Of a DNA stretch of 64,000 nt, positions 1 through 64,000 are shown piece by piece; the stretch's first letter is position 1; every line of letters starts with the position of its first letter. The notes beneath the pieces are model-generated. The model searched no databases. It had not been told where the DNA came from and saw nothing but the letters and a program-made list of their open reading frames with translations. The DNA is from Bacillota bacterium (GTDB lineage Bacteria > Bacillota > Clostridia > Oscillospirales > Acutalibacteraceae). The translations under genes and the position numbers were made by a program. The stretch is taken from contig JAETSA010000004.1 of NCBI GenBank assembly GCA_021769885.1, positions 62,001 through 126,000 on the forward strand. The letters run 5' to 3'.

Positions 1-1004
1 CGGGTGTAGACATTACCGCCGGCTACAAATCGGTTGAACTGATGAAACAGCATATTAAACGCACCTTAAACGACGGCTGTGTTTCGGATATCGGCGGCTT
101 CGGCGGATTGTTCCAGCCACAGCTCGCAGGGATGAAAAATCCCGTGCTCGTCAGCGGTACGGACGGTGTCGGCACGAAGCTCAAAATCGCCATGCTTTTA
201 GATAAGCACGACACGATTGGTGTGGACTGCGTAGCAATGTGCGTCAACGACGTCATTTGCTGTGGGGCAAAGCCGTTATTTTTCTTGGATTACATCGCCT
301 GCGGCAAAAACATCCCCGAAAAGATTGCAGAAATTGTCGGCGGCGTTGCGGAAGGCTGTGTGCAGGCAGGCTGTGCGCTCATCGGCGGCGAAACTGCCGA
401 ACATCCGGGTATGATGGCAGAAGACGACTACGACCTTGCAGGCTTCACCGTCGGTATTGTGGACCGCGACAAGGTTTTTGATAACAAAACCGTCCAGAGC
501 GGCGACGCAATCATTGCCCTGCCGTCCACGGGTGTGCATTCCAACGGTTTTTCGCTTGTCCGTAAAGTCTTTGACGTAGAAAACAAGGATATTAACGTCT
601 ATTCCGATACTCTCGGCAAAACCGTCGGCGAAGCCCTTTTGACGCCGACCAAAATTTACGTAAAACCCGTTTTGGCACTCGCCGAACAGGTAGATATCAA
701 AGCGGTTTCCCACATTACGGGCGGCGGCTTCTATGAAAACATTCCGAGAAGCATCCCCCAGGGCTTCACGGCAAAAATCGACCGCAGTGCACTTCGCATC
801 CTGCCGATTTTCGAATTGTTGCAAAAGACGGGCAACATCCCCGAACGCGATATGTTCAACACCTACAATATGGGTGTCGGTATGAGCTTGGTCGTCGCGG
901 CGGACAAGGCGGATGAAGCTCTGCGCATTCTGAAAGCAAACGGCGAGGACGCGTATCTCATCGGTGAAATTGCCGAGGGCGACACAGGTGTGGTGATTGC
1001 GTAA
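1..1004 (+). CDS. purM: Phosphoribosylformylglycinamidine cyclo-ligase (AIR synthetase), 5' end outside window
   Basis: Converts FGAM to AIR with ATP, step 5 of de novo purine synthesis. The reading frame is already open at base 3 (GVDITAGYKSVELMKQ...), so the true start lies upstream of the window and the ATG at 42 is internal; about 333 residues are visible, close to the usual ~340. Recognisable PurM motifs are SGTDGVGTK near the start (nucleotide/FGAM binding) and GGETAEHPG, followed by the ADVTGGG-type motif here read as SHITGGGF. The stop TAA shares one base with the purN ATG, so the two genes are translationally coupled at the start of a pur operon segment running to 8.6 kb. Confidence 0.97.
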   Translation, partial: GVDITAGYKSVELMKQHIKRTLNDGCVSDIGGFGGLFQPQLAGMKNPVLVSGTDGVGTKLKIAMLLDKHDTIGVDCVAMCVNDVICCGAKPLFFLDYIACGKNIPEKIAEIVGGVAEGCVQAGCALIGGETAEHPGMMAEDDYDLAGFTVGIVDRDKVFDNKTVQSGDAIIALPSTGVHSNGFSLVRKVFDVENKDINVYSDTLGKTVGEALLTPTKIYVKPVLALAEQVDIKAVSHITGGGFYENIPRSIPQGFTAKIDRSALRILPIFELLQKTGNIPERDMFNTYNMGVGMSLVVAADKADEALRILKANGEDAYLIGEIAEGDTGVVIA

Positions 1005-1630
1005 TGAAAAATATTGTCGTATTGGTTTCGGGCGGCGGCACAAACTTGCAGGCACTCATTGACGCCGAAGCGCGCGGGGAAATTCCGAACGGCAAAATCA
1101 CCTGCGTCATCGCTTCCAATGCGGAAGCCTATGCGCTCGAACGCGCGAAGCAAAACAATATTAAAACCCGTGTGCTTGTGCGCAAGGATTATGCGAATAT
1201 CTCAGAGTATTCCGCCGCTATGGTCGAGGCGCTTCGCGAAGAACAAGCCGACCTTGTGATTTACGCGGGCTTTATGACCATTTTGGACGAGCAGGTCACA
1301 AAAGCGTTCCCCTACAAAATGATGAACGTGCATCCCGCACTGATTCCGTCGTTTTGCGGCAAAGGCTTTTACGGTCTCCATGTGCACGAGGAAGTTTTAA
1401 AACGCGGCGTAAAACTGACAGGCGCGACCGTGCATTTCGTTACGGAAGTGTGCGACGGCGGTCCGATTATTTTGCAGGCGGCTGTGCCTGTATGTGAAAA
1501 TGACACGCCCGAGATTTTACAGCGGCGCGTAATGGAAGAATGCGAATGGAAGCTCCTTCCGAAAGCCGCGGCGCTGTTCTGTGACGGCAAGCTTACCGTG
1601 CAAGACGGTATTGTACATATTGATTGTTGA
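1004..1630 (+). CDS. purN: Phosphoribosylglycinamide formyltransferase
   Basis: Transfers the formyl group of 10-formyl-THF to GAR, step 3 of purine synthesis. The 208-residue length is normal. The N-terminus has the nucleotide-binding start VLVSGGGTNLQALID; the catalytic block is MNVHPALIPSFCGKGFYG (Asn and His of the Asn-His-Asp triad), and the Asp is in the later EVCDGGPIILQ. The ATG overlaps the purM stop (TAATG). It is followed after 13 bases by the IMP cyclohydrolase gene in the same direction. Confidence 0.97.
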   Translation: MKNIVVLVSGGGTNLQALIDAEARGEIPNGKITCVIASNAEAYALERAKQNNIKTRVLVRKDYANISEYSAAMVEALREEQADLVIYAGFMTILDEQVTKAFPYKMMNVHPALIPSFCGKGFYGLHVHEEVLKRGVKLTGATVHFVTEVCDGGPIILQAAVPVCENDTPEILQRRVMEECEWKLLPKAAALFCDGKLTVQDGIVHIDC

Positions 1631-1643
1631 GGAAGTGTATCGA

Positions 1644-2357
1644 ATGAAAACATTGGATTTGAAAACGCTGTTATCTGAAAATGCATATCCCGGGCGCGGC
1701 ATTGTGCTCGGCAAAAGTCCCGATGGCAAAAATGCCGTAATTGGCTATTTCATTATGGGCAGAAGCGTAAACTCCCGCAACCGTGTGTTCGAAGCCACGG
1801 CGGACGGGATTCGCACCAAGGCATTTGACGAGTCGAAATTAACCGACCCGCATCTGATTATTTATTCCCCCGTGCGTGTGCTCGGTAACAAAACGATCGT
1901 CACCAACGGCGACCAGACCGACACGATTTATGACGGTATGGACAATCAGTTGACCTTTGAACAGTCCTTACGCTCCCGCGAATATGAGGACGACGCACCG
2001 AACTACACCCCCCGCATTTCGGGTATTGTGCATTTAGACAACGGCTCGATGCATTACGCGATGTCGATTCTCAAATCCGCAGACGGCAACCCCGACAGCG
2101 TACATCGCTTCACATTCGGCTATTCGAATCCCGTGAACGGCGAAGGGCATTTCATTCACACCTATATGGGTGACGGCAATCCGCTCCCCTCTTTTGAAGG
2201 CGAGCCCGAAAAAATCATGGTGGAAAATGACATTGACGCATTCACCGATTTGCTTTGGAGCAATCTGAACGAGGATAACAAGGTTTCTCTGTTTGTGCGT
2301 TACATCGACCTCGAAAGCGGTAAGGCAACAGACCGCATTGTGAATAAAAATCAATAA
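1644..2357 (+). CDS. IMP cyclohydrolase, PurO-like family
   Basis: Likely catalyses ring closure of FAICAR to IMP, the last purine step. The 237-residue protein resembles the IMP_cyclohyd family (PF07826, archaeal PurO-like, Ntn-hydrolase-type fold), not the MGS-type cyclohydrolase domain of bifunctional PurH: it begins with a GRGIVLGKSPDGKNAVIGYF-like stretch and contains SRNRVFEA and DPHLIIYSPVR. A longer open frame begins at 1581 inside purN, but the ATG at 1644 is preceded by GAGGAAGTG and matches the family start (MKTLDLKTLLSENAYPGRG). The next gene is a PurH lacking its cyclohydrolase domain, so the two together replace the usual fusion enzyme. The function is inferred from family and context. 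Confidence 0.88.
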   Translation: MKTLDLKTLLSENAYPGRGIVLGKSPDGKNAVIGYFIMGRSVNSRNRVFEATADGIRTKAFDESKLTDPHLIIYSPVRVLGNKTIVTNGDQTDTIYDGMDNQLTFEQSLRSREYEDDAPNYTPRISGIVHLDNGSMHYAMSILKSADGNPDSVHRFTFGYSNPVNGEGHFIHTYMGDGNPLPSFEGEPEKIMVENDIDAFTDLLWSNLNEDNKVSLFVRYIDLESGKATDRIVNKNQ

Positions 2358-2369
2358 GGGGAGAAAGAA

Positions 2370-3545
2370 ATGAAAGAATTAGAACTGAAATACGGCTGTA
2401 ACCCCAATCAAAAGCCGTCTAAAATCTTTATGCAGGGCGAAAAGGAACTGCCGATTACCGTGTTGAACGGCAAGCCCGGTTACATTAACTTCTTAGATGC
2501 ATTTAACAGCTGGCAGTTGGTCAAAGAACTGAAAGCGGCGCTTGGGCTTCCCGCGGCGGCTTCCTTTAAGCACGTCAGCCCCGCAGGCGCGGCGGTCGGT
2601 CTGCCGCTGTCGGATACCCTTAAAAAGATTTACTGGGTCGAGGATTTGGAGCTTTCCCCCCTCGCCTGTGCCTATGCCAGAGCCAGAGGTGCGGATAGAA
2701 TGTCCTCTTTCGGCGATTGGATTGCGCTTTCCGATGTCTGCGACGTCCCGACGGCAAAATTGATTGCGCGCGAGGTTTCCGATGGCATCATTGCCCCCGG
2801 TTATGAACCCGAAGCGTTGGAAATCCTCAAGGGCAAGCGCAAGGGCGGATACAACGTCGTACAAATCGACGAAAAGTATACCCCCGCGCCTGTCGAGCAC
2901 AAGGATGTATTCGGCATCACCTTTGAGCAGGGCAGAAACGAGCTGAAAATTGACGAGAGCTCGCTCGAAAATATTGTGACGGAAAACAAGACCTTGTCAG
3001 ACGATGCAAAGCGCGACCTTGTGATTGCGCTCATCACCTTGAAATACACGCAGTCCAACTCCGTTTGCTACGCCAAAGACGGGCAGACCATCGGCGTCGG
3101 TGCGGGTCAGCAGTCAAGAATCCACTGCACACGCCTTGCAGGCAACAAAGCGGATATCTGGCATCTTCGTCAGCATCCGAAGGTGTTGGCACTCGATTTC
3201 ATCGACACCATTGCCCGCCCGAACCGCGACAATGCGATTGATGTGTACATTTCGGATGAATATGAAGACGTCATCGGCGACGATGTGTGGCAGAACACCT
3301 TTAAGACCCGTCCCGAACCGCTCACCCGCGAAGAAAAGAAAGCGTGGCTCGCGGGGGTTAATGATGTTTCCTTGGGTTCTGACGCGTTCTTCCCGTTTGA
3401 CGACAACATTGAGCGTGCACGCCGCAGCGGTGTTTCGGCAATCGTACAGCCCGGCGGCTCCATCCGCGATGATATCGTGATTGACTGCTGTAACAAGCAC
3501 GGCATTGCAATGGCGTTTACAGGCATTCGTCTGTTCCACCACTAA
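2370..3545 (+). CDS. purH: AICAR transformylase (stand-alone PurH C-terminal domain)
   Basis: Formylates AICAR to FAICAR using 10-formyl-THF. At 391 residues it is much shorter than bifunctional PurH (~520): the N-terminal MGS/IMP cyclohydrolase domain is missing and the protein starts directly in the transformylase domain. The SFKHVSPAGAAVG motif carries the conserved Lys-His pair of the active site. The ribosome site GGGGAGAAAG lies ahead of the ATG, 12 bases after the cyclohydrolase gene. The missing activity is supplied by that upstream gene. The split is complete, with no remnant MGS sequence between the genes. The symbol is used by homology; some annotations would say purH-like or AICARFT. 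Confidence 0.93.
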   Translation: MKELELKYGCNPNQKPSKIFMQGEKELPITVLNGKPGYINFLDAFNSWQLVKELKAALGLPAAASFKHVSPAGAAVGLPLSDTLKKIYWVEDLELSPLACAYARARGADRMSSFGDWIALSDVCDVPTAKLIAREVSDGIIAPGYEPEALEILKGKRKGGYNVVQIDEKYTPAPVEHKDVFGITFEQGRNELKIDESSLENIVTENKTLSDDAKRDLVIALITLKYTQSNSVCYAKDGQTIGVGAGQQSRIHCTRLAGNKADIWHLRQHPKVLALDFIDTIARPNRDNAIDVYISDEYEDVIGDDVWQNTFKTRPEPLTREEKKAWLAGVNDVSLGSDAFFPFDDNIERARRSGVSAIVQPGGSIRDDIVIDCCNKHGIAMAFTGIRLFHH

Positions 3546-3616
3546 ACAATATTCCGCTCTCGATTTTTCGGGGGCGGAACAGCCATATTTAAAAGAAAAC
3601 AGTAAGAGGTACAGTT

Positions 3617-4897
3617 ATGAAAATCTTGGTTGTCGGCGGCGGTGGCCGCGAACACGCCATCATTAAAAAGATTAAAGAGAATCCCGCAGTCACCGAAATC
3701 TTTGCCTGCCCCGGCAACGGCGGCATTGCGAAAGATGCGGTTTGCGTCGATATCGGTGCAAAGGATTTAGACAAAATCGCAGATTTTGCCCAAAAAGAGC
3801 AGATTGATTTCTGCGTGGTCGCACCTGACGACCCGTTGGTGCTGGGGCTTGTGGATTTGTTGGAGAGCAAGGGCATCCCCTGCTTCGGTCCTGACAAAAA
3901 AGCCGCCATTTTGGAAGGCAGCAAGGTCTTTTCCAAAGACTTGATGAAAAAATACAATATTCCGACTGCGCGTTATGAAGTATTCGAGGACGCAGATGCA
4001 GCAATCGAATATATCCGCACGCAAAACGAATTTCCGACCGTCATTAAAGCCGACGGCTTGGCACTCGGCAAGGGCGTAATCATTGCGGAATCTATGGAAC
4101 AGGCGGAAGACGCTGTCAAATCCATTATGGAAGACAAGCTGTTCGGCGACAGCGGCAATCACATTGTCGTGGAAGAATTTCTGACAGGGCCTGAGGTTTC
4201 CGTGCTGTCGTTTACGGACGGCAAAACGGTTGTGCCGATGATATCTTCTATGGATCACAAGCGCGCGCTCGACGGTGACAAGGGCTTAAACACAGGCGGT
4301 ATGGGCACGGTCGCACCGAATCCGTATTACACCGAAGAGATTGCAAAGATTTGTATGGATACCATCTTCCTGCCGACGATGCAGGCAATGAACCAAGAAG
4401 GCAGAACCTTTAAGGGTTGCCTTTACTTCGGCTTGATGCTCACGCCGAAGGGCCCGAAGGTGATTGAATACAACTGCCGCTTCGGCGACCCCGAAACACA
4501 GGTCGTTCTGCCGCTTCTGAAAACGGATTTGCTGACCGTGATGCAGGCGGTACACGATGAAACACTGTCCGACTTAAACGTGGAATTTTCTTCCGACAGC
4601 GCGGCTTGTGTCATTGTCGCTTCGGGCGGCTATCCGCAATCGTATAAAAAAGGCTGTTTGATGGACTTCGGCAATGCGGAAAGCTTACCCGATATTACCG
4701 TGTATCACGCAGGCACAGCGTTAAAGGACGGTCAGCTCGTCACTGCGGGCGGACGCGTGCTCGGCGTCACCGCCACGGGCGCGAATTTGCCGACCGCACT
4801 CAAAAAAGCCTATTCGGCTGTGTCGGAAATCTCATTTGACGGCGCATTCTGCCGCAAGGATATCGGCGCACGCGCATTGCAGGCGTTAAGAAAATAA
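3617..4897 (+). CDS. purD: Phosphoribosylamine-glycine ligase (GAR synthetase)
   Basis: Makes GAR from phosphoribosylamine, glycine and ATP, step 2 of purine synthesis. The 426-residue ATP-grasp enzyme begins MKILVVGGGGREHAI, the standard PurD start, and has the substrate loop FACPGNGGIA, the ATP-grasp block KADGLALGKGV, the GGMGTVAPNP motif and the metal/ATP segment NCRFGDPETQ. The gene follows the transformylase after 71 bases; this short gap contains a weak hairpin (TTCCGC...GCGGAA) and a GTAAGAGG ribosome site. It is followed by purL after 12 bases. Confidence 0.97.
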   Translation: MKILVVGGGGREHAIIKKIKENPAVTEIFACPGNGGIAKDAVCVDIGAKDLDKIADFAQKEQIDFCVVAPDDPLVLGLVDLLESKGIPCFGPDKKAAILEGSKVFSKDLMKKYNIPTARYEVFEDADAAIEYIRTQNEFPTVIKADGLALGKGVIIAESMEQAEDAVKSIMEDKLFGDSGNHIVVEEFLTGPEVSVLSFTDGKTVVPMISSMDHKRALDGDKGLNTGGMGTVAPNPYYTEEIAKICMDTIFLPTMQAMNQEGRTFKGCLYFGLMLTPKGPKVIEYNCRFGDPETQVVLPLLKTDLLTVMQAVHDETLSDLNVEFSSDSAACVIVASGGYPQSYKKGCLMDFGNAESLPDITVYHAGTALKDGQLVTAGGRVLGVTATGANLPTALKKAYSAVSEISFDGAFCRKDIGARALQALRK

Positions 4898-4909
4898 AGG
4901 GAGGTCACT

Positions 4910-7900
4910 ATGGTTTACCGAATTTATGTGGAAAAGAAAAAGCAGTTTGCAGACGAAGCAAAATCTCTGCTTTCTGACATTCGTTCACTTTTGATGATTG
5001 ACAGCGTAACGGATTTGCGTTTGTTCAACCGCTATGATGTGGAAAATATTGACGAAGCACTGTTTAAGACCTGCGAAAAAACCGTGTTTTCCGAGCCGCA
5101 GCTCGACAACACCTATGCGCATCTGCCGCAGACGGACGCCGCTGTTTTTGCAACGGAATATCTGCCCGGTCAGTTTGACCAGCGTGCGGATTCCTGCGCA
5201 CAGTGCATTCAGTTTGTGTCCCGGGGCGACAAGCCCCTCGTGCGCACGGCAAAGGTCTATATGATTTTCGGCAAGGTATCGGACGCGGAGCTTCGCGCCA
5301 TCAAAAAATATGTTATCAACCCTGTGGAAAGCCGCGAGGCGTCCTTAGACCGCGTGGAAACGCTGAACATCCCCTACAATGTGCCGACAGAGGTGGAAAC
5401 CCTGACAGGCTTCACCGCACTTGATGACAAGGAATTGGCGGATTTCGTACAGAAATATGCGCTCGCGATGGACAATGCGGACATTAAATTCTGCCAGGAT
5501 TATTTCAAATCCGAGCACCGCGACCCGACCCTTACGGAAATCCGTATGATTGACACCTATTGGTCAGACCACTGCCGTCACACCACATTCTTGACGACGA
5601 TTGACGGCGCGGAGATTGACGACCCGTCCGTAAAAGCAGCATATGACCGTTATGTGGCAATCCGCAAAGAATTGGGACGTACCAAGCCGCAGAATCTGAT
5701 GGACTTAGCCACCATCGGTGCAAGATATTTGAAGCACACGGGTCAGCTCAAAAACTTAGACGAATCCGAAGAAATCAACGCCTGCACCGTGAAGGTCAAG
5801 GTAGATGTGGACGGTGAGGATGAAGACTGGCTGTTCCTGTTTAAAAACGAAACCCACAACCACCCGACCGAAATTGAACCGTTCGGCGGCGCGGCAACCT
5901 GCATCGGCGGTGCGATTCGTGACCCGCTTTCCGGGCGCGGCTATGTGTATCAGGCCATGCGCGTCACAGGCGCGGCGAATCCCTTAAAGCCTGTCAAGGA
6001 TACAATGACGGGCAAGCTCCCGCAGAGAAAGCTTGTCACCACTGCGGCGGCAGGCTACAGCTCCTACGGCAACCAAATCGGTCTTGCCACGGGGCAGGTC
6101 GATGAAATCTATCACGAGGGCTATGTGGCAAAGCGTTTGGAAATCGGCGCGGTTGTCGGTGCTGCTCCCGCGAAAAATGTTCGCCGCGAAGTCCCCGCCC
6201 CCGGCGATATTATCGTACTTTTGGGCGGCAGAACCGGTCGTGACGGCTGCGGCGGCGCAACAGGCTCTTCCAAATCACACAAGCTTTCCTCTCTCGAACA
6301 GTGCGGTGCGGAAGTCCAAAAGGGCAACGCGCCCGAAGAACGCAAGCTGCAAAGACTGTTCCGCAATCCCGAAGCGACAAAGCTAATCAAACGCTGCAAC
6401 GACTTCGGCGCAGGCGGCGTTTCGGTTGCTATAGGAGAACTCGCGGACGGTCTGCACATTGACTTAAATAAAGTTCCGAAAAAATATGAGGGTCTCGACG
6501 GCACAGAGCTTGCGATTTCCGAGTCCCAAGAGCGTATGGCAGTTGTGCTCGCGCCCGAGGATGTAGAAGCGTTCCGCGCGCTTGCATCGGAAGAAAATCT
6601 CGAATCCACCGTGGTAGCGGAGGTTGTTGCACAGCCGCGTTTGACCATGGAATGGAACGGCAAAAAGATTGTCGATATCTCCCGCGAGTTCTTGAACTCC
6701 AACGGTGCGGAAAAGCACACCCGTATTCAGGTGTCGGCGTTCCCGACCGTGGAAAAGACTGTGGCGGGCAAAACCAATGCGGAAAAATTCAAGGCTTTGG
6801 CGGACGACCTCAACATCTGCTCGAAGCGCGGTCTTTCCGAGCGTTTTGACTCTACCATCGGCGCGAACACCGTTCTGATGCCGTTCGGCGGCAAATATCA
6901 GCTTACGCCCGCGCAGGGTATGGCGGCCAAACTGCCCGTTCTGCACGGTGAAACCAAGACCTGCTCGGTGATGGCGTGGGGTTACAATCCGTTCATCACC
7001 GAAAAGAACCAATATCTCGGTGCGTATCTCGCAGTTGTGGAATCCGTTTCCAAGCTGATTGCCACAGGTGCGGATATAAACACCTGCTACCTTACATTCC
7101 AGGAATATTTTGAGCGTATGACAGAGGATGCTTCCCGCTGGGGCAAGCCTGCGGCGGCTCTTTTGGGTGCGCTGACCGCACAGCTCGAGCTAGGTCTTGC
7201 CTCTATCGGCGGCAAGGACTCTATGAGCGGTACGTTTGAGGATATTGACGTCCCGCCGACGCTCGTTTCTTTCGCAGTATCGGTCTGCAATTCCGACAAC
7301 GTAATTTCCCCCGAATTTAAATTACCCGGGTCTAAGGTCTATTACATCGAGCCGAAAAAGAACGCCGACGGCACATTCGACACCGAAAGTCTTTTGTCCG
7401 TTTACAAAACGGTATCGGATTTGATTGCACAGAAAAAGGTGCTTTCTGCATTTACCCCCACCTACGGCGGCATCGCGGAGGGCTTAATGAAATCCGCATT
7501 CGGCAATCACCTCGGCTTTAAGCTGGATAAGGCATTCGCGCAAGATAAGCTTTACAGCTACAATTACGGTGCATTTGTATTGGAAGCCGCTGAAGACCTC
7601 GACGGCTTGACCGTTTTGGGTGAGACCACCTACGATTACACCTTAAAAATCGGCATTGAGACCATTGATTTACAGGAAATCAGCGATATTTACGAAAATA
7701 AACTGGAATCTGTTTTCGCGTGCAACATCAAAACCGATTCCACACCTGTTGCGCCGCTGATTTACAAAGCGGAAAGCCGCGTAGCACCAAAAATCGGCAC
7801 AGCAAAGCCGAAGGTGCTCATTCCTGTATTCCCCGGCACGAACTGCGAATACGATACGATGCGTGCACTCGAGCGCGCGGGTGCAGAATCCAAGATTATG

Positions 7901-8605
7901 GTGATCCGCAACCTCTCCGCGCAGGATATCGCCGAAAGCGCGGAAGCGTTCGCCAAAGAAATGCAGTCCGCACAAATTGTGTTCATCCCCGGCGGCTTCT
8001 CCGGCGGTGACGAGCCCGACGGCAGCGGCAAATTCATTACGGCATTCTTCCGCAATCCCGCCATCAAGGATGAAGTCCACAAGCTGTTAAAAGAGCGTGA
8101 CGGCCTGATGGCAGGTATCTGCAACGGCTTCCAGGCACTTATCAAACTGGGTCTTGTGCCGTACGGCGAGATTATTGAGCCGAACGCAGACACACCGACG
8201 CTGACCTTTAACACCATCGGCAGACACCAGTCGAGACTCGTCAACACACGCGTGGCATCCAACAAGTCGCCGTGGCTGTCAGGCAGTGAAGTCGGCGACA
8301 TTCATACCGTTGCCATTTCGCACGGCGAGGGTCGTTTCGTCTGCCCGAAGGATTTGATTGGTTCGCTTATCGAAAACGGTCAGATTGCAACACAGTATGT
8401 AGACGATCAAAATCAGCCGACGATGAACATCCGCTACAATCCGAACGGCTCGTTGCTTGCAATTGAGGGTATCACCTCCCCCGACGGCAGAGTCTTCGGT
8501 AAAATGGGACATTCCGAGCGGTTCTCTGACAACGTCTATAAGAATGTAGACGGTCTGAAGGACAACGGTATGTTCAAAAACGCGGTGGAGTATTTCAAAA
8601 TCTAA
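4910..8605 (+). CDS. purL: Phosphoribosylformylglycinamidine synthase, single-chain
   Basis: Converts FGAR to FGAM using glutamine and ATP (step 4). It is a single chain of 1231 residues that fuses the PurS-like N-terminal part, two AIRS-type ATP/FGAR domains and a C-terminal class I glutamine amidotransferase, instead of separate PurS/PurL/PurQ. Visible motifs: SDHCRHTTF (residues ~221-229) and NETHNHPTEIEPFGGAATC in the first AIRS half, GGKDSMSG in the second, and in the last ~260 residues the amidotransferase nucleophile Cys1071 in GICNGFQ with SHGEGRF and a late GHSER. The ribosome site GGGAGG precedes the ATG. It is the last gene of the operon; a strong terminator starts 10 bases after the stop. 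Confidence 0.97.
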   Translation: MVYRIYVEKKKQFADEAKSLLSDIRSLLMIDSVTDLRLFNRYDVENIDEALFKTCEKTVFSEPQLDNTYAHLPQTDAAVFATEYLPGQFDQRADSCAQCIQFVSRGDKPLVRTAKVYMIFGKVSDAELRAIKKYVINPVESREASLDRVETLNIPYNVPTEVETLTGFTALDDKELADFVQKYALAMDNADIKFCQDYFKSEHRDPTLTEIRMIDTYWSDHCRHTTFLTTIDGAEIDDPSVKAAYDRYVAIRKELGRTKPQNLMDLATIGARYLKHTGQLKNLDESEEINACTVKVKVDVDGEDEDWLFLFKNETHNHPTEIEPFGGAATCIGGAIRDPLSGRGYVYQAMRVTGAANPLKPVKDTMTGKLPQRKLVTTAAAGYSSYGNQIGLATGQVDEIYHEGYVAKRLEIGAVVGAAPAKNVRREVPAPGDIIVLLGGRTGRDGCGGATGSSKSHKLSSLEQCGAEVQKGNAPEERKLQRLFRNPEATKLIKRCNDFGAGGVSVAIGELADGLHIDLNKVPKKYEGLDGTELAISESQERMAVVLAPEDVEAFRALASEENLESTVVAEVVAQPRLTMEWNGKKIVDISREFLNSNGAEKHTRIQVSAFPTVEKTVAGKTNAEKFKALADDLNICSKRGLSERFDSTIGANTVLMPFGGKYQLTPAQGMAAKLPVLHGETKTCSVMAWGYNPFITEKNQYLGAYLAVVESVSKLIATGADINTCYLTFQEYFERMTEDASRWGKPAAALLGALTAQLELGLASIGGKDSMSGTFEDIDVPPTLVSFAVSVCNSDNVISPEFKLPGSKVYYIEPKKNADGTFDTESLLSVYKTVSDLIAQKKVLSAFTPTYGGIAEGLMKSAFGNHLGFKLDKAFAQDKLYSYNYGAFVLEAAEDLDGLTVLGETTYDYTLKIGIETIDLQEISDIYENKLESVFACNIKTDSTPVAPLIYKAESRVAPKIGTAKPKVLIPVFPGTNCEYDTMRALERAGAESKIMVIRNLSAQDIAESAEAFAKEMQSAQIVFIPGGFSGGDEPDGSGKFITAFFRNPAIKDEVHKLLKERDGLMAGICNGFQALIKLGLVPYGEIIEPNADTPTLTFNTIGRHQSRLVNTRVASNKSPWLSGSEVGDIHTVAISHGEGRFVCPKDLIGSLIENGQIATQYVDDQNQPTMNIRYNPNGSLLAIEGITSPDGRVFGKMGHSERFSDNVYKNVDGLKDNGMFKNAVEYFKI

Positions 8606-8615
8606 CGCAATACGC

Positions 8616-8652
8616 AAACCACGGTTTCCGCTTCGGAAACCGTGGTTTTTTG
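8616..8652 (+). terminator. Intrinsic terminator of the purine operon
   Basis: A 15-base arm AAACCACGGTTTCCG pairs with CGGAAACCGTGGTTT and runs into a T tract, 10 bases after the purL stop. Confidence 0.93.
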
Positions 8653-8666
8653 TTATGCGGAACAAA

Positions 8667-8830
8667 TTTGTCATTCTGAGCCGTAGGCGAAGAATCTCGC
8701 ACAGCACAGTGCAAATTTGATACACGCCGACCCCTACGAGATTGCGCACTACCGTTTGGTTGTGCAAATTTTTCTTTCCGTCTGTCATTTTTTTCGAAAA
8801 AGGCTACCTCTCTCCGAAGACGGGAGAAAA
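8667..8830. repeat. Intergenic palindromic repeat cluster
   Basis: Between the purL and ilvB terminators. It contains TGTCATTCTGAG-CCGTAGG-CGAAGAATCTC (8669-8700), the same family as 13988-14016 and, inverted, 53638-53670. It also contains the linker-like TTGCGCACTACCGTTTGGTT seen in the other arrays, and a CTCTCTCCGAAGACGGGAG hairpin at about 8808-8826. No gene is seen here. Confidence 0.75.
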
Positions 8831-8846
8831 ATAAGGGTTGTAGGCG

Positions 8847-8889
8847 TAAAAAAGCAACCTCCCGAGGAATCTGCGGGAGATTGCTTTTG
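8847..8889 (-). terminator. Intrinsic terminator of ilvB
   Basis: Read on the minus strand, AGCAATCTCCCG and CGGGAGGTTGCT form a 12-base stem with one mismatch, followed by a T run. It lies 12 bases past the ilvB stop. T runs flank both sides, so it may work in both directions. Confidence 0.85.
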
Positions 8890-8900
8890 ATTTTACTCTG

Positions 8901-10613
8901 TTATGATTTCTCGTGACACTTGTGTCGGCAAGTCTGGCAATTCGGTGCGATAATGATGTCATCCACCGTTTTGCCTGCGGGAATGAGCGGTAAAACGCGG
9001 TCATCCTTGTCAATCGTGCAGTCAATCCACACGGGGCAATTGTCCTGCTGGGCCTGCTTGTAAGCCGCTTTGAACTCCGCAAGGGTGGTTGCACGGTAGC
9101 CCTTGCCGCCGAAGCCCTCAATCACCTTGACAAAATCGGTTTTGCGCTCGGGGTCGGTCTGTGAATACCGTTTGCCGTAGAAGCAGGTCTGCCACTGGCG
9201 CACCATACCGAGCACGCGGTTGTCAAAAATCACGGTGATAATCGGGAGGTTGTTGCTGACTGCCGTGCAGGCTTCGTTGAGATTCATATGGAACGAGCCG
9301 TCGCCCGTAATATGTACCACACGTTTTTCGGGGTAGGCAAACTGTGCGCCGATTGCCGCGCCGTAGCCGTAGCCCATCGTGCCCAAGCCCCCGCTTGTCA
9401 GGAAATTGCGCGCGCCTGTGTGATGGATATACTGCGCCGCCCACATCTGATGCTGACCGACGTCGGTCACGTAAACCGTTTCCTTATCCGTCCCCTCGCA
9501 GATGGCGCGCACCAATTCGTGCGGCGTAATGCGGTCGGGGTCGTCCTGTGGGATGTAATCCGCCTGCTTATAAATGTCCAGCGTGCGAATCCATTCACTG
9601 TGCTCCGCCGTTTTTACCATCGGCAAGAGCGCAGTCAAAATCGTTTTCACGTCGCCTGTCAAATATGCATCGACCATAACGTTTTTGTTGATTTCGCTTT
9701 GGTCGATGTCGATTTGCACGACCTTTGCTCTGCTTGCAAAGCGGTCGGTATTCAGAGCCACACGGTCGGAAAAACGCGTGCCGACGGCTATGAGCAAATC
9801 CGCCTCGTCAATCGCCTTATTTGTAACAAGACTGCCGTGCATACCGACAAGCCCGTAATTGAGCGGCTCGTCGTAGCCCAAAACACCTGCCGCCATTAAC
9901 GTATGGCAGGTCGGAATGCCTGTTTTTTCCACAAATGCTCGTGTAATTTCGGTGGCTTCCGAAGAAACCACGCCGCCGCCCAATTCCAGCACCGGACGTT
10001 TCGCGGCATTGATAAGCTTTGCAACCGCTTTCAGCTTGTCCGCATCCAAAACGGTGGCATCCGCAATCGGTTCGGGCTTTACCGCTTCAAACTCCGTTAC
10101 TGCGGCGGTAATATCCTTTGGAATATCCACAAGCACAGGACCTTTACGACCTGAATTTGCGATTTTAAAGGCTTCACGCAAAATCGGCGCAAGCTCGGAA
10201 ATACTCTGCACCATAAAGTTGTGCTTGGTAATCGGCATCGTGATGCCCGTGATGTAGACCTCTTGGAAGGCATCTCTGCCGATAAGGGACGTTCCGACGT
10301 TGCCCGTAATGGCGACCATCGGCACAGAATCCATATATGCCGTTGCGATACCCGTGACCAAATTGGTCGCACCGGGGCCGCTGGTGGCAATGACCACGCC
10401 CGTTTTGCCTGTTGCGCGCGCATAACCGTCCGCCGCGTGGGACGCGCCCTGCTCGTGCGCAGTCAGGACGTGGTGAATTTTATCGCGATATTTGTAAAGC
10501 GCATCATATATATTTAAAACTGCGCCGCCCGGATACCCAAACACGGTATCCACCCCGTGCTCCAAGAGCACCTCGGCGATGATATCAGAACCGTTCAGTT
10601 GCATAGCTTTCAC
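8901..10613 (-). CDS. ilvB: Acetolactate synthase large (catalytic) subunit
   Basis: TPP-dependent condensation of pyruvate (with pyruvate or 2-oxobutyrate) at the entry to valine, leucine and isoleucine synthesis. The 570-residue protein shows all three domains: the N-terminal pyrimidine-binding part with the catalytic Glu in HEQGASHAADGYARATG, the FAD/central part with GLVGMHGS, and the C-terminal pyrophosphate-binding motif GDGSFHMNLNE...NN. No small regulatory subunit (ilvN) and no other branched-chain gene is adjacent, so the partner must be elsewhere. It has its own promoter and terminator, hence is monocistronic. No T-box or leader-peptide signature was seen in the 60-base leader. Confidence 0.95.
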   Translation of the reverse strand: MKAMQLNGSDIIAEVLLEHGVDTVFGYPGGAVLNIYDALYKYRDKIHHVLTAHEQGASHAADGYARATGKTGVVIATSGPGATNLVTGIATAYMDSVPMVAITGNVGTSLIGRDAFQEVYITGITMPITKHNFMVQSISELAPILREAFKIANSGRKGPVLVDIPKDITAAVTEFEAVKPEPIADATVLDADKLKAVAKLINAAKRPVLELGGGVVSSEATEITRAFVEKTGIPTCHTLMAAGVLGYDEPLNYGLVGMHGSLVTNKAIDEADLLIAVGTRFSDRVALNTDRFASRAKVVQIDIDQSEINKNVMVDAYLTGDVKTILTALLPMVKTAEHSEWIRTLDIYKQADYIPQDDPDRITPHELVRAICEGTDKETVYVTDVGQHQMWAAQYIHHTGARNFLTSGGLGTMGYGYGAAIGAQFAYPEKRVVHITGDGSFHMNLNEACTAVSNNLPIITVIFDNRVLGMVRQWQTCFYGKRYSQTDPERKTDFVKVIEGFGGKGYRATTLAEFKAAYKQAQQDNCPVWIDCTIDKDDRVLPLIPAGKTVDDIIIAPNCQTCRHKCHEKS

Positions 10614-10676
10614 CTAAAATCCAATGATGTTCTTACCGAACGCCCAAATGCAGGCTACCCGATAATTTTGCATTCT

Positions 10677-10705
10677 ATTGTACCCCGAATCGACAAAAAT
10701 GTCAA
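10677..10705 (-). promoter_or_regulatory. Sigma-A-type promoter of ilvB
   Basis: On the minus strand: TTGACA (10700-10705), 17-base spacer, TACAAT (10677-10682), about 60 bases before the ilvB ATG. Confidence 0.88.
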
Positions 10706-10747
10706 CACTTTAACGTAGTCAAGTAATAAATTAAAAATCGGGAAAAA

Positions 10748-10810
10748 TCAGGAAAGCTTCAAAATTTCTTCTGCGATATACCGAAACACGGGAGCGCAGG
10801 TCGGTTCTCC
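10748..10810 (-). pseudogene. Remnant of the 3' end of a second PBP gene
   Basis: On the minus strand this stretch reads GEPTCAPVFRYIAEEILKLS-stop. It closely matches the last residues of the PBP at 12234-13835 (CAPVFRYIAEEILKFG-stop). Almost all base differences across the shared ~42 bases are synonymous (GCT/GCC, GTG/GTA, GCA/GCG, TTG/CTG), so the copy diverged under coding constraint before being truncated. Homology fades upstream of about 10810; the rest of the 10706-10908 gap holds only a perfect AT-rich inverted repeat at 10842-10863. The remnant and the intact 3' end flank the MerR gene as imperfect direct repeats. Confidence 0.75.
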
Positions 10811-10908
10811 TATTCTTATACTCGCCTGCGTCCACGAATAGATTGTTAAGATTTTAACAATCTGCTTATGGATGTTCAGCCACGCGGGGAAGTCCGAAGC
10901 CGTTCTCG

Positions 10909-12132
10909 CTACCACTCCAATTCCAAATAATACGGTCGAACCGTCCCATCCAAGCTTCTGCAGTAAACATAACGTACTCTGTGTTCCGCTTCATTAAAGG
11001 CGAAAACAGCATACTCATAATCCCCTGTCACCTCTTGAAACGGCGTGTCCCCCGTATACAGAATCCAACAATCGTACTGTTCCGTTTTCGTTTCAAAGTA
11101 TTCATATTCTGTTTCCAAGGGTTCGAGGTTGTATTCTTTCGTTTTGAATTTTTCAAACACAAGCCGCACTCTTTCGATTTCCTCGTAATACTCCTTTTCC
11201 TGCAAAGACCATTCGGCATAAACATCGTATGTATAGTCAAGGGTCGGCGTCCAATAGCGGTAATGATATACGGCATTCAGGTCTACGAAATCCCGTTCTC
11301 CGTTTGGCTGTGTCACAAGTGCGCGCAAATGCGGATGAAACGGAAAAAGTTCTTGAAAAACGCGTGCTTGATTTGCATGACATACCACATCCAGTTTACG
11401 GTATTTGTAAATATCCGTCGTTTCCGATTTTGTAACTAAAAACAGAGGAAGAAAAAAATTTATCGGAATACTGAGGACACAAAGCAGAACCATTATTTGT
11501 TTTAACACATCTGTCTTTTTGAGTTTTTTGAATTTCGGCATCATCAGCATAAAGACGGACGGCAGTAACGGGATAAGCATCAAAGCCAAAATGCCGTAAT
11601 TTATTTTCGGATATACATATTGTGTAAAGCTCAACACAGCAGCCGTCAAACTGATTATAATCGGCAGCCACGTCGCCAAAAAGTACATCGTGGGCTTGAG
11701 CATCTTGCGAAGCGTTTCTTTTATGCTTTTGGGTGCAAAATCGTTTTGCAACGGCTTTGCTTTACCGAACGTCTCTAATATATGCGCGATTTCAGACACC
11801 GTGTAAAGCTGTTCCGTATCCAGTGCGGTTAAAGCCGTCAGCGTCGCCTGCCCCTCCGAAACGGACTGCCTCGCCCGCGCTTGCACATTGGACACAATCT
11901 GTCGGCTGTTTGCGGGGCTGATCAGGATATCCCGTATTTCCTGAATTGTAAAATTAAATTTCCGCAGTACGGCAATATTATTCAATTCGTCCACATTTTC
12001 TTTTGTAAACTCGAAGTTTTTGCGTCCGAGATAATTTTCCGTATATGCGGGAGAAATCAAATTCTGTTCGATATAGTACCGAATCGTTCTGTCGGATAAA
12101 TTCGTCATTTCACACACAGCTTTAATTTTCAT
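10909..12132 (-). CDS. Membrane-bound MerR-type regulator with extracytoplasmic domain
   Basis: The 407-residue protein starts with a MerR-like winged helix-turn-helix (MKIKAVCEMTNLSDRTIRYYIE) followed by a dimerisation helix (residues ~75-120). Three hydrophobic segments follow at about 148-172, 178-198 and 212-233, and then a ~170-residue hydrophilic C-terminal part rich in aromatic and acidic residues. With three membrane passes the C-terminal part should lie outside the cell, suggesting a one-component signal transducer. An open frame runs 18 codons further upstream, but the ATG at 12132 has AGGAGGT at ideal distance and the correct MerR start. The ligand and targets are unknown; its own promoter carries a likely operator. 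Confidence 0.82.
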   Translation of the reverse strand: MKIKAVCEMTNLSDRTIRYYIEQNLISPAYTENYLGRKNFEFTKENVDELNNIAVLRKFNFTIQEIRDILISPANSRQIVSNVQARARQSVSEGQATLTALTALDTEQLYTVSEIAHILETFGKAKPLQNDFAPKSIKETLRKMLKPTMYFLATWLPIIISLTAAVLSFTQYVYPKINYGILALMLIPLLPSVFMLMMPKFKKLKKTDVLKQIMVLLCVLSIPINFFLPLFLVTKSETTDIYKYRKLDVVCHANQARVFQELFPFHPHLRALVTQPNGERDFVDLNAVYHYRYWTPTLDYTYDVYAEWSLQEKEYYEEIERVRLVFEKFKTKEYNLEPLETEYEYFETKTEQYDCWILYTGDTPFQEVTGDYEYAVFAFNEAEHRVRYVYCRSLDGTVRPYYLELEW

Positions 12133-12155
12133 AACTGCACCTCCTGAATACCGAA

Positions 12156-12186
12156 ATTTTATAGTTTTACGCCACGTAAAAGTCAA
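12156..12186 (-). promoter_or_regulatory. MerR-style promoter with inverted-repeat operator in the spacer
   Basis: Minus strand: -35 TTGACT (12181-12186) and -10 TAAAAT (12156-12161) with a 19-base spacer, or TATAAA with 17 bases. Within the spacer TTTTACG-N3-CGTAAAA (12165-12181) is a perfect 7+7 inverted repeat. MerR-family activators typically bind such repeats in long-spacer promoters, so autoregulation is likely. Confidence 0.75.
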
Positions 12187-12233
12187 TATTTTTCTTTAAA
12201 ATTATATCAGAAATTTTCGGATATGCAAAAATA

Positions 12234-13835
12234 TCATCCGAACTTCAGAATTTCTTCCGCGATATACCGAAATACGGGGGCGCAGTCGGCGGAGCCGCCC
12301 TCACCGTTTTCTTTTAAGACGGTTACGGCATAGCGGGGCGATTCATACGGAAAATAGCCGCAGAACCACGACTGGGTCACTTCCACGCCGTTTTCGTCGA
12401 ACCAGCCGCTTTGTGCAGTGGCGGTTTTGCCTGCCGCCGTACCGTTCGACGGTTTTGCGCGTCTGCCGCTGCCGTTTTCCACGGTATACTGTAAAAGTGC
12501 GCCGACGCGTTTGGCGGTTTCCTCGGACATCGCACGGCGCGGCGTCGGTAAAAAGGCACGCTGTACCTCTTCGCCCGAGGCGTCAATGACGGCACGCATC
12601 AGGCTCGGCGCACGGTAAATGCCGCCGTTCGCAATAGCGGCGTACACGGCGGTCATTTGCAAAGGCGACGCGAGCAGTTCCCCCTGCCCGAACGCGAAAT
12701 TCGCCAAATCCTGCGGTGAGGTCAGGCTGTAAGCGGCGGGAGAAATCCCCGCTTTTGTATAAAACCCGTCAGCAAGCTCGATTTTTGCACCCAAGCCGAG
12801 ATTTTCGGACATTGCACACACACTTTCGCGCCCTGTATGCAGTGCGAGGTCAATAAAATACGGATTGCAGGAATTGGCAGTTGCGGCGAACAGATTTTGC
12901 TTGCCGTGCCCCTCGTGCACATGGCAGTTAAACACGGTTTCACCGATTGTATATGCACCCGTGCAGGTGTAAGAAAAGCTTTCATCCGTGCCGTTCTCGA
13001 TTGCTGCGGCGGCAACGACCGCTTTAAACACCGAGCCGACGGAATACGGCGTAATTGCACGATTTACAAACGGTGCGCCGACCGCGTCCAAGCTTTTTTC
13101 GGGATGAATTTGCGAAAACTCGGGCACGCTTGCCAAGGCGAGAATCTCCGAAGTCGCCGTGTCGAGCACCACAACCGCGCCCGTTCCGATTTCGAATTTT
13201 TGCAGAGCCTCTTCGGCGATGATTTGGATAGCTTTATCGAGCGTAACCTGCACGCCCGCAGGAGAATCATAGTTTTCACTCGTGAATTGCAATTCTGCAC
13301 CGTCTAACAGTCTACCCTTTGCATCCACGCCGCATCGGGCACGCAGAATGCCGCGTGCGCCCTGCAAAGCCTCGTTATAATATTGCTCCAAGCCGCAAAC
13401 GCCGTCACCGTCGGCATTGATATACCCAATCAGATGCACGGCAAGTCCGTCCGCACTGTAGCGTGCCACGCGGCTGACGGTTTTCGCATCCGCTTCCGTG
13501 AGCGGCGCATCGGCGGCGGCAACGGCGATTTTGCCGTTTTCGACGGTTTCAAATACAGCATTCTTATTTTCCGCATTCGAAAGCACCGCACCCGCCTGGT
13601 TCAGTGCCTGCACCGTCGGTTTAACCGCGACCGCCAGCTCCCGCTCTGCATTGACAAGCGGCTGCATATTGCGGTCATAAATATAGCCGCGCGTTTCCCC
13701 CACCACCGCAGACAGTGTATTGCCCGCCTGCGCCGTAACCGCCGCATCGCTGACGCTCAAAGTAAGCATACGCATACTCAGTGTCCCCACCGCCAAAGCA
13801 AAAATAAAAAATAAAGCAATGACCCGTTTTCCCAT
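12234..13835 (-). CDS. Class B penicillin-binding protein (transpeptidase)
   Basis: Cross-links peptidoglycan outside the membrane. It has 533 residues: an N-terminal membrane anchor (residues ~5-25), a shortened pedestal domain and a C-terminal transpeptidase domain. Catalytic motifs: SxxK as SVFK (Ser268-Lys271), SxN as SCN (322-324), and the third motif KTA (470-472) in AGKTATAQSG, where many PBPs have KTG. It is smaller than a typical PBP2 or SpoVD (~600-700), lacks PASTA domains, and is related to PBP2/FtsI/SpoVD but cannot be assigned further. The gene is monocistronic; its ribosome site GAGGTG lies inside a terminator-like hairpin directly before the ATG. A truncated 3' copy lies at 10748-10810. 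Confidence 0.9.
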   Translation of the reverse strand: MGKRVIALFFIFALAVGTLSMRMLTLSVSDAAVTAQAGNTLSAVVGETRGYIYDRNMQPLVNAERELAVAVKPTVQALNQAGAVLSNAENKNAVFETVENGKIAVAAADAPLTEADAKTVSRVARYSADGLAVHLIGYINADGDGVCGLEQYYNEALQGARGILRARCGVDAKGRLLDGAELQFTSENYDSPAGVQVTLDKAIQIIAEEALQKFEIGTGAVVVLDTATSEILALASVPEFSQIHPEKSLDAVGAPFVNRAITPYSVGSVFKAVVAAAAIENGTDESFSYTCTGAYTIGETVFNCHVHEGHGKQNLFAATANSCNPYFIDLALHTGRESVCAMSENLGLGAKIELADGFYTKAGISPAAYSLTSPQDLANFAFGQGELLASPLQMTAVYAAIANGGIYRAPSLMRAVIDASGEEVQRAFLPTPRRAMSEETAKRVGALLQYTVENGSGRRAKPSNGTAAGKTATAQSGWFDENGVEVTQSWFCGYFPYESPRYAVTVLKENGEGGSADCAPVFRYIAEEILKFG

Positions 13836-13872
13836 AAAAAAACACCTCTGCTGTTAGTATGAAGCAAAGGTG
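13836..13872 (-). promoter_or_regulatory. Terminator-like hairpin that contains the PBP ribosome site
   Basis: Read on the minus strand: CACCTTTGC, 12-base loop, GCAGAGGTG (9 pairs, one G-T), then seven T and immediately ATG. The 3' arm holds the GAGGTG ribosome site, so folding would hide it and could also stop transcription. A competing upstream structure was not found. Confidence 0.6.
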
Positions 13873-13986
13873 CGTGAGTTAACCGCGAATGTATTGTTTT
13901 ATTCCTGAATCGGCCCTATGATTGGCAGTTTTTCATCGATTTTGTGCAGAATTTTGGCAGGTTGCCCTTACGGAATTACACATTTT

Positions 13987-14345
13987 TGTCATTCTGAGCG
14001 AAGCGAAGAATCTCACACAACACAATGTAGATTTGATTTGTGCGCCACCGTTGGTTTTTTGTTGCGTTAAACCCGTGCTCGGGCGGGCACGGAAGGTCTC
14101 GCCTGCCGGCTCGGTCGGCGCTTCTGCATACTTCCGTATGCAGAGGTCTCCACCGGAGACCCGCGCCCCGCCCCTACGGTTGATGCATCACCGTTGGGTT
14201 TGTGCGAAATCGCAATTTGCTCGGGCGATTCGTGAATCGCCCCTACAAGATTGTTCGTGACCGTTAGTTTGGTGCGAAATACGACCGTGCTCGGGCGAGA
14301 CCTTCCGTGCACGCCCCTACGGGTTGTGCGTTGCCGTTAAGGCAT
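13987..14345. repeat. Palindromic repeat array (array 1)
   Basis: The 541-base gap between the PBP and acyltransferase genes. From left: CATTCTGAGCGAAGCGAAGAATCTC element (13990-14014); a filled composite at about 14086-14172, whose outer CGGGCGGG...CCGCCC arms enclose a GCCTGCCGGCTCGGTCGG module that itself holds TGCATACTTCCGTATGCA; a simple CGGGCGATTCGTGAATCGCC hairpin at 14222-14246; and a degenerate member at 14292-14322. Linkers contain GCATCACCGTTGGGTTTGTG. Spacing of the last two units is 70 bases. Nothing recognisable is seen in 13873-13986. Confidence 0.85.
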
Positions 14346-14376
14346 ATGCATTTCGGCAGGCGCGTTAATTCGGGTT

Positions 14377-15243
14377 TCAAATTATAAAGCCATATCCGTT
14401 CCCTGTTTTGCCGCCTGATAAAAGATACTGTTTCGCGCGTTTTTGCAGGTCGGTATTTTCGGGAAGTGTCGCAAGTTCTTCGCGGCTCGCTTTATGTATT
14501 CCCCACAAACGGCGCAGCAGCTCGTGATTGTTTCGTTTTGTTTGCACTACGCAGTCGAACAGTGTGGAAAACTGTAAAATATTGCTGTTTTCGCGCATAA
14601 ACAGCGCATTGCGTGTATCCAAAAGCCAACTGTCGCACACAAAGCCCTTATATGTATATTGCGGAAAATATGTTGCAAAAAATACACGTGCCGCTTCTAA
14701 GGATTCACGGCAGGCGGAGTAGTCCAAACGTCCGTCTTCGGGAATATGGATATTCAGCACAGGCTGTCCGCTTTTAATCGGCACTTGCCGACGTGATTTC
14801 AGCGGGATACCCGAAACGGTATGGTTGGTTTTAAAAAACTGATATTGCAGCCGCCCGATGCGGAACAGATTCAGATACAGCGCGTGACGAATCCAGGAAA
14901 GCTCGCACAGCCCGACAACATTTTCTTCTTTTTTGCAGGTATCTGCCCAAATCGAAATATCGCGCATCGTATCATAATAGATATCTTCGGGAATGTTAAG
15001 CTTCTGATATTGGGCAAACGCACGTTCCGCTTCCGAGAGTGCGAAGCTCAAGCAAAACGCCGCGCCGTCCGCACGGTTTTCACGCAGGCGGCGGTACGGT
15101 ATCTCTAAATGCGTTAAATCCGCATAACTTTGTGCACGGCAAATCTCCTGTTTCTCAGCAGAAAGCACCCGAAACGCTGTATTTTGCGCTTCGGGTGACA
15201 AATTGATTTTTTCGCATAAATCTTTTATAAAATCCAAATCCAT
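14377..15243 (-). CDS. Acyltransferase of the NAT_N/GNAT_C type
   Basis: 288 residues. The helical N-terminal half (MDLDFIKDLCEKINLSPEAQ...) and the C-terminal half with LNIHIPEDGRLDYSACRESL and YTYKGFVCDSWLLD resemble the two-domain NAT_N plus GNAT_C acyltransferase family common in Clostridia; the substrate is unknown. An in-frame extension to 15291 exists, but the ATG at 15243 lies one base after the U32 stop, and the extension would overlap that gene. It is the last gene of an eight-gene block starting at tmk. Recognition is from overall pattern, with no decisive catalytic motif visible. Confidence 0.68.
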   Translation of the reverse strand: MDLDFIKDLCEKINLSPEAQNTAFRVLSAEKQEICRAQSYADLTHLEIPYRRLRENRADGAAFCLSFALSEAERAFAQYQKLNIPEDIYYDTMRDISIWADTCKKEENVVGLCELSWIRHALYLNLFRIGRLQYQFFKTNHTVSGIPLKSRRQVPIKSGQPVLNIHIPEDGRLDYSACRESLEAARVFFATYFPQYTYKGFVCDSWLLDTRNALFMRENSNILQFSTLFDCVVQTKRNNHELLRRLWGIHKASREELATLPENTDLQKRAKQYLLSGGKTGNGYGFII

Positions 15244-15244
15244 T

Positions 15245-16471
15245 TTATGCCTGCTTTCTGAGCAGTGCGCCCGCTTCGGGACACAACGCACTGCGGATGC
15301 GCAACTGCATCATCGGATGCGGTGCGGCTTCAATCGGTTCGCCGCCCCCGTTCAGCAGTTCTGTTACGGTAAACTGCACGGGCGCTTTGCCCCGTTCGAG
15401 CAATTCCAAGGTGTCGCCGACACAGAATTTGTTGCGTTGGCTGACGGTGAGATACTCGCCGTCGGCACTTTCGACCACACCTGCGACATCCCACGTGCGG
15501 ACATAGCCGCCTGCATAGCTGATATTGGCATCGTCCGTCGGGTCGCCGAAATAAAATCCTGTACAGTATTCGCGATAGCTGACTTTTTTCGTTTCCTCAA
15601 CAATCCACGGTTCGGGCGTATAATCGGGCGAGGGCGATTGCAAATAGCCGTCAATCGCCGCGCGGTACGCATTCGTAATAACCGCCGTATAATAGGCGGA
15701 TTTGGCTCTGCCCTCAATTTTAAAGCTGTCTATACCCGCCGCAATCAGTTCGGGAATGTGCTCAATCATACACATATCCTTGGAATTGAGGATATAGGTG
15801 CCGTTTTTGTCCTCCTCGATTGGGAAATACAGTCCGTCGCGCTTTTTCTCCATCAGGGCATATTCCCAGCGGCACGGCTGTGCACACGCGCCGCGGTTGG
15901 CGTCGCGCCCCAAAAGATAATTGGATAAAAGACACCGTCCCGAAAACGAAACACACATCGCGCCGTGCACAAAGCACTCGATTTCCAATTCCTTCGGCGT
16001 TTTGGCGCGGATTTCGGCGATATCGGTGAGAGACAGCTCCCGCGCGGTTACGATGCGCTGTGCGCCCAATTCATAAAACTGCCGTGCGGCGGCGTAATTC
16101 ACGATGCCCGCCTGTGTAGAGATGTGCACAGGGACATTTTCGGCATATTTTTTGCAATATGCCAACACACCGAAATCTGCAACGATAAAGGCATCCACGC
16201 CGCAATCCGCCGCCGCTTCCAAAAAAGCGGGCAGTGCGGCAAGCTCATCGTTTCTCGGCAGGGTGTTGCAGGTTAAATAGACCTTCGCCCCCTGTGCGTG
16301 CGCCCCGTTTACAGCAAGACGCAGTTCGTCAAAGGTGAAATTCTGCGGTGCGGCGCGCATTCCGAACGCTTCGCCGCCGAGATATACTGCGTCAGCACCG
16401 AAATACAGTGCCGCCGCCAGCCGTTCTTTATCGCCCGCAGGGCAAAGCAATTCGGGAATTCGCGTGGTCAT
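15245..16471 (-). CDS. Peptidase U32 family protein (TrhP/YegQ-like)
   Basis: 408 residues. It contains a full match to the U32 signature, ECFVHGAMCVSFSGRCLLS, and begins with IPELLCPAGDKERLAAALYFGADAVY, both typical of the family, plus Cys residues in RGACAQPCRW that bind an Fe-S cluster in studied members. Family members TrhP and RlhA modify RNA by prephenate-dependent hydroxylation (tRNA U34 or 23S rRNA); the original protease activity is doubtful. The frame is open up to 16606, but the ATG at 16471, 16 bases after mltG and preceded by GAGAGG, fits the family start. Function is inferred at family level only. Confidence 0.88.
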   Translation of the reverse strand: MTTRIPELLCPAGDKERLAAALYFGADAVYLGGEAFGMRAAPQNFTFDELRLAVNGAHAQGAKVYLTCNTLPRNDELAALPAFLEAAADCGVDAFIVADFGVLAYCKKYAENVPVHISTQAGIVNYAAARQFYELGAQRIVTARELSLTDIAEIRAKTPKELEIECFVHGAMCVSFSGRCLLSNYLLGRDANRGACAQPCRWEYALMEKKRDGLYFPIEEDKNGTYILNSKDMCMIEHIPELIAAGIDSFKIEGRAKSAYYTAVITNAYRAAIDGYLQSPSPDYTPEPWIVEETKKVSYREYCTGFYFGDPTDDANISYAGGYVRTWDVAGVVESADGEYLTVSQRNKFCVGDTLELLERGKAPVQFTVTELLNGGGEPIEAAPHPMMQLRIRSALCPEAGALLRKQA

Positions 16472-16487
16472 ACAGATTTTGCCTCTC

Positions 16488-18155
16488 TTATCCGTTATTT
16501 TTCTTCTTTTCCGCTTCGGCATTCGCATTGAGAATCGCGAGGTTATTGGAGCGGCGTTCATTGTCATTGCGCGCAAGATACAGTTTTTTGTTTGTGTCGT
16601 GCGCAAAGAAATAGTAATCGGTTTTTTCAGGGTAAAGTGCGGCTTTTATCGCGTCGTCACCGGGATTGCAGATAGAGCCCACCGGCAGACCCGCGCATTT
16701 ATAAGAGCTGTAACGGTCTGTAAAGCGTGCCAGTTCCACCGCGCTTTTGGTGTTTTTCTGAATATATTCATTGATATATTCCGTTGTGGAGTCGCATTGG
16801 AGCGATGGGTACAGCCCCGACTTATTCAAACGGTTGTGCAGAACCGAGGAAACCAACGGTGACTGCTCCGCACCGTACGCTTCTTTTTGAATGATAGACG
16901 CCAGCGTGATGACATCGTCTACCGACATATTCAGCTTTTGCGCCTGCGCGGCATATTCCTCCGTCCAGCGTTTGTTAAAGTTGTTTAAGAATTTCCGCAA
17001 TACGCTTGAGGGGGACTCACCGACATAAAATTCGTAGGTATCGGGGTACATATAGCCCTCAAGCATTCGATAGCGCATTTCTTTATTGTCCATTTCGGCA
17101 ATGAACGAGAACTCACTGCTGAAATCGACCTCCTGCATAGTTTGGTACAGCACCGCCGCAGAGCAGACCTTGTTTTCTTCCAGCTTCGCAATGATTTGAT
17201 CGACCGTGAAGCCCTCGGGGAAGGTCAGTGTGACGGTTTCACCCGTGGTGGTCGGCTGTTTAAAGGTTGTGAGCATTTTTTCAAAGCCCATAGACGGGGT
17301 GACATAATACACACCGGTTAAATAGTTGTCATCTTTAAATTGCAGAATCTTGGACATCAAAAGACAGAAATGACGGTGTTCAATCAAATCGTTTTTCTGT
17401 AAAATTTTCAAAACGTCCTTGGTACGGGCATCGGCAGGGATGTTCACCGTCACGACGGTTTCGCTGTCGCGGCGAATCGCAAACACATCATTCATACAGC
17501 TGATGGTGTATGTGGAAAGCAAAATCGATGCGACAATGCAAATCAAAATAAGAATCCAAGTCTTTTTATTTTTAATGAAAAACGCACGAATCGCTTCGCG
17601 GTCGAGTTTTGCGGGGAAGGATTTTGCGGCAACCGCCTCCCCAGCTTCGGAAAGCTCCTCGGTAACCATCGGCTCTTCCTCTGCAGGCTGTGCAAAGCGG
17701 CGTTTTTTAATGACATCCGCAAAATTTTCAAATGCGCCCGGCTGTGTCTGCTCGGCACGGTGACGGCGTGCATTCTCTGCATTTGCGGCACGGCGTGCAC
17801 GCGCCTCGGCCTCGGCTTCTGCCGCCGTATTAAATTCCGCATCCAAATCCTTGATTTCCAGCTTGAATTGCTTCGGCGGTGCGGCAGGTGTCAGCGGCGC
17901 AATCGGGACGTCCTTTGCAACGTGCGGCTTTTGCGCAGGTGTATGCCGTGTCGGCTGATGTATCGGCTGTGCCGTATGCGGAGCTGCCGCCGAGGACTGC
18001 CCGCGCCCCACAGAGATGCGCCGCGTATCCGAAGGAACCGATTTCGGCTGCTCGGCACGGTGTACCTTTTTGGCATCCTCCTCAGCATATACGTTCAAAA
18101 GCTCGTTGTAAGCGTCTTCCTCAAAGAAATTCCGTAAATCATCATCACGCATCAC
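16488..18155 (-). CDS. mltG: Endolytic murein transglycosylase MltG
   Basis: Cuts nascent glycan strands at the membrane, probably setting strand length. 555 residues: a long cytoplasmic N-terminal tail (~190 residues, rich in Ala, Arg, Pro), one membrane segment (TWILILICIVASILLSTY), a LysM-like subdomain (VTVNIPADARTKDVLKIL) and the YceG domain with the catalytic Glu in ASIIQKEAYG. E. coli MltG is ~340 residues, so the tail is the main difference. Start: GTG at 18155 or ATG at 18152; AGGAGG is 6 bases before the former and 9 before the latter, and the ATG may be preferred. It sits 27 bases after the cyclo-ligase gene. Confidence 0.93.
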   Translation of the reverse strand: MMRDDDLRNFFEEDAYNELLNVYAEEDAKKVHRAEQPKSVPSDTRRISVGRGQSSAAAPHTAQPIHQPTRHTPAQKPHVAKDVPIAPLTPAAPPKQFKLEIKDLDAEFNTAAEAEAEARARRAANAENARRHRAEQTQPGAFENFADVIKKRRFAQPAEEEPMVTEELSEAGEAVAAKSFPAKLDREAIRAFFIKNKKTWILILICIVASILLSTYTISCMNDVFAIRRDSETVVTVNIPADARTKDVLKILQKNDLIEHRHFCLLMSKILQFKDDNYLTGVYYVTPSMGFEKMLTTFKQPTTTGETVTLTFPEGFTVDQIIAKLEENKVCSAAVLYQTMQEVDFSSEFSFIAEMDNKEMRYRMLEGYMYPDTYEFYVGESPSSVLRKFLNNFNKRWTEEYAAQAQKLNMSVDDVITLASIIQKEAYGAEQSPLVSSVLHNRLNKSGLYPSLQCDSTTEYINEYIQKNTKSAVELARFTDRYSSYKCAGLPVGSICNPGDDAIKAALYPEKTDYYFFAHDTNKKLYLARNDNERRSNNLAILNANAEAEKKKNNG

Positions 18156-18182
18156 AAAAAGCCTCCTTTCGTTTCATCCGTT

Positions 18183-18773
18183 TCACTGTAATTCTATGCG
18201 GACAAAGCCCGACTCCGTCAAGACCCACTGTGCCGCGCGGTCGAATTTGCCGTGCGGCAAGCTGTCATAAAAGCAACAAGTATAGGCAAGTCCGAGTGTT
18301 TCGCCTGAGAATTTGGCAAGGAATCGGTCATAATACCCTTTGCCGTAGCCTAAGCGATACCCCGATTTATCAAATGCCAGCGCAGGAAGCACACAAAGCC
18401 CTTTTGAATAATCCGTCAGCTTTCGGCAACGGGCGGGATTCGGCTCTAAAACACCGAAAGAACCCGATTCCAATTCCGACAGTTCCCGCAAGATGTAAAA
18501 ATCCATTTCCCGCGTCCCGTCGATACAGCGCGGTACGGCGACGGTTTTGCCGTCCGCAATCGCGCGGCGCAGAATCTCACGGGTATCCACCTCAATTTCG
18601 GTGGAAACATAGCAGAACAGCACTTCATTTGCTCGGTATTGCTCGGACTGCAGAAACCGTTCGGTGACCGCAGAATCCAACTGCCTTTTTTGCGCCGCCG
18701 AAAGGCTTTTGCGTTTCTGCTTGCATTCTGCGCGCAAACGCTGTTTTACGGGGCGGATATCCTGTATACTCAT
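18183..18773 (-). CDS. 5-formyltetrahydrofolate cyclo-ligase
   Basis: Returns 5-formyl-THF to the folate pool as 5,10-methenyl-THF with ATP (MTHFS, YgfA/YqgN family). The 196-residue length is typical. The N-terminal KQRLRAECKQKRKSL, the middle VAVPRC and the C-terminal GYRLGYGKGYYDRFL (ATP/folate site) are diagnostic. Its ATG overlaps the stop of the DJ-1 gene by four bases. Its presence in the same block as tmk, with ThyX divergent, fits one-carbon/thymidylate supply, but the block is functionally mixed. Confidence 0.95.
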   Translation of the reverse strand: MSIQDIRPVKQRLRAECKQKRKSLSAAQKRQLDSAVTERFLQSEQYRANEVLFCYVSTEIEVDTREILRRAIADGKTVAVPRCIDGTREMDFYILRELSELESGSFGVLEPNPARCRKLTDYSKGLCVLPALAFDKSGYRLGYGKGYYDRFLAKFSGETLGLAYTCCFYDSLPHGKFDRAAQWVLTESGFVRIELQ

Positions 18774-19312
18774 ACGCTTTGAATGGTGGCGCGAAGCTCT
18801 GCCGCCGTTTGCGTATCTAACAAAGCTTCCACAATCTTCAAGCCAAATTCCGTTGCGACGCCCATGCCTTTGGCGGTGATATAATTGCCGTCACGGCAAA
18901 CCGCTTTGTCGGAAATCACCGCGCCTGCCAAATCCTTTTCAAAGCCCGGGAAGCAAATCGCGTTTTTCCCTTTCAGCAATCTGCGCTTGCCGAGCAGGAA
19001 GGGTGCTGCGCAAATGGCGCAGAGCAGTTTACCCCTTTCAGCGGCAAAGGCGATGGCTCTCGAAACGGTTTCGTCTGCATCGAGATTTTTAGCTCCGGGC
19101 ATACCGCCGGGCAAAACGACCGCCTGTACGCCCTCGTTCAAAACGACTTCATCGGTGGTAATATCTGCCGTTACAGGGATGTTATGACTGCCGGTTACGG
19201 TTTTGCCCGTTACGCCGACGGTCTGCACGGTAAGCCCTGCGCGGCGCAGTAAATCCACGGGTGCGAGCGCTTCGATTTCTTCAAAACCGTCTGCCAAAAA
19301 TACGTAAATCAT
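18770..19312 (-). CDS. DJ-1/PfpI family protein (YajL-like)
   Basis: 180 residues with the DJ-1 start VFLADGFEEIEALAPVDLLRRAG and the nucleophile-elbow motif LLCAICAAPFLLGK, whose first Cys is the expected reactive residue; the early Glu in GFEEIEA supports it. Members act as glyoxalase III/deglycase-like or redox chaperone proteins; the exact activity is debated and cannot be decided here. It overlaps the cyclo-ligase gene by four bases and lies 24 bases after a GNAT gene. Confidence 0.92.
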   Translation of the reverse strand: MIYVFLADGFEEIEALAPVDLLRRAGLTVQTVGVTGKTVTGSHNIPVTADITTDEVVLNEGVQAVVLPGGMPGAKNLDADETVSRAIAFAAERGKLLCAICAAPFLLGKRRLLKGKNAICFPGFEKDLAGAVISDKAVCRDGNYITAKGMGVATEFGLKIVEALLDTQTAAELRATIQSV

Positions 19313-19336
19313 AGATTTTCCTCACTTTTTAAGGGC

Positions 19337-20128
19337 TCAGCCCAAGGTCAAGCCGATATAGGCATTTTGTATATTCTGTGCTTTTGCGCGTTCTGACAAG
19401 GCTTTCAGCATCGCAGTGTTTTCGCACTTTTCTGTTGGTGCTGTGCACGGCAAAGGCAATTGAAACCGCTGTGCAGTGCAAGCCTGTAAAAGCACCTGAA
19501 GCAATTCGGAAAGCCTGCCGTCCGCGGCATACAGCTCCGTAACTTCCAAGCAGTCCCCTGTCGGCGTCCATACAGCCAATCCGTTGCCACTGCATATGCA
19601 ATGGTCGCCAAACTGCTGTGCCAACTTTTTCGAGAACTGCAAAACCGCACGGTTCCAAGCAATATACGGCACGTTGCTCTTTACAATTTCGGCAAAGCTT
19701 TGCAATTCCACGCGGGAAAATGTGCAAATTTGCTTTCCAAAAGCGATATGATAACCGCACTTCCCGTAATAGCGGAACAAGTGCGCGCTTGCAGGAACAA
19801 GATACAAGAAATCCGTACCGCGCGCGGTTTCGGTTTCGGCGACAAACGTCAGCAAGGCGTGCATCAGCCCCTTGCCGCGATAGGTCTTTTCGGTTGCGGC
19901 GGCGTAAATGTAAGAAGCACTAAAGGCTTCCCCGCCGTTTTGCAGTACATTTCGGAGCAAATAGACGACCGAACGCACCTGCCCGTCACAGACGGCAACC
20001 AATGTATTCTGCATCTGAAAGCAGGTGTCAAAAAACAGGTCAATGGTTTCTTTTGTATCGCCGAACGCCTCTTCCCAAAGTGTATAGAGCGCGGGAATGT
20101 CCTCTTGCTGAGCTTTTCGCAACTGCAT
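19337..20128 (-). CDS. GNAT family N-acetyltransferase (Eis-like layout)
   Basis: 263 residues. The N-terminal GNAT domain has the acetyl-CoA loop TEKTYRGKGLMHALLTF (R/Q-x-x-G-x-G/A) at about residues 80-95. The extra C-terminal ~120 residues form a second domain, as in larger Eis-type acetyltransferases, though shorter. The substrate is unknown. It lies five bases after the DUF2156 gene within the tmk block. Confidence 0.85.
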   Translation of the reverse strand: MQLRKAQQEDIPALYTLWEEAFGDTKETIDLFFDTCFQMQNTLVAVCDGQVRSVVYLLRNVLQNGGEAFSASYIYAAATEKTYRGKGLMHALLTFVAETETARGTDFLYLVPASAHLFRYYGKCGYHIAFGKQICTFSRVELQSFAEIVKSNVPYIAWNRAVLQFSKKLAQQFGDHCICSGNGLAVWTPTGDCLEVTELYAADGRLSELLQVLLQACTAQRFQLPLPCTAPTEKCENTAMLKALSERAKAQNIQNAYIGLTLG

Positions 20129-20133
20129 TTTCG

Positions 20134-21030
20134 TTATCCTTTATAAACTGCACGGTATTTCGGCAACAACACGGCGGGATAGTAAGATTCCTTTGCTTTT
20201 CGCAAGCCTTCACTGCCCGTGTCCTCTTCCCGATTGATGAATTTATAGGCGGACAGCGCATTCGCGGCAAATTCGCGGTTGATTGCAGGGTACGCACCGC
20301 GCACATCGGCGAAGGCTTTTTCCACGTGCGTGCAAAAAACGGTATCGTTCAAGGGCTCGCCGAAGGTGTAGCCGACCACGCGGTCATTCGCATACAGCAC
20401 GCCGCCCGTGAAGCCCAAACGGTCAAATTGGTCGAAGCCTCGGCGAATCGCAATCAGCTCGTTGCCGATTTCCTCGGGATTTTTCTCCTGATTGTCCTGC
20501 TCCCACAGGTCATTCATTTTTAGGCACGCATCCATATTTTTCTCGGTCAGCGGTTCATAGCGCCAGTCGAAATTCTTTTTAAAATAGGAAATATGGTTGC
20601 GTTTGCCGTGATATTTGCGTCCCGCAAGAGAAATCAAATCCTCGGCATTATATATATAATCGAAATACTCCCGTTCGGGGATGTATTCGAATTTGTCGGG
20701 CAGTAAGCAGTCAAGCTCCCGCACCTTTTTCGGCGTCAGGCAATAGAGCGTAAGCGGTACACCGTCCGCTTTTGCACAGCGCATCAATTCTTCAATAGCA
20801 CCCTTTTTGTCCCCCTCGCCGCACGGGAACAGATACATCGGGCGCTCGTTGCCGTCGCGGGCTAAAAACAAGCCTTTGTAATTCGCAATGGTATTGTCGT
20901 AAACCGACGACCACATATATAAATTCCCGAAGCAATATTCGCACGCAAGCTCACCCGAAGCGCGCATAATCTGTGTGACCCACTGTTGGTCGGAAAGCTC
21001 CGGCTTTTTAAATTCCAGCACAAAATTCAC
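20134..21030 (-). CDS. DUF2156 (LPG_synthase_C-like) protein
   Basis: 298 residues resembling the DUF2156 family, the GNAT-like fold that forms the catalytic part of phosphatidylglycerol lysyltransferases (MprF) but here occurs without the membrane flippase part. Features include SGELACEYCFGNLYMW, AGRKYHGKRNHISYFKKN and the late YPAINREFAANAL. The likely role is aminoacyl- or acyl-transfer, but the substrate is unknown. The ATG lies one base after the tmk stop and the next gene follows after five bases. Confidence 0.85.
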   Translation of the reverse strand: MNFVLEFKKPELSDQQWVTQIMRASGELACEYCFGNLYMWSSVYDNTIANYKGLFLARDGNERPMYLFPCGEGDKKGAIEELMRCAKADGVPLTLYCLTPKKVRELDCLLPDKFEYIPEREYFDYIYNAEDLISLAGRKYHGKRNHISYFKKNFDWRYEPLTEKNMDACLKMNDLWEQDNQEKNPEEIGNELIAIRRGFDQFDRLGFTGGVLYANDRVVGYTFGEPLNDTVFCTHVEKAFADVRGAYPAINREFAANALSAYKFINREEDTGSEGLRKAKESYYPAVLLPKYRAVYKG

Positions 21031-21031
21031 C

Positions 21032-21694
21032 TTAATTTAAGTTTAACTTCTTTAGAATTTCAGAATGAATTTCTGAAATCGGCAACGGTTCTTCGCCGTT
21101 CGAGCAGGTCACAACCGACCAGCCGAGTTCCTTTGCGGCGAACAGCGCCGCCTTTCGGCAGGCGTGCAGATACTGCACATTTGCCTCGTGCACATCCTTT
21201 TTGCTCTCCTCCCCGCCGTAGCGCGCGGTCATCAGCTTTTGGGAAACGGCGACGGGCATATCCAAAAAGACGACGTTGTCAGGAGCCGGAATGCCGAGCT
21301 TATTGTATTCATAATCCGACAGCCACTGTAAATAGTCTTTCCAATCTTTTTCAGGCAGCTTGACCGCCTGATGCACGGCGTTAGAGGTGGTGTAGCGATC
21401 CGCTAAAATCAGCGTACCCGCTTCATAATCCGCCTGCCAGTGCCGACGGTAGGATGCGTAACGGTCCACCGCATAAAACGAGGACGCGGCATAGACATTG
21501 ACATCCGACGGGTTACTGCCGAACTCGCCGCCGAGATACATTTTCACAAGCGTACTCGAAGGGTCGTCGTAATCGGGCAGTTTAATTTGCCGTACGGGCG
21601 TGCCGTTCGCGGTAAGATATTCTTTTAAAAGTGCCACCTGCGTGGATTTTCCGCTGCCGTCCAAGCCCTCGATTACGATCAGCCGTTTTTGCAT
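21032..21694 (-). CDS. tmk: Thymidylate kinase
   Basis: Phosphorylates dTMP to dTDP. 220 residues from the ATG at 21694; an open frame runs to 21745, but family members begin at MQKRLIVIEGLDGSGKST, which contains the P-loop GLDGSGKST. Other motifs are LADRYTTSNAVHQ (DRY/substrate site) and VVFLDMPVAVS. A sigma-A promoter lies 40-70 bases upstream. tmk is divergent from thyX, whose product makes dTMP, so the two consecutive steps share one intergenic region. tmk is the first gene of an eight-gene block with gaps of 27 bases or less. Confidence 0.95.
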   Translation of the reverse strand: MQKRLIVIEGLDGSGKSTQVALLKEYLTANGTPVRQIKLPDYDDPSSTLVKMYLGGEFGSNPSDVNVYAASSFYAVDRYASYRRHWQADYEAGTLILADRYTTSNAVHQAVKLPEKDWKDYLQWLSDYEYNKLGIPAPDNVVFLDMPVAVSQKLMTARYGGEESKKDVHEANVQYLHACRKAALFAAKELGWSVVTCSNGEEPLPISEIHSEILKKLNLN

Positions 21695-21735
21695 AGAACC
21701 TGCCCCTGTCTTGTTGATATACATATACAGGTAAT

Positions 21736-21764
21736 AGTATAACAAATTTTTTCCATTTTTACAA
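21736..21764 (-). promoter_or_regulatory. Promoter of tmk operon
   Basis: Minus strand TTGTAA (21759-21764), 17-base spacer, TATACT (21736-21741). It serves the tmk to acyltransferase block (21694 to 14377). Confidence 0.8.
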
Positions 21765-21807
21765 CGCTAAAACGACAAATCCCTCGGAAAAATGTGTAAC
21801 AAATAAA

Positions 21808-21836
21808 TTGCGGTTCTTTTAAAATTATGTTAAAAT
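21808..21836 (+). promoter_or_regulatory. Promoter of thyX
   Basis: TTGCGG (21808-21813), 17-base spacer, TAAAAT (21831-21836), 33 bases before the thyX ATG. The tmk and thyX promoters are back-to-back. Confidence 0.75.
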
Positions 21837-21869
21837 AAATGCAAAATACGCAATATAAGGAGTAAGAAT

Positions 21870-23252
21870 ATGGATTTATCCGATTTCAATACAAGCGGTG
21901 CTTTTTTGGTCGGGCTTTCGGACTGCGGAGAAAAAGTGACCGCCGCAGGCGGCAGAGTTTCCACCCAGCCCGGCACAGCACTCGGCATTTGGGCGAAAAG
22001 TCAGGACGATGAAAAAAACGCCAATTTGATTGACAAGGTCACCCGTTCGGGGCACAATTCCGTTGTGGAGCACACCTATTATAATTTGGTGTTTCAAAAT
22101 GTTTCTGCGGTGGTCGAGCAGTTTATCATTGAATTTCGTTTGGCGTCATTTACGGTGAAATCCCGCCGTTATGTGGACTTTTCGGATGCGGGATTTTATG
22201 TGCCGAAATTCTCAGACGAAAAAATGACCGAACGCTACAAAACACATATGTCCAAGCTGTTCGCGCTGTACGCGGAATTTACCGAAAGCGGCGTGCCGAA
22301 AGAGGATGCGCGGTTTTTACTGCCCTACTGCTTATTCAGCAATTTCTTTTGCAGTGTAAACGGACGCGAATTTTTACATATGCTTCGCGCCATGCTGTAC
22401 GGCCGCGGCAGTCAATATCCGGAAATCCGTGCACTCGGCGAAATGCTGTTAGAGCAGGCGCGGGAAAAGACGCCCGGTATCCTGCACGATTTTGAAGAGA
22501 GAAGCGCAAATGCAAAGTCGGACGTGCCTGACCTTTCCTTTATAAATATACCGAAAAACAGTGCGGACAAGCCGTCTGTCGAACTGCTTTCTTACACACC
22601 GAACGCAGCAAAGCTTGTGGCGCAAAATGCACTGATTGAATATACGGGTACAGATACAAACACAGCGGCACAGGCAGTGGAATCACAGGAAACGGTGGAA
22701 AAAGTGATTGCCGCCTTAGTAAACTCCGACCGTCCGCGCGCACTCGAAAGCGTAAACTTCACACTGCGTTTCAACGGTATTTCGCTTTCGGAATTGACAC
22801 ATTTCACACGGCACAGAATGCAGTCGATTGAAATTGCGGATTTACGGCGCACCGACCGCTCGAAATACATCCTCCCCGCCTCCGTGCGCGAAAATCCCGA
22901 TCTGCTCGAAAAATACCGCGCGGCGTTTGAAAGTATGCGCGCGGAATATGAGGCTCTGCGCGCAGAAGGCTACTCTGACACCGACCTTGTGTATTACCAA
23001 ATGAGCGGCAACACGGTGGATATTGTTACCACCCTAAACGCACGCGAGCTTTTGTTATTCCTGCGTTTGCGCACCTGCACGCGCGCGCAGTGGGAAATCC
23101 GCACGCATGCGATAGAAGCCCTGCATCTTTTACGCGGCGCGGCACCCGAAATTTTCAAATTTTACGGTCCGAGCTGTTTTGTGGACAAATGCCCCGAGGG
23201 CAGAATGTCCTGCGGACGAATGGCGGAAATGCAGGAGTTGTTTTCAAAATAA
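21870..23252 (+). CDS. thyX: Double-domain flavin-dependent thymidylate synthase
   Basis: ThyX makes dTMP from dUMP with methylene-THF, FAD and NAD(P)H. Usual ThyX is ~220-270 residues; this one is 460 and contains two ThyX domains. Domain 1 (about 1-215) keeps SVVEHTYY and the LASFTVKSRRY half of the ThyX motif (residues 91-101), but its RHR start is degenerate (EFR, 88-90). Domain 2 (about 240-460) keeps TRHRMQS (313-319) and the dUMP-site block RAQWEIRTHA, but the rest of the motif reads IEIADLRR and the EH pair is lost. The two halves have complementary losses. No ThyA is in the window. AAGGAG precedes the ATG. Confidence 0.9.
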   Translation: MDLSDFNTSGAFLVGLSDCGEKVTAAGGRVSTQPGTALGIWAKSQDDEKNANLIDKVTRSGHNSVVEHTYYNLVFQNVSAVVEQFIIEFRLASFTVKSRRYVDFSDAGFYVPKFSDEKMTERYKTHMSKLFALYAEFTESGVPKEDARFLLPYCLFSNFFCSVNGREFLHMLRAMLYGRGSQYPEIRALGEMLLEQAREKTPGILHDFEERSANAKSDVPDLSFINIPKNSADKPSVELLSYTPNAAKLVAQNALIEYTGTDTNTAAQAVESQETVEKVIAALVNSDRPRALESVNFTLRFNGISLSELTHFTRHRMQSIEIADLRRTDRSKYILPASVRENPDLLEKYRAAFESMRAEYEALRAEGYSDTDLVYYQMSGNTVDIVTTLNARELLLFLRLRTCTRAQWEIRTHAIEALHLLRGAAPEIFKFYGPSCFVDKCPEGRMSCGRMAEMQELFSK

Positions 23253-23264
23253 CAATCCCGATAA

Positions 23265-23312
23265 CAAAAAAGAGGACAAACGCGCACCTTGCGTCTGCCC
23301 TCTTTTTCTTTT
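23265..23312. terminator. Bidirectional terminator between thyX and the broken membrane gene
   Basis: AAAAAGAGG and CCTCTTTTT arms enclose ACGC/GCGT; T-rich on both strands. It sits directly after thyX and just past the stop of the converging gene. Confidence 0.82.
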
Positions 23313-23319
23313 GTTGCTA

Positions 23320-24090
23320 TTATTTCACGCGCCGATTCCGAATGCAAATCAGCAGTGCCGGCGTACCTACGAACAACAGCATTGCCACGAGCAAAATCGG
23401 AATCATCAGCAAATACGCGGGCACGATTTCGAGCGGCTTATCTTTGAAAAGCATTTCCCGGAAGAAAGCAGGATTGTAAAACGGATACACATAAAAAGTC
23501 GGCTTTACGACTGCGGTGCGCACAATCGACAGTGCGGAATAAATCAGCGGATAAATCGCGAACAACCATGCCTTTTTGTAAGGGATTTTTGCCTTTGTCG
23601 CCGGGAAAAACTATAAGAGTACCATCAGCGGCGGTATAATCATATGATGATAAACCTGAATAAAGCCCAGCATACTGTGCGTGGGCGTATCCCACTGATA
23701 CGGCGTTGTAAATGCGAGCGGAATCCCACAGCAATACACCACACCCGTAATCAAAATGTACGTGGTCACCAATGCACCGAGCATCGGCGAAAACGCAATT
23801 TTCTGCGCACGGACGTTGCCGAATACGGCAAACGCCGTCACAAGCAAATAGAAACAGACAAATATGTTTGACTGCACGGTGAAAAACGACAGAATATTGA
23901 ACCTACTGTAATCTATGGGACTGTATTTCGGGTCGAACTCATACACATAATGCACCAGTCTGTGCACAATTATGAGCACGCTGAAAATGCCCAAAATCAA
24001 AAGGCATATCCCAAAAATCTTGTTTTTGTAAAGCGGCGCGATTGTCGGCGTGGGGGATGCATCGTTTTTCTTTTCTGTAACGGTTGTCAT
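23320..24090 (-). pseudogene. Pr6Pr-like integral membrane protein broken by an in-frame TAG
   Basis: Read through, the frame gives about 255 residues with five or more hydrophobic helices (KIFGICLLILGIFSVLIIVH, FFTVQSNIFVCFYLLVTAF, LGALVTTYILITGVVYCCG, MIIPPLMVLL, then after the stop LFAIYPLIYSALSIV and YLLMIPILLVAMLLFVG). A TAG at 23611-23613 interrupts it after MVLL; the same frame continues FFPATKAKIPYKKAW to a normal stop at 23320. A single Trp TGG to TAG change would explain it. The pattern (SFFTVQSN, YQWDTPTHSMLGFIQVYHH) resembles the Pr6Pr family of unknown function. The start at 24090 is chosen for GAGG ~10 bases upstream. Confidence 0.78.
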
Positions 24091-24312
24091 TCTGCTCAAC
24101 CTCATATTAAGCATAGCACAAATGATGCTTTTCGTAAACAAAAAAGCAAACATTCTTACAGAAGCGCACCGCAATCTGCCGCAAACAACGTTTTCTCTGT
24201 TTTGGATTCGGTGTTTTGCACAATATACATTTGGATTTTCTATGCAAAAAGATTATTGATTCCGTTTGTAAGGTTGTGATACCATAGTCGCGAAGCGCGC
24301 AAGTGCGTAGCA

Positions 24313-24382
24313 GGTATGATACAATGTTCTCCGAAGCTCTTGAAATCTTTGATTTCTTAGAGATTCGTGAGATTATCATACC
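24313..24382. repeat. 70-base nested hairpin element
   Basis: Outer arms GGTATGATA (24313-24321) and TATCATACC (24374-24382) enclose an inner GAAATC-TTT-GATTTC hairpin with AGCTCTT/TTAGAGATT flanks. Just upstream is CGCGAAGCGCGCAAGTGCG. It ends 45 bases before the small membrane gene. The remaining part of the 24091-24427 gap shows only a weak promoter for the broken gene (minus strand, TTTACG, 17 bases, TATGCT, 24110-24138). Confidence 0.6.
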
Positions 24383-24427
24383 ATTATTACAGGTGTATGC
24401 GTTGCACCGAGAGAGAGGGTTTTGCTT

Positions 24428-24637
24428 ATGAAAAATATTGAACAAAAATTGAATCGCATTCTAAATTCTTTGGTGGGCATCGCGCTTATATTGGTCGGAT
24501 TGGTTCTGCAAAATACGTATATATCCATTCCATTGGCAATTATCGGCTTGATTGTTTGCATTTTGGCAAGTCCGATATTAAAAACCAAAGAAGAAAAAGA
24601 AAGAGATGACGATACGGAAAAGCCGTCCGAAAAATAA
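24428..24637 (+). CDS. Small membrane protein with two helices
   Basis: 69 residues: a short basic start (MKNIEQKLNRILNS), two hydrophobic stretches (VGIALILVGLVLQNTY, ISIPLAIIGLIVCILASPIL) and a very charged tail (KTKEEKERDDDTEKPSEK). The ATG at 24428 follows GAGAGAGGG at ~8 bases; a TTG two codons earlier is less likely. No family was recognised. It shares a bidirectional terminator with the ABC importer and is probably a stand-alone gene. Confidence 0.68.
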   Translation: MKNIEQKLNRILNSLVGIALILVGLVLQNTYISIPLAIIGLIVCILASPILKTKEEKERDDDTEKPSEK

Positions 24638-24641
24638 CTAA

Positions 24642-24691
24642 AAAAACCGCCGCTGTTCTGCATTACAGAATACAGCGGCGTTGCTTTTTTA
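24642..24691. terminator. Bidirectional terminator
   Basis: Stem CGCCGCTG (24647-24654) with CAGCGGCG (24672-24679), plus extended TTCTG/CAGAA pairing, with A-rich and T-rich flanks on both sides. It ends the small membrane gene (+) and the ABC importer operon (-). Confidence 0.9.
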
Positions 24692-24697
24692 GTTACT

Positions 24698-25495
24698 TTA
24701 CGCCCGCAGGGTGGCGCTTAAAAATTCCTGCAAGCGTGCGTTTTTGGGATGGTCAAAGACTTCGTCAGGTGTGCCGCGTTCGGCAATGACGCCGTCGCTC
24801 ATAAACACAACCTCGTTGGAAACCTCGTGTGCAAAGCCCATTTCGTGGGTGACAATCAGCATCGTGCGCCCCTCATTTGCCAGCTTGCGAATCACGGCGA
24901 GCACCTCGCCCGTGATTTCGGGGTCAAGTGCCGAGGTCGGCTCGTCAAAGCAAAGCACCTTCGGTGAAAGCATTAAGGCTCTGGCAATCGCGACGCGCTG
25001 CTGCTGTCCGCCCGACAGTTCGCACGGATAGTTCTCGAGCTTGTCAGACAGCCCCACGCTGTCGATGATTTGTTTTGCGGTTTCCTCGATTTCCGAAATT
25101 CGCGCTTTTATTTCAGTGCGCGGACATTTTTGCTGTTTGCATTCTTCCTTGACAAGCAGTTCCTTTGCAAGTGTCACATTGCGAAGCACCGTATACTGCG
25201 GAAACAGGTTAAAGGACTGAAACACAAGCCCCGTGCAAAGCTGATTTTCGCGTTTTTCCGCTTTTGTCAGCTTGCGTTTGTCTGTACTGTCAAAGGTCAC
25301 GCGGTCGCCGACGGAAATTTTGCCGCAATCGGCGGTTTCTAAGCCCGTGATACAGCGCAGAAGCGTCGTTTTGCCGCTGCCCGAGGAGCCGATAACAGAG
25401 ACCACACTGCCCTCATCAATTGTAAAATCTATACCCTTAAGCACTTCGGTTTTGCCGAAGGTCTTATGTAAATTCTGCACTTCTAATAATGCCAT
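24698..25495 (-). CDS. Amino acid ABC transporter ATP-binding protein (GlnQ-like)
   Basis: Powers import of a polar amino acid. 265 residues with Walker [14 protein letters not shown], signature [15 protein letters not shown], Walker [15 protein letters not shown] and H-loop VTHEMGF, all characteristic of the polar amino acid (PAAT) ATPases. A ~15-residue Cys/Lys-rich insertion ([17 protein letters not shown]) between Q-loop and signature is unusual for GlnQ. It is the last gene of the SBP-permease-ATPase operon, 3 bases after the permease. Confidence 0.95.
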
Positions 25496-25498
25496 ACT

Positions 25499-26146
25499 TT
25501 AACCTCTGAAATAATCGAGTTTCTTTTCGATGCGACCGAAGACGACGGTCAAAAGGCCGTTGAACAGCAGGAAGAACGCGCCCGTGTAAAACAGCGGCCA
25601 AATGATGCCGCGTGCGGAGAAGCGGTCCGCCATCATAATAATTTCCGCAACGGCAATCACTCTTGCTAAGGATGTATCCTTTACAAGTGTAATGATTTCG
25701 TTGCTCATCGGCGGCACAATGCGTTTGACGACCTGCAAAAGCACAACGCGGAAAAACACCTGTGTTTTGGTCATACCGAGTACCTGCCCTGCTTCGTACT
25801 GCCCTCTTGAAATACTTTCGATGCCGCCGCGGTATATTTCGGAAAAGTAGCACGAATAATTGATGACAAACGCAATCAGCGCGGCGGTAAAACGTATTTT
25901 AATCGGGTAGTTAAACAAAAGCCCGGGCACATACAGCACCACAAACAATTGCAGCATCAGCGGCGTACCGCGAATAATCCAAACAAAGGTTTTCGAAAGC
26001 CATTTCAGCGGCTTAAATTTGGACATAGAACAGAACGTGATGAGCAAGCCGATGGGCAATGCAAGCAAAAGCGTCAGAGAAAACAGCTTTAAGTTTTCGC
26101 CGAAGCCTTTTAACAGTTCTGTAGATACCGAGATAAAAGTTTCCAT
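25499..26146 (-). CDS. Amino acid ABC transporter permease (GlnP/HisM-like)
   Basis: 215 residues, about five membrane helices, with the EAA loop GIESISRGQYEAGQVLGMTKTQVFF, which docks to the ATPase (quoted only by its ends: starts GIESIS at ~res 110). WIIRGTPLMLQL and IVPPMSNEIITLVKDTSL are hallmarks of the HisM/GlnP family. A homodimer is expected, as only one permease gene is present. It follows the SBP gene after 69 bases that include a hairpin, suggesting lower expression than the SBP. Confidence 0.95.
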   Translation of the reverse strand: METFISVSTELLKGFGENLKLFSLTLLLALPIGLLITFCSMSKFKPLKWLSKTFVWIIRGTPLMLQLFVVLYVPGLLFNYPIKIRFTAALIAFVINYSCYFSEIYRGGIESISRGQYEAGQVLGMTKTQVFFRVVLLQVVKRIVPPMSNEIITLVKDTSLARVIAVAEIIMMADRFSARGIIWPLFYTGAFFLLFNGLLTVVFGRIEKKLDYFRG

Positions 26147-26167
26147 TCTCTCACCTAAAGTGCATAA

Positions 26168-26196
26168 GACGGAAGCGTCGAAACGGCGCTCCCGTC
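26168..26196 (-). promoter_or_regulatory. Intercistronic hairpin between SBP and permease genes
   Basis: On the minus strand GACGGGAGCG and CGCTTCCGTC form ten pairs (one G-T) with a 9-base loop and no T tract. It could protect the SBP message 3' end or cause partial termination. Confidence 0.6.
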
Positions 26197-26215
26197 CAAA
26201 TTAAAATCTGTAAAA

Positions 26216-27031
26216 TTATTTTACAATCAGCTGTTCACCGAGCTTGTATTCGTCCGCAATCTTTTGCAAAGTGCCGTCCGCCATCAGCTCTGCAATAATC
26301 TTGTTGACCTCTTCTGTCACGTCACTGCCTTTTCTGAAAGCAATACCGTATTCTTCATCAGCAAATGCCGCAGATTCCACCATCACGATGTTCTCATAGC
26401 TCGTGCCCTCGCCGATAGAACCGATGCCCGTGACATAGTCGATCACTGCCGCTTCGGCAGTGCCGGATGCAACTTCCATAATGGCATTCGCCATGGGATC
26501 TACCGCCGTATAGTTTGCGCCCTCAAAGAATTTATCGCTCTGTGCGACCTCTTCCCCTGCGGATTCCTTTTCCGCAACAACGGTTTTACCTGCGAGCGAG
26601 CCTGCCGCAGCATATTTTTCTGCATTTTCGGCTTTTACAATCAGTACCTGTTTGTTTGCCATATACGGTGTGGAGATGGACATACTCTCCAATCTTTCCG
26701 GTGTAATGGTCATACCGTTCCACAGGCAGTCCACATTTTTTGCATTGAGCTCGGTTTCTTTTGCATTCCAGGAAATCACCTGGAATTTCGGCTCAACGCC
26801 GAGCTTTGCACAAACCGCTCTTGCGAAATCCGCTTCAAAGCCCTTGAGGTCGGTATTGTTGCCGTCCTCATAATAATCCATCGGTGCAAACAGTGTAATG
26901 CCGATGGTCAGGGTACCCTTGTCCTTGATGTACTGCAGGTCCGATGTCTCGGCGTCCTTTTTCGTGCCGCAGGCGGCAAATGTGCAGACAATCATAACGA
27001 CTGCAAGCAGGATGCTTAAAAACTTTTTCAT
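26216..27031 (-). CDS. Amino acid ABC transporter substrate-binding lipoprotein
   Basis: 271 residues. The signal peptide with lipobox LAVVMIVCTFAACG predicts lipidation at Cys21. The mature part is a periplasmic-binding type 2 fold with GTLTIGITLFAPMDYYEDG, KGFEADFARAVCAKLG (typical of family 3 SBPs) and the hinge EYGIAFRKGSDVTEEVNKI. The ligand is probably a polar amino acid or cystine-like compound; specificity cannot be read. It is the first gene of the operon with its own strong promoter and a GGAGG ribosome site. Confidence 0.94.
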   Translation of the reverse strand: MKKFLSILLAVVMIVCTFAACGTKKDAETSDLQYIKDKGTLTIGITLFAPMDYYEDGNNTDLKGFEADFARAVCAKLGVEPKFQVISWNAKETELNAKNVDCLWNGMTITPERLESMSISTPYMANKQVLIVKAENAEKYAAAGSLAGKTVVAEKESAGEEVAQSDKFFEGANYTAVDPMANAIMEVASGTAEAAVIDYVTGIGSIGEGTSYENIVMVESAAFADEEYGIAFRKGSDVTEEVNKIIAELMADGTLQKIADEYKLGEQLIVK

Positions 27032-27076
27032 TGCTTTTTCCTCCGATTTACCATAGTAAAGTGATAACGTGTTATT

Positions 27077-27105
27077 ATAATACAGTATTCGGAAAGATTT
27101 GTCAA
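27077..27105 (-). promoter_or_regulatory. Promoter of the amino acid importer operon
   Basis: Minus strand TTGACA (27100-27105), 17-base spacer, TATTAT (27077-27082); the overlapping TATAAT would have a 20-base spacer. Leader of about 40 bases with CGGAGGAAAA before the ATG. Confidence 0.87.
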
Positions 27106-27134
27106 CTCTTGTTTTTTGAAGCTTCCGAAAGCGT

Positions 27135-28082
27135 TCAGCCCTTCACCGCTTCTGCAATATCCAAAAGGCAGGCATAACGGTACTGCGGCGCTTTGTCGTG
27201 CAGCAGCTTTTGAAGCTGCGGGCAAATCGCTTTGTCAATCACATATTTTTTAATCACGAAGCTTTGGCGCACAGCTTTGGTAAAATATGCCGTATCCATC
27301 AGGCAAAAATCGTTGAGCAGTAAAAACACGCCCTGTTGGTATTTCATTAAATCGTTGGTCGGGATATTTACAAGCTTTGCTGTGGGCGAAACCCCGTTTA
27401 AAAGGGATTCAAGCGTGCGCTGTGCAGACAAAATCGGGTTAACGATTTCCGATTCCGTTTTACGGCGTGTACCGAGCAGCTTCAAAAATTCCTCGCGGGA
27501 CTCGGCACGCACGATACCGACATTGTATGCGGACAGCCACGCGTTCACTTCGTTTTCATCGGCCGTCGTGTCATCGTCGCCGATGTCAAACGCGGTGTAT
27601 ATCACAATGTCATCGGAAAATTCCGTGCGCCCTTTCATGGCAAACGACAGCGCAACATACAAGCTTGCCGAAAAATCGATGAAGGGGCTTACATCCAAAT
27701 AATGCTGTGCAAAGGCAAGCATTTTGTACTGCCGTTCGGGGTCGGGCGTGCCGTACAGCGTGGTATACACATCGGTAAAAGCCTTGTTCCCGGTATAAAA
27801 ATCAAACAGCGCGCGTGCATCCAGGTGCGTATACAGTTCCTCCCCCGTGAGGGCTTCTTTGCGCAAAAAGGTCGGCAGAAGCCGCCGCGACGACGAGCAA
27901 ATCCGCTCACCGCGGTAAAAGATGCCCGAGGACTGTAAAAACGGCGTCAGAAGTTCTGCTTCGAACGCTTCCATAGAATCCACACGCACCTGTGCTACGG
28001 CATAATTCACATCAAAAGCATCTTGCAGACGCGTGCGCAAACGTCGGCGTACAGTCGTTTTTTTCTCTTCAAAAAGCTCCAT
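27135..28082 (-). CDS. FRG-domain protein
   Basis: 315 residues. The middle carries the FRG hallmarks in order: FYRGE (the F/Y-R-G part), RRLLPTFLRKE, and MLAFAQHYLDVSPFIDFSASLYVALSFAM (only ends needed: AQHY...FIDFSASLYVALSFA). FRG domains are found in proteins of unknown function, sometimes next to defence or toxin genes, and may be ADP-ribosyltransferase-like; no such neighbours are present here. An open frame extends to 28142, but the ATG at 28082 has AAGGTG five bases upstream. It has its own promoter and is divergent from the GH51 gene. Confidence 0.8.
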   Translation of the reverse strand: MELFEEKKTTVRRRLRTRLQDAFDVNYAVAQVRVDSMEAFEAELLTPFLQSSGIFYRGERICSSSRRLLPTFLRKEALTGEELYTHLDARALFDFYTGNKAFTDVYTTLYGTPDPERQYKMLAFAQHYLDVSPFIDFSASLYVALSFAMKGRTEFSDDIVIYTAFDIGDDDTTADENEVNAWLSAYNVGIVRAESREEFLKLLGTRRKTESEIVNPILSAQRTLESLLNGVSPTAKLVNIPTNDLMKYQQGVFLLLNDFCLMDTAYFTKAVRQSFVIKKYVIDKAICPQLQKLLHDKAPQYRYACLLDIAEAVKG

Positions 28083-28097
28083 TTTATCACCTTGAAA

Positions 28098-28126
28098 ATT
28101 GTAACACGAAAAAATTTTTCGTTCAA
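28098..28126 (-). promoter_or_regulatory. Promoter of the FRG gene
   Basis: Minus strand TTGAAC (28121-28126), 17-base spacer, TACAAT (28098-28103), 15 bases before the ATG. Confidence 0.72.
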
Positions 28127-28159
28127 CTGTTTTTCTTTGCAAAATCCCGAAAAAAGGGG

Positions 28160-28188
28160 TTGCACAAGGTTTTTTGCCGTGTTAAGAT
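28160..28188 (+). promoter_or_regulatory. Promoter of the GH51 gene
   Basis: TTGCAC (28160-28165), 17-base spacer, TAAGAT (28183-28188). Between it and the start are an AGAATA...TATTCT inverted repeat (28191-28211) and a GGGGGAG ribosome site. Confidence 0.65.
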
Positions 28189-28239
28189 ATAGAATATATT
28201 TAGAGTATTCTATGCTATATAGTATAAGGGGGAGTTTTT

Positions 28240-30489
28240 GTGCTGAAAAAATGTATTGCACTGCTGCTTTGTGCGCTCTTGCTTTGCTGTACGCCGCTTT
28301 CTGCTGCCGCCGCGAAATCGGAAGCGCAGGAAATCAAGCTGTCGGCAAGCGATTTAAAGCATACGGTCAGCGACACTTTGTACGGTATTTTTATTGAGGA
28401 TATCAACTATGCCGTAGAAGGAGGCTTAAACGCGAATTTGGTGCGCAACAACTCCTTCGAATATCTGCACGGGGAAGAGCAAGTGCTTTCCGGTTGGGAG
28501 ATTGATGCAGACTTTACCCGTAAGACCGAGGGCGGCATACACGAAAACAACGCCGCCTACCTCACCCTTGCGGACGGCAAGGACCGCACCGTTAAAAACA
28601 AAGGCTTTTGCGAATATTTCCGCTACAAAACCAAAACCGTGCAGAAAAAAAGCGTAGAGGCAGGCAGTATGGGCATCAAGGCGGGTGAAGTGTATGCATT
28701 CTCCGCCTGGTTCAAAAATACCGACACCTCCGTCAGCGTCTATTTGGAAAACAACAAAGGCGAAAAGCTCTCGGAAACGGTAACCTTCCGCGCCACGGCA
28801 GGCGAAGAATGGCAGCAATACAGTGTGGAGCTTTCCGCAGTGAAAACCGAAGAAGGTCTTTTGGTTCTGAAATTCGGCGGCGGAGAAGTGTCGCTCGACT
28901 ATGTTTGCCTGTATCCGAAAAAGAGCCACGGCTTCGGACTGCCGACCTGGAAATACACTTCTTTGCGGCAGGACTTATTTGACGCACTTGCCGCGATGCA
29001 TCCGAAATTTGTGCGTTTCCCCGGCGGATGTGTGACGGAAGGCGACAGCCTTGAAAACAATTTCAACTGGAAAAACACCATAGGTCCTTTAGAAGAGCGC
29101 AAACAGTTTTACAACATTTGGCGCGACGAGGCTATGGATTACAACAACAGCTATTCCGTTGGGTATCACGAATATTTTCAGCTTTGCGAGGATTTGGGCG
29201 CGGCGCCCGTTCCGATTCTCAATGTCGGACTGATTTGTCAGCCGCGCTGTGGATACGATGAAAACTATGCAAAGTTCCAAGCAGGCGAGCTGACGCAAGA
29301 CCAATGGGAAGCATATCTCGACACCATCGCACTGCGTCCCGGCACAAAGGAATGGGACGACTATGTGCAGGATATTTTAGATTTGATTGAATACGCCAAC
29401 GGCGACGAAACCACCGAATGGGGCGCACGCCGTGCGGGAAACGGGCATCCTGCACCCTTCGGACTGCAATATATCGGACTCGGCAACGAGAACTGGGGCA
29501 GTGTGTATTTCCGCAATCTTGCCGCACTAAAGGCGGCTGTCAACGAGAAATACCCTGACATCACGGTCATCTCTTCGGCGGGACCTGTCAGCGAGGGCGC
29601 AGAGTTTGACGCTTCGTGGAAAGAATTGGCGGCGAACTACAAGGATACCATCGTCGATGAGCATTACTACCAAGAGGATGATTGGTATTTGGCGCACACG
29701 GACCGCTACGACAGCTATGCCCGCGACGGCGCAAAGGTGTTTTTGGGAGAATATGCCGCAACGTCCAAGGGCATCGGCACGATTCAGACGAAATCCAACC
29801 TCAAAGCGGCTATGGCAGAGGCGGCATATATGACAGGGCTTGAGCGCAACAGTGACTGCGTGGTAATGGCTTCGTATGCGCCGCTGTTTGCCAAAAACAA
29901 CGCGGAGCAATGGCTTATTAACCTCATTTGGTTTGATGCGTATGAAGTTGTACGCACGCCAAGCTACTATGTGCAAATGCTGTTTATGAACAACATCGGC
30001 ACGCGGTATTTGGATGCGCCGCTTCCCGAAGACAGTGCGGGCTTATATCAATCGGTCACGGTGGATGAAGAAAACGAGCTGATGTATATTAAGCTCGTAA
30101 ACACCACCGGCGAGCCGCGCACCTTTTCTTATGACCTGTCCGCCTTCGGCAAGGTCAATTATGCAGATGTGATTTCGCTTTCCAACCGCTCCCCTGCCGC
30201 GTGCAACGAGCCTGGAAAAACCAAAATCGTACCCGAAACCAAAAAGATGGCATCTGCGGGCAATCCTGAGATTCAGGCGGACGGTTACTCGGTCAATATT
30301 CTGCGTGTGGCTTACGGCGGCAACAAAAACGGTGACGGACTTTACACGCTCCCGAAAATGCCCGAGGCAAGCACCTATTACACACCGCTCGAGCGCGCAT
30401 TGATGATTGCCGTGCCCGTCGGCGCGGCGGCGATTGCAGCAGGTATTACGACGGTTGTATGGTTCAAGCGCAAAAAGCAGCACAAATAA
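28240..30489 (+). CDS. Membrane-anchored GH51 alpha-L-arabinofuranosidase
   Basis: Removes arabinose side chains from plant polysaccharides at the cell surface. 749 residues: signal peptide (1-24), start of catalytic domain (TLYGIFIEDINYAVEGGLNANL), an inserted carbohydrate-binding-like beta domain (~75-225), the TIM barrel with acid/base Glu417 in GLGNENWG and nucleophile Glu504 in FLGEYAA, a C-terminal beta domain, and a final membrane helix (~722-742) followed by KRKKQHK. The anchor has no LPxTG motif. Start is GTG at 28240 with GGGGGAG upstream. No sugar regulator or transporter is adjacent, so it is not part of a visible utilisation cluster. Confidence 0.92.
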   Translation: MLKKCIALLLCALLLCCTPLSAAAAKSEAQEIKLSASDLKHTVSDTLYGIFIEDINYAVEGGLNANLVRNNSFEYLHGEEQVLSGWEIDADFTRKTEGGIHENNAAYLTLADGKDRTVKNKGFCEYFRYKTKTVQKKSVEAGSMGIKAGEVYAFSAWFKNTDTSVSVYLENNKGEKLSETVTFRATAGEEWQQYSVELSAVKTEEGLLVLKFGGGEVSLDYVCLYPKKSHGFGLPTWKYTSLRQDLFDALAAMHPKFVRFPGGCVTEGDSLENNFNWKNTIGPLEERKQFYNIWRDEAMDYNNSYSVGYHEYFQLCEDLGAAPVPILNVGLICQPRCGYDENYAKFQAGELTQDQWEAYLDTIALRPGTKEWDDYVQDILDLIEYANGDETTEWGARRAGNGHPAPFGLQYIGLGNENWGSVYFRNLAALKAAVNEKYPDITVISSAGPVSEGAEFDASWKELAANYKDTIVDEHYYQEDDWYLAHTDRYDSYARDGAKVFLGEYAATSKGIGTIQTKSNLKAAMAEAAYMTGLERNSDCVVMASYAPLFAKNNAEQWLINLIWFDAYEVVRTPSYYVQMLFMNNIGTRYLDAPLPEDSAGLYQSVTVDEENELMYIKLVNTTGEPRTFSYDLSAFGKVNYADVISLSNRSPAACNEPGKTKIVPETKKMASAGNPEIQADGYSVNILRVAYGGNKNGDGLYTLPKMPEASTYYTPLERALMIAVPVGAAAIAAGITTVVWFKRKKQHK

Positions 30490-30521
30490 TACCGTACGCT
30501 TTTGTTTTGAATAATGTTTTT

Positions 30522-30556
30522 GCAGCATAGAATGAAGTATTCTATGCTGCATTTTT
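30522..30556 (+). terminator. Terminator after the GH51 gene
   Basis: Perfect 12-base stem GCAGCATAGAAT / ATTCTATGCTGC with a 5-base loop, followed by ATTTTT. The alsT ribosome site CGGAGG starts immediately after, so the hairpin may also tune alsT. Confidence 0.85.
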
Positions 30557-30566
30557 CGGAGGATTT

Positions 30567-31994
30567 ATGGATAAATTTATGGAAACCGCAGAAAGCATAA
30601 ACGCAGCGGTCAACGATGTGGTTTGGGGTGTACCAATGCTCGTTCTGCTGTTGGCGGTGGGCGTGTATCTTTCTTTCGGCACGCAATTCTTTCAAATCAC
30701 AAAATTCGGCTATGCGCTGAAAAATACGATTTTCGCCGTATTCAAGAGCAAGGATGCGACACGTTCCAAAGACAAAAACGCGATTTCGCAGTTTCAAGCC
30801 CTTGCAACGGCACTTGCGGCAACGGTCGGCACCGGCAATATTGTCGGCGTAGCAACGGCAATTGCGGCGGGCGGCGCAGGTGCAATTTTTTGGATGTGGG
30901 TATCCGCATTTTTCGGGATGATGACCAAATATGCAGAAATCGTGCTGGGGATTTACTTTCGCCGCCGCAACGAAAACGGCGAGTGGATCGGCGGCCCGAT
31001 GTATTACATAGAAAAGGGTCTGCACCAAAAATGGCTTGCCGTTTTATTTGCGGTCTTTTGCCTGTTCGCATCGTTCGGCATTGGGTCGATTGCACAGGTC
31101 AACGGGATTTCGACTGCTATGGAATCCTCATTTCACGTGCCGAAAATTGTGACGGGTATTGTTGTTTGCACGCTTGTTGCAATCATCGTACTCGGCGGCA
31201 TTCAGCGCATTGTGACGGTAACGGAAAAATTCGTGCCGTTTATGGCAATTCTCTATGTTGTCGGGGCACTTGCGGTCATTGCGGCAAATTATAAAAATAT
31301 TTTTCCCGCCTTCGGCGAAATTTTTGCAGGCGCATTCCATTTAAAATCCGTCGGCGGCGGTGTGGTCGGTTACGGCATAGCCCGTGCGATGCGGTACGGA
31401 TTTGCGCGCGGGGTATTCTCCAATGAGGCAGGCCTCGGCTCATCGGTTTTGGTGCACACCTGCGCCGATGTGGACGAACCCGTCAAGCAAGGGCTTTGGG
31501 GCATATTCGAGGTGTTTTTTGACACGATTGTGATTTGTACGCTTACGGCATTCGCCATTTTAACGACGGGCGCACACCGCGTAGAAGGCTTGGAAGGCGT
31601 CAATATCACAATGTATGCATTCGAGCGCGTATTCGGCGCGGCGGGCAGCTCGGCGGTATCCATAGGCATTGTGTTGTTTGCCTTTTCCACCCTGCTCGGC
31701 TGGTCGGTCTACGGCTGCCGCGTGGCGGAATACCTCGGCGGGCAAAAATTCAAAACCGCTTACAAATTTCTGTTTTTAGCGGTTGTTTTGATCGGCTCGG
31801 TATCCAGCGTGCAGTTGGTTTGGGATGTTTCGGACACCTTTAACGGACTGATGGCTCTGCCGAATCTGATTGGTGTGCTGTGCCTGTCGCCGCTTGTATT
31901 CCGCATTACAAAAAATTACAAGGAACGTGTATTTTTGCATAAATCCGTAAAGCCGATGCTTTCGTTTTACGACAAAGATATTAAAAATAGCTGA
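30567..31994 (+). CDS. Sodium:alanine (AGCS family) symporter
   Basis: Na+-driven uptake of alanine or glycine at the membrane. 475 residues with about ten helices and the family motifs ATAIAAGGAGAIFWMW, ATVGTGNIVGVATA and ARGVFSNEAGLGS. Ribosome site CGGAGG lies 6 bases before the ATG. It follows a terminator hairpin, so it may have a weak promoter of its own not identified here. It is followed by a terminator at 32091. Confidence 0.95.
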   Translation: MDKFMETAESINAAVNDVVWGVPMLVLLLAVGVYLSFGTQFFQITKFGYALKNTIFAVFKSKDATRSKDKNAISQFQALATALAATVGTGNIVGVATAIAAGGAGAIFWMWVSAFFGMMTKYAEIVLGIYFRRRNENGEWIGGPMYYIEKGLHQKWLAVLFAVFCLFASFGIGSIAQVNGISTAMESSFHVPKIVTGIVVCTLVAIIVLGGIQRIVTVTEKFVPFMAILYVVGALAVIAANYKNIFPAFGEIFAGAFHLKSVGGGVVGYGIARAMRYGFARGVFSNEAGLGSSVLVHTCADVDEPVKQGLWGIFEVFFDTIVICTLTAFAILTTGAHRVEGLEGVNITMYAFERVFGAAGSSAVSIGIVLFAFSTLLGWSVYGCRVAEYLGGQKFKTAYKFLFLAVVLIGSVSSVQLVWDVSDTFNGLMALPNLIGVLCLSPLVFRITKNYKERVFLHKSVKPMLSFYDKDIKNS

Positions 31995-32090
31995 CACAAA
32001 AAGTTTTGTACTTGTCAGGGCACAAATTGCCCGCCGCACGAAGATTACTCATTGGAAACGGTTGCAAACTGCGTACATCACAAAAAGATT

Positions 32091-32116
32091 TGACCGCTTT
32101 ATGCGGTCATTTTTTT
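32091..32116 (+). terminator. Terminator after the alanine symporter
   Basis: TGACCGC / GCGGTCA stem with a 5-base loop and seven T. The preceding 31995-32090 stretch shows only a LacI-operator-like TTGGAAACGGTTGCAA (about 32051-32066). Confidence 0.88.
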
Positions 32117-32169
32117 GCGCATTTTCAATATATATTTAAAGGGATTCTTTTTGAAAAGAGGGCGCGGAT

Positions 32170-32913
32170 ATGGTGATTCGGCTGAAAAAGCTTTTGTCTG
32201 TTCTTTTGGGTGTTTTGCTGATTTTATTGGGTTCTGTTTTTCTTTTGCACGCAGTATGCACAGAAAGCCGCGGCGATACTGCACACCGCACGCCGGTAAG
32301 TGCCGCCGTTCGGCAAATCGACCCGACGCGCCCTATGGTCGCGCTCACCTTTGACGACGGTCCGTACACCCCTGTCACGGGACGCATTTTGGACGCATTA
32401 CAGCTTGTGAACGGACGCGCAACATTTTTTGTGGTCGGCAGTCGTATTGACGGGCGCGAAGAAATCCTCAGGCGCATTGCAGAATCGGGCTGTGAATTGG
32501 GCAACCACACGTATGACCACGTGACCCTGCGCGGTATGGGGGAATCGGAAATCCGCAAGCAATTGGAAAAAGCCGATGAAAAAATTTTTTCGGTTACAGG
32601 GCAGAAAACAACGGTTCTGCGTCCGCCCGGAGGGATGTATGACAGCACACTTTCGGCCGCGTGCAACAAGCCGATTGCACTTTGGACGATTGACACCCAA
32701 GACTGGAAGCACCAAAACAAAGATACTTCTGTACAGCGTGCCCTCCAAGATATAAAAGACGGAGATATCATTTTGATGCACGACCTGTTCTTCCCGACCG
32801 CAGACGCGGCGGAAGTGCTGATTCAAGAGCTTAACGAACGCGGATTTCAGCTGGTGACAATCACGGAGCTTTTAACCTACCGACCCGAAACGGAAGCGAT
32901 TCACACGGAATAA
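32170..32913 (+). CDS. Polysaccharide deacetylase (NodB domain)
   Basis: 247 residues: one N-terminal membrane anchor (LLSVLLGVLLILLGSVFLLH) and an extracellular NodB domain. Motif 1 MVALTFDDGPYTP holds the catalytic Asp and metal Asp; motif 2 is ELGNHTYDH (metal His pair); motif 3 is LRPPGG; later WTIDTQDW and ILMHD. The family deacetylates peptidoglycan or other glycans (PdaA/PgdA-like). It is followed after 98 bases by a phosphoglycerol transferase, so both act on the cell envelope. Confidence 0.93.
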   Translation: MVIRLKKLLSVLLGVLLILLGSVFLLHAVCTESRGDTAHRTPVSAAVRQIDPTRPMVALTFDDGPYTPVTGRILDALQLVNGRATFFVVGSRIDGREEILRRIAESGCELGNHTYDHVTLRGMGESEIRKQLEKADEKIFSVTGQKTTVLRPPGGMYDSTLSAACNKPIALWTIDTQDWKHQNKDTSVQRALQDIKDGDIILMHDLFFPTADAAEVLIQELNERGFQLVTITELLTYRPETEAIHTE

Positions 32914-32924
32914 TGCGAAAGGGA

Positions 32925-32953
32925 TTGTAAAAATCTTGTAAATATGATAGAAT
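32925..32953 (+). promoter_or_regulatory. Promoter of the LtaS/MdoB-like gene
   Basis: TTGTAA (32925-32930), 17-base spacer, TAGAAT (32948-32953), with AAAGAGGAG before the ATG at 33012. Confidence 0.75.
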
Positions 32954-33011
32954 CCTCTTGGTAAAGTTTTTACATTTTGCCGAACCGAAAAGAAAAGAGG
33001 AGAAATAAAGT

Positions 33012-34841
33012 ATGTTTTGGTTTTGCGGCATCCTTGCCGGACTGCTTGTCAGTGCGGCGGATATTTTTCTGCTGACACGGGAACGGAAAGCTTCGGTTTG
33101 CATACACGCGGTTCTGCGCGATACCGTTTTAACGGTGCTTTCGGCACTCGCTGTGATGCAATACGGTCTTAAGATCGTCGGTCTGTTCCATACGGAGCTG
33201 CACGGTGCGCTGTACCCGCTCAAATTCTTTGCGTTGGTACTCGGTATCGGTGTAGTCGGGCTGTTCGCTCGCAGTATAATTGAAGGCGTGATTACCTTTG
33301 CACGCACCGCGCCGAAGCACAAAGCGGGCGCCATGGCGGCGCGCATTGTGTCAACGGTGTTTTTCGCACTCGGCACAGCGGCGTTCACAGGTACGCTTTG
33401 GGGCAAAGACACCTTCGGCGATATGACCCCCGACCAAATGCTCATCAACCTCAACTCCCCGATTGAAGGGACAAGTACTGAGGTAATGGACACCCTGTTT
33501 ACAGGGCCTGTTCTGCAAACGGCATTTTTGACGGCTGTTTTCTGCCTGTTCGTCTTTTCTCCGCGCAAAATTCAGTATTGCCTGCACGAAAAGAAGCACA
33601 CCGTATTTTCGGGTCTTGCACGCAGAATCGTAAGCTTCATTTTAGCTGTCGTAGTGCTTGCGGGCGGGGTTACCTTCGGCGTGCAGAAATTCCAGCTGCA
33701 AAAGCTGTATGCCGCATATATGTCGGCTTCGCCGTATATTGAGGACAACTTTGTTGACCCCACCGCTGACAAGCTGAAATTTCCCAAGAAAAAACGCAAT
33801 CTCATTCATATTTATCTCGAATCTATGGAAAACAGCTACTTTTCCAAGGAACTCGGCGGCTATATGGAAGAAAACTTAATGCCTGACCTTGCCGAGCTTT
33901 CGAAGGACGGCTACAATTTCTCGCATCTTGCGGACGGCTTCGGCGGCCCGCCTTGGACTTCGGGCGGTCACTGGTCTGTCGCTTCGATGGTCAATATGGG
34001 TACGGGGCTTCCGATGAAGGTGCCGGTGGACGGCAATGCCTACGGCGCGGAAAATAATTTCCTGCCCGGTGCAATTGCTTTGGGCGATATTTTGAAAGAA
34101 CAGGGCTATGAGCAAACCGTGATGTTCGGCGCAGACGCCAATTTCGGCGGACTGAATTTCTATTATACCTCGCACGGCAATTTTAACATCATCGACTGGC
34201 GCGGTGCAAAGGAACGCGGATTGATTCCGGAGGACTACTCCGTCTGGTGGGGCTATGAGGACGACAAGCTCTATGAATTTGCAAAGCAGGAGCTGACACG
34301 TCTTTCAGAAACCGGCAAGCCGTTCCATTTCTGTATGGAAACTGCCGACACGCACTTCCCGGACGGCTATCAAGTCCCCGGTATGCCCACGCCGTATGAA
34401 AGCCCGTATGCAAATGTCATTTTGTACAGCCAAGAGCAAACGGTCAAATTCGTTCGCTGGATTCAGCAACAGCCGTTCTATGAAAACACGACAATTGTAC
34501 TCATCGGCGACCATATGAGTATGGATCAGAAATTCTTTGAAGGCTTCGACCCGAATTACAAGCGCACGACCTTCAACCTGATTCTGAATCCCGCGCCGAA
34601 CGTGCGGAATATAAGCGACAGCCGCCTGCATAACCGCGATTGGGCAAACTTTGATATGTTCCCCACTATGCTCGCGAGCATCGGCGTAGAAATTGAAGGG
34701 AATCGCCTCGGCATCGGCACAAATCTGTTCTCGGACGAGCAAACGCTGTTTGAGCGTGACGGCATAGATACTGTAAATGCCGAGCTTGAAAAGCGCAGTA
34801 ATTTCTATAACGAAAACATCCTTGTGCCGCGCAAAAAATAA
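33012..34841 (+). CDS. LTA synthase family phosphoglycerol transferase
   Basis: 609 residues: about five membrane helices in the first 235 residues, then an extracellular sulfatase-like domain (NLIHIYLESMENSYF...). The likely catalytic Thr lies in FGGPPWTSGGHWSVASMV, closer to MdoB/OpgB-type phosphoglycerol transferases than to classical LtaS. Metal-site elements are LESMENSY, METADTHFPDG and IVLIGDHMSMD. It probably transfers glycerol phosphate from phosphatidylglycerol onto a membrane glycan or lipid. It has its own promoter and ends at a strong terminator. Confidence 0.88.
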   Translation: MFWFCGILAGLLVSAADIFLLTRERKASVCIHAVLRDTVLTVLSALAVMQYGLKIVGLFHTELHGALYPLKFFALVLGIGVVGLFARSIIEGVITFARTAPKHKAGAMAARIVSTVFFALGTAAFTGTLWGKDTFGDMTPDQMLINLNSPIEGTSTEVMDTLFTGPVLQTAFLTAVFCLFVFSPRKIQYCLHEKKHTVFSGLARRIVSFILAVVVLAGGVTFGVQKFQLQKLYAAYMSASPYIEDNFVDPTADKLKFPKKKRNLIHIYLESMENSYFSKELGGYMEENLMPDLAELSKDGYNFSHLADGFGGPPWTSGGHWSVASMVNMGTGLPMKVPVDGNAYGAENNFLPGAIALGDILKEQGYEQTVMFGADANFGGLNFYYTSHGNFNIIDWRGAKERGLIPEDYSVWWGYEDDKLYEFAKQELTRLSETGKPFHFCMETADTHFPDGYQVPGMPTPYESPYANVILYSQEQTVKFVRWIQQQPFYENTTIVLIGDHMSMDQKFFEGFDPNYKRTTFNLILNPAPNVRNISDSRLHNRDWANFDMFPTMLASIGVEIEGNRLGIGTNLFSDEQTLFERDGIDTVNAELEKRSNFYNENILVPRKK

Positions 34842-34860
34842 TCCGAAAAAAATATGAATC

Positions 34861-34907
34861 CGCCCGTAAAAAGAGGTACGTCCCCTTTTTACGGGCGAAT
34901 TTTTTTA
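34861..34907. terminator. Bidirectional terminator
   Basis: CGCCCGTAAAAAG pairs with CTTTTTACGGGCG (13 bases, 11-base loop), then seven T. It lies between the converging LtaS-like and recD2 genes. Confidence 0.92.
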
Positions 34908-34924
34908 ACTTTAATTCCCGTACT

Positions 34925-37126
34925 TTATTCACGTAAAAAAGCTTCCAATGCGGAGTAACGTCTGGTCTTTTTATCGTTATCGACCATTTTCTGAATCTCC
35001 TGCGGGGTGCCGACCAAAATCATCAGCTGTTTTGCGCGCGTAACCGCTGTATACAGAAGATTGCGGTAGCAGAGATTCGGCAGTACCGACACCACGGGCA
35101 TAATCACGGCGGGGAACTCGCTTCCCTGGCTTTTGTGCACGGTGACGGCATATGCCAAATCCACTTCCAGCAGCTGCTCTTTCGCAAATACGGCACTGCG
35201 GTCATCAAAGCAAATCTGCGCGGTTTCTGTGTGGATGTCGATGTTTTCAATCACGCCGATATCGCCGTTGAATATCCCCTCGCCTGTTTCGCCGTCCGCC
35301 TTTTCCCAAACAATATCATAATTGTTTTTGGTCTGCATTACCTTGTCACCTACGCGAAAGGTGCGGAAGCCGACGGTCAATTCTTTTTTCTCCTCAGACG
35401 GCGGATTCACAAGGGATTGCAATACCTTGTTGAGATGCACCGACCCCGTTTCGCCCTTTTTCGACGGGCAAAGCACCTGAATGTCGTTTTGCGGAGAATA
35501 TTTGTAGGCATCGGGCAGACGCTTCGCATACAGCTCGGCAATGGTTTGCGCCGCCGTATAGGGATTGCGGCGTTCCAGCAGAAAAAAGTCGCCGTCTTTG
35601 CGGTCTAACACAGGTGCTTCGCCGCCGACGATGCGGTGCGCGTTGGTAACAATTAAGCTGCCCATTGCCTGGCGGAACACCTCGGTCAGCTGTACCACGG
35701 GCAAAAGTCCGCTTTTAATCAAATCGGCAAGCACATTGCCCGCGCCTACGGGCGGCAGTTGGTCGCTGTCGCCGACCATAATCAGACGACAGCCAAACGG
35801 CAGCGCCTGCAAAAGGCTTGCGAACAGGCTGATGTCCACCATAGACAGCTCATCTAAAATCAGTGCCTCGCATTCCAAAGGATTGCGAAGATTGCGTTTG
35901 AACACGGGGCGGTCGCGGTCGTCCCACTCCACCTCTAACAGGCGGTGAATCGTTTTGGCTTCCCGCCCTGTCAGCTCCGTCATCCGCTTTGCGGCGCGTC
36001 CTGTCGGTGCGGCGAGGGCAATATCCAGCTCCTGCTTTTCAAACAGACGCAAAATTCCGTTGAGCGTGGTGGTTTTGCCTGTACCCGGGCCGCCTGTCAA
36101 AATCAGTATGCCGCGGTCAATGGCGGTTTTAATGGCTTCCCGCTGGGTTTCGGCGTAGGTGATGCCATCCTCTTTTTCGATTTTTTCAATATCCTTTTGA
36201 AAGGTTTCACTCTGCGGCGGCGGAAAGCGCAGCAAAATTTTAATGCGGTCGCTGATGGCTTTTTCATCGCGGTAGGCACTCGCCTGAAAAATAAATTCGC
36301 GCGCGGAGAGCTCTTTCGAAACAAACGCCCCTGATTCTAAAAGCTTGTCCGTTTCAATATCCGCCGTGTCTTCACTGATATTTAAGTATGCCGCCGCGAT
36401 TTTCAGAAGCTTTTCGCGCGGAATGCAGGTGTGACCGTTGCTGTATAAATTTTGGCGCACGATGTGCTGAAGCCCCGCACGCACGCGGAATGCATTTTCG
36501 GGCGGATTTGGCAGTGCCTCGGCAATCGTTTCGGCACGTTCAAAGCCGATGCCTGTTTCGCGCTCGCACAGCTCAAACGGATTTTTCAGCACGCGCTCCA
36601 CCGCATTCGAGCCGAACGCCTCATAGGCGGCGATGCACTCGCGCGGGGTCATTCCGTAGGTTTCAAGGGCAATCATAATATTGCGGACGGCAAACTGCTT
36701 TTTAAAATTCTCCTGTATTTTCTCCGCCTTTTCCATTGAAATTCCTTTGATTGTCGCTAAGCGTTCGGGGTAATTCTCTAAGATATCAAAGGTATCTTCG
36801 CCGAATTTTTCAATGATTTTCGTCGCGGTGGCAGGGCCGATGCCCTTGACCGCCCCCGCCGCAAGATAGTTGTAGAGCTGTTCTGCAGTGGCGGGCATTT
36901 CACGCTCAAACGCCTCCACCTTAAACTGCCGCCCGAAGGTATGATGAAACGTCCAAACACCCGAAAGCTTCACGGATTCGCCGACGGATATATCCGAAAA
37001 CGTGCCTACGGCCGTGACAAGCTCGTCGTCACAGCCGATTTCCAGCACTGTATATCCGTTTTGTTCGTTGCGGAATTTGATATCCTCAACCGTTCCGTTC
37101 AGAAATTCCGTTTTTGCTTCGTCCAT
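34925..37126 (-). CDS. recD2: RecD2-type 5'-3' DNA helicase
   Basis: About 733 residues. The N-terminal OB and helix-hairpin-helix region (FLNGTVEDIKFRNEQNGYTV; AAGAVKGIGPATATKI) marks the RecD2 form, which works without RecBC. The helicase part has Walker A LTGGPGTGKTTTL, Walker B ALILDELSMVD, GDSDQLPPVG, and the C-terminal motif VTVHKSQGSEFPAVIMP. The role is DNA repair or replication support. Start: ATG at 37126 (MDEAKTEF) is preferred; GTG at 37135 is also possible, and neither has a good ribosome site. Confidence 0.94.
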   Translation of the reverse strand: MDEAKTEFLNGTVEDIKFRNEQNGYTVLEIGCDDELVTAVGTFSDISVGESVKLSGVWTFHHTFGRQFKVEAFEREMPATAEQLYNYLAAGAVKGIGPATATKIIEKFGEDTFDILENYPERLATIKGISMEKAEKIQENFKKQFAVRNIMIALETYGMTPRECIAAYEAFGSNAVERVLKNPFELCERETGIGFERAETIAEALPNPPENAFRVRAGLQHIVRQNLYSNGHTCIPREKLLKIAAAYLNISEDTADIETDKLLESGAFVSKELSAREFIFQASAYRDEKAISDRIKILLRFPPPQSETFQKDIEKIEKEDGITYAETQREAIKTAIDRGILILTGGPGTGKTTTLNGILRLFEKQELDIALAAPTGRAAKRMTELTGREAKTIHRLLEVEWDDRDRPVFKRNLRNPLECEALILDELSMVDISLFASLLQALPFGCRLIMVGDSDQLPPVGAGNVLADLIKSGLLPVVQLTEVFRQAMGSLIVTNAHRIVGGEAPVLDRKDGDFFLLERRNPYTAAQTIAELYAKRLPDAYKYSPQNDIQVLCPSKKGETGSVHLNKVLQSLVNPPSEEKKELTVGFRTFRVGDKVMQTKNNYDIVWEKADGETGEGIFNGDIGVIENIDIHTETAQICFDDRSAVFAKEQLLEVDLAYAVTVHKSQGSEFPAVIMPVVSVLPNLCYRNLLYTAVTRAKQLMILVGTPQEIQKMVDNDKKTRRYSALEAFLRE

Positions 37127-37152
37127 ATGCTTCACACTTTTTAAGAGATTTG

Positions 37153-37372
37153 TAAAGGCGATTTGCCCCTACGATTTCGGCAGATTTTGCGGGCGATTCG
37201 TGAATCGCCCCTACGAATGTAGGGAACAACCTCTGTGTTGTTCCGTTGAGTTCGTGCGGATTTTTCTCTCCCTCCGTCACGCGCTTTGCGCTGTCCACCT
37301 CCCTCCGAAGACGGGAGGAAAACGGGCAGGCGCGCAATGTACGCCCCTACAGGTATGCGTACATACATCTGT
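37153..37372. repeat. Palindromic repeat array (array 2)
   Basis: Contains a degenerate AAGGCGATTTGCCCCTACG (37155-37172), a simple GCGGGCGATTCGTGAATCGC hairpin (37189-37215), GTAGGGAACAACC-TCTGTG-TTGTTCC (37218-37243), CTCCCTCCGTCACGCGCTTT...CTCCCTCC (37268-37318), and GGCGCGCAATGTACGCC (37330-37352). Confidence 0.85.
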
Positions 37373-37373
37373 T

Positions 37374-37709
37374 TCAGCGGACAAAATCCGCAAACTCCTC
37401 CAGATTGCAAAGATAGATTCCGTTTGTTTCGCGGCAGACATTCAAACAACTGAGCCGCTGTGCTTTCTCCATACCGCAGTCCAGCACAAGCACCGAGCCG
37501 TAAGCCTCGTCGCCCAAAAAGTTCATTTTCATACGCGCGGCATACGCCGCAGCAGTCACGTCGCTGTCACAGCGTTTGGCGGGAATGACTATGTAGTACG
37601 GATATTTCTTTTTCGGCAGGCACATCTTGAGCATGATAAAATAGCAAAGTGCCAGTAGCCCGAACAAGACCAATCCCACAAACACCGCGCCAAAAAAAGT
37701 CTCTAACAT
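37374..37709 (-). CDS. Small single-helix membrane protein, unknown
   Basis: 111 residues: an N-terminal membrane helix (FFGAVFVGLVLFGLLALCYFI), a basic stretch (PKKKYPYY), then a ~75-residue soluble part with AAYAARMKMNFLGDEAYGSVLVLDCG and a C-terminal YLCNLEEFADFVR. The ATG at 37709 follows GGGGTGAT; a longer frame runs into rnpB and is rejected. It lies 41 bases downstream of rnpB in the same direction, so it could be transcribed from the rnpB promoter. No family recognised. Confidence 0.7.
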   Translation of the reverse strand: MLETFFGAVFVGLVLFGLLALCYFIMLKMCLPKKKYPYYIVIPAKRCDSDVTAAAYAARMKMNFLGDEAYGSVLVLDCGMEKAQRLSCLNVCRETNGIYLCNLEEFADFVR

Positions 37710-37750
37710 GAAAATCACCCCATAACAGTGTATGAGGCGAAAAGAAAGAT

Positions 37751-38084
37751 GTGAGCAAACCTGTAAGCCGAGTTCTGTCATTGAAAGCAATTATCTATCT
37801 ACACACACCGTTGCCGATGTGTTGAAGCCATCCTTCGAAGTATCTGCCCAGCTGACAACTTCAGTCGATGTTGCATCGGGTAGGGTTTACTTGGCAATGC
37901 CGTTACCGACATCCCGGTGAGCTCTTACCTCGCCTTTCCACCCTTACCGCAAAATGCGGCGGTATCTCTCTATGCACTTTCCCGGAGGTCACCCTCGGCG
38001 GCCGTTAGCCGTTACCCTGCTGTATGATGCTCGGACTTTCCTCACGGCGGCTCGCGCCGCCCCGCAATTGCTCAGTCTGCTCAC
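37751..38084 (-). ncRNA. rnpB: RNase P RNA
   Basis: Catalytic RNA that trims tRNA 5' ends. On the minus strand it has the conserved blocks GAGGAAAGTCCGAGC near the 5' end, AAGGGTGGAAAGGCGAGGTA in the middle and ACAGAACTCGGCTTACA near the 3' end. The terminal helix P1 is formed by GTGAGCA (38078-38084) and TGCTCAC (37751-37757), which sets both ends. The length of ~334 bases is normal. The conserved CAGACTGAGCAATTGCGGGG after P1 fits the P2/P3 region. Confidence 0.97.
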
Positions 38085-38090
38085 AACTAT

Positions 38091-38119
38091 ATTTTAGTAT
38101 AAATTGCGCGGATTGTCAA
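38091..38119 (-). promoter_or_regulatory. Promoter of rnpB
   Basis: Minus strand TTGACA (38114-38119), 17-base spacer, TAAAAT (38091-38096). Transcription would start about 6 bases on, exactly at the P1 end. The -35 lies five bases past the tautomerase stop. Confidence 0.92.
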
Positions 38120-38124
38120 ACCGT

Positions 38125-38469
38125 TCAGAACAAATATCTGTCATAGCCCCACGTGTCGCAAAATTCGAATTTTACGTAGCAGCGATTGGGCGGTACGGCG
38201 GCTTCCGATTCTAAAATATTGCAGATTTCTGCGGTGAGCGCCTCGCACGCATTGCGCGGTGCTTTGCCGAATACACTGACACAGCACACCGCCGTCGGTG
38301 CATCGCAGTTTCCTCTGAAATACAAATGACAATCTGTTTCGAGATTGACCATTAAATAGGTTTCGCTTTTTCCCGGTAACAGGGAAATCGCCTTACCGAG
38401 CTTTGCTTTGACGGATTCGATTTTTTCGGGCTCTAACTTTTCAGAAAGCTTCACATTGATAAAAGGCAT
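38125..38469 (-). CDS. MIF/tautomerase-family protein
   Basis: 114 residues of the macrophage migration inhibitory factor type. After Met removal the N-terminus is Pro (MPFINVKLS), the catalytic base of phenylpyruvate/4-oxalocrotonate tautomerases. PGKSETYLMVNLETDCHLYF and VFGKAPRNACEALTAEIC fit the MIF fold. The physiological substrate is unknown. It follows the APH-family gene after 17 bases and probably shares its promoter. Confidence 0.88.
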   Translation of the reverse strand: MPFINVKLSEKLEPEKIESVKAKLGKAISLLPGKSETYLMVNLETDCHLYFRGNCDAPTAVCCVSVFGKAPRNACEALTAEICNILESEAAVPPNRCYVKFEFCDTWGYDRYLF

Positions 38470-38486
38470 TTGTTGTTCCTCACAGT

Positions 38487-39398
38487 CTATAAATATTTTT
38501 TCAAAGCATTTGCTTGCTTTTGCACACGCATTTTATCTATCGGATGTCCTGAATGATAATAATGCTCTATCTCGGTAAACAATTCGTAAAACGCACATTT
38601 TGCATTGAAATTTTCGGAAAGCGGTCTTTTTTTCGCATACGTTTCCAACAGCCCCAGATGCTTGCCGTTCGCGTTATTTAGCTGATATAAATCCATTTCG
38701 CTGTCCGCCCACATACAGTTGCACGGGTCAATTACGGCAGTAACCGTACACGATTTTTTATCAACCAGCACATTCCACATATTGTAATCGCCGTGAATCA
38801 GGGACGCCTGACGGATGGGCTGTGAAAATACGGTGTCGAACTGCGCAACCGCCGTGTGCATCGTTTGTAAAATATCGTTCGGGAGTTGTCCGTTTTGATG
38901 CATTTCTTCCGCCATTTTTAAAATGCGCTGTGCTCTTTCGAAATAATACGTCTGCCAAGAGGGGGAAAAATCCTTTGCACTCAGCGCACCGAAGCCCAAC
39001 GGATTCACTGTATCGTGCCAAGCAAGCAGATTATCCACGACCTGCTCGGCGAGCTGTTCGCGCTTGCGTTTGGAGAAATACCGAACTCCGCCGCCGTTCG
39101 CCCCCGCAAGATACTCCATCGCCATCACGTCAAACGGATAGTTTTCTTCCGCTGTCTGCGTCCACAATACCTGCGGCATCGGGAAAAGCGCGTGCGCGCG
39201 CAAAACTGCGAGCGAGGCACACTCCTGCGCCATCATCCCCTTTGTTTTATAAACCTTAACCACATCGGGGCATACGCCTGTTTCTGTATGTATACGGTAA
39301 ACATCCGCATAATATCCGCCGCCCAAGCGTTCGGCTCTTACAGGTGCACAGCCCGTTTTTGCTTGATACAGCGAGAACAATTCTTTTTCATACTGCAT
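38487..39398 (-). CDS. APH/choline-kinase-family phosphotransferase
   Basis: 303 residues with a protein-kinase-like fold: an N-lobe with GGGYYADVYRI and VVKVYK (ATP Lys), the catalytic loop LIHGDYNMWNVLV (Brenner motif H-G-D-x4-N), and a metal Asp in AVIDPCNCMW, where most members have IDF/IDW. The family includes aminoglycoside and fructosamine kinases; the substrate is unknown and antibiotic resistance should not be assumed. The start at 39398 has GGAG upstream; a ten-codon extension lacks support. Confidence 0.85.
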   Translation of the reverse strand: MQYEKELFSLYQAKTGCAPVRAERLGGGYYADVYRIHTETGVCPDVVKVYKTKGMMAQECASLAVLRAHALFPMPQVLWTQTAEENYPFDVMAMEYLAGANGGGVRYFSKRKREQLAEQVVDNLLAWHDTVNPLGFGALSAKDFSPSWQTYYFERAQRILKMAEEMHQNGQLPNDILQTMHTAVAQFDTVFSQPIRQASLIHGDYNMWNVLVDKKSCTVTAVIDPCNCMWADSEMDLYQLNNANGKHLGLLETYAKKRPLSENFNAKCAFYELFTEIEHYYHSGHPIDKMRVQKQANALKKYL

Positions 39399-39448
39399 AG
39401 GTCTCCTCACTTTGCACATTCTGCACATAGCATTTTTCGGATAAGTTC

Positions 39449-39477
39449 AATATAGCAAACCGAGTAGGGATTGTCAA
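39449..39477 (-). promoter_or_regulatory. Promoter of the APH-tautomerase pair
   Basis: Minus strand TTGACA (39472-39477), 17-base spacer, TATATT (39449-39454). Confidence 0.85.
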
Positions 39478-39515
39478 GAAAAAATCAGGCAACTAAGATA
39501 CCGACCCTGCAAATT

Positions 39516-39872
39516 CTACACAAACACTGCCGCATTGGCGCGAACGGGCTCGGTGACCGTTTGAAATTCGGCGCAAACGGTTTGATTGCCCCAAATGAAA
39601 CGCAGACGTAAAGTACCGAACCGAACTTTGTCGGTCATATCCTTGCCGTTGACGGAAATGCTTTGTAATGTAACGTTTTCCCCGTTCTCGTAATCGGGCA
39701 CGGCGCGGATGCGCACGCTCTCGAACGGATGCACACGCAGTTTTTCCGCCTGTAATGTGCCGCCGCCTGTCACTTGCAGCGTGATTTCAAAGGTGACGGT
39801 GAAATAGAGAACAAGAAACAGAGAAAGAATGAGAATAAGCGCAGTACATAAAATTAAAAAACGCCTTTTCAT
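39516..39872 (-). CDS. Small exported or membrane-anchored protein, unknown
   Basis: 118 residues: an N-terminal membrane helix (FLILCTALILILSLFLVLYF), then a short beta-rich extracellular domain (EITLQVTGGGTLQAEKLRVH, SISVNGKDMTD) resembling a single InlB-B/bacterial Ig-like repeat by its G-G-x-L and WGNQTVCAEF pattern. The ATG at 39872 follows AAAGGAAG; an upstream extension to 39959 runs into the repeat array. No promoter is evident between it and the array. Confidence 0.62.
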   Translation of the reverse strand: MKRRFLILCTALILILSLFLVLYFTVTFEITLQVTGGGTLQAEKLRVHPFESVRIRAVPDYENGENVTLQSISVNGKDMTDKVRFGTLRLRFIWGNQTVCAEFQTVTEPVRANAAVFV

Positions 39873-39899
39873 TGCTTTCTTCCTTTCTGTGAGGTTGAT

Positions 39900-40780
39900 G
39901 TGTAGGGAACAACCTCTGTGTTGTTCCGAAATTTTCATCGGTCTTCGGCGGGCACGCAATGCGCGCCCCTACGGGTTGCGGTTCACCGTTGGCTTGGTGT
40001 GAAACCCAACCTTGCTCGGGCGGGCACGGAGACCCGCCCCTACGGGGTGGTGCGTTGTTTTGCACGCCGTAGGGACATTTCTCGCCTGCCGGCTCGGTCG
40101 GTGCTTCTAAGCTTCGCTTAGAGGTCTCCACCGGAGACCCGCACCCCTCGCGGCTGTCCGCTTTTTTCTACAGCACAAGGTATAATAGATTCGAAAATCG
40201 TAGGGGACGCTGTTCTCGCCTGCCGGCTCGGTTGCGCTTCTAAGCCTCGCTTAGAGGTGTCCACTGGACACCCGCACCCTCAGCGTCCCGCGGGCGAACA
40301 CAGAACAGCGTAAATTCGATTCACGCGTAGGGACGGACGAAGATTTCCCTAGTAGGGAAAATGTCGCGAAGCGACAAAAGGGTAATGGCGTAGCCGTAAC
40401 CCGTCCGTCCGCGGGCGCGCAATGCGCGCCCCTACGGGGTTGTGGTTCTTAGATGGGTTTGTGCAAAAACAACTGTGCGCGGGCGGATGTGGGCATCCGC
40501 CCCTACGGAATCGTGCATCACCGTTTGGTTTGTTCTGATTTTTACACTTGCTCGGGCGATTCGTGAATCGCCCCTACGGGTTGTGCATCGCCGTTTGGTT
40601 TGTTCAGATTTTTTCCACTTACTCGGGCGATTCTTGAATCGCCCCTACACAGGTTTGTGCTTCACCGTTGGGTTGTGCAGATTTTTCTCTCCCTCCGGCA
40701 CGCACTTTGCGCGTGCCACCTCCCTCGTCAGAGGGAGGAATCCGGCGATTCGTTTTTACTCCCTACGGGATTGGCATCAC
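39900..40780. repeat. Large palindromic repeat array (array 3)
   Basis: About 0.9 kb without a gene. In order: GTAGGGAACAACC...TTGTTCC (39902-39928); GGGC-ACGCAATGCGC-GCCC (39949-39972); CGGGCGGGCACGGAGACCCG (40017-40044); a ~255-base composite (40049-40303); a filled element with GTAGGGACGGAC/GTCCGTCC arms (40327-40412); hairpins at 40411-40436 (CGCGCAATGCGCG), 40479-40508 (GGATGTGGGCATCC), 40553-40578 (GATTCGTGAATC) and 40624-40648 (GATTCTTGAATC); and a CTCCCTCCGGCACGCACTTT...GTGCCACCTCCCTC element (40688-40738). Units from 40479 on recur at 74 and 71 bases with linker CATCACCGTTTGGTTTGTTC. Confidence 0.9.
40049..40303. repeat. Composite repeat copy A (~255 bases)
   Basis: Nearly identical, with only scattered changes, to 50001-50255. 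It contains two GCCTGCCGGCTCGGT modules, each with a TAAGC...GCTTA hairpin and a GGTCTCCACCGGAGACC or GGTGTCCACTGGACACC palindrome, set inside GTAGGGACA...TGTCC and GTAGGGGACGCTG...CAGCGTCCC arms. Between them is ACAGCACAAGGTATAATAGA. Confidence 0.88.
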
Positions 40781-40815
40781 TGTTGATTGGTCTTTTATTT
40801 CTCGTATCTTACGGC

Positions 40816-40843
40816 TTGCAATCGATGAAAAAAATGGTATACT
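40816..40843 (+). promoter_or_regulatory. Promoter of the ABC exporter pair
   Basis: TTGCAA (40816-40821), 16-base spacer, TATACT (40838-40843); AGGAGA lies before the ATG at 40877. Confidence 0.75.
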
Positions 40844-40876
40844 ATTACCGAATATATACAGGAGAAATCTATTCAT

Positions 40877-42598
40877 ATGAAAAAGTATTATGCGCAGTAC
40901 AAGCTGCAATTTATTATGGGGCCCGCCTTCAAGCTGGCAGAGGCGATTTTGGAGCTTCTGGTACCGCTTGTGATGGCGCGCATCATTGATGTCGGCGTGA
41001 AAAACGGCGATGTGCCCTACATTTTGAAAATGGGCGGCGTTATGTTCTTGCTCGGCGCGGTCGGTTTGGGCTTTGCCGTCATCTGCCAATACAGCGCGGC
41101 AGTCGCACAGCAAGGCGTGGGCACGGCACTTCGGCGGGACTTATTCAAAAAAATCAACGAATTATCGGCATCCGACCGTGCCAAATTCTCAAACGCCACA
41201 CTGATTACACGCATCACAAACGACGTCAACCAAATTCAGTCGGGCGTGGCGATGCTCATCCGCCTGATGTTCCGTTCGCCGTTTTTGATTGCCGGTTCAC
41301 TTGTGATGGCAATGGCACTGGACTTAAAAATGTCTATTATCTTCTTTGTTGCAGGCTTTTTGGTCAGCGGCGTGATGTATTATGTTCTGAGCCGTTCCTT
41401 GCCGCTGTACCGAAAAATTCAGAAAAAACTGGACGTACTTTCCCGCATTACGGGCGAAATGCTTTCGGGCGTGCGGGTAATTCGTGCATTCGGAAAAAAC
41501 AGGCACGAAACCGCACGGTTCGGCGATGCGAACACGGACGTCACCAAGGTCTGTGTGCGTGTGGCAAAGCTGAATGCATACCTCAATCCCCTCACCTTTG
41601 CCGTGATTAACCTCGGCATTGTAGCGATTTTGTATTTCGGCGGTAAAAATGTCGCGCTCGGCAATTTAATGCAGGGCGAAGTCATTGCCTTTACCAATTA
41701 TATGACGCAAATCTCGCTTTCTATTATTGTATTTGCCAATGTCATTGTGGTTTTTACCAAAGCGGCGGCGAGCATTGACCGCGTCAAAGAGGTTTTGGAA
41801 ACGGAAAGCTCTATGGCAGAGGGCACACGCGATACTGTAAACGCAGAAGAAGAAACTGCAATCGCTTTCCGAAACGTCGGATTTTCGTTTACGGATTCCG
41901 AAGAGCAGGTGCTTTCCGATATAAACTTAGAAATCCGAAAGGGACAAACCGTCGGCATCATCGGCGGTACGGGGTCAGGCAAAACCGCGCTTGTCAATCT
42001 GATTTTGCGACTATATGATGTAAACAGCGGCGAGGTACTTGTTTTCGGCGAAAATGTAAAAAATTACACCTACAAGGCCCTGCGCGGCGCGGTGCATATC
42101 GTTTCGCAGGGCAGTCGATTGTTTAAAGGCACGGTGCGTGAAAATCTGCTTTGCGGCAAAACGGATATTTCCGACAAAGAACTGGAAACCGCCCTCCGCG
42201 TTTCGCAAAGCGCGGAATTTGTCGGAAACCTGCCAAAGGGATTGGATACAGAGGTTGAAGAAGGCGGCAAAAATTTCTCGGGTGGGCAAAGGCAAAGACT
42301 GTCTGTCGCCCGCGCCTTAATCGGCAGTCCCGATATATTGATTTTAGACGATGCCTCCAGCGCGCTCGACTATGCAACGGATGCAAAAATGCGGCGGGAA
42401 ATTGCCGCGCTTTACAAGGATAAAACCGTGATTTGGGTTTCCCAGCGTGTCAGCTCCGTAAAATCGGCGGATAAAATCGTTTTGATTGATGACGGACGCA
42501 TCTGCGGCGAGGGTACGCATAACGAGCTGTACCGCGAGAATGCGCTGTACCGCGAAATCTGCGATTCTCAGCTTTCCGAAAGCGAGGTGAGTGCCTGA
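40877..42598 (+). CDS. ABC exporter half-transporter, degenerate ATP site subunit
   Basis: 573 residues: a six-helix type I exporter membrane domain (~1-310) and a nucleotide-binding domain. Walker A is GGTGSGKTALVNL, signature FSGGQRQRLSVARAL, but Walker B ends ILDDASSALD with Asp in place of the catalytic Glu, and the H-loop reads VSQRVSS with Gln for His. These losses mark the non-catalytic half of a heterodimeric exporter. The partner is the next gene, whose ATG overlaps this stop by one base. The substrate is unknown (multidrug, lipid or peptide). Confidence 0.93.
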   Translation: MKKYYAQYKLQFIMGPAFKLAEAILELLVPLVMARIIDVGVKNGDVPYILKMGGVMFLLGAVGLGFAVICQYSAAVAQQGVGTALRRDLFKKINELSASDRAKFSNATLITRITNDVNQIQSGVAMLIRLMFRSPFLIAGSLVMAMALDLKMSIIFFVAGFLVSGVMYYVLSRSLPLYRKIQKKLDVLSRITGEMLSGVRVIRAFGKNRHETARFGDANTDVTKVCVRVAKLNAYLNPLTFAVINLGIVAILYFGGKNVALGNLMQGEVIAFTNYMTQISLSIIVFANVIVVFTKAAASIDRVKEVLETESSMAEGTRDTVNAEEETAIAFRNVGFSFTDSEEQVLSDINLEIRKGQTVGIIGGTGSGKTALVNLILRLYDVNSGEVLVFGENVKNYTYKALRGAVHIVSQGSRLFKGTVRENLLCGKTDISDKELETALRVSQSAEFVGNLPKGLDTEVEEGGKNFSGGQRQRLSVARALIGSPDILILDDASSALDYATDAKMRREIAALYKDKTVIWVSQRVSSVKSADKIVLIDDGRICGEGTHNELYRENALYREICDSQLSESEVSA

Positions 42599-44331
42599 TG
42601 AAGACTTTCAAACGACTGTTAGCATTTATCAAACCTTTTCGGAAAAACCTGATTCTTGCCATTGTATCGGCATTTGTAGGTATTGTGTGCTCCCTGCTCG
42701 TTCCCGTATTCATCGGCTGGGGCGTGGACTGTATGGTCGGCGCAGGCGATGTGGATTTTGCACGTCTTTACAAAATCGCAGGCGGTCTTGTTGCGATGAT
42801 TTTGCTGTCTGCTTTGTTCCAGTGGATTATGACGTATCACTCCAACAAGCTGTCGTACTATACGGTTGAACGTATGCGTAACGATGTGTTCTCAAAGCTG
42901 ACGCGCGTGCCGCTGTCTTACATTGACCGCAACGCGCACGGCGATATGATTAATACCGCTGTGACAGACATTGACATTGTCGGCACAGGACTTTTGCAAG
43001 GCTTTACGCAGGTCTTTTCTGGCGTGGTCACCATTCTCGGCACGTTGATTTTTATGTTCGTGTTAAATCCGTGGATTGCGCTTGTCGTGGTGGTTTTAAC
43101 ACCGCTTTCGTTCTTTGTTTCCTCGTTTATCGCAAAAGGCTCGCACGACAAGTACCGCGAACAGGCAAAGCTGCGCGGCAAAATGACGGGCTTTGCTTCG
43201 GAAATGATTGACGGCGAAACGCTTGTGAAAGCCTATTCTATGGAAGACAGCAGTGCCGAAATTTTTGATGAAATGAACCGTAAGCTCCAAAAAGTCGGCG
43301 TGATTGCGCATTTCTATTCGGCACTTTCCAATCCCTGCACGCGGTTTGTGAATGCAACGGTGTATGCAGGTGTCGCCATATTCGGCGCATACCTTTGCGT
43401 GAAAGGCAGTCTTTCCGTCGGGGAGCTGACCTCCTTCCTCGCCTATTGCTCACAATATACAAAGCCGTTTAACGAAATTTCAGGCGTAGTCGCCGAATTT
43501 CAAAACGCTTTGGCAAGTGCCAACCGCGTATTCCGTCTTTTGGATGCGGATGAGGAAAGCAACGACAGCGATTTGCCGCAGTTGGAAGTCGAAAACGGCA
43601 ATGTGGCGTTTTCCGATGTGCATTTCGCATACAGCGAGAAAAAGCCGCTGATTCGCGATTTTTCCTTAGATGTGAAAAGCGGGCAGACGGTCGCAATCGT
43701 CGGTCCGACGGGCTGTGGCAAAACCACGCTCATCAATCTTTTGATGCGCTTTTACGATGTGAACCACGGGCATATTACGATAGACGGGCAGGATGTGCGT
43801 GACGTTTCGCGCGACAGTCTGCGCGGTGCATTCGGTATGGTTTTGCAGGACACTTGGCTATTCCGGGGCACGGTACGTGAAAACATTGCCTACGGCGTGG
43901 AGAACGCGACAGAAGAGGAAATCATCGCGGCGGCAAAGGCGGCGTATGCGCACGGATTCATCAAGCGGTTGCCGCAGGGATATGACACGGTGCTTACCGA
44001 AAACGGCAGTAATATTTCCGAGGGACAAAAGCAGCTGCTTTCTATTGCGCGGGTGATGCTCCGCAAACCGCCGATGCTCATTTTAGACGAGGCAACCAGC
44101 AACATTGATACACGCACCGAGGTGCGTGTGCAAAAAGCGTTTGCCCGACTGATGGAGGGGCGCACAAGCTTCATTGTAGCGCACCGACTTTCCACCATCC
44201 GCAATGCGGATGTCATTCTGGTGATGCGCGACGGGCAGATTTTAGAGCAAGGCACACACAGTGAGCTGCTCGTGCAAAAAGGATTTTATTACGAATTGTA
44301 TAACAGCCAATTTGCAAAGGCTGAGGCGTAA
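42598..44331 (+). CDS. ABC exporter half-transporter, catalytic subunit
   Basis: 577 residues with six helices and a complete nucleotide-binding domain: Walker A GPTGCGKTTLINL, Walker B MLILDEATSNID with catalytic Glu, H-loop VAHRLSTIRNAD. Its signature is ISEGQKQLLSIARVM (SEGQ instead of SGGQ). In a heterodimer the degenerate signature here would pair with the Walker A of the partner, leaving one good and one poor ATP site, as in TM287/288- or LmrCD-like exporters. It is the last gene of the pair, followed by a strong hairpin. Confidence 0.94.
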   Translation: MKTFKRLLAFIKPFRKNLILAIVSAFVGIVCSLLVPVFIGWGVDCMVGAGDVDFARLYKIAGGLVAMILLSALFQWIMTYHSNKLSYYTVERMRNDVFSKLTRVPLSYIDRNAHGDMINTAVTDIDIVGTGLLQGFTQVFSGVVTILGTLIFMFVLNPWIALVVVVLTPLSFFVSSFIAKGSHDKYREQAKLRGKMTGFASEMIDGETLVKAYSMEDSSAEIFDEMNRKLQKVGVIAHFYSALSNPCTRFVNATVYAGVAIFGAYLCVKGSLSVGELTSFLAYCSQYTKPFNEISGVVAEFQNALASANRVFRLLDADEESNDSDLPQLEVENGNVAFSDVHFAYSEKKPLIRDFSLDVKSGQTVAIVGPTGCGKTTLINLLMRFYDVNHGHITIDGQDVRDVSRDSLRGAFGMVLQDTWLFRGTVRENIAYGVENATEEEIIAAAKAAYAHGFIKRLPQGYDTVLTENGSNISEGQKQLLSIARVMLRKPPMLILDEATSNIDTRTEVRVQKAFARLMEGRTSFIVAHRLSTIRNADVILVMRDGQILEQGTHSELLVQKGFYYELYNSQFAKAEA

Positions 44332-44336
44332 TTTTT

Positions 44337-44372
44337 GGGGTCTGCGTTTTCACAGTCGAAAATGCAGACCCC
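44337..44372 (+). terminator. Strong hairpin after the ABC exporter genes
   Basis: GGGGTCTGCGTTTTC pairs with GAAAATGCAGACCCC over 15 bases (one G-T), 6-base loop. Only a poor T tract follows (CTATCTTT), so termination may be partial, with read-through to rluA-like at 44403. Confidence 0.65.
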
Positions 44373-44402
44373 CTATCTTTAAAAAACGAAACGAGGTGCA
44401 AA

Positions 44403-45269
44403 ATGGCACGACGCTTGGAATTTCAAATTGATGAACGGTATGAAAACAGAAAAATCCGCGAATATCTAAAAAACGAAGCAAAGGTTTCGCACCGTATGCT
44501 CTGCATTTTAAAGCGTACGCCGAACGGCATCACGGTAAACGGCACGCACGCGCGGACGGTTGACCTTTTGCACACAGGGGATGTGCTTGTTTTGACACTC
44601 CCGAAGGATGAAGCCGCCGCCGCGCCGACACCGACGGATATTCCGATTGAAATTTTATATATGGATGACGATTTGATTGTTGTCAATAAAGCCGCAGGAC
44701 TCGCAATGCACGAAACGCATAACCATCAGGGTGACGCGCTTTCGAATGCGTTGGCGTATTATCTCGCACAGCGCGGTAAACCCGCCGTATTCCGCGCGAT
44801 CGGTCGGCTCGACAAGGGTACATCGGGGATTGTGGTCTGCGCACGCAACAAATACTGTGCCGCGCGGCTGTCGGGGCAAATTCAAAAAACATATTTCGCC
44901 GTTGCGGGCGGTGTGTTCACAGGACACGGTACAATAAACGCGCCGATTATCCGTCCCGACCCGAACAAGACCCTGCGCGCTGTCGGCGAGGGCGGCGAAC
45001 GGGCAGTCACGCACTGGGAAGCGATTCGGACAGACGGCAAATGCACCTTACTGCGCATTCAACTCGAAACAGGGCGTACGCATCAAATCCGCGTACATTT
45101 TGCGCATCTCGGTGCACCGCTCGCGGGCGACGATATGTACGGCAGTACGGATTTGCGGCTGACGCACCAGGCACTGCACTGCGGGGAATGCCGTTTTACG
45201 CACCCCGTGACGGGCAAAGCGTTGACCGTTACCGCACCGATGCCCGAAGATATGCAGGCGTTGGTGTAG
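44403..45269 (+). CDS. RluA-family pseudouridine synthase
   Basis: Converts uridines in rRNA or tRNA to pseudouridine. 288 residues: an N-terminal S4-like RNA-binding part (residues ~10-65, VSHRMLCILKRTPNGITVNG) and the catalytic domain with VVNKAAGLAMHET and the catalytic Asp in GRLDKGTSGIVVCA; LETGRTHQIRVHFAHLG is also typical. The target site cannot be predicted. The stop is TAG, which shows TAG is an ordinary stop in this genome. It is followed by array 4. Confidence 0.93.
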   Translation: MARRLEFQIDERYENRKIREYLKNEAKVSHRMLCILKRTPNGITVNGTHARTVDLLHTGDVLVLTLPKDEAAAAPTPTDIPIEILYMDDDLIVVNKAAGLAMHETHNHQGDALSNALAYYLAQRGKPAVFRAIGRLDKGTSGIVVCARNKYCAARLSGQIQKTYFAVAGGVFTGHGTINAPIIRPDPNKTLRAVGEGGERAVTHWEAIRTDGKCTLLRIQLETGRTHQIRVHFAHLGAPLAGDDMYGSTDLRLTHQALHCGECRFTHPVTGKALTVTAPMPEDMQALV

Positions 45270-45282
45270 AGGGATGGTATTG

Positions 45283-45780
45283 TAGGGCGGGGTGCGGGTC
45301 TCCAGCGGAGACCTCTGCATACGGAAGTATGCAGAAGCACCGACCGAGCCGGCAGGCGAGACCTTGCTCCCGCCGTGAACTCACATCAAATTTCGCGGGC
45401 GAACACAGTTCGCCCCTACGGGTGTAGGGAACGACCTCTGTGTCGTTCCATGGAATCTACACGAAGTACATTTGGGGTACGCGTAGTGGCGGGCTTCCAA
45501 GCCCGCGAAATCTATCCAATGCAAAGGGAATCATTCGTAGGGACAGCCCGGGCTCGCTGTCCGTTTCGGGCGAACACAGTTCGCCCCTACGGGATTACGC
45601 ATCACCGTTAGGCTTTTGCAAGCCGTAGGGACGGACGTCCCATCCGCGGGTCGCCGAGTCGTCGACCCCTACGGATGCGATTCGCCGTTTGGTTTGTGCA
45701 AAATCCAACCGTGATCGGGCGGGCGTGGAAACCCGCCCCTACAAGATTGTATATCACCATTCGGTTTGTGCAAAATCCGA
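45283..45780. repeat. Palindromic repeat array (array 4)
   Basis: Fills the 45270-45823 gap. Filled composite (45283-45368) in the opposite orientation to the 14086 copy, with the same TGCATACGGAAGTATGCA core; GCGGGCGAACACAGTTCGCC (45395-45420); GTAGGGAACGACC...GTCGTTCC (45423-45450); GTAGTGGCGGGCTTCCAAGC (45483-45507); GGGACAGCCCGGGCTCGCTG (45539-45562); CGGGCGAACACAGTTCGCCC (45567-45593); GGGTCGCCGAGTCGTCGACC (45648-45673); CGGGCGTGGAAACCCGCCCC (45716-45742). The last three recur at 80 and 69 bases. Confidence 0.88.
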
Positions 45781-45823
45781 CCTCTATACATAATTTATTT
45801 CATTTTAAATTAAAGGATAAAAA

Positions 45824-46282
45824 ATGCATACAAAAATTACGGAAGTCACGCAAAATAAAAAAGAATATCTTCCCCTTTTGCTCCTCGGTGATGAGCAGGA
45901 AAGTATGATTGACCGCTACCTTGCACGCGGCAAGATGCTTGTACTGAGAACAGATACTGTCCCCATCGGCGTATGCGTATTTACAGACGAGGGAGACGGT
46001 GTTTTCGAAATCAAAAATATTGCTGTCTCGAAAGCTTTTCAGCGGTGCGGATACGGCAAACAGCTCTTAACAGCCGCCGAAAATGTGTGCCGTGCGTGCG
46101 GCGGAACGGGTTTACAGGTAGGCACAGGTGCAAGTCCGCTGACCGTACCGTTTTACGAAGCCTGCGGATTCCGTTATTCCCACCGCATCCCGAATTTTTT
46201 CACGGAGAATTATGACCACCCGATTTTTGAGGGCGGGGTGCAACTGCGGGATATGGTGTATTTTAAAAAGGATTTGAAATAA
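45824..46282 (+). CDS. GNAT family N-acetyltransferase
   Basis: 152 residues. Acetyl-CoA site KAFQRCGYGKQLLTAAENV (R/Q-x-x-G-x-G/A form) follows a strand VFEIKNIAVS; the C-terminal FYEACGFRYSHRIPNFF is the usual alpha4-beta7 region. The substrate is unknown. The ATG at 45824 follows AAAGGA in an AT-rich leader. It is flanked on both sides by repeat arrays, so it stands alone. Confidence 0.88.
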   Translation: MHTKITEVTQNKKEYLPLLLLGDEQESMIDRYLARGKMLVLRTDTVPIGVCVFTDEGDGVFEIKNIAVSKAFQRCGYGKQLLTAAENVCRACGGTGLQVGTGASPLTVPFYEACGFRYSHRIPNFFTENYDHPIFEGGVQLRDMVYFKKDLK

Positions 46283-46289
46283 TACGCTT

Positions 46290-46480
46290 TGGCAGTAGGG
46301 AACGACCTCTGTGTCGTTCCGTGAAATTTCATCGGATTTTGGCGGGCGAACGCAGTTCGCCCCTACGCGGTCTGCGCATCACCGTTAAGTTTTTGCAAAA
46401 ATCCAACCGTGTGCGGGCGATTCGTGAATCGCCCCTACAGAATTTGCGTATCACCGTTGGGTTTGTTCAAAATCCAAAAC
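46290..46480. repeat. Palindromic repeat array (array 5)
   Basis: GTAGGGAACGACC-TCTGTG-TCGTTCC (46294-46320), GCGGGCGAACGCAGTTCGCC (46342-46367), GCGGGCGATTCGTGAATCGC (46413-46438). The last two are 71 bases apart with linker GCATCACCGTTAAGTTTTTG; a second linker follows at 46450. Confidence 0.87.
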
Positions 46481-46497
46481 CGCTAAAATGACAGAAT

Positions 46498-46541
46498 TGT
46501 AAGTTAAAATTCACCGAAGTGTAAGAATGTTCTTATAGAAT
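46498..46541 (+). promoter_or_regulatory. Activator-type promoter of the MacB-like exporter
   Basis: Direct repeats TGTAAG at 46498-46503 and 46520-46525, 22 bases apart (two helical turns), end about 10 bases before a -10-like TATAGAAT (46534-46541). There is no good -35. This layout suits an OmpR-type response regulator; no such gene is in the window. Confidence 0.5.
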
Positions 46542-46582
46542 GGTGTCATCAAAGGCGAAAAGCCCTGAAAGGAGACAACACA

Positions 46583-47266
46583 ATGGAAATTGTAAAGGTT
46601 GAGCATCTCTCAAAGGTTTACGGCAAAGGTGACACCGCCGTGCACGCATTGGATGATGTTTCATTTTCAATCGAACAAGGTCAGTTCGTGGCGATTGTCG
46701 GTCCGTCGGGTTCCGGCAAATCCACGCTTCTGCATATTTTGGGCGGTGTAGATACGCCCACGAGCGGTAAAGTACGCATCGGCGATACGGATATCAGCAA
46801 ATTAGACGAAACCGCACTCGCCATTTTCCGCAGACGGCAAATCGGTTTAATCTACCAATTCTATAATCTGATTCCGATTTTGACGGTCGAAGAGAATATG
46901 ACGCTCCCGCTTTTATTAGACGGCAAAAAGCCCGACAGGCAAATGCTCCACACGCTGGTATCCACTTTGGGGCTTTCAGAACGCCTGCATCACTTGCCCA
47001 ATCAGCTTTCGGGCGGTCAGCAACAGCGTGTTTCCATCGGCAGAGCGCTTCTCAACAATCCCGCGCTGATGCTTGCCGATGAGCCGACCGGGAACTTAGA
47101 CAGCGAAAACAGTAAAGAAATTATCGCACTTTTGCGCCGCTTCAACCGCGAATTCAATCAAACGGTCGTCATCATCACGCACGATGAGCGTATCGCCCTT
47201 TCTGCCGACCGCGTCATTTCGGTACAGGACGGCAAAATCGTCAGAGACGAGGTGCGTGTACCGTGA
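46583..47266 (+). CDS. ABC transporter ATP-binding protein (MacB/LolD type)
   Basis: 227 residues with Walker A GPSGSGKSTLLHILGG, signature [15 protein letters not shown], Walker B LMLADEPTGNLD and H-loop ITHDERIA, all typical of MacB/LolD/BceA ATPases. AAAGGAG precedes the ATG. Its TGA overlaps the GTG start of the permease by four bases. The pair forms a mechanotransmission-type exporter, often tied to antimicrobial peptide resistance or envelope stress. Confidence 0.95.
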   Translation: MEIVKVEHLSKVYGKGDTAVHALDDVSFSIEQGQFVAIVGPSGSGKSTLLHILGGVDTPTSGKVRIGDTDISKLDETALAIFRRRQIGLIYQFYNLIPILTVEENMTLPLLLDGKKPDRQMLHTLVSTLGLSERLHHLPNQLSGGQQQRVSIGRALLNNPALMLADEPTGNLDSENSKEIIALLRRFNREFNQTVVIITHDERIALSADRVISVQDGKIVRDEVRVP

Positions 47267-49803
47267 ATATCGTCAACAAATTAACGCTTCGGCATTTAAA
47301 AGAAAATAAAAAACGAACCGTCATTACGGTCATCGGCATCATTATTTCCGTGGCGATGATTACTGCCACCTGCGTATCGGTAACCTCGTTGTTGAGTTTC
47401 TTGGAAAAATCTACACTTTACAACAGCGGTGAATGGCACTGCCAACTGCCGTCTGCGACCGCTGAACAGGTGCAAAAGCTTTCGGAAAACCGCGACTTAA
47501 AGTATGTCGCGCAGTACACCGCCCACGAGGAAGAGGGCTACGGCTTTAATATCCACAACAAAGAGCGGGAATCGCTCGGTGTGGGCAGTATCGGTGCGGG
47601 CAACCGTGACTTTTTCTCGGCATTTTTGACTGCGCCCTACAAAGGCAATGTGCCCGCCGACGAAAACGAAATTATGGTCACGCAGGATTTTCTGACTAAG
47701 AACAAGCTGGATTGGAAAATCGGCGACATTGTGACCATTGATATCGGCAAACGCACACAAACCTACGAGGACGGAGAGGTCGAGCCTGTATTCGGCAGAT
47801 ACAGCATCGGCGAAGAATTTCAGAGCCTCGGCGAAAAAAAATTCACGGTGGTCGGCATTTTAGAAGAAAAAAACGAGCCGACCAGGAGCTGTTCGATTTT
47901 GCGCGGTCTTTCTGCCCGCGAGTATACGGCTACCACCGTATACCTGACGGCGAACACTTTCGACAAAGATACGGAAACCCTTTTAAACAACGCCGCAGAG
48001 TCCGCAGGCTTCTCCCCAAAGGATTTGGTTTTCCACAGGGATTTATTCCGCTACAACTTGATTCTCCGCGACGCTGACCCAGCCCTTACGACGATTGCAG
48101 GCTTCTCCACAATCATACTCGTCATCATTATTATCGCTTCCGTGATGCTCATTTACAACGCGTTCGGCATTTCGATTTCCGAGCGTTCACACTATCTCGG
48201 GATGCTTGCCTCGGTCGGTGCAACACGTACACAAAAGCGAAACTCAGTCTATTTTGAGGGCTTTGTTTTGGGTCTGATTGGTATTCCCTTAGGCTTCGGC
48301 GCAGGCATTTTGGGTATGTATATCACGTTCCAGGCGTTACAGCCGCTGATTGAAAATTCCGGCTTGAACACCAGCGATTCTGCGACCTTAGTTTTGGATT
48401 TCCCGTGGTGGATTTTGCTTGTGATTGCGGCAGTCAGTGCCGTGACCATTGCCATCTCGGCGTTTGTTCCCGCAAAGCGTGCCTCCAAAACCACCCCCAT
48501 CGATTCTCTTCGGCAAAATACGGACATCAAGGTTAAGGCAAAGCACTTGCGCTCCCCACGCATTGTGCGCACGATTTTCGGCTACGAAGGCGAGCTTGCC
48601 TACAAAAATATGAAGCGCAACGGCAAAAAATCCCGTGTGATTACAAGCTCTTTGGTGCTTTCCGTCGTGCTGTTTTTATCGGTCAACACGTTTTGCTCCA
48701 TGTTTTCGGAAGCGAACAAAATGTCCTCGGATATCCCCTATCAAATCGCGGTTATCACAGATGATATGGCAAGTGCCGCCAAATTCCGCGCAGACGCCTC
48801 AAAGTTAGACGGTGTGAATGCAATGTACGGCGTGGAAAATCTGATGTTTCAGGATCTCAAAACCGACAAAGCCTATTTTAAAAAGGCTTATGCTGACAAC
48901 TACGGGGAAAAGGGCTTCACACTGTATGTTTCAATTGTGGACGACACGGACTTTAACGCATTCTGCCGTGAAAACGGAATGGACCACAAAACATTTTACG
49001 ATACGGCAACAGGTTTGCCGATTCTGATGCTCAACGGTGTGGACCGCACCGAAACTGCGGCAAAGCTCTTTGAGGACAGCATCGTAGGCACGTCCATTGC
49101 CATCGGGAACGACAGCGAAACCTTTTTGCAGTTGAACGTCCAAGGGCTCATCAGCTATAAAAACAGCGACAATTATTGCTACGGTCTTCTGCCTGCAGGT
49201 GTAATCGGTGCATACGCGCCGAAAAGCGCAGTTGAAAAGTTATCACTGACCACGACAGATATGATCGGCTTTGAAACGGACGACCACGAAAAGCTCTCTA
49301 ACGATTTGATGCTGCTCGGCGAAAGCGGCGAATACGGCAAAATCAGTGTGATGGATTATCAGGAGCAAGCCAAAATGATGAACTCCACCATAATGATAAT
49401 ACAGGTCTTTATGTACGGCTTTATCGCACTGATGACGCTGATTGCTGCGGCAAATATATTCAATACGGTTTCTACAAGCATTGATTTGCGCCGCAAGGAA
49501 TTTGCGATGCTCAAATCCGTAGGCGTCACACCGAAGGGCTTCCGCCGAATGCTGCAATTTGAAAGTCTGTTTTACGGACTGAAAGCGCTGATTTACGGAC
49601 TGCCTTTGAGCATCGGCATCAGTCTTCTGATGTGGTACGCTTTAAATGAAGGCAGCATAACCATTCCGTTCCACCTCGATTGGCGCATTTATCTCGGCGT
49701 AACGGTCGCCGTCTTCCTGATTGTCGGACTTTCTATGCTCTATTCCACCTCGAAGGTCAAGAAAGACACCATCATTTCCGCACTGAAGTCCGAAGTCATC
49801 TAA
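47263..49803 (+). CDS. FtsX-domain ABC transporter permease
   Basis: 846 residues. An N-terminal helix (VITVIGIIISVAMITATCVS), an extracellular domain, a first FtsX block of three helices (~residues 285-415), a tenth-type mid helix (VITSSLVLSVVLFLSVNTF), a second extracellular domain and a final FtsX block (YGFIALMTLIAAANIF ... VTVAVFLIVGLSMLYS). This duplicated FtsX layout fits clostridial MacB-like exporters. The start is GTG at 47263, coupled to the ATPase gene. A terminator follows. The substrate is unknown. Confidence 0.92.
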   Translation: MNIVNKLTLRHLKENKKRTVITVIGIIISVAMITATCVSVTSLLSFLEKSTLYNSGEWHCQLPSATAEQVQKLSENRDLKYVAQYTAHEEEGYGFNIHNKERESLGVGSIGAGNRDFFSAFLTAPYKGNVPADENEIMVTQDFLTKNKLDWKIGDIVTIDIGKRTQTYEDGEVEPVFGRYSIGEEFQSLGEKKFTVVGILEEKNEPTRSCSILRGLSAREYTATTVYLTANTFDKDTETLLNNAAESAGFSPKDLVFHRDLFRYNLILRDADPALTTIAGFSTIILVIIIIASVMLIYNAFGISISERSHYLGMLASVGATRTQKRNSVYFEGFVLGLIGIPLGFGAGILGMYITFQALQPLIENSGLNTSDSATLVLDFPWWILLVIAAVSAVTIAISAFVPAKRASKTTPIDSLRQNTDIKVKAKHLRSPRIVRTIFGYEGELAYKNMKRNGKKSRVITSSLVLSVVLFLSVNTFCSMFSEANKMSSDIPYQIAVITDDMASAAKFRADASKLDGVNAMYGVENLMFQDLKTDKAYFKKAYADNYGEKGFTLYVSIVDDTDFNAFCRENGMDHKTFYDTATGLPILMLNGVDRTETAAKLFEDSIVGTSIAIGNDSETFLQLNVQGLISYKNSDNYCYGLLPAGVIGAYAPKSAVEKLSLTTTDMIGFETDDHEKLSNDLMLLGESGEYGKISVMDYQEQAKMMNSTIMIIQVFMYGFIALMTLIAAANIFNTVSTSIDLRRKEFAMLKSVGVTPKGFRRMLQFESLFYGLKALIYGLPLSIGISLLMWYALNEGSITIPFHLDWRIYLGVTVAVFLIVGLSMLYSTSKVKKDTIISALKSEVI

Positions 49804-49851
49804 ACCTTTTTTCTACCTACCTCCCCCTTTTTTATATATACACTATACACA

Positions 49852-49893
49852 GCAAACCGCGCAGAGCAGAAATGTTCTGTGCGGTTTGCTTTT
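49852..49893 (+). terminator. Terminator of the MacB-like exporter operon
   Basis: GCAAACCGCGCAGAGC and GTTCTGTGCGGTTTGC pair (mostly perfect), followed by TTTT. Confidence 0.85.
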
Positions 49894-49914
49894 GCGGCGC
49901 AATTTAATCCGCCT

Positions 49915-50300
49915 CTACGGATTGTAGGGAACGACCTTAAGTGTCGTTCCGTGAAACTTTATTTGTTTTTGCGGGCGATTCGTGAATCGCCCCTACGATT
50001 GGTGCGTTGTTTTAAACATACCGTAGGGACATTTCTCGCCTGCCGGCTCGGTTGCGCTTCTAAGCTTCGCTTAGAGGTCTCCACCGGAGACCCGCACCCC
50101 TCGCGGCTGTCCGTTTTTTCTACAGCACAAGGTATAATGGATTCGAAAATCGTAGGGGACGCTGTTCTCGCCTGCCGGCTCGGTTGCGCTTCTAAGCCTC
50201 GCTTAGAGGTGTCCACCGGACACCCGCACCCTCAGCGTCCCGCGGGCGAACACAGTTCGCCCCTACGGGGTTTGTGCACTGCCGTTGGGTTGTGCAAAAC
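49915..50300. repeat. Palindromic repeat array (array 6)
   Basis: GTAGGGAACGACC-TTAAG-TGTCGTTCC (49924-49950), GCGGGCGATTCGTGAATCGC (49971-49998), then the ~255-base composite copy B, ending in GCGGGCGAACACAGTTCGCC (50242-50269) and the linker TGCACTGCCGTTGGGTTGTG. Confidence 0.88.
50001..50255. repeat. Composite repeat copy B (~255 bases)
   Basis: Near-identical to copy A at 40049-40303, 10 kb away, including the GGTATAATGGATTCGAAAATC middle part. Differences such as GGTGTCCACCGGACACC (B) versus GGTGTCCACTGGACACC (A) fall mainly in loops. Confidence 0.88.
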
Positions 50301-50363
50301 CCGCATTCTGCACAAAGATTTTCGCGGAGGCTGTGTTTTTTGCGCATACTGCGGACAGGAGTT

Positions 50364-50390
50364 GCATAGTTATGTGTAGAAACATATATA
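50364..50390 (+). promoter_or_regulatory. Possible sigma-E promoter of sipL-spoIVA
   Basis: GCATAGT (50364-50370) and CATATATA (50383-50390) resemble the sigma-E -35 and -10 of the mother cell, but the 12-base spacer is 1-2 bases shorter than usual. GAGGAGAGG precedes the ATG. Confidence 0.45.
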
Positions 50391-50409
50391 CAAGCGAGGA
50401 GAGGTTGAA

Positions 50410-51942
50410 ATGGACTTTTGCAAAAATACAAACGCACTGAACAGTCGGCGCGTGCTGTTTGAGGGGGCTTGTGAGCAACCCGTAGACAGCGACATCACCC
50501 TGCCCGAATATTTCCCCGATGTGGTGCGCGTATTGAAATGCACGCTCACACCGCGCATTACAAGCGTGCAGGGCACAGCCGACCGCATTACGGCAGAGGG
50601 GTCGGCACTTTTGCGCATTCTGTATTTGAGCGAAGAAAACTGCGTACGCTGTTTTGAGCAGAACATTCCGTTTTCGAAATATGCCGAATGCAAAGCGGCA
50701 GAAAACGCCTGCGTCAGCGCACACGCCAAAACAGGCTATGTCAACTGCCGTGTACAATCCCCGCGGCGAATCGATATCCACGGCAGTATTTCGATTGCAT
50801 TTTCTATGTATTGCCGCGAACGCACGGAGCTTCTTTGCGGCTGTACGGGCGGCGGGGTGCAAATGCGCAAAATGCCGATTGCCTACAGCAATCTTGCAGG
50901 CTGTTCGGAAAAGCTGTTTTCCATGCACGAAACCTTGGAGCTCGGGGCGGCAAAGCCCTCGATTGCGCAAATTGTGAAATGTGACGCCGCCGCGCTTTTA
51001 GAGGATGTAAAGCTTGTAGCAGGCAAAGCACTCGTCAAGGGCGAGCTGATTGTGCGCACGCTTTATATTGCCGACAACGAAGAAAGCGACATTCAAACGA
51101 TGGAGCATTCTATGCCCATCAGCCAAATCATTGAAATCGACGGCGCCGAAGAGGAATGCACAGCGGATGCAGTGCTGACCGTTTCTGCGCTGGAAATTGC
51201 CGCAAAGACCGATGCGACAGGTGCACTGCGCCTCTTGGACACAAGCGTTTTCCTTTGCGCACAGATTTCGCTGTATGCAGAATGTGAATCCGATGTAATT
51301 ACGGACGCCTATTCCACACAATATGAAATCGATTTGCAAAAGCGCAGTGTAGAATTTCGAAGCATCTGCGACCGATTCTCGGATACCTATCTTTGCCGCG
51401 GCACGCCTGACACTGCCGGCAGCGGGATTGCACAAATCGTCGATATGACCTGTCAGGAACTGCAGTATTCCGCCGATGTGCAGGACAGCGCCCTGCGCAT
51501 TCAAGGCACAGTGCGCATCGGGCTTTTATACCGCGACCGTGAAAATCAGTGGGGCTTTACCGACCGCAGCTTTGATTTCACCTATACGCGCGCAGTCGCC
51601 GCAACGGGCGAGCATCTCCTCTGCCAGCCGCATATTACCGTCAGCGGTGTGAGCTTCCTTTTGGGTACAGAGGATAAGGTAGATGCACGCGTAGAATTAG
51701 ACATCAGCGGAATTGTATTTTCCGCCAAAACCGTGCAGGCAGTCGCGGATATTCAAATCGACGAAGAAAACCGTAAACGGCAAAAGCACGCCGCCCTCAC
51801 CATTTATTTTGCACAGGAGGGCGAAAGCGTTTGGGAGATTGCACGGCGCTACAACACCACTTCGGAAGCCATCACCGCAGAAAACAAGCTGACAGGCGAC
51901 ACGGTGGAAACCAAATGCAAGCTACTGATTCCGAGAGTTTGA
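50410..51942 (+). CDS. sipL: SPOCS (DUF3794) and LysM protein, SipL-like
   Basis: 510 residues. Several SPOCS/DUF3794 segments make up most of the protein (the first begins near FEGACEQPVDSDITLPEYFP; a further one near QKRSVEFRSICDRFSDTYL), and a LysM domain ends it (YFAQEGESVWEIARRYNTTS ... CKLLIPRV). This is the layout of SipL, which in C. difficile binds SpoIVA through LysM and anchors the coat on the forespore. The next gene is spoIVA, only 14 bases away, strongly supporting the assignment. Its TGA overlaps the spoIVA ribosome site. Confidence 0.9.
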   Translation: MDFCKNTNALNSRRVLFEGACEQPVDSDITLPEYFPDVVRVLKCTLTPRITSVQGTADRITAEGSALLRILYLSEENCVRCFEQNIPFSKYAECKAAENACVSAHAKTGYVNCRVQSPRRIDIHGSISIAFSMYCRERTELLCGCTGGGVQMRKMPIAYSNLAGCSEKLFSMHETLELGAAKPSIAQIVKCDAAALLEDVKLVAGKALVKGELIVRTLYIADNEESDIQTMEHSMPISQIIEIDGAEEECTADAVLTVSALEIAAKTDATGALRLLDTSVFLCAQISLYAECESDVITDAYSTQYEIDLQKRSVEFRSICDRFSDTYLCRGTPDTAGSGIAQIVDMTCQELQYSADVQDSALRIQGTVRIGLLYRDRENQWGFTDRSFDFTYTRAVAATGEHLLCQPHITVSGVSFLLGTEDKVDARVELDISGIVFSAKTVQAVADIQIDEENRKRQKHAALTIYFAQEGESVWEIARRYNTTSEAITAENKLTGDTVETKCKLLIPRV

Positions 51943-51956
51943 GGAGGAACATCAAA

Positions 51957-53435
51957 ATGGAAAAACGAAGCATTTATAACGACATTGCCGAGCGCACGCA
52001 GGGTGACATTTACGTCGGTGTGGTCGGTCCTGTGCGCACAGGCAAATCCACCTTTATCAAACGGTTTATGGATACGCTGGTGCTCCCGAATATTGAAAGC
52101 GGTGCAATGCACGACCGCGCGGTCGATGAGATGCCGCAATCCTCCGCAGGGCGCACCATTATGACCACCGAGCCGAAATTCATTCCCGAAAATGCGGTAG
52201 AGGTGCATTTGCCCGACAACGCATCATTTTCGGTACGGATGATTGACTGCGTCGGCTACATCGTACCAAGCTCGCTCGGCTATATTGAAGGCGACAAGCC
52301 GCGTATGGTGCACACCCCGTGGTTCGACCACGAAATCCCGTTTGACACCGCCGCCGAAATCGGCACGCAAAAGGTCATTACAGAGCATTCTACAATCGGG
52401 TTGGTCGTCACCACAGACGGCAGTATTTCCGATATCCCGCGCGAGGAATACGAAGAAGCGGAGGCGCGCGTCATCCGCGAATTGAGAGAGCTTGACAAAC
52501 CGTTTGTTGTGCTCTTAAACTGCACCTATCCGCAATCGGACAGTGCAAAACGGCTATCCGAACAGCTTTGCGCACAATACGCTGTACCCGTGCTTCCCGT
52601 AAACTGTCTGGAACTGACAGAAAGTGATATTAAAGAGATTCTCACGCAGGTTCTGTTTGAATTTCCGATTCGGGAGATTGCAGTCGATTTCCCCTCTTGG
52701 CTCGTATCGCTTCCCGCAGAGCACAAGCTGCGCAGTGCCGCCTATGCGGCGGTCAGTGCCGCTTCGGAAAAAATGAACCTCGTACGCGATGTGGCGATTC
52801 TGACCGAAGAGCTGAAAGGCTGTGAGTACATCACGGACGCAAAGGTCAGCGCCATGGAGCTTGGAAAAGGCACAGCGTGGATTTCGGTCACGATGAACAG
52901 CGATTTGTTTTATCAGGTGCTTTCGGAAAAAACGGGTCTGGAAATCGACGGAGAGCAAAGCCTTGTGACGCAGATGTGCGCCCTTGCGGCAATGCAAAAG
53001 GAATATGCAAAGCTGAAATGCGCGCTCGACGAGGTCGAGGCAACAGGCTACGGCATTGTGATGCCCTCTATCGACGAACTGACGCTGGATGAGCCCGAAA
53101 TCGTCAAACAGGGCGGGCGGTACGGCGTAAAGCTTTCCGCTTCTGCACCGTCTATCCATATGCTCAAAGCCAACATTCAAACCGAGGTCGCACCCATTGT
53201 CGGCAGTGAAAGCCAATCCGAGGAATTGGTAAAATATCTGCTCAAGGAATTTGAGGAAGACCCGACCAAGATTTGGGACTCCAACATCTTCGGAAAATCC
53301 TTAAATGAGCTTGTCAACGAGGGGCTTCGCAATAAGCTGTTCCATATGCCGACCGATGCGCGTATGAAGCTGCAGGAAACCCTGGAGCGTGTCATCAACG
53401 AGGGCTGTAACGGACTGATTTGTATTATTTTATAG
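51957..53435 (+). CDS. spoIVA: Stage IV sporulation protein A, coat basement ATPase
   Basis: Mother-cell ATPase that polymerises on the forespore surface as the base of the coat. 492 residues beginning MEKRSIYNDIAERTQGDIY, with Walker A GPVRTGKSTF and Walker B-like VRMIDCVGYIV, then the middle and C-terminal domains used for assembly (ending CNGLICIIL). An open frame runs back to 51831 inside sipL, but the ATG at 51957 has GAGGAGG nine bases upstream and the family start. The stop is TAG. It forms an operon with sipL, whose product is its known partner. Confidence 0.97.
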   Translation: MEKRSIYNDIAERTQGDIYVGVVGPVRTGKSTFIKRFMDTLVLPNIESGAMHDRAVDEMPQSSAGRTIMTTEPKFIPENAVEVHLPDNASFSVRMIDCVGYIVPSSLGYIEGDKPRMVHTPWFDHEIPFDTAAEIGTQKVITEHSTIGLVVTTDGSISDIPREEYEEAEARVIRELRELDKPFVVLLNCTYPQSDSAKRLSEQLCAQYAVPVLPVNCLELTESDIKEILTQVLFEFPIREIAVDFPSWLVSLPAEHKLRSAAYAAVSAASEKMNLVRDVAILTEELKGCEYITDAKVSAMELGKGTAWISVTMNSDLFYQVLSEKTGLEIDGEQSLVTQMCALAAMQKEYAKLKCALDEVEATGYGIVMPSIDELTLDEPEIVKQGGRYGVKLSASAPSIHMLKANIQTEVAPIVGSESQSEELVKYLLKEFEEDPTKIWDSNIFGKSLNELVNEGLRNKLFHMPTDARMKLQETLERVINEGCNGLICIIL

Positions 53436-53452
53436 GAACATATTTTACAAAC

Positions 53453-53483
53453 AAAAGGACGGTTTGCGCGAACCGTCCTTTTT
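53453..53483 (+). terminator. Terminator of sipL-spoIVA
   Basis: AAAAGGACGGTT pairs with AACCGTCCTTTT (12 bases, 6-base loop), followed by a T. Confidence 0.9.
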
Positions 53484-53519
53484 CATATAAATGATTTTCT
53501 GCGAATCGGCGGAACGCAT

Positions 53520-53672
53520 CATCGGTGATACCCTACGCCTGTAGGGGCGATTGCGCGTAGCCCGAGCAACCCACACGAACGAATGGCGGACGTGGAAGTC
53601 CGCCACTACGCGTGCGCCAAATTTACTTCCTGCTTTGTGAGATTCTTCGCTGTCGCTCAGAATGACAGATTT
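53520..53672. repeat. Palindromic repeat array (array 7)
   Basis: GTAGGGGCGATTGCGCGTAG (53541-53565), GGCGGACGTGGAAGTCCGCC (53586-53605) plus ACTACGCG, and the inverted GAGATTCTTCGCTGTCGCTCAGAATGACA element (53640-53668; ends GAGATTCTTCG and CAGAATGACA). Confidence 0.82.
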
Positions 53673-53674
53673 TC

Positions 53675-53968
53675 TTACGCAAGCTCTGTATAGCGTTTGA
53701 CTTGCATTTTCAAGTTGTATTTTTTGCGAAGCGCGGCAATTTCCGCCATCATTTCGGATTTGTGGTGAATGTCAATCGCCTCTTGATTTTTCCAGCAGTC
53801 AATCAGCAAAACGGATTCGCTGTCTTCCATCGGGAAGAAGTATTCGTACCGCTCATTGCCCGCTTCGGCGCGGATTCTCTCCACAAGACCCGAAGAAACC
53901 ATCTCTTCTGCAAATGCTCTTGCACTGCCGTTTTTGCTCGTGTATAAAATGTTTACTGTAATCGGCAT
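53675..53968 (-). CDS. Antibiotic biosynthesis monooxygenase (ABM) domain protein
   Basis: 97 residues of the dimeric ferredoxin-like ABM/YgiN type: strand ITVNILYTSKNG, helix, YEYFFPMEDSESVLLIDCW and the HHKSEMMAEIAALRKKYNL helix. Members include small quinol monooxygenases and heme-degrading proteins; there is no heme-binding motif clear enough to choose. It lies 14 bases after the dockerin gene and is probably co-transcribed. Confidence 0.82.
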   Translation of the reverse strand: MPITVNILYTSKNGSARAFAEEMVSSGLVERIRAEAGNERYEYFFPMEDSESVLLIDCWKNQEAIDIHHKSEMMAEIAALRKKYNLKMQVKRYTELA

Positions 53969-53982
53969 ATACTCTGTTTCCT

Positions 53983-54963
53983 TTAATTTACAAAATCGGA
54001 ATATACAATATCCGTTGTGGTCTGCCCCTTGCCGTCAATACCGACTACGGACATTCTTAAATTCAAGGTCAAATCATTGACAAAATGCAGACGCACAGAC
54101 TCTAAACCGCTGTCGGAAAGGGTCACCGTCAGCAAAATATCCGAAACAGTACTTGTCATCTTGCTCACGGTCAGCATCGTACCGACCTGCTCCTGCATAG
54201 TTTTGCGCACCTCTGCTTCGGTCGGGAATGCGCTTGTGACCTTAGAGAGCGTTTGCGTACCGTTCTTTTGCGGATTTTTGCAGTCCTTTAAACGGATATA
54301 CAGCACATTGTCCGCTTGACGGTAGTCTGCAATATCTGCTTCGCCGAATGTGAATGCCTGTAAATCATACCGCCCGACAGATGTTTCGCCCGCACGCACC
54401 GTATAACTTTGCTCGCCTGTGCCTAAGAACGCACCGACAACCGAGTTAATATCGGCATTCGGGTCAACGCTTTGAATTATCTGATTCAATGTGGCGGTCG
54501 CACTGCCGACGTCCACATCCTTTGTGATTTTGCAAACACCGTTTACCGCGTAACCGCCTACCGCCGCGCGCTGTGTGTATGCCCGCACCAGCTCCGCCGC
54601 CTGCGCTTTGGTATATATCGGCACGCCGTACGGCTCGCGCTCGCCCGTACCCATGTGGACAAGCATTTTTCCGCGGACGCCCGCCGCCATTTGCAGGACG
54701 TAGCGTGCATCCACCGCATTCAGCCGACCGTCATTGTTGCAGTCGAGCATCATCATCCGTGCCGAATCATACGAACGCGTGCCCGATGCCGTTTGCAAAG
54801 CCCAACGTGCATCCACGGCGTTCAGCTGACCGTTGCCGTCAAAATCGCCGAGCAAACAGCAGTCTTCAGGCAAGGCTTCCGCCGCAGATGCGCAAAGCCC
54901 GCCACTTAAAAAAGTACCCAATACCAAAACTAAGGTTAATAAACAAGCCGTAAACCGTTTCAC
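53983..54963 (-). CDS. Secreted protein with N-terminal dockerin type I pair
   Basis: 326 residues: a signal peptide (1-~27, LTLVLVLGTFLSGGLCASA), then two dockerin type I repeats, GDFDGNGQLNAVDARWALQ (~38-56) and LDCNNDGRLNAVDARYVLQ (~73-91), each with the D-x-N-x-D/N-G calcium loop and the A-V-D-A recognition positions. The remaining ~220 residues have no recognised domain. Dockerins usually sit at the C-terminus of cellulosomal enzymes; here they are N-terminal and no cohesin or scaffoldin is in the window, so a cellulosome role is unproven. Start is GTG at 54963 with GGAGGG upstream. Confidence 0.85.
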   Translation of the reverse strand: MKRFTACLLTLVLVLGTFLSGGLCASAAEALPEDCCLLGDFDGNGQLNAVDARWALQTASGTRSYDSARMMMLDCNNDGRLNAVDARYVLQMAAGVRGKMLVHMGTGEREPYGVPIYTKAQAAELVRAYTQRAAVGGYAVNGVCKITKDVDVGSATATLNQIIQSVDPNADINSVVGAFLGTGEQSYTVRAGETSVGRYDLQAFTFGEADIADYRQADNVLYIRLKDCKNPQKNGTQTLSKVTSAFPTEAEVRKTMQEQVGTMLTVSKMTSTVSDILLTVTLSDSGLESVRLHFVNDLTLNLRMSVVGIDGKGQTTTDIVYSDFVN

Positions 54964-55016
54964 AAGAATCCCTCCATAGTAATTTTGTATTGTTTTTTTG
55001 ATATCTCCTTACAAAA

Positions 55017-55045
55017 ATTATATATTTTTTCCAAATTCTTGTCAA
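55017..55045 (-). promoter_or_regulatory. Strong promoter of the dockerin gene
   Basis: Minus strand TTGACA (55040-55045), 17-base spacer, TATAAT (55017-55022): a perfect consensus. Leader of ~45 bases. Confidence 0.92.
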
Positions 55046-55064
55046 GTACGATAGCTGAAAAGTA

Positions 55065-55268
55065 CATAAGGTAACCGTAGCACATGCGTACGAACACGAT
55101 ATCCCTGCCGAATTGACTGCCGTGGAGCTATGGCATAAAAACGAATCGGACAGTAAGTTGATTATTTTTGAAAATGCGGGACACTGCGTCAATATGGATG
55201 CGCCGCAACAGTTCAATACCGTTCTAGAGCATTTTTGGACGGACAGCCAAAATTCATCAGCCCTCTAA
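55065..55268 (+). pseudogene. 3' remnant of an alpha/beta hydrolase gene
   Basis: An open frame without a start reads ...YEHDIPAELTAVELW...SKLIIFENAGHCVNMDAPQQFN...LEHFWTDSQ to a stop at 55266-55268. This is the C-terminal end of an alpha/beta hydrolase: the acid loop (EHD) and the catalytic His loop (NAGHCVNMDAP). Only ~65 residues remain, with no start codon or ribosome site. The truncation point abuts the promoter of the divergent dockerin gene, which may have arrived or been rearranged here. Confidence 0.8.
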
Positions 55269-55307
55269 AAAACAGCCTTTCAGGGCGAACCTGAAAGGCT
55301 GTTTTTT
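55267..55307. terminator. Bidirectional terminator
   Basis: AAAAAACAGCCTTTCAG and CTGAAAGGCTGTTTTTT pair perfectly around a 7-base loop. It ends both the hydrolase remnant (+) and the EEP gene (-). Confidence 0.92.
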
Positions 55308-56250
55308 ATAAAGCAATATCCGCAAAAATCGGATAATGGTCAGACATCGTCTTTAAAAATGGCTCGGAGCACACGCGAAATGCGAGAATATCTGCTTCGC
55401 CGTCCATAAAAATATGGTCCCACGACGGATACTCCCACGGTTCTTCTGCGCCTGCGGATTGCAGGCTTGCACGGAATTTGGTATCCTGCAAACGCGCGGC
55501 AAATATGTCATAAATCCCTGTGGCGGCGAAAACGCCTTTTTCGCTGTCGTTTTCCATTGCATTATAGTCACCCGTGCAAAACGCAGGACAGTCATATTTC
55601 GCACGCAAGTCCCCGAGCAATTCGAAAAACTCCTCCGCCTGCCCGCGCATAATCGCAAATTCCGTTTCTTCCTTGCCCTCCCGAATCAAATCGAGATGTG
55701 TGGACGTCACAATAAACCGCTCGCCGCCCGCCAGCGTTTCAAACACGCCCCAGGTTACGGCGCGGTGCTTGGTGCCGTCGCCTTCCGAATAGGTCATCCG
55801 TCCGCTGTCCACACACCGAAGCGTTTCGGTATTGTAAAGCAAGGTGGTTAAGCTCTTCTGGAACAAATTGTTCTGCGGATGCACAATTTCGTAATTCGGC
55901 AGATTCGCCTTTAAGCAGGCGTGCCAGTCACCGCAGACCTCCTGCGCACCGATGACGTCGGGTGCGGTCTTTTGCACAAATTCCGTAAACTGCTTCGCGC
56001 GCGGCTTCACAGGCTCACCGCCCCAGCTTTTGTAGCTGACCAGCAAATTGGCGCTCATAATACGAACATCCGTACCCTCTTGGCGCTGTATGCCGTCAAA
56101 ATCCGCCAATTCGGAAGAAAAACCCTCGGGGAGCTGTGTGCGGGAAAGATTCCCGCGTATAAAAAGCCCCGTCGGCACAGCAACCGCTGCCGCAAGCAAA
56201 ACCGCCGCCGAAGCAATCGCAACCTTTTTCAGCATCTTCTGCTTTTTCAT
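55306..56250 (-). CDS. Endonuclease/exonuclease/phosphatase family protein, exported
   Basis: 314 residues: an N-terminal membrane anchor or signal (VAIASAAVLLAAAVAVPTGL) and an EEP domain. Metal and catalytic motifs: VRIMSANLLVSY, VIGAQEVCGDW (metal Glu), FIVTSTHLDLI, CTGDYNAMEND (Asp/Asn) and the late WDHIFMDG and SDHYPIFADI (catalytic His). Possible substrates are phospholipids, nucleotides or DNA outside the cell. Its ATG follows directly on the stop of the DtxR regulator gene (TAAATG), so translation is coupled. Confidence 0.9.
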   Translation of the reverse strand: MKKQKMLKKVAIASAAVLLAAAVAVPTGLFIRGNLSRTQLPEGFSSELADFDGIQRQEGTDVRIMSANLLVSYKSWGGEPVKPRAKQFTEFVQKTAPDVIGAQEVCGDWHACLKANLPNYEIVHPQNNLFQKSLTTLLYNTETLRCVDSGRMTYSEGDGTKHRAVTWGVFETLAGGERFIVTSTHLDLIREGKEETEFAIMRGQAEEFFELLGDLRAKYDCPAFCTGDYNAMENDSEKGVFAATGIYDIFAARLQDTKFRASLQSAGAEEPWEYPSWDHIFMDGEADILAFRVCSEPFLKTMSDHYPIFADIAL

Positions 56251-56631
56251 TTAAGCCTCACCCTTTTTATATTTTTCCATATGCCGGCACAGCGCCGCAA
56301 AGGTTTCATCGCTGATATCGTGCTCGATTTTGCAAGCATCCGCCGCCGCGATTTCGGGCGGCACATCTAAGGCAATCAAAACCTCTGTCAGCACCGTGTG
56401 GCGTGTGTAAATCTTCTCTGCAATTTCCCTTCCTGTATCCGTCAGACGAATATGCCCGTTTGCTTCCACTGTCAGAAATCCGCCGTTTTTTAAAAGCCCG
56501 ACCGCGCGGCTGACACTCGGTTTGCTGAAATGCATATATTCCCCGACATCAATCGCACGCACTACAGATTTTTCTTTCGACAAAATCAAAATCGTTTCCA
56601 GATACATTTCGCCTGATTCCTGTAAATGCAC
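56251..56631 (-). CDS. DtxR/MntR-type metal-dependent repressor
   Basis: 126 residues: winged helix (VVRAIDVGEYMHFSKPSVSRAVGLL, recognition part SKPSVSRAV) and the dimerisation/metal domain (HTVLTEVLIALDVPPEIAAADACKIEHDIS, with C-x-x-E-H). It lacks the SH3-like third domain, as in MntR. An open frame starts with TTG at 56646, but GTG at 56631 (MHLQESGEMYLETI) matches the family start, with GGAGGTG seven bases before it. It is divergent from feoAAB, whose control region has four matching palindromes, so it is the likely iron (or Mn) repressor of feo. Confidence 0.92.
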   Translation of the reverse strand: MHLQESGEMYLETILILSKEKSVVRAIDVGEYMHFSKPSVSRAVGLLKNGGFLTVEANGHIRLTDTGREIAEKIYTRHTVLTEVLIALDVPPEIAAADACKIEHDISDETFAALCRHMEKYKKGEA

Positions 56632-56654
56632 TGTCAACACCTCCAACCTATAAA

Positions 56655-56683
56655 ATTATATCACATTCCTTTATGCAAAGCAA
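56655..56683 (-). promoter_or_regulatory. Promoter of the DtxR gene
   Basis: Minus strand TTGCTT (56678-56683), 17-base spacer, TATAAT (56655-56660). Confidence 0.8.
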
Positions 56684-56772
56684 TCTAAAAGACCGATATA
56701 GGCAACAATACCGATGCTCCGCATTGCACGTCTTTCGTTTCTCCATACACAGAATTGTGCAACCCGCCCTGT

Positions 56773-56792
56773 CAGTTAGCTATAGCTAACTG
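56773..56792. promoter_or_regulatory. DtxR-like operator 1
   Basis: Perfect 20-base palindrome CAGTTAGCTATAGCTAACTG; core GTTAGC-N4-GCTAAC. It lies upstream of the feo promoter. Confidence 0.82.
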
Positions 56793-56838
56793 ATTTTTAA
56801 GTAAAATGCCAAAAATAGAAAAGTGTGGGAAAAACAGC

Positions 56839-56867
56839 TTGACTTTTCCGGAAAACCGACGTATTCT
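56839..56867 (+). promoter_or_regulatory. Promoter of the feo operon
   Basis: TTGACT (56839-56844), 17-base spacer, TATTCT (56862-56867), directly abutting operator 2. Confidence 0.78.
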
Positions 56868-56897
56868 AATATTGGTTAGCGAGTGCTAACCAATATT
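56868..56897. promoter_or_regulatory. DtxR-like operator 2 at the feo start point
   Basis: Perfect inverted repeat AATATTGGTTAGC-GAGT-GCTAACCAATATT (13+4+13 bases), starting right after the -10, so a bound repressor would block RNA polymerase. Confidence 0.88.
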
Positions 56898-56908
56898 TCA
56901 ACGCGCGG

Positions 56909-56924
56909 GTTAGCAAATGCTAAC
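56909..56924. promoter_or_regulatory. DtxR-like operator 3
   Basis: GTTAGC-AAAT-GCTAAC, between operator 2 and the feoA ribosome site. Confidence 0.82.
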
Positions 56925-56944
56925 TATCGAAAGGAATGGGTTCT

Positions 56945-57157
56945 ATGATGCCTTTAGTGCTTGCGGCGACCGGAGAAGAACATATCATTCACCGTGTCGG
57001 CGGCAGTTCCGAGGTAAAAAAGCATTTGGAAAATCTCGGGTTTGTGGCGGGCGGCAGTGTAACCGTGATTTCAGAGAACGGCGGCAATTTAATTGTCAAT
57101 GTAAAAGAATCCCGCATTGCGGTCAGCCGTGAAATGGCAAATAAAATTTTTATATAA
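56945..57157 (+). CDS. feoA: FeoA-domain protein, first copy
   Basis: 70 residues forming an SH3-like FeoA domain (HLENLGFVAGGSVTVISENG, then GNLIVNVKESRIAVSREMA). FeoA aids FeoB in ferrous iron uptake. The frame opens at an ATG at 56936, but AAAGGA would then touch the start; the ATG at 56945 (MMPLVLAATG) has a proper 9-base spacing. It is the first gene under the DtxR-like operators, 15 bases before a second feoA. Confidence 0.9.
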   Translation: MMPLVLAATGEEHIIHRVGGSSEVKKHLENLGFVAGGSVTVISENGGNLIVNVKESRIAVSREMANKIFI

Positions 57158-57172
57158 AGAAGGAGTACGATT

Positions 57173-57394
57173 ATGAAAACACTTAGAGAAGCACCTGTCG
57201 GCGCGACGTGTAAGGTTGTGAAGCTGCACGGCGTGGGCGCGGTCAAGCGCCGCATTATGGATATGGGGATTACCAAAGGTGTGGAGGTGCACATCCGCAA
57301 AATCGCGCCGCTCGGTGACCCTGTTGAGGTTACGGTGCGCGGCTATGAGCTTTCCTTACGAAAAGCAGATGCGGAAATGATTGAAATAGAGTGA
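57173..57394 (+). CDS. feoA: FeoA-domain protein, second copy
   Basis: 73 residues: MKTLREAPVGATCKVVKLHG...VKRRIMDMGITKGVEVHIRK...GDPVEVTVRGYELSLRKADA, a more canonical FeoA than the first copy. AGAAGGAG lies before the ATG. The two FeoA copies differ strongly in sequence, so they are not a recent duplication and may form a heteromeric partner for FeoB. Confidence 0.93.
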   Translation: MKTLREAPVGATCKVVKLHGVGAVKRRIMDMGITKGVEVHIRKIAPLGDPVEVTVRGYELSLRKADAEMIEIE

Positions 57395-57424
57395 TTCTGC
57401 GCCGCTTTTATATTTTTAATCATC

Positions 57425-57442
57425 AGTTAGCTTTGGCTAACT
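57425..57442. promoter_or_regulatory. DtxR-like operator 4, before feoB
   Basis: AGTTAGC-TTTG-GCTAACT in the 81-base gap between the second feoA and feoB. No clear promoter was found beside it, so it may control an internal start or act as a roadblock. Confidence 0.75.
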
Positions 57443-57475
57443 AAAAATAAATCCATAGATGAAAGGAAGAAAGAA

Positions 57476-59869
57476 ATGGAAATACGCATTGCGCTTGCAG
57501 GCAACCCAAACAGCGGCAAAACCACCTTATTTAACGCGCTGACGGGTTCGAACCAATTTGTCGGCAACTGGCCCGGTGTAACCGTCGAAAAAAAGGAGGG
57601 CAAGCTCAAAAAGCACAGCGACGTTACGATTGCAGACTTGCCGGGCGTCTATTCGCTCTCGCCGTACACCTTGGAAGAGGTTGTCGCAAGAAATTATCTT
57701 TTAGAGGAACGTCCCAACGCCATTCTGAACATTGTGGACGGGACGAATTTAGAGCGTAACCTTTATTTGACCACACAGCTGACCGAATTGGGTATCCCCG
57801 TGGTGGTTGCCATCAATATGATGGATGTCGTAAAGAAAAACGGCGATAAAATCAATATCGCGGAGCTATCCCGTGCGCTTGGCTGTAAGGTTGTAGAGAT
57901 TTCCGCATTAAAGGGTACAGGCGTACAGGAAGCGGCAGAAGCCGCTGTAGAAGCCGCGAAAGGTGCGGCTACCGTGCCGCAACACAGCTTTTCAGGGGCG
58001 GTAGAGCACGCGATCGCCCACATCGAAGAAGCGGCGGTACACGATATGCCCGCCGAACAGCAAAGATGGTATGCCGTGAAGATTTTTGAACGGGACGAAA
58101 AAGTGCTTGCCCGCTTGCATTTGGACAAAAATCTGTTGGCGCATATTGAAGAAGATATTGCCGATGCAGAGAAAGAATTGGACGACGACGCAGAAAGCAT
58201 TATCACCAACGAGCGCTATGTTTACATCGCATCCATACTCAAAAGCTGTTATAAAAAGAAACATACAGGGCAAATGACAACCTCGGATAAAATCGACCGC
58301 GTTGTCACCAACCGCATTTTGGCGTTGCCGATTTTTGCCGTTGTAATGTTTATTGTCTATTTTGTGTCGGTTTCCACAGTCGGCACTTGGGCGACCGACT
58401 GGGCAAACGACGGCGTGTTCGGCGACGGCTGGCATTTAACGGGCGGCAGCGCTTACGAAGAAGCGGTTGAAAACTACGCAGACCCTGCCGCTGTTGTCGA
58501 AGCGTTTGAGGGTGCGGCAGAGGAAGCAGAGCTTGACCCTGCCGAAGCTGTAAATTTAACCGCCACCGCTTATTTGTATGACGAGGACGGCAACGTGGAA
58601 AAAGAAATTCCCGTGAATTTCGCCGTATACGAGGAAGCCGCCGCTGTGGAAGAACCCGCCCCCGAGGACTTCGGCGTTTGGGTACCCGGCATCCCCGTAC
58701 TCATCGGCAACGGCTTGGAAAAAATCCACTGCGCCGAATGGCTGCAAAGCCTCATCTTAGACGGCATCGTCGGCGGCGTAGGCGCGGTGCTCGGTTTCGT
58801 ACCGCAAATGCTTGTATTATTTATTTTCCTCGCTTTCTTAGAATCCTGCGGATATATGGCGCGTGTTGCATTCGTGATGGACAGAATCTTCCGCAAGTTC
58901 GGACTTTCGGGCAAATCCTTTATCCCGATGCTCATCGGCACAGGCTGCGGTGTACCGGGCATTATGGCTTCACGTACCATTGAAAACGAGCGTGACCGCC
59001 GTATGACGATTATAACCACCACCTTTATCCCCTGCGGCGCAAAGCTGCCGATTATCGCGCTGATTGCAGGCGCACTGTTCGGCGGGGCTTGGTGGGTCGC
59101 GCCGAGCGCGTACTTCATCGGCATTGCCGCAATTATCCTTTCGGGCATTATGCTCAAAAAGACAAAGCTGTTCTCGGGTGAGCCTGCGCCGTTTGTCATG
59201 GAACTGCCCGCTTACCATCTGCCGACCGTCGGCAACGTTCTGCGCTCGATGTGGGAACGTGCTTGGTCGTTCATCAAAAAAGCGGGAACAATCATTTTGC
59301 TCTCTTCGATTATTTTGTGGTTCTTGCAGGGCTTCGGCACGGAAAACGGCACGTTCGGTATGGTTGAAGATATCAACAACTCCACTCTCGCGGTTATCGG
59401 CAGTGCAATTGCCTGGATTTTCACGCCCTTGGGCTTCGGCAACTGGCAGAGTGCAGTGGCAACCATTACGGGACTTATCGCCAAAGAAAACGTGGTCGGC
59501 ACCTTCGGCGTGCTGTTCGGCGGATTTGACGAGGTCGCGGAAAACGGCTGGCAGATTTGGAGCAATATGCGTGCGGTATTCTCTCCGCTCAGCGGTTACT
59601 CATTCTTAGTATTCAACCTGCTTTGTGCACCGTGCTTCGCGGCAATGGGCGCAATTCGCCGTGAGATGCACAACGGCAAGTGGACTGCATTTGCCATAGG
59701 CTACCAGTGCGTATTCGCCTATGCGATAAGCTTGGTCATTTACCAGCTCGGTCTGCTCTTCACGGGTAACGGCAATGTATTCGGTACAATTGCCGCAATC
59801 CTGATTGTTGCATTCTTCATCTTTATGCTGGTTCGTCCCGAAAAAGACAAATCCCCTTTAAAAAAGTAA
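57476..59869 (+). CDS. feoB: Ferrous iron transporter FeoB
   Basis: 797 residues. Cytoplasmic G domain: G1 GNPNSGKTT (9-17), G2 around WPGVTVEKK, G3 ADLPG, G4 NMMD; a helical GDI-like spacer (~170-270); then the membrane part with the two Gate motifs (IGTGCGVPGIMASR; FIPCGAKLPII) and about eight or more helices. An acidic, Glu/Ala/Pro-rich extracellular insertion of ~100 residues (about 320-420, e.g. EAFEGAAEEAELDPAEAV) sits after the first helix and is unlike E. coli FeoB. It is the main pump of the operon. Confidence 0.96.
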   Translation: MEIRIALAGNPNSGKTTLFNALTGSNQFVGNWPGVTVEKKEGKLKKHSDVTIADLPGVYSLSPYTLEEVVARNYLLEERPNAILNIVDGTNLERNLYLTTQLTELGIPVVVAINMMDVVKKNGDKINIAELSRALGCKVVEISALKGTGVQEAAEAAVEAAKGAATVPQHSFSGAVEHAIAHIEEAAVHDMPAEQQRWYAVKIFERDEKVLARLHLDKNLLAHIEEDIADAEKELDDDAESIITNERYVYIASILKSCYKKKHTGQMTTSDKIDRVVTNRILALPIFAVVMFIVYFVSVSTVGTWATDWANDGVFGDGWHLTGGSAYEEAVENYADPAAVVEAFEGAAEEAELDPAEAVNLTATAYLYDEDGNVEKEIPVNFAVYEEAAAVEEPAPEDFGVWVPGIPVLIGNGLEKIHCAEWLQSLILDGIVGGVGAVLGFVPQMLVLFIFLAFLESCGYMARVAFVMDRIFRKFGLSGKSFIPMLIGTGCGVPGIMASRTIENERDRRMTIITTTFIPCGAKLPIIALIAGALFGGAWWVAPSAYFIGIAAIILSGIMLKKTKLFSGEPAPFVMELPAYHLPTVGNVLRSMWERAWSFIKKAGTIILLSSIILWFLQGFGTENGTFGMVEDINNSTLAVIGSAIAWIFTPLGFGNWQSAVATITGLIAKENVVGTFGVLFGGFDEVAENGWQIWSNMRAVFSPLSGYSFLVFNLLCAPCFAAMGAIRREMHNGKWTAFAIGYQCVFAYAISLVIYQLGLLFTGNGNVFGTIAAILIVAFFIFMLVRPEKDKSPLKK

Positions 59870-59884
59870 GAAGGAGCGCTCGAA

Positions 59885-60061
59885 ATGCTTGTATTTCTGC
59901 AAAATAATATAGCCAATATTCTGATTGTGCTCGCGCTCGCGGCAGTTGTCTTTCTGATTGTGCTTTCGATGCACAAAAATAAAAAGAAGGGTAAAACCGC
60001 CTGCGGCTGTGGGTGTTCAAGCTGCCCGATGGCGAGTGAATGCCACAGCGCAAAAAAATAA
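59885..60061 (+). CDS. FeoB-associated Cys-rich membrane protein
   Basis: 58 residues: MLVFLQNNIANILIVLALAA and the rest of one membrane helix, a basic stretch HKNKKKGK, then a Cys-rich tail CGCGCSSCPMASEC with six Cys in 15 residues. This is the FeoB-associated Cys-rich family, often encoded just after feoB, and perhaps helps iron delivery. The ribosome site AAGGAGCG lies eight bases before the ATG, 15 bases after feoB. It is too short for many gene finders. Confidence 0.9.
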   Translation: MLVFLQNNIANILIVLALAAVVFLIVLSMHKNKKKGKTACGCGCSSCPMASECHSAKK

Positions 60062-60120
60062 TCTCAACAATCAGTACCTATACGATATGCCGTAGGTGTT
60101 CGATCAATTCCCCCTTGAAA

Positions 60121-60166
60121 CAGCCACGCCCCGTCGAAACGACAGGGCGTGGTTGTTTGTTTTTTA
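60121..60166 (+). terminator. Terminator of the feo operon
   Basis: CCACGCCC (60124-60131) pairs with GGGCGTGG (60145-60152), then a T-rich tract TTGTTTGTTTTTT. Confidence 0.87.
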
Positions 60167-60167
60167 T

Positions 60168-60420
60168 GTAGGGGCGAACTGTGTGTCAAGAGTATGATAG
60201 TATACTGCGTTCGCCCGCGAGTCGCTGCATTTCATCAGACCTTCACGGGTGCGCAATGCACGCCCCTACAGGGTTGTGATTTACCGCTACGTTTGTGCAA
60301 AATTCAACCGTGCTCGGGCTACGCGCAATCGCCCCTACGGATTGTGCATCATCGTTTGATTGTACAGGTTTGCGGGCGGATGAAGGCATCCGCCCCTACG
60401 AAAGTCCCGTGAGCAAGGTA
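60168..60420. repeat. Palindromic repeat array (array 8)
   Basis: The first member is interrupted: GTAGGGGCGAACTGTGT, then ~25 AT-rich bases (about 60184-60207), then GTTCGCCCGC (60209-60219). Others: GGGTGCGCAATGCACGCCCC (60246-60270), CGGGCTACGCGCAATCGCCC (60314-60339), GCGGGCGGATGAAGGCATCC (60373-60400). Spacing is 68 and 59 bases; linker TGTGCATCATCGTTTGATTG. Confidence 0.83.
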
Positions 60421-60424
60421 CGAT

Positions 60425-60880
60425 TCACCCGTAATACGAATACGGCTCGTGTTTGCGTTCGCACATATAGGGGCGTTTTTGGAAGCCCTGTTCTTCGGCG
60501 GAGCGAATCGCCCATTTGGTAAGCTCGGGTACATCGGTATGCCCGAGGGCGGCGGAAATCTCCATCCAAAGGATTTCACTGTTTTCCCCGTCACAGGGGT
60601 GGGCTTCGCCCGAAACATATTCTGCGCGGAATATCAAATACCAGTCCTTGGCGTTCGTCCGCACGCCGACAAGCCCTGTCGGGCGCACCAAAACACCGGT
60701 TTCTTCCTGCGTTTCGCGCACAACGGCATCCTCCACCGATTCACCGAGATTCATATAGCCGCCCGGCAAAATCAAATACCCTTTACCGTCGCCGTAGGTA
60801 TGCCGACCTAAGAGCACCTTACCGTCCCGAATAACAACGGCGGCAACGGATTTGCCCCAATCTGTATTTTCTGATTTCAT
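60425..60880 (-). CDS. NUDIX hydrolase
   Basis: 151 residues. The Nudix box is complete: GYMNLGESVEDAVVRETQEE then TG (G-x5-E-x7-R-E-x2-E-E-x-G), which binds the catalytic metals. VRPTGLVGVRTNAKDW after the box is typical of ADP-ribose or nucleotide-sugar pyrophosphatases, but the substrate cannot be read. It lies 33 bases after a GNAT gene in the same direction. Confidence 0.92.
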   Translation of the reverse strand: MKSENTDWGKSVAAVVIRDGKVLLGRHTYGDGKGYLILPGGYMNLGESVEDAVVRETQEETGVLVRPTGLVGVRTNAKDWYLIFRAEYVSGEAHPCDGENSEILWMEISAALGHTDVPELTKWAIRSAEEQGFQKRPYMCERKHEPYSYYG

Positions 60881-60913
60881 AACGGTATTGCAAACCTCTG
60901 CTTTCCACGATAA

Positions 60914-61351
60914 TTACAACCATTGTATAAAGGCAGTCTTATCACTGCTGTTGTAGCCCGACTTTTGATAAAAACGCAAAGTCTTTTCATCTTTTGCACC
61001 CGTTAACAGCATCATTTTATAGCAGTTGCTTTCCTCTGCTGTCTGCTTCGCCTTTTGTAAAACAGCCGTTGCGTAGCCGCGATTTCTGTAATCCTTATGC
61101 GTCACGACATTTTCCACCAAGGCATAGGGACGCACACCGCGCGTCAGATTCGGAACAATGACACAGACACACGAAGAAACCAACCGACCGTTTTCTTCCG
61201 CGACAAAAATGTGATGGTTTCTGTCCTCTGTAATTGTTTGCCAAGTGCTCTCGAGATATTCCGTATTTTCGGGAATTTCGGTTTCGTGCAGATGCAAATA
61301 CAGCTCCAAAAGTGCATCGAGTTCGTTTGCTTGGATTTCGCGGACGGTCAT
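60914..61351 (-). CDS. GNAT family N-acetyltransferase
   Basis: 145 residues from the ATG at 61351; an ATG at 61360 is immediately next to the AAGGGG ribosome site and so less likely. Acetyl-CoA motif KDYRNRGYATAVLQKA follows the ALVENVVTH strand; the C-terminal RFYQKSGYNSSDKTAF is typical. The substrate is unknown. It may be co-transcribed with the NUDIX gene. Confidence 0.9.
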   Translation of the reverse strand: MTVREIQANELDALLELYLHLHETEIPENTEYLESTWQTITEDRNHHIFVAEENGRLVSSCVCVIVPNLTRGVRPYALVENVVTHKDYRNRGYATAVLQKAKQTAEESNCYKMMLLTGAKDEKTLRFYQKSGYNSSDKTAFIQWL

Positions 61352-61384
61352 TGGATACATCCCCTTTTCAATCGCTCTATATAC

Positions 61385-61570
61385 AAAGTAGGGGCAAACT
61401 GTCAGCCTCCCTTGTCAAAGGGAGGGGAATCGCGTTAGCAGTGGAGGGATTCATCGCCCGTTGAAGCCTGATAGGATTTTGGCGGAACGACACAGAGGTC
61501 GTTCCCCTACACCCGTAGGGGCGATTCACGAATCGCCCGCGGACGGACAAGGATGTCCGTCCCTACGCGT
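61385..61570. repeat. Palindromic repeat array (array 9)
   Basis: CCTCCCTTGTCAAAGGGAGG (61406-61425); GGAACGACACAGAGGTCGTTCC (61482-61503; inverted form of the GTAGGGAACGACC element); GTAGGGGCGATTCACGAATC...GCCC (61516-61540); GGACGGACAAGGATGTCCGTCC (61543-61564) with CTACGCG. This last one is the empty form of the filled element at 40327-40412. Confidence 0.85.
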
Positions 61571-61585
61571 ACAGAAGAGATAATC

Positions 61586-63823
61586 CTACAACGTCAACTG
61601 CTCGCCTGCATCCTCAGCGGAAAGCAGTGCGCCTGCGGCGGGCAGTGTGCGGGTACGGTAACGTGCGGGCTTCTGGAATTCGCCGTCTTTGTAAGCGCGC
61701 ACCGCCGCCACCCTGTGTCCCTTTTTGAGCGTCATTACCGATACACCCTGTGTGTCTTTGGTCGTTTTCGGTGTAATTGCACCTGTATTCAGCAACAAAA
61801 TCCGTCCTGCGGTGGACTGCACCACCAATTCGCCGTCCTCGGCAATTTGATACACCGCCGCCAACGGGAATTTTTCACAATACGCTTTAATCAGCTTTTT
61901 GCGGTTGGTCTTGGTTTCATAGGCGGCCAAATCGACCTTTGCCACTTTACCGTTTTCAAAGAAGAAGAGCATATAGCCCTTGTAATCGGTAGTCACCGCC
62001 ATATAGATTGCGGATTCACCCGCATCCATATGCAGTTTGGACGCCACAAAATCGCCCAAAACGCTTGCTTTGCTGTCGTCAAAGTCCGCCGCCTTCGCCT
62101 TATACACCTGACAGCAGTCGGTAAAGAACAGCAAATCGGTATTGTTGGTCGCTTCCAGCGTCTGTGTGATGCTGTCGCCCTCTTTCAACTTCTGCTCACC
62201 GCTCATACGCAAGGACTGCGGGGTGATTTTTTTGAAATACCCCTCTTTGGTAAAGAACAGATGCACGGGGTAATCGGGGATTTCCTCGATTTCCGCCTCC
62301 TCTTCCTCAGCGGCGGCATAAATGATTTCGGTACGGCGGGGCTTATTGTATTTTTCGACCACCGTTTCCAATTCTTTTACGATAATCTTTTTAATACGCG
62401 CCTTGCTCGAGAGAATATCTTCCATATCCTCGATATTTTTGCGCAGTTCTTCGATATCTTTCGTGCGCTTGAGGATGTATTCGCGGTTCAAATGGCGCAA
62501 TTTGATTTCCGCCACATATTCCGCCTGAATTTTGTCAATGCCGAAGCCAATCATCAAGTTCGGCACGACCTCGGATTCTTCCTCGGTGGATCGGATGATG
62601 CGAATAGCTTTGTCAATATCGAGAAGAATCTTCTGCAAGCCCTCTAACAGGTGCAAGCGATCCTTCGCCTTGGATAAATCGAAATACACACGGCGGCTGA
62701 CGCATTCCATACGGAACGCAATCCATTCGAGAAGCAAATCGCGCACGCCCAAAACGCGCGGCACGCCTGCAATCAATACGTTAAAGTTGCAGGCAAAGGA
62801 ATCCTCCAGCGGTGTGGATTTAAACAGCTTGCGCATCAGCTTTTCGGGGTCGTTGCCTCGTTTTAAATCGATGGTAATTTTCAAGCCCTTTTTATCGGTT
62901 TCGTCACGGACGTCCGCAATTTCGCGCGCCGCGCCGCTTTTCACCTTTTCAATAATTTTATCGATAATGGCTTCTGCGGTTGTAGTCGGGGGGATTTCGG
63001 TAATATCAATACAGTTGTTGGATTTATCGTAAGCATATTTGGAGCGCACCTTAAAGCTGCCGCGCCCCGTACGGAAAATCTCGCGCATCTGCGCGTCATC
63101 ATACACAATCTGCCCGCCGCCGATAAAATCGGGCGCTTTGACCGCTTCGTTGATATCATAATCGGGATTTTTAATCAAGCTCACCGTCGCGTCACAAATC
63201 TCTTTTAAATTAAAGGAGCAAATCGACGACGCCATACCAACGGCGATACCCGTATTCGCATTGACAAGCACGGACGGGAATGTCACAGGGAACAGCGTCG
63301 GTTCTTTCATAGTATTGTCGTAGTTATCCACAAAATCGACAGTATCCTTATCGATATCTGCAAACAGCTCGGCAGCAATCGGCTCTAACTTCGCCTCGGT
63401 ATAACGGGACGCCGCATACTGCATATTGCGGGAATACGCCTTACCAAAGTTACCCTTTGACAGGACGTACGGATATAAAAGTGCCTCGTTGCCGCGCGAC
63501 AAACGCACCATAGTTTCGTAAATCGTCGCGTCACCGTGCGGATTCAACTGCATCGTGCGTCCGACGATATTCGCCGATTTGATGGTCGAACCGTTTAACA
63601 GCCCCATTTTATACATCGTATACAGCAATTTTCGGTGCGAGGGCTTAAAGCCGTCGATTTCGGGAATCGCACGCGACATAATCACACTCATCGCATACGG
63701 CATATAGTTGGTTTCGAGCGTTTCGGTGATGAATTGCTCGACAACCTCGCCCGCGCCTAAAATGTGTGCGTTCGGCTGTAATTCTTCCTCATGTGTTTCT
63801 TTTTTCTTCGGTTTTCTGGGCAT
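61586..63823 (-). CDS. parC: Type IIA topoisomerase subunit A (ParC-like)
   Basis: Breaks and rejoins DNA for decatenation. 745 residues; the breakage-reunion domain has the active Tyr141 in AASRYTEAKLEP, the quinolone region near NPHGDATIYETMVRLSRG, and NANTGIAVGMAS. The C-terminal region is shorter than in gyrase A and lacks the GyrA-box, favouring ParC. parE would be expected beyond the window edge, upstream on this strand. AAGGAG lies before the ATG. Confidence 0.9.
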   Translation of the reverse strand: MPRKPKKKETHEEELQPNAHILGAGEVVEQFITETLETNYMPYAMSVIMSRAIPEIDGFKPSHRKLLYTMYKMGLLNGSTIKSANIVGRTMQLNPHGDATIYETMVRLSRGNEALLYPYVLSKGNFGKAYSRNMQYAASRYTEAKLEPIAAELFADIDKDTVDFVDNYDNTMKEPTLFPVTFPSVLVNANTGIAVGMASSICSFNLKEICDATVSLIKNPDYDINEAVKAPDFIGGGQIVYDDAQMREIFRTGRGSFKVRSKYAYDKSNNCIDITEIPPTTTAEAIIDKIIEKVKSGAAREIADVRDETDKKGLKITIDLKRGNDPEKLMRKLFKSTPLEDSFACNFNVLIAGVPRVLGVRDLLLEWIAFRMECVSRRVYFDLSKAKDRLHLLEGLQKILLDIDKAIRIIRSTEEESEVVPNLMIGFGIDKIQAEYVAEIKLRHLNREYILKRTKDIEELRKNIEDMEDILSSKARIKKIIVKELETVVEKYNKPRRTEIIYAAAEEEEAEIEEIPDYPVHLFFTKEGYFKKITPQSLRMSGEQKLKEGDSITQTLEATNNTDLLFFTDCCQVYKAKAADFDDSKASVLGDFVASKLHMDAGESAIYMAVTTDYKGYMLFFFENGKVAKVDLAAYETKTNRKKLIKAYCEKFPLAAVYQIAEDGELVVQSTAGRILLLNTGAITPKTTKDTQGVSVMTLKKGHRVAAVRAYKDGEFQKPARYRTRTLPAAGALLSAEDAGEQLTL

Positions 63824-63879
63824 TGGATTTTACTCCTTGTTCATACGATATGTAAAAATATATGGGATTCTACGAAGTT

Positions 63880-63985
63880 GTCATTCTGCGCCGACAGGGA
63901 ACGTTATAATCTGCAAACCTCTTTTCCGCTCCCTCTCTGAGGGAGCTGTCATACCGCAGGTATGACTGAGGGAGTTTTCTTACAC
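63880..63985. repeat. Palindromic repeats upstream of parC (array 10)
   Basis: TTGTCATTCTGCGCCGACAGGG, a degenerate relative of the CATTCTGAG element, then CTCCCTCTCTGAGGGAG (63931-63947) and GGAGCTGTCATACC-GCAG-GTATGACTGAGGGAG (63944-63977), another nested palindrome type. The window ends here. Confidence 0.72.
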
Positions 63986-64000
63986 AGAACGGTGTAAATT

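Follow-up and report, generated by a model that had tools for sequence, protein, structure and literature searches.

GTAG-tagged REP hairpins with internally paired, exchangeable tips in an Acutalibacteraceae genome and in related RAYT-like transposase genes

REP elements of the GTAG type have an unpaired end GTAG, a stem of 6–13 bp and a short loop. The available part of PMC3733652 describes 24 such families, with stem subfamilies that differ by complementary changes, several types per genome, tandem and inverted groups, and REPs inside genes. In REPINs and BIMEs two inverted REPs form a unit, and RAYTs and REPs coevolve; the accessible portions of the two relevant papers report compensatory changes in REPINs (PMC3116915) and, in PMC2817692, RAYT genes with inverted REPs on their two sides, hybrid clusters in which REPs of two RAYTs occur together, complementarity that is preserved, and a RAYT tree that matches the REP tree. 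Subclass 2.4 of the RAYT/TnpA-REP proteins, in the part of PMC6006769 at hand, comprises HuH-Tyr transposases with canonical long REPs, three G-C pairs at the stem base and in-frame REPs inside the gene, generally between HuH and Tyr; the same part mentions Clostridia for subclass 1.1 only and speaks of strand-biased insertion of the IS200/IS605 kind. For the E. coli enzyme, the available sections of PMC8266576 report that GTAG, a bulge and lower-stem contacts are required and that a complemented loop or upper stem is tolerated, that binding is lost without the upper stem and loop, and that mismatches harm two group 3 enzymes. These requirements would predict a conserved base and freer but paired tips, as seen here.

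We analysed a window of 64,000 nt from the genome of a Bacillota bacterium (Acutalibacteraceae; 2.32 Mb, 38 contigs, 97.6% complete). Its intergenic hairpins are GTAG-tagged REP elements. They resemble the published GTAG-type REPs in tag, stem, loop, complementary stem changes, number of types per genome and grouping, and they resemble REPINs/BIMEs in the inverted arrangement of two REPs as a putative unit, the compensatory changes with preserved complementarity, the hybrid clusters and the RAYT-REP coevolution. With subclass 2.4 they share the HuH-Tyr transposase, the in-frame copies inside its gene and the three G-C pairs at the stem base. As far as the available texts go, they differ from published GTAG-type REPs in that stems may enclose folded modules of ~60–75 bases and orientation follows the replicon, and from REPINs/BIMEs in that the two ends of a composite belong to different families of opposite replicon polarity and stand at fixed gaps (22–24 or 2 nt), and that one end takes any of several tips. 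The IS200/IS605 transposase is a related single-strand HuH-Tyr enzyme; in contrast to these elements, the hairpins here lie mostly inside the gene in the RAYT loci listed. REPs, paired stem changes, RAYT-REP coevolution, hybrid clusters and in-frame REPs in RAYT genes are thus already published, and the fixed inverted in-gene pair, the replicon polarity and the cloverleaf tips are possibly new. Our literature search gave no report of an inverted in-gene pair flanking HuH, of REP replicon polarity or of cloverleaf tips, a weak negative that covers most of the papers as listings and others by passages of the main text; searches on gut clostridial RAYT repeats found nothing, and those on cloverleaf with REP found nothing relevant among titles and abstract openings. 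The words 'clostridi' and 'firmicutes' are absent from the available text of PMC3733652 by word search. How REPs gain new stems yet stay palindromic, and how a RAYT stays matched to them, bears on the origin of very common repeats.

A sequence-only reading of the window had listed ten palindrome motifs, all of which are present, 4–15 bases downstream of where it had placed them. The elements are as follows.

14223..14246, minus strand: REP with GATTC tip
37191..37214, minus strand: REP with GATTC tip
37219..37244, plus strand: REP with GGAACAAC stem
39902..39927, plus strand: REP with GGAACAAC stem (GTAG plus 8 bp, 6-nt loop), of the family that forms the palindromes at the RAYT of L002
39950..39972, minus strand: REP with GGGCG frame and GCGC tip, one arm base altered
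40018..40043, minus strand: REP with GGGCGGG stem and tctccgtg loop
40069..40159, plus strand: GTAGGGACA frame with folded module Y in the loop and right arm GGCTGTCC, assigned by eye
40200..40289, plus strand: REP with GGGACGCTG frame and module Y as tip
40327..40410, plus strand: REP with GGACGGACG frame and module X as tip, four-arm cloverleaf fold
40413..40435, minus strand: REP with GGGCG frame and GCGC tip, 2 nt from the X element, tags outward
40481..40506, minus strand: REP with GGGCGGATG stem and ccca loop
40554..40577, minus strand: REP with GGGCG frame and GATTC tip
40625..40648, minus strand: REP with GGGCG frame, GATTC tip and AA loop
45397..45419, minus strand: REP with GAAC tip
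45424..45449, plus strand: REP with GGAACGAC stem, 4 nt from the GAAC REP, tags inward
45568..45590, minus strand: REP with GAAC tip
45717..45742, minus strand: REP with GGGCGGG stem and tttccacg loop
46295..46366: composite, tags outward, of a GGAACGAC REP (plus strand, 46295–46320), a 23-nt spacer and a GAAC-tip REP (minus strand, 46344–46366)
46415..46438, minus strand: REP with GATTC tip
49924..49996: composite, tags outward, of a GGAACGAC REP (plus strand, 49924–49950), a 22-nt spacer and a GATTC-tip REP (minus strand, 49973–49996)
50152..50266: GGGACGCTG frame with module Y (plus strand, 50152–50241), a 2-nt gap and a GAAC-tip REP (minus strand, 50244–50266)
60168..60216, plus strand: REP with GAAC tip broken by module W
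60374..60399, minus strand: REP with GGGCGGATG stem and cctt loop
61484..61566: cluster of a GGAACGAC REP (minus strand, GTAG at 61510), a GATTC REP (plus strand, 61515–61538), 2 nt, and a GGACGGACA REP (minus strand, 61541–61566)

In window coordinates the motifs lie as follows: GATTCGTGAATC at 14227, 37195, 40558, 46419 and 49977, with its reverse complement at 61523; GATTCTTGAATC at 40629; GAACACAGTTC at 45401, 45572 and 50248; GAACGCAGTTC at 46348; CGCAATGCG at 39955 and 40418; GGATGTGGGCATCC at 40485; GGATGAAGGCATCC at 60378; GTGGAAACCC at 45725; GGAACAACC at 37223 and 39906; and GGAACGACC at 45428, 46299 and 49928, inverted at 61497. Two of the short motifs also occur in the window away from the listed GTAGGG sites (CGCAATGCG with 5 further copies on either strand, GTGGAAACCC with one at 5393). 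The window holds 26 copies of GTAGGGGC, where a first-order Markov model (30 simulations) would give ~0.9.

On the tag strand each element consists of an unpaired 5' GTAG, a stem starting right after it, a loop and the second arm. In a sample of 411,100 bases (the window and 20 further stretches; stem score of at least 7 required), a stem stood directly after GTAG at 211 of 1452 sites, compared with 0.45–1.01% for eight control tetranucleotides; the 16% of TAGG sites that were stem-adjacent are the identical hairpins read one base on. GTAG is borne not by the GGGCG frame alone: GGAAC, GGACGG, GGACAG, GGCGGG and GGGN stems have it as well. The GGGCG base to which the sequence-only reading had tied the palindromes is not common to all copies, and several other stem families (GGAAC, GGACGG, GGACAG, GGCGGG) share the tag. 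Its interpretation as folded structures is supported; the REP/RAYT system went unrecognised and the large folded modules in the loops were overlooked. In the whole 2.32-Mb genome there are 529 exact copies of CGTAGGGGCG and 5 of the reversed control. The commonest tip is GATTC, with 118 exact copies. The 24 congeners counted have 0–35 copies of CGTAGGGGCG per genome, some at reversed-control level, and in the highest of them (G019) the count is not above its reversed control, 32; the source genome is the extreme case among them.

The elements are not oriented at random along the replicon. We used pieces of at least 9 kb with an absolute skew above 0.01, leaving out 8 shorter pieces and the near-zero L024. 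For GGGC the tag strand is the G-rich strand in 193 of 222 copies (59 of 70 clusters, p 4e-9). The other two families point the opposite way, with 12 of 60 GGAAC copies (7 of 43 clusters, p 9e-6) and 3 of 35 GGAC copies (3 of 25 clusters, p 2e-4) on the G-rich strand, although the correlation of GGAAC orientation with skew is not significant (Spearman -0.34, p 0.22). We infer that the G-rich strand is the leading strand. The opposite polarity of GGGC versus GGAAC and GGAC would fit the two ends of one composite. Insertion of IS200/IS605 elements is strand-biased, and the replicon polarity is an independent genomic trace fitting single-strand transposition. By gene context (crude calls), GGGC is on the G-rich strand in 11/11 copies between other-strand genes, 51/61 between genes on the G-rich strand, 29/33 between convergent and 16/19 between divergent genes; its orientation follows GC skew, not transcription. 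Convergent GGAAC copies have no strand bias (3/7).

These numbers bear on the possibility that the hairpins are kept mainly as RNA structures, e.g. as 3' ends, terminators or mRNA stabilisers, with the pairing selected at the RNA level. REPs lie mainly downstream of coding regions and are plausibly transcribed according to the available part of PMC3733652, and here 156 of 237 GGGC copies (as well as 42 of 66 GGAAC and 30 of 53 GGAC copies) lie outside ORFs, as called by a crude ORF caller that accepts spurious ORFs. However, the 11/11, 29/33 and 16/19 copies given above show GGGC turning with the skew and not with the flanking genes, an RNA hairpin could do without a GTAG tag, and none of the stems listed in the window has a T-run directly behind it. 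No Rfam family matched the hairpins either: a covariance search of the window gave 4 matches at E up to 1, none at a listed REP, with RNase P RNA the sole match above the gathering score. That the hairpins are kept mainly as RNA structures is very improbable.

The two arms of a hairpin belong together, and right halves are not exchangeable between sites. Of 480 distinct GTAGG sites in the 411-kb sample 115 form a stem (score of at least 7); when the left 9 nt were kept and the remainder was exchanged among the 480 sites, 20 trials gave 5 stems on average and never more than 8. For the GGGNNNNTG class, rows were picked from a 660-kb sample by the left arm alone, with the right arm at a fixed offset. 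This gave 40 distinct rows, of which 16 keep 8–9 of 9 pairs; the 24 with at most 5 pairs (other loop lengths, modules, no REP) were left out. In the 16 hairpin-forming rows 142 of 144 cells are paired, where 500 shuffles of the right arms gave 116 on average and 132 at most, and pair 4 occurs as C-G, A-T, T-A and G-C, pair 5 as C-G and G-C, and pair 7 as A-T and C-G. When the outer frame was fixed and three pairs were left free, 41 of 52 tips paired throughout; when TTC-GAA was fixed too, the single free pair matched in 58 of 61 copies, and the 3 exceptions are one-sided variants of the main two tips (NTTC tips: 40 ATTC/GAAT and 16 CTTC/GAAG versus 3 mixed copies). That each tip keeps its own pairing, as had been proposed, is thus true of most copies but not of 11/52 and 3/61, and one arm changing freely without the other is confined to this minority.

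The strength of the covariation depends on the class. In a per-pair test with only the frame fixed (36 distinct rows) the excess over shuffled arms is modest: 0.61 versus 0.42 at pair 6, 0.78 versus 0.52 at pair 7, 0.69 versus 0.61 at pair 8 and 0.74 versus 0.62 at pair 9, with no excess at pair 5 (0.78 versus 0.80). Taken alone, the NTTC class has weak covariation, with 90 of 99 cells paired (shuffled mean 87, maximum 92); the corresponding figures are 126 of 144 for the 3-nt-loop class (mean 115, maximum 125), 90 of 104 for GGAAC (mean 86, maximum 90) and 51 of 54 for GGACGGAC (mean 49, maximum 51). The clear signal comes from the multi-stem class; within single tip classes it is weak. Selection for a folded structure, or a copying process that preserves it, as the sequence-only reading had proposed, is borne out by the unswappable right halves and by paired changes exceeding those of shuffled arms in the multi-stem class.

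The exchange of tips, which the same reading had singled out, is borne out by different tips in the same flanks and by composites with fixed gaps. Among 56 GGAAC REPs, 23 stand opposite an inverted REP of the GGGC class in a tags-outward arrangement, with seven tip classes represented, and 33 have no such partner; the gap is 22–24 nt in 18 of the 23 composites. Of 18 GGACGGAC REPs, 10 are in tags-outward composites with five tips, all at gaps of exactly 2 nt, and 8 are without partner, and 5 of 19 GGACAGC REPs have an inverted partner at varied gaps. Overall, A-G pairs with tags outward number 43, their gaps peaking at 2 and 22–24 nt, and those with tags inward number 31; a further 46 pairs are G-G in head-to-tail order, at least 36 of them with gaps of 38–48 nt. 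The idea that each tip type has flanks of its own was rejected for the GGGCG frame, where flanks of different tips are about as alike as those of the same tip; GGAAC or GGAC flanks compared with GGGC(G) flanks are at or near background likeness. Types that have the GTAG-GGGCG base would insert at a common frame, or recombine through it, and in this way tips would be exchanged while the flanks stay shared.

In some elements the tip is a module with a fold of its own. The loops of several frames hold module X (~60 nt), Y (~72 nt, in both orientations), W or Z. By script, 20 of 21 X, 31 of 39 Y, 3 of 3 W and 3 of 8 Z copies are located in a REP loop; the same test is positive at 97 of 3000 random places and at 331 of 1500 random places near GTAGGG. 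The loop location of X and Y is clear because their rates are far from both random ones, that of W rests on three copies, and a preference of Z for REP loops is not borne out (3/8 versus 331/1500 near GTAGGG). The script puts module Y of the element at 40069..40159 outside the loop because its left arm is degraded, and several of the 8 Y misses also lie, by eye, between degraded arms. In 15 chosen X elements the interior is nearly constant, and the enclosing stem is of the GGGCGGATG, GGGTCGGCG, GGACGGACG or GGCGGGG form. When folded as single-stranded DNA, four X elements formed the REP stem plus three hairpins, with z between -5.2 and -8.1; a Y element reached z -5.9. Matches to X, many of them partial, occur in 20 of 39 genus genomes including the source genome; of 12 X loci viewed by eye, 9 have a GTAG frame, L199 is ambiguous, and L198 and L201 lie outside a frame.

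The modules raise the possibility that tips are ordinary insertion sites, with small mobile elements entering REP loops and short tips being their footprints. The loop counts of X, Y and W given above favour such entry, as does the presence of X in several frames and in GTAG frames of congeners. Footprints are unneeded, however, for the short tips, which are themselves hairpins of RAYT genes (see below). IS110-type transposase elements (PF02371) visit REPs; as mover of modules X and Y an IS110-type transposase was rejected, with no PF02371 match in the source genome. Insertion is therefore improbable as a general explanation, and at most it may account for the long modules.

We consider it very probable that the hairpins, their paired arms and their many tips are explained by REP elements copied by RAYTs, and such genes are indeed present. 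A PF01797 search of the source genome gave four Y1 transposase matches, which are 4 of 7 RAYT loci; a profile (A1) built from nine such proteins of the source genome and relatives found all 7, two of them split over frames. It matched in 23 of 39 genus genomes (the source genome included) and, among named genomes, gave at least 416 relatives; we retained the best 80 of these. The best named match among the matches listed is from an uncultured Clostridiales bacterium (RUG149). From 144 matching open frames, 122 had a long enough distinct core, and after dropping 4 partial views we kept 118 distinct genes, a few of them IS200-like rather than RAYT (e.g. L025, L034, L035, L050). NCBIfam REP_Tyr_transpos (NF047646) was matched by 6 of 6 proteins tested, with L057 alone above the 80-bit cut-off (81.3). 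All 28 aligned proteins (A2) share H82 and H84 (HuH) as well as Y155 and N159. Y155 would be the catalytic Tyr, judging from its spacing to N159; for the E. coli enzyme the available part of PMC6006769 names N119. The closest solved structure by sequence is 4er8, TnpA-REP on a REP hairpin (E 3.3e-10), which is also the closest fold (E 2e-7, TM 0.64, for a model with pLDDT 85), followed by the IS608 and ISDra2 proteins. In several congeners REPs are present without a RAYT match, e.g. 24 copies of GGCGGGGGC in G041.

The tips found between genes recur at these transposase genes. In the source genome the RAYT hairpins are of the GAAC (L059), GCGC (L056, with one arm changed in the second copy), GGACGG (L057), GACGA (L053), GGGACGATG (L058) and GGCGGGGGC (L054) types, and L055 has one GGAAC copy before the start codon, one overlapping its 3' end and a weaker one inside. 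Relatives and named genomes add GATTC (L043, L081, L113, L114), GCTTC (L111, L112), the GGGCGGG type with 8-nt loop (L087) and GGACAGC (L041). Altogether 11 of 12 REP classes match a hairpin inside or beside a RAYT gene in the source genome or elsewhere; GGATG has no matching RAYT among the 118 genes. Within the source assembly GATTC, GCTTC, 8-nt-loop GGGCGGG, GGACAGC and GGATG are without a matching RAYT, and of 287 classified copies in the 660-kb sample at most 169 are in classes with a RAYT in that genome and 118 are not, the classes being broader than exact stems. For the GACGA type an unpaired A.G position is kept both in the RAYT genes and in intergenic copies. We placed REP types on a quick RAYT tree from which hairpin-coded residues had been masked, a rough tree in which 52 of 115 inner branches are open. 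They require 25 changes, where shuffling gave no fewer than 34 and the lowest possible number is 15 (54 rows, 16 types seen at least twice); for the source genome and relatives alone, 17 changes suffice, the minimum possible, compared with a shuffled minimum of 19 (29 rows, 18 types, 200 shuffles). REP type thus tracks the RAYT tree. The same type is also found in distant RAYT clades, and therefore lineage and tip are not strictly tied and tips would sometimes be taken up anew.

More than a dozen hairpin types occur in this one gene group, each inside transposase genes. A GTAG hairpin lies in the core of 83 of the 118 RAYT-like genes, and by the stem test used 35 are without one; a sense copy followed by an antisense copy is found in 52 of the 118. 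Of 356 GTAG sites within cores, 140 are followed by a stem, compared with 0.6–2.7% for 11 other tags. Where two copies are present, their order is sense-antisense in 53 cases, antisense-sense in none and sense-sense in 2. For the opposite-facing copies the median distances into the core are 40 and 96 residues; order and positions therefore place the tags outward around the HuH motif. As far as the available description of subclass 2.4 goes (PMC6006769), this differs from it in that a second copy stands before HuH and opposite-facing copies always have their tags outward. In L113 the hairpins encode residues 40–47 and 96–104; in the model of this protein the first hairpin peptide forms the turn between strands 37–40 and 48–51, and the second lies in a weakly predicted region (91–110) after the HuH strand.

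In 33 of 52 inverted pairs both copies have exactly the same stem, compared with a mean of 2.1 and a maximum of 7 for shuffled partners. The peptides of an identical-stem pair differ, e.g. VGAIHESP versus RAIRESPLR in L043, and therefore protein constraint alone is insufficient; the identity would be due to copying or selection at the DNA level. The copies differ in the other 19 pairs, and in 13 of these, by eye, the stems differ by paired changes alone, e.g. GATTC versus GCTTC in L115, in a detection that requires a stem and thereby favours paired changes. The remaining pairs, also judged by eye, differ in one arm (L056, L117, L186) or in one outer pair (L059), are mixed (L160), or include a chance hairpin (L157).

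Template switching between arms during replication corrects imperfect palindromes, a process known as quasipalindrome correction, and could make arms match with no transposase choosing paired copies. This would agree with the rarity of single-arm intermediates (the 3 mixed NTTC copies) and with in-gene copies usually sharing a stem despite different peptides. It explains, however, neither the tag, nor the match of tips to RAYT lineages, nor the spread to hundreds of places, and correction should have erased the unpaired A.G position that persists in GACGA. As the source of the matching arms it is unlikely, and it may contribute alongside copying by RAYTs.

How RAYT copying would proceed in this group is taken over, in all its steps of cutting, copying and pasting, by analogy with the published biochemistry of E. 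coli and other REP transposases. A RAYT would bind GTAG together with the folded single strand, cut beside the hairpin and paste it elsewhere, probably where replication exposes one strand. Surviving tips would be internally complementary because only copies with paired arms are recognisable by the RAYT, and the many tips would be the cognate hairpins of different RAYT lineages. The location of the hairpins in the coding sequence of most of the related transposase genes, often twice and opposite-facing, would explain both the many tips and their matching arms.

A more specific proposal, which is possible but rather doubtful, is that the inverted in-gene pair acts as a working address plate: the target code would be stored twice, in tolerant loops on either side of HuH, with both copies renewed together, and a lineage would change its target by swapping the paired tip while the base frame stays constant. 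The gene, its hairpins and the intergenic copies would then evolve as a family of interchangeable codes that are read from a single strand at the replication fork, and folded modules, the X cloverleaf among them, would be long codes or riders on the frame. Some genes may have been caught in the middle of a switch, namely L115, whose two copies are GATTC and GCTTC, and L062 and L129, which have the same two GACGA variants in swapped order; through these genes a change of specificity would be testable with matched sets of protein and hairpin. A gene nearly flanked by two inverted REPs is seen in L002, where one REP is located upstream of the start codon and one overlaps the 3' end of the frame.

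Exact copies of the GGCGGGGGC REP, an intergenic palindrome with an unpaired 5' GTAG tag, occur 24 times in one congener genome (G041) and 7 times in another (G053), and a profile search of these two assemblies (97-98% complete) for the REP-associated tyrosine transposase (RAYT) returned 0 matches in both. These REPs may be survivors of a transposase that has been lost, or the gene may fall into a gap in the assembly. Module X, the folded insert of ~60 nt within REP loops, varies among congeners: at three loci (L195, L196, L199) its third hairpin is, as judged by eye, exchanged for another while the first two are kept, and this exchange is a second level of modularity.

Within RAYT genes, two unlike hairpins can lie in the same coding sequence, each paired within itself (L062, L129, L115, L161); L062 and L129 carry the identical two variants, with the order reversed between the genes. 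In the window's own genome, three RAYT genes lie inside 5 kb (contig C26, 119-124 kb; L057/L058 region), the hairpin type differs from gene to gene and one of the three is broken into two frames. RAYTs of Microcystis, Marinimicrobia, Melioribacter and Brocadia (L137, L157, L166, L167) have GTAG tags on both ends of one in-gene hairpin, resembling published double-foot REPs. The unpaired A.G position retained in GACGA stems (L004, L053 and intergenic copies of this type) recalls the mismatch that E. coli REPs require.

One structured RNA lies near REPs of the window:

37748-38083, minus strand, RNase P class A RNA (Rfam E-value 1.9e-81)

About 400 bases separate it from the REPs at 37.2-37.4 kb.
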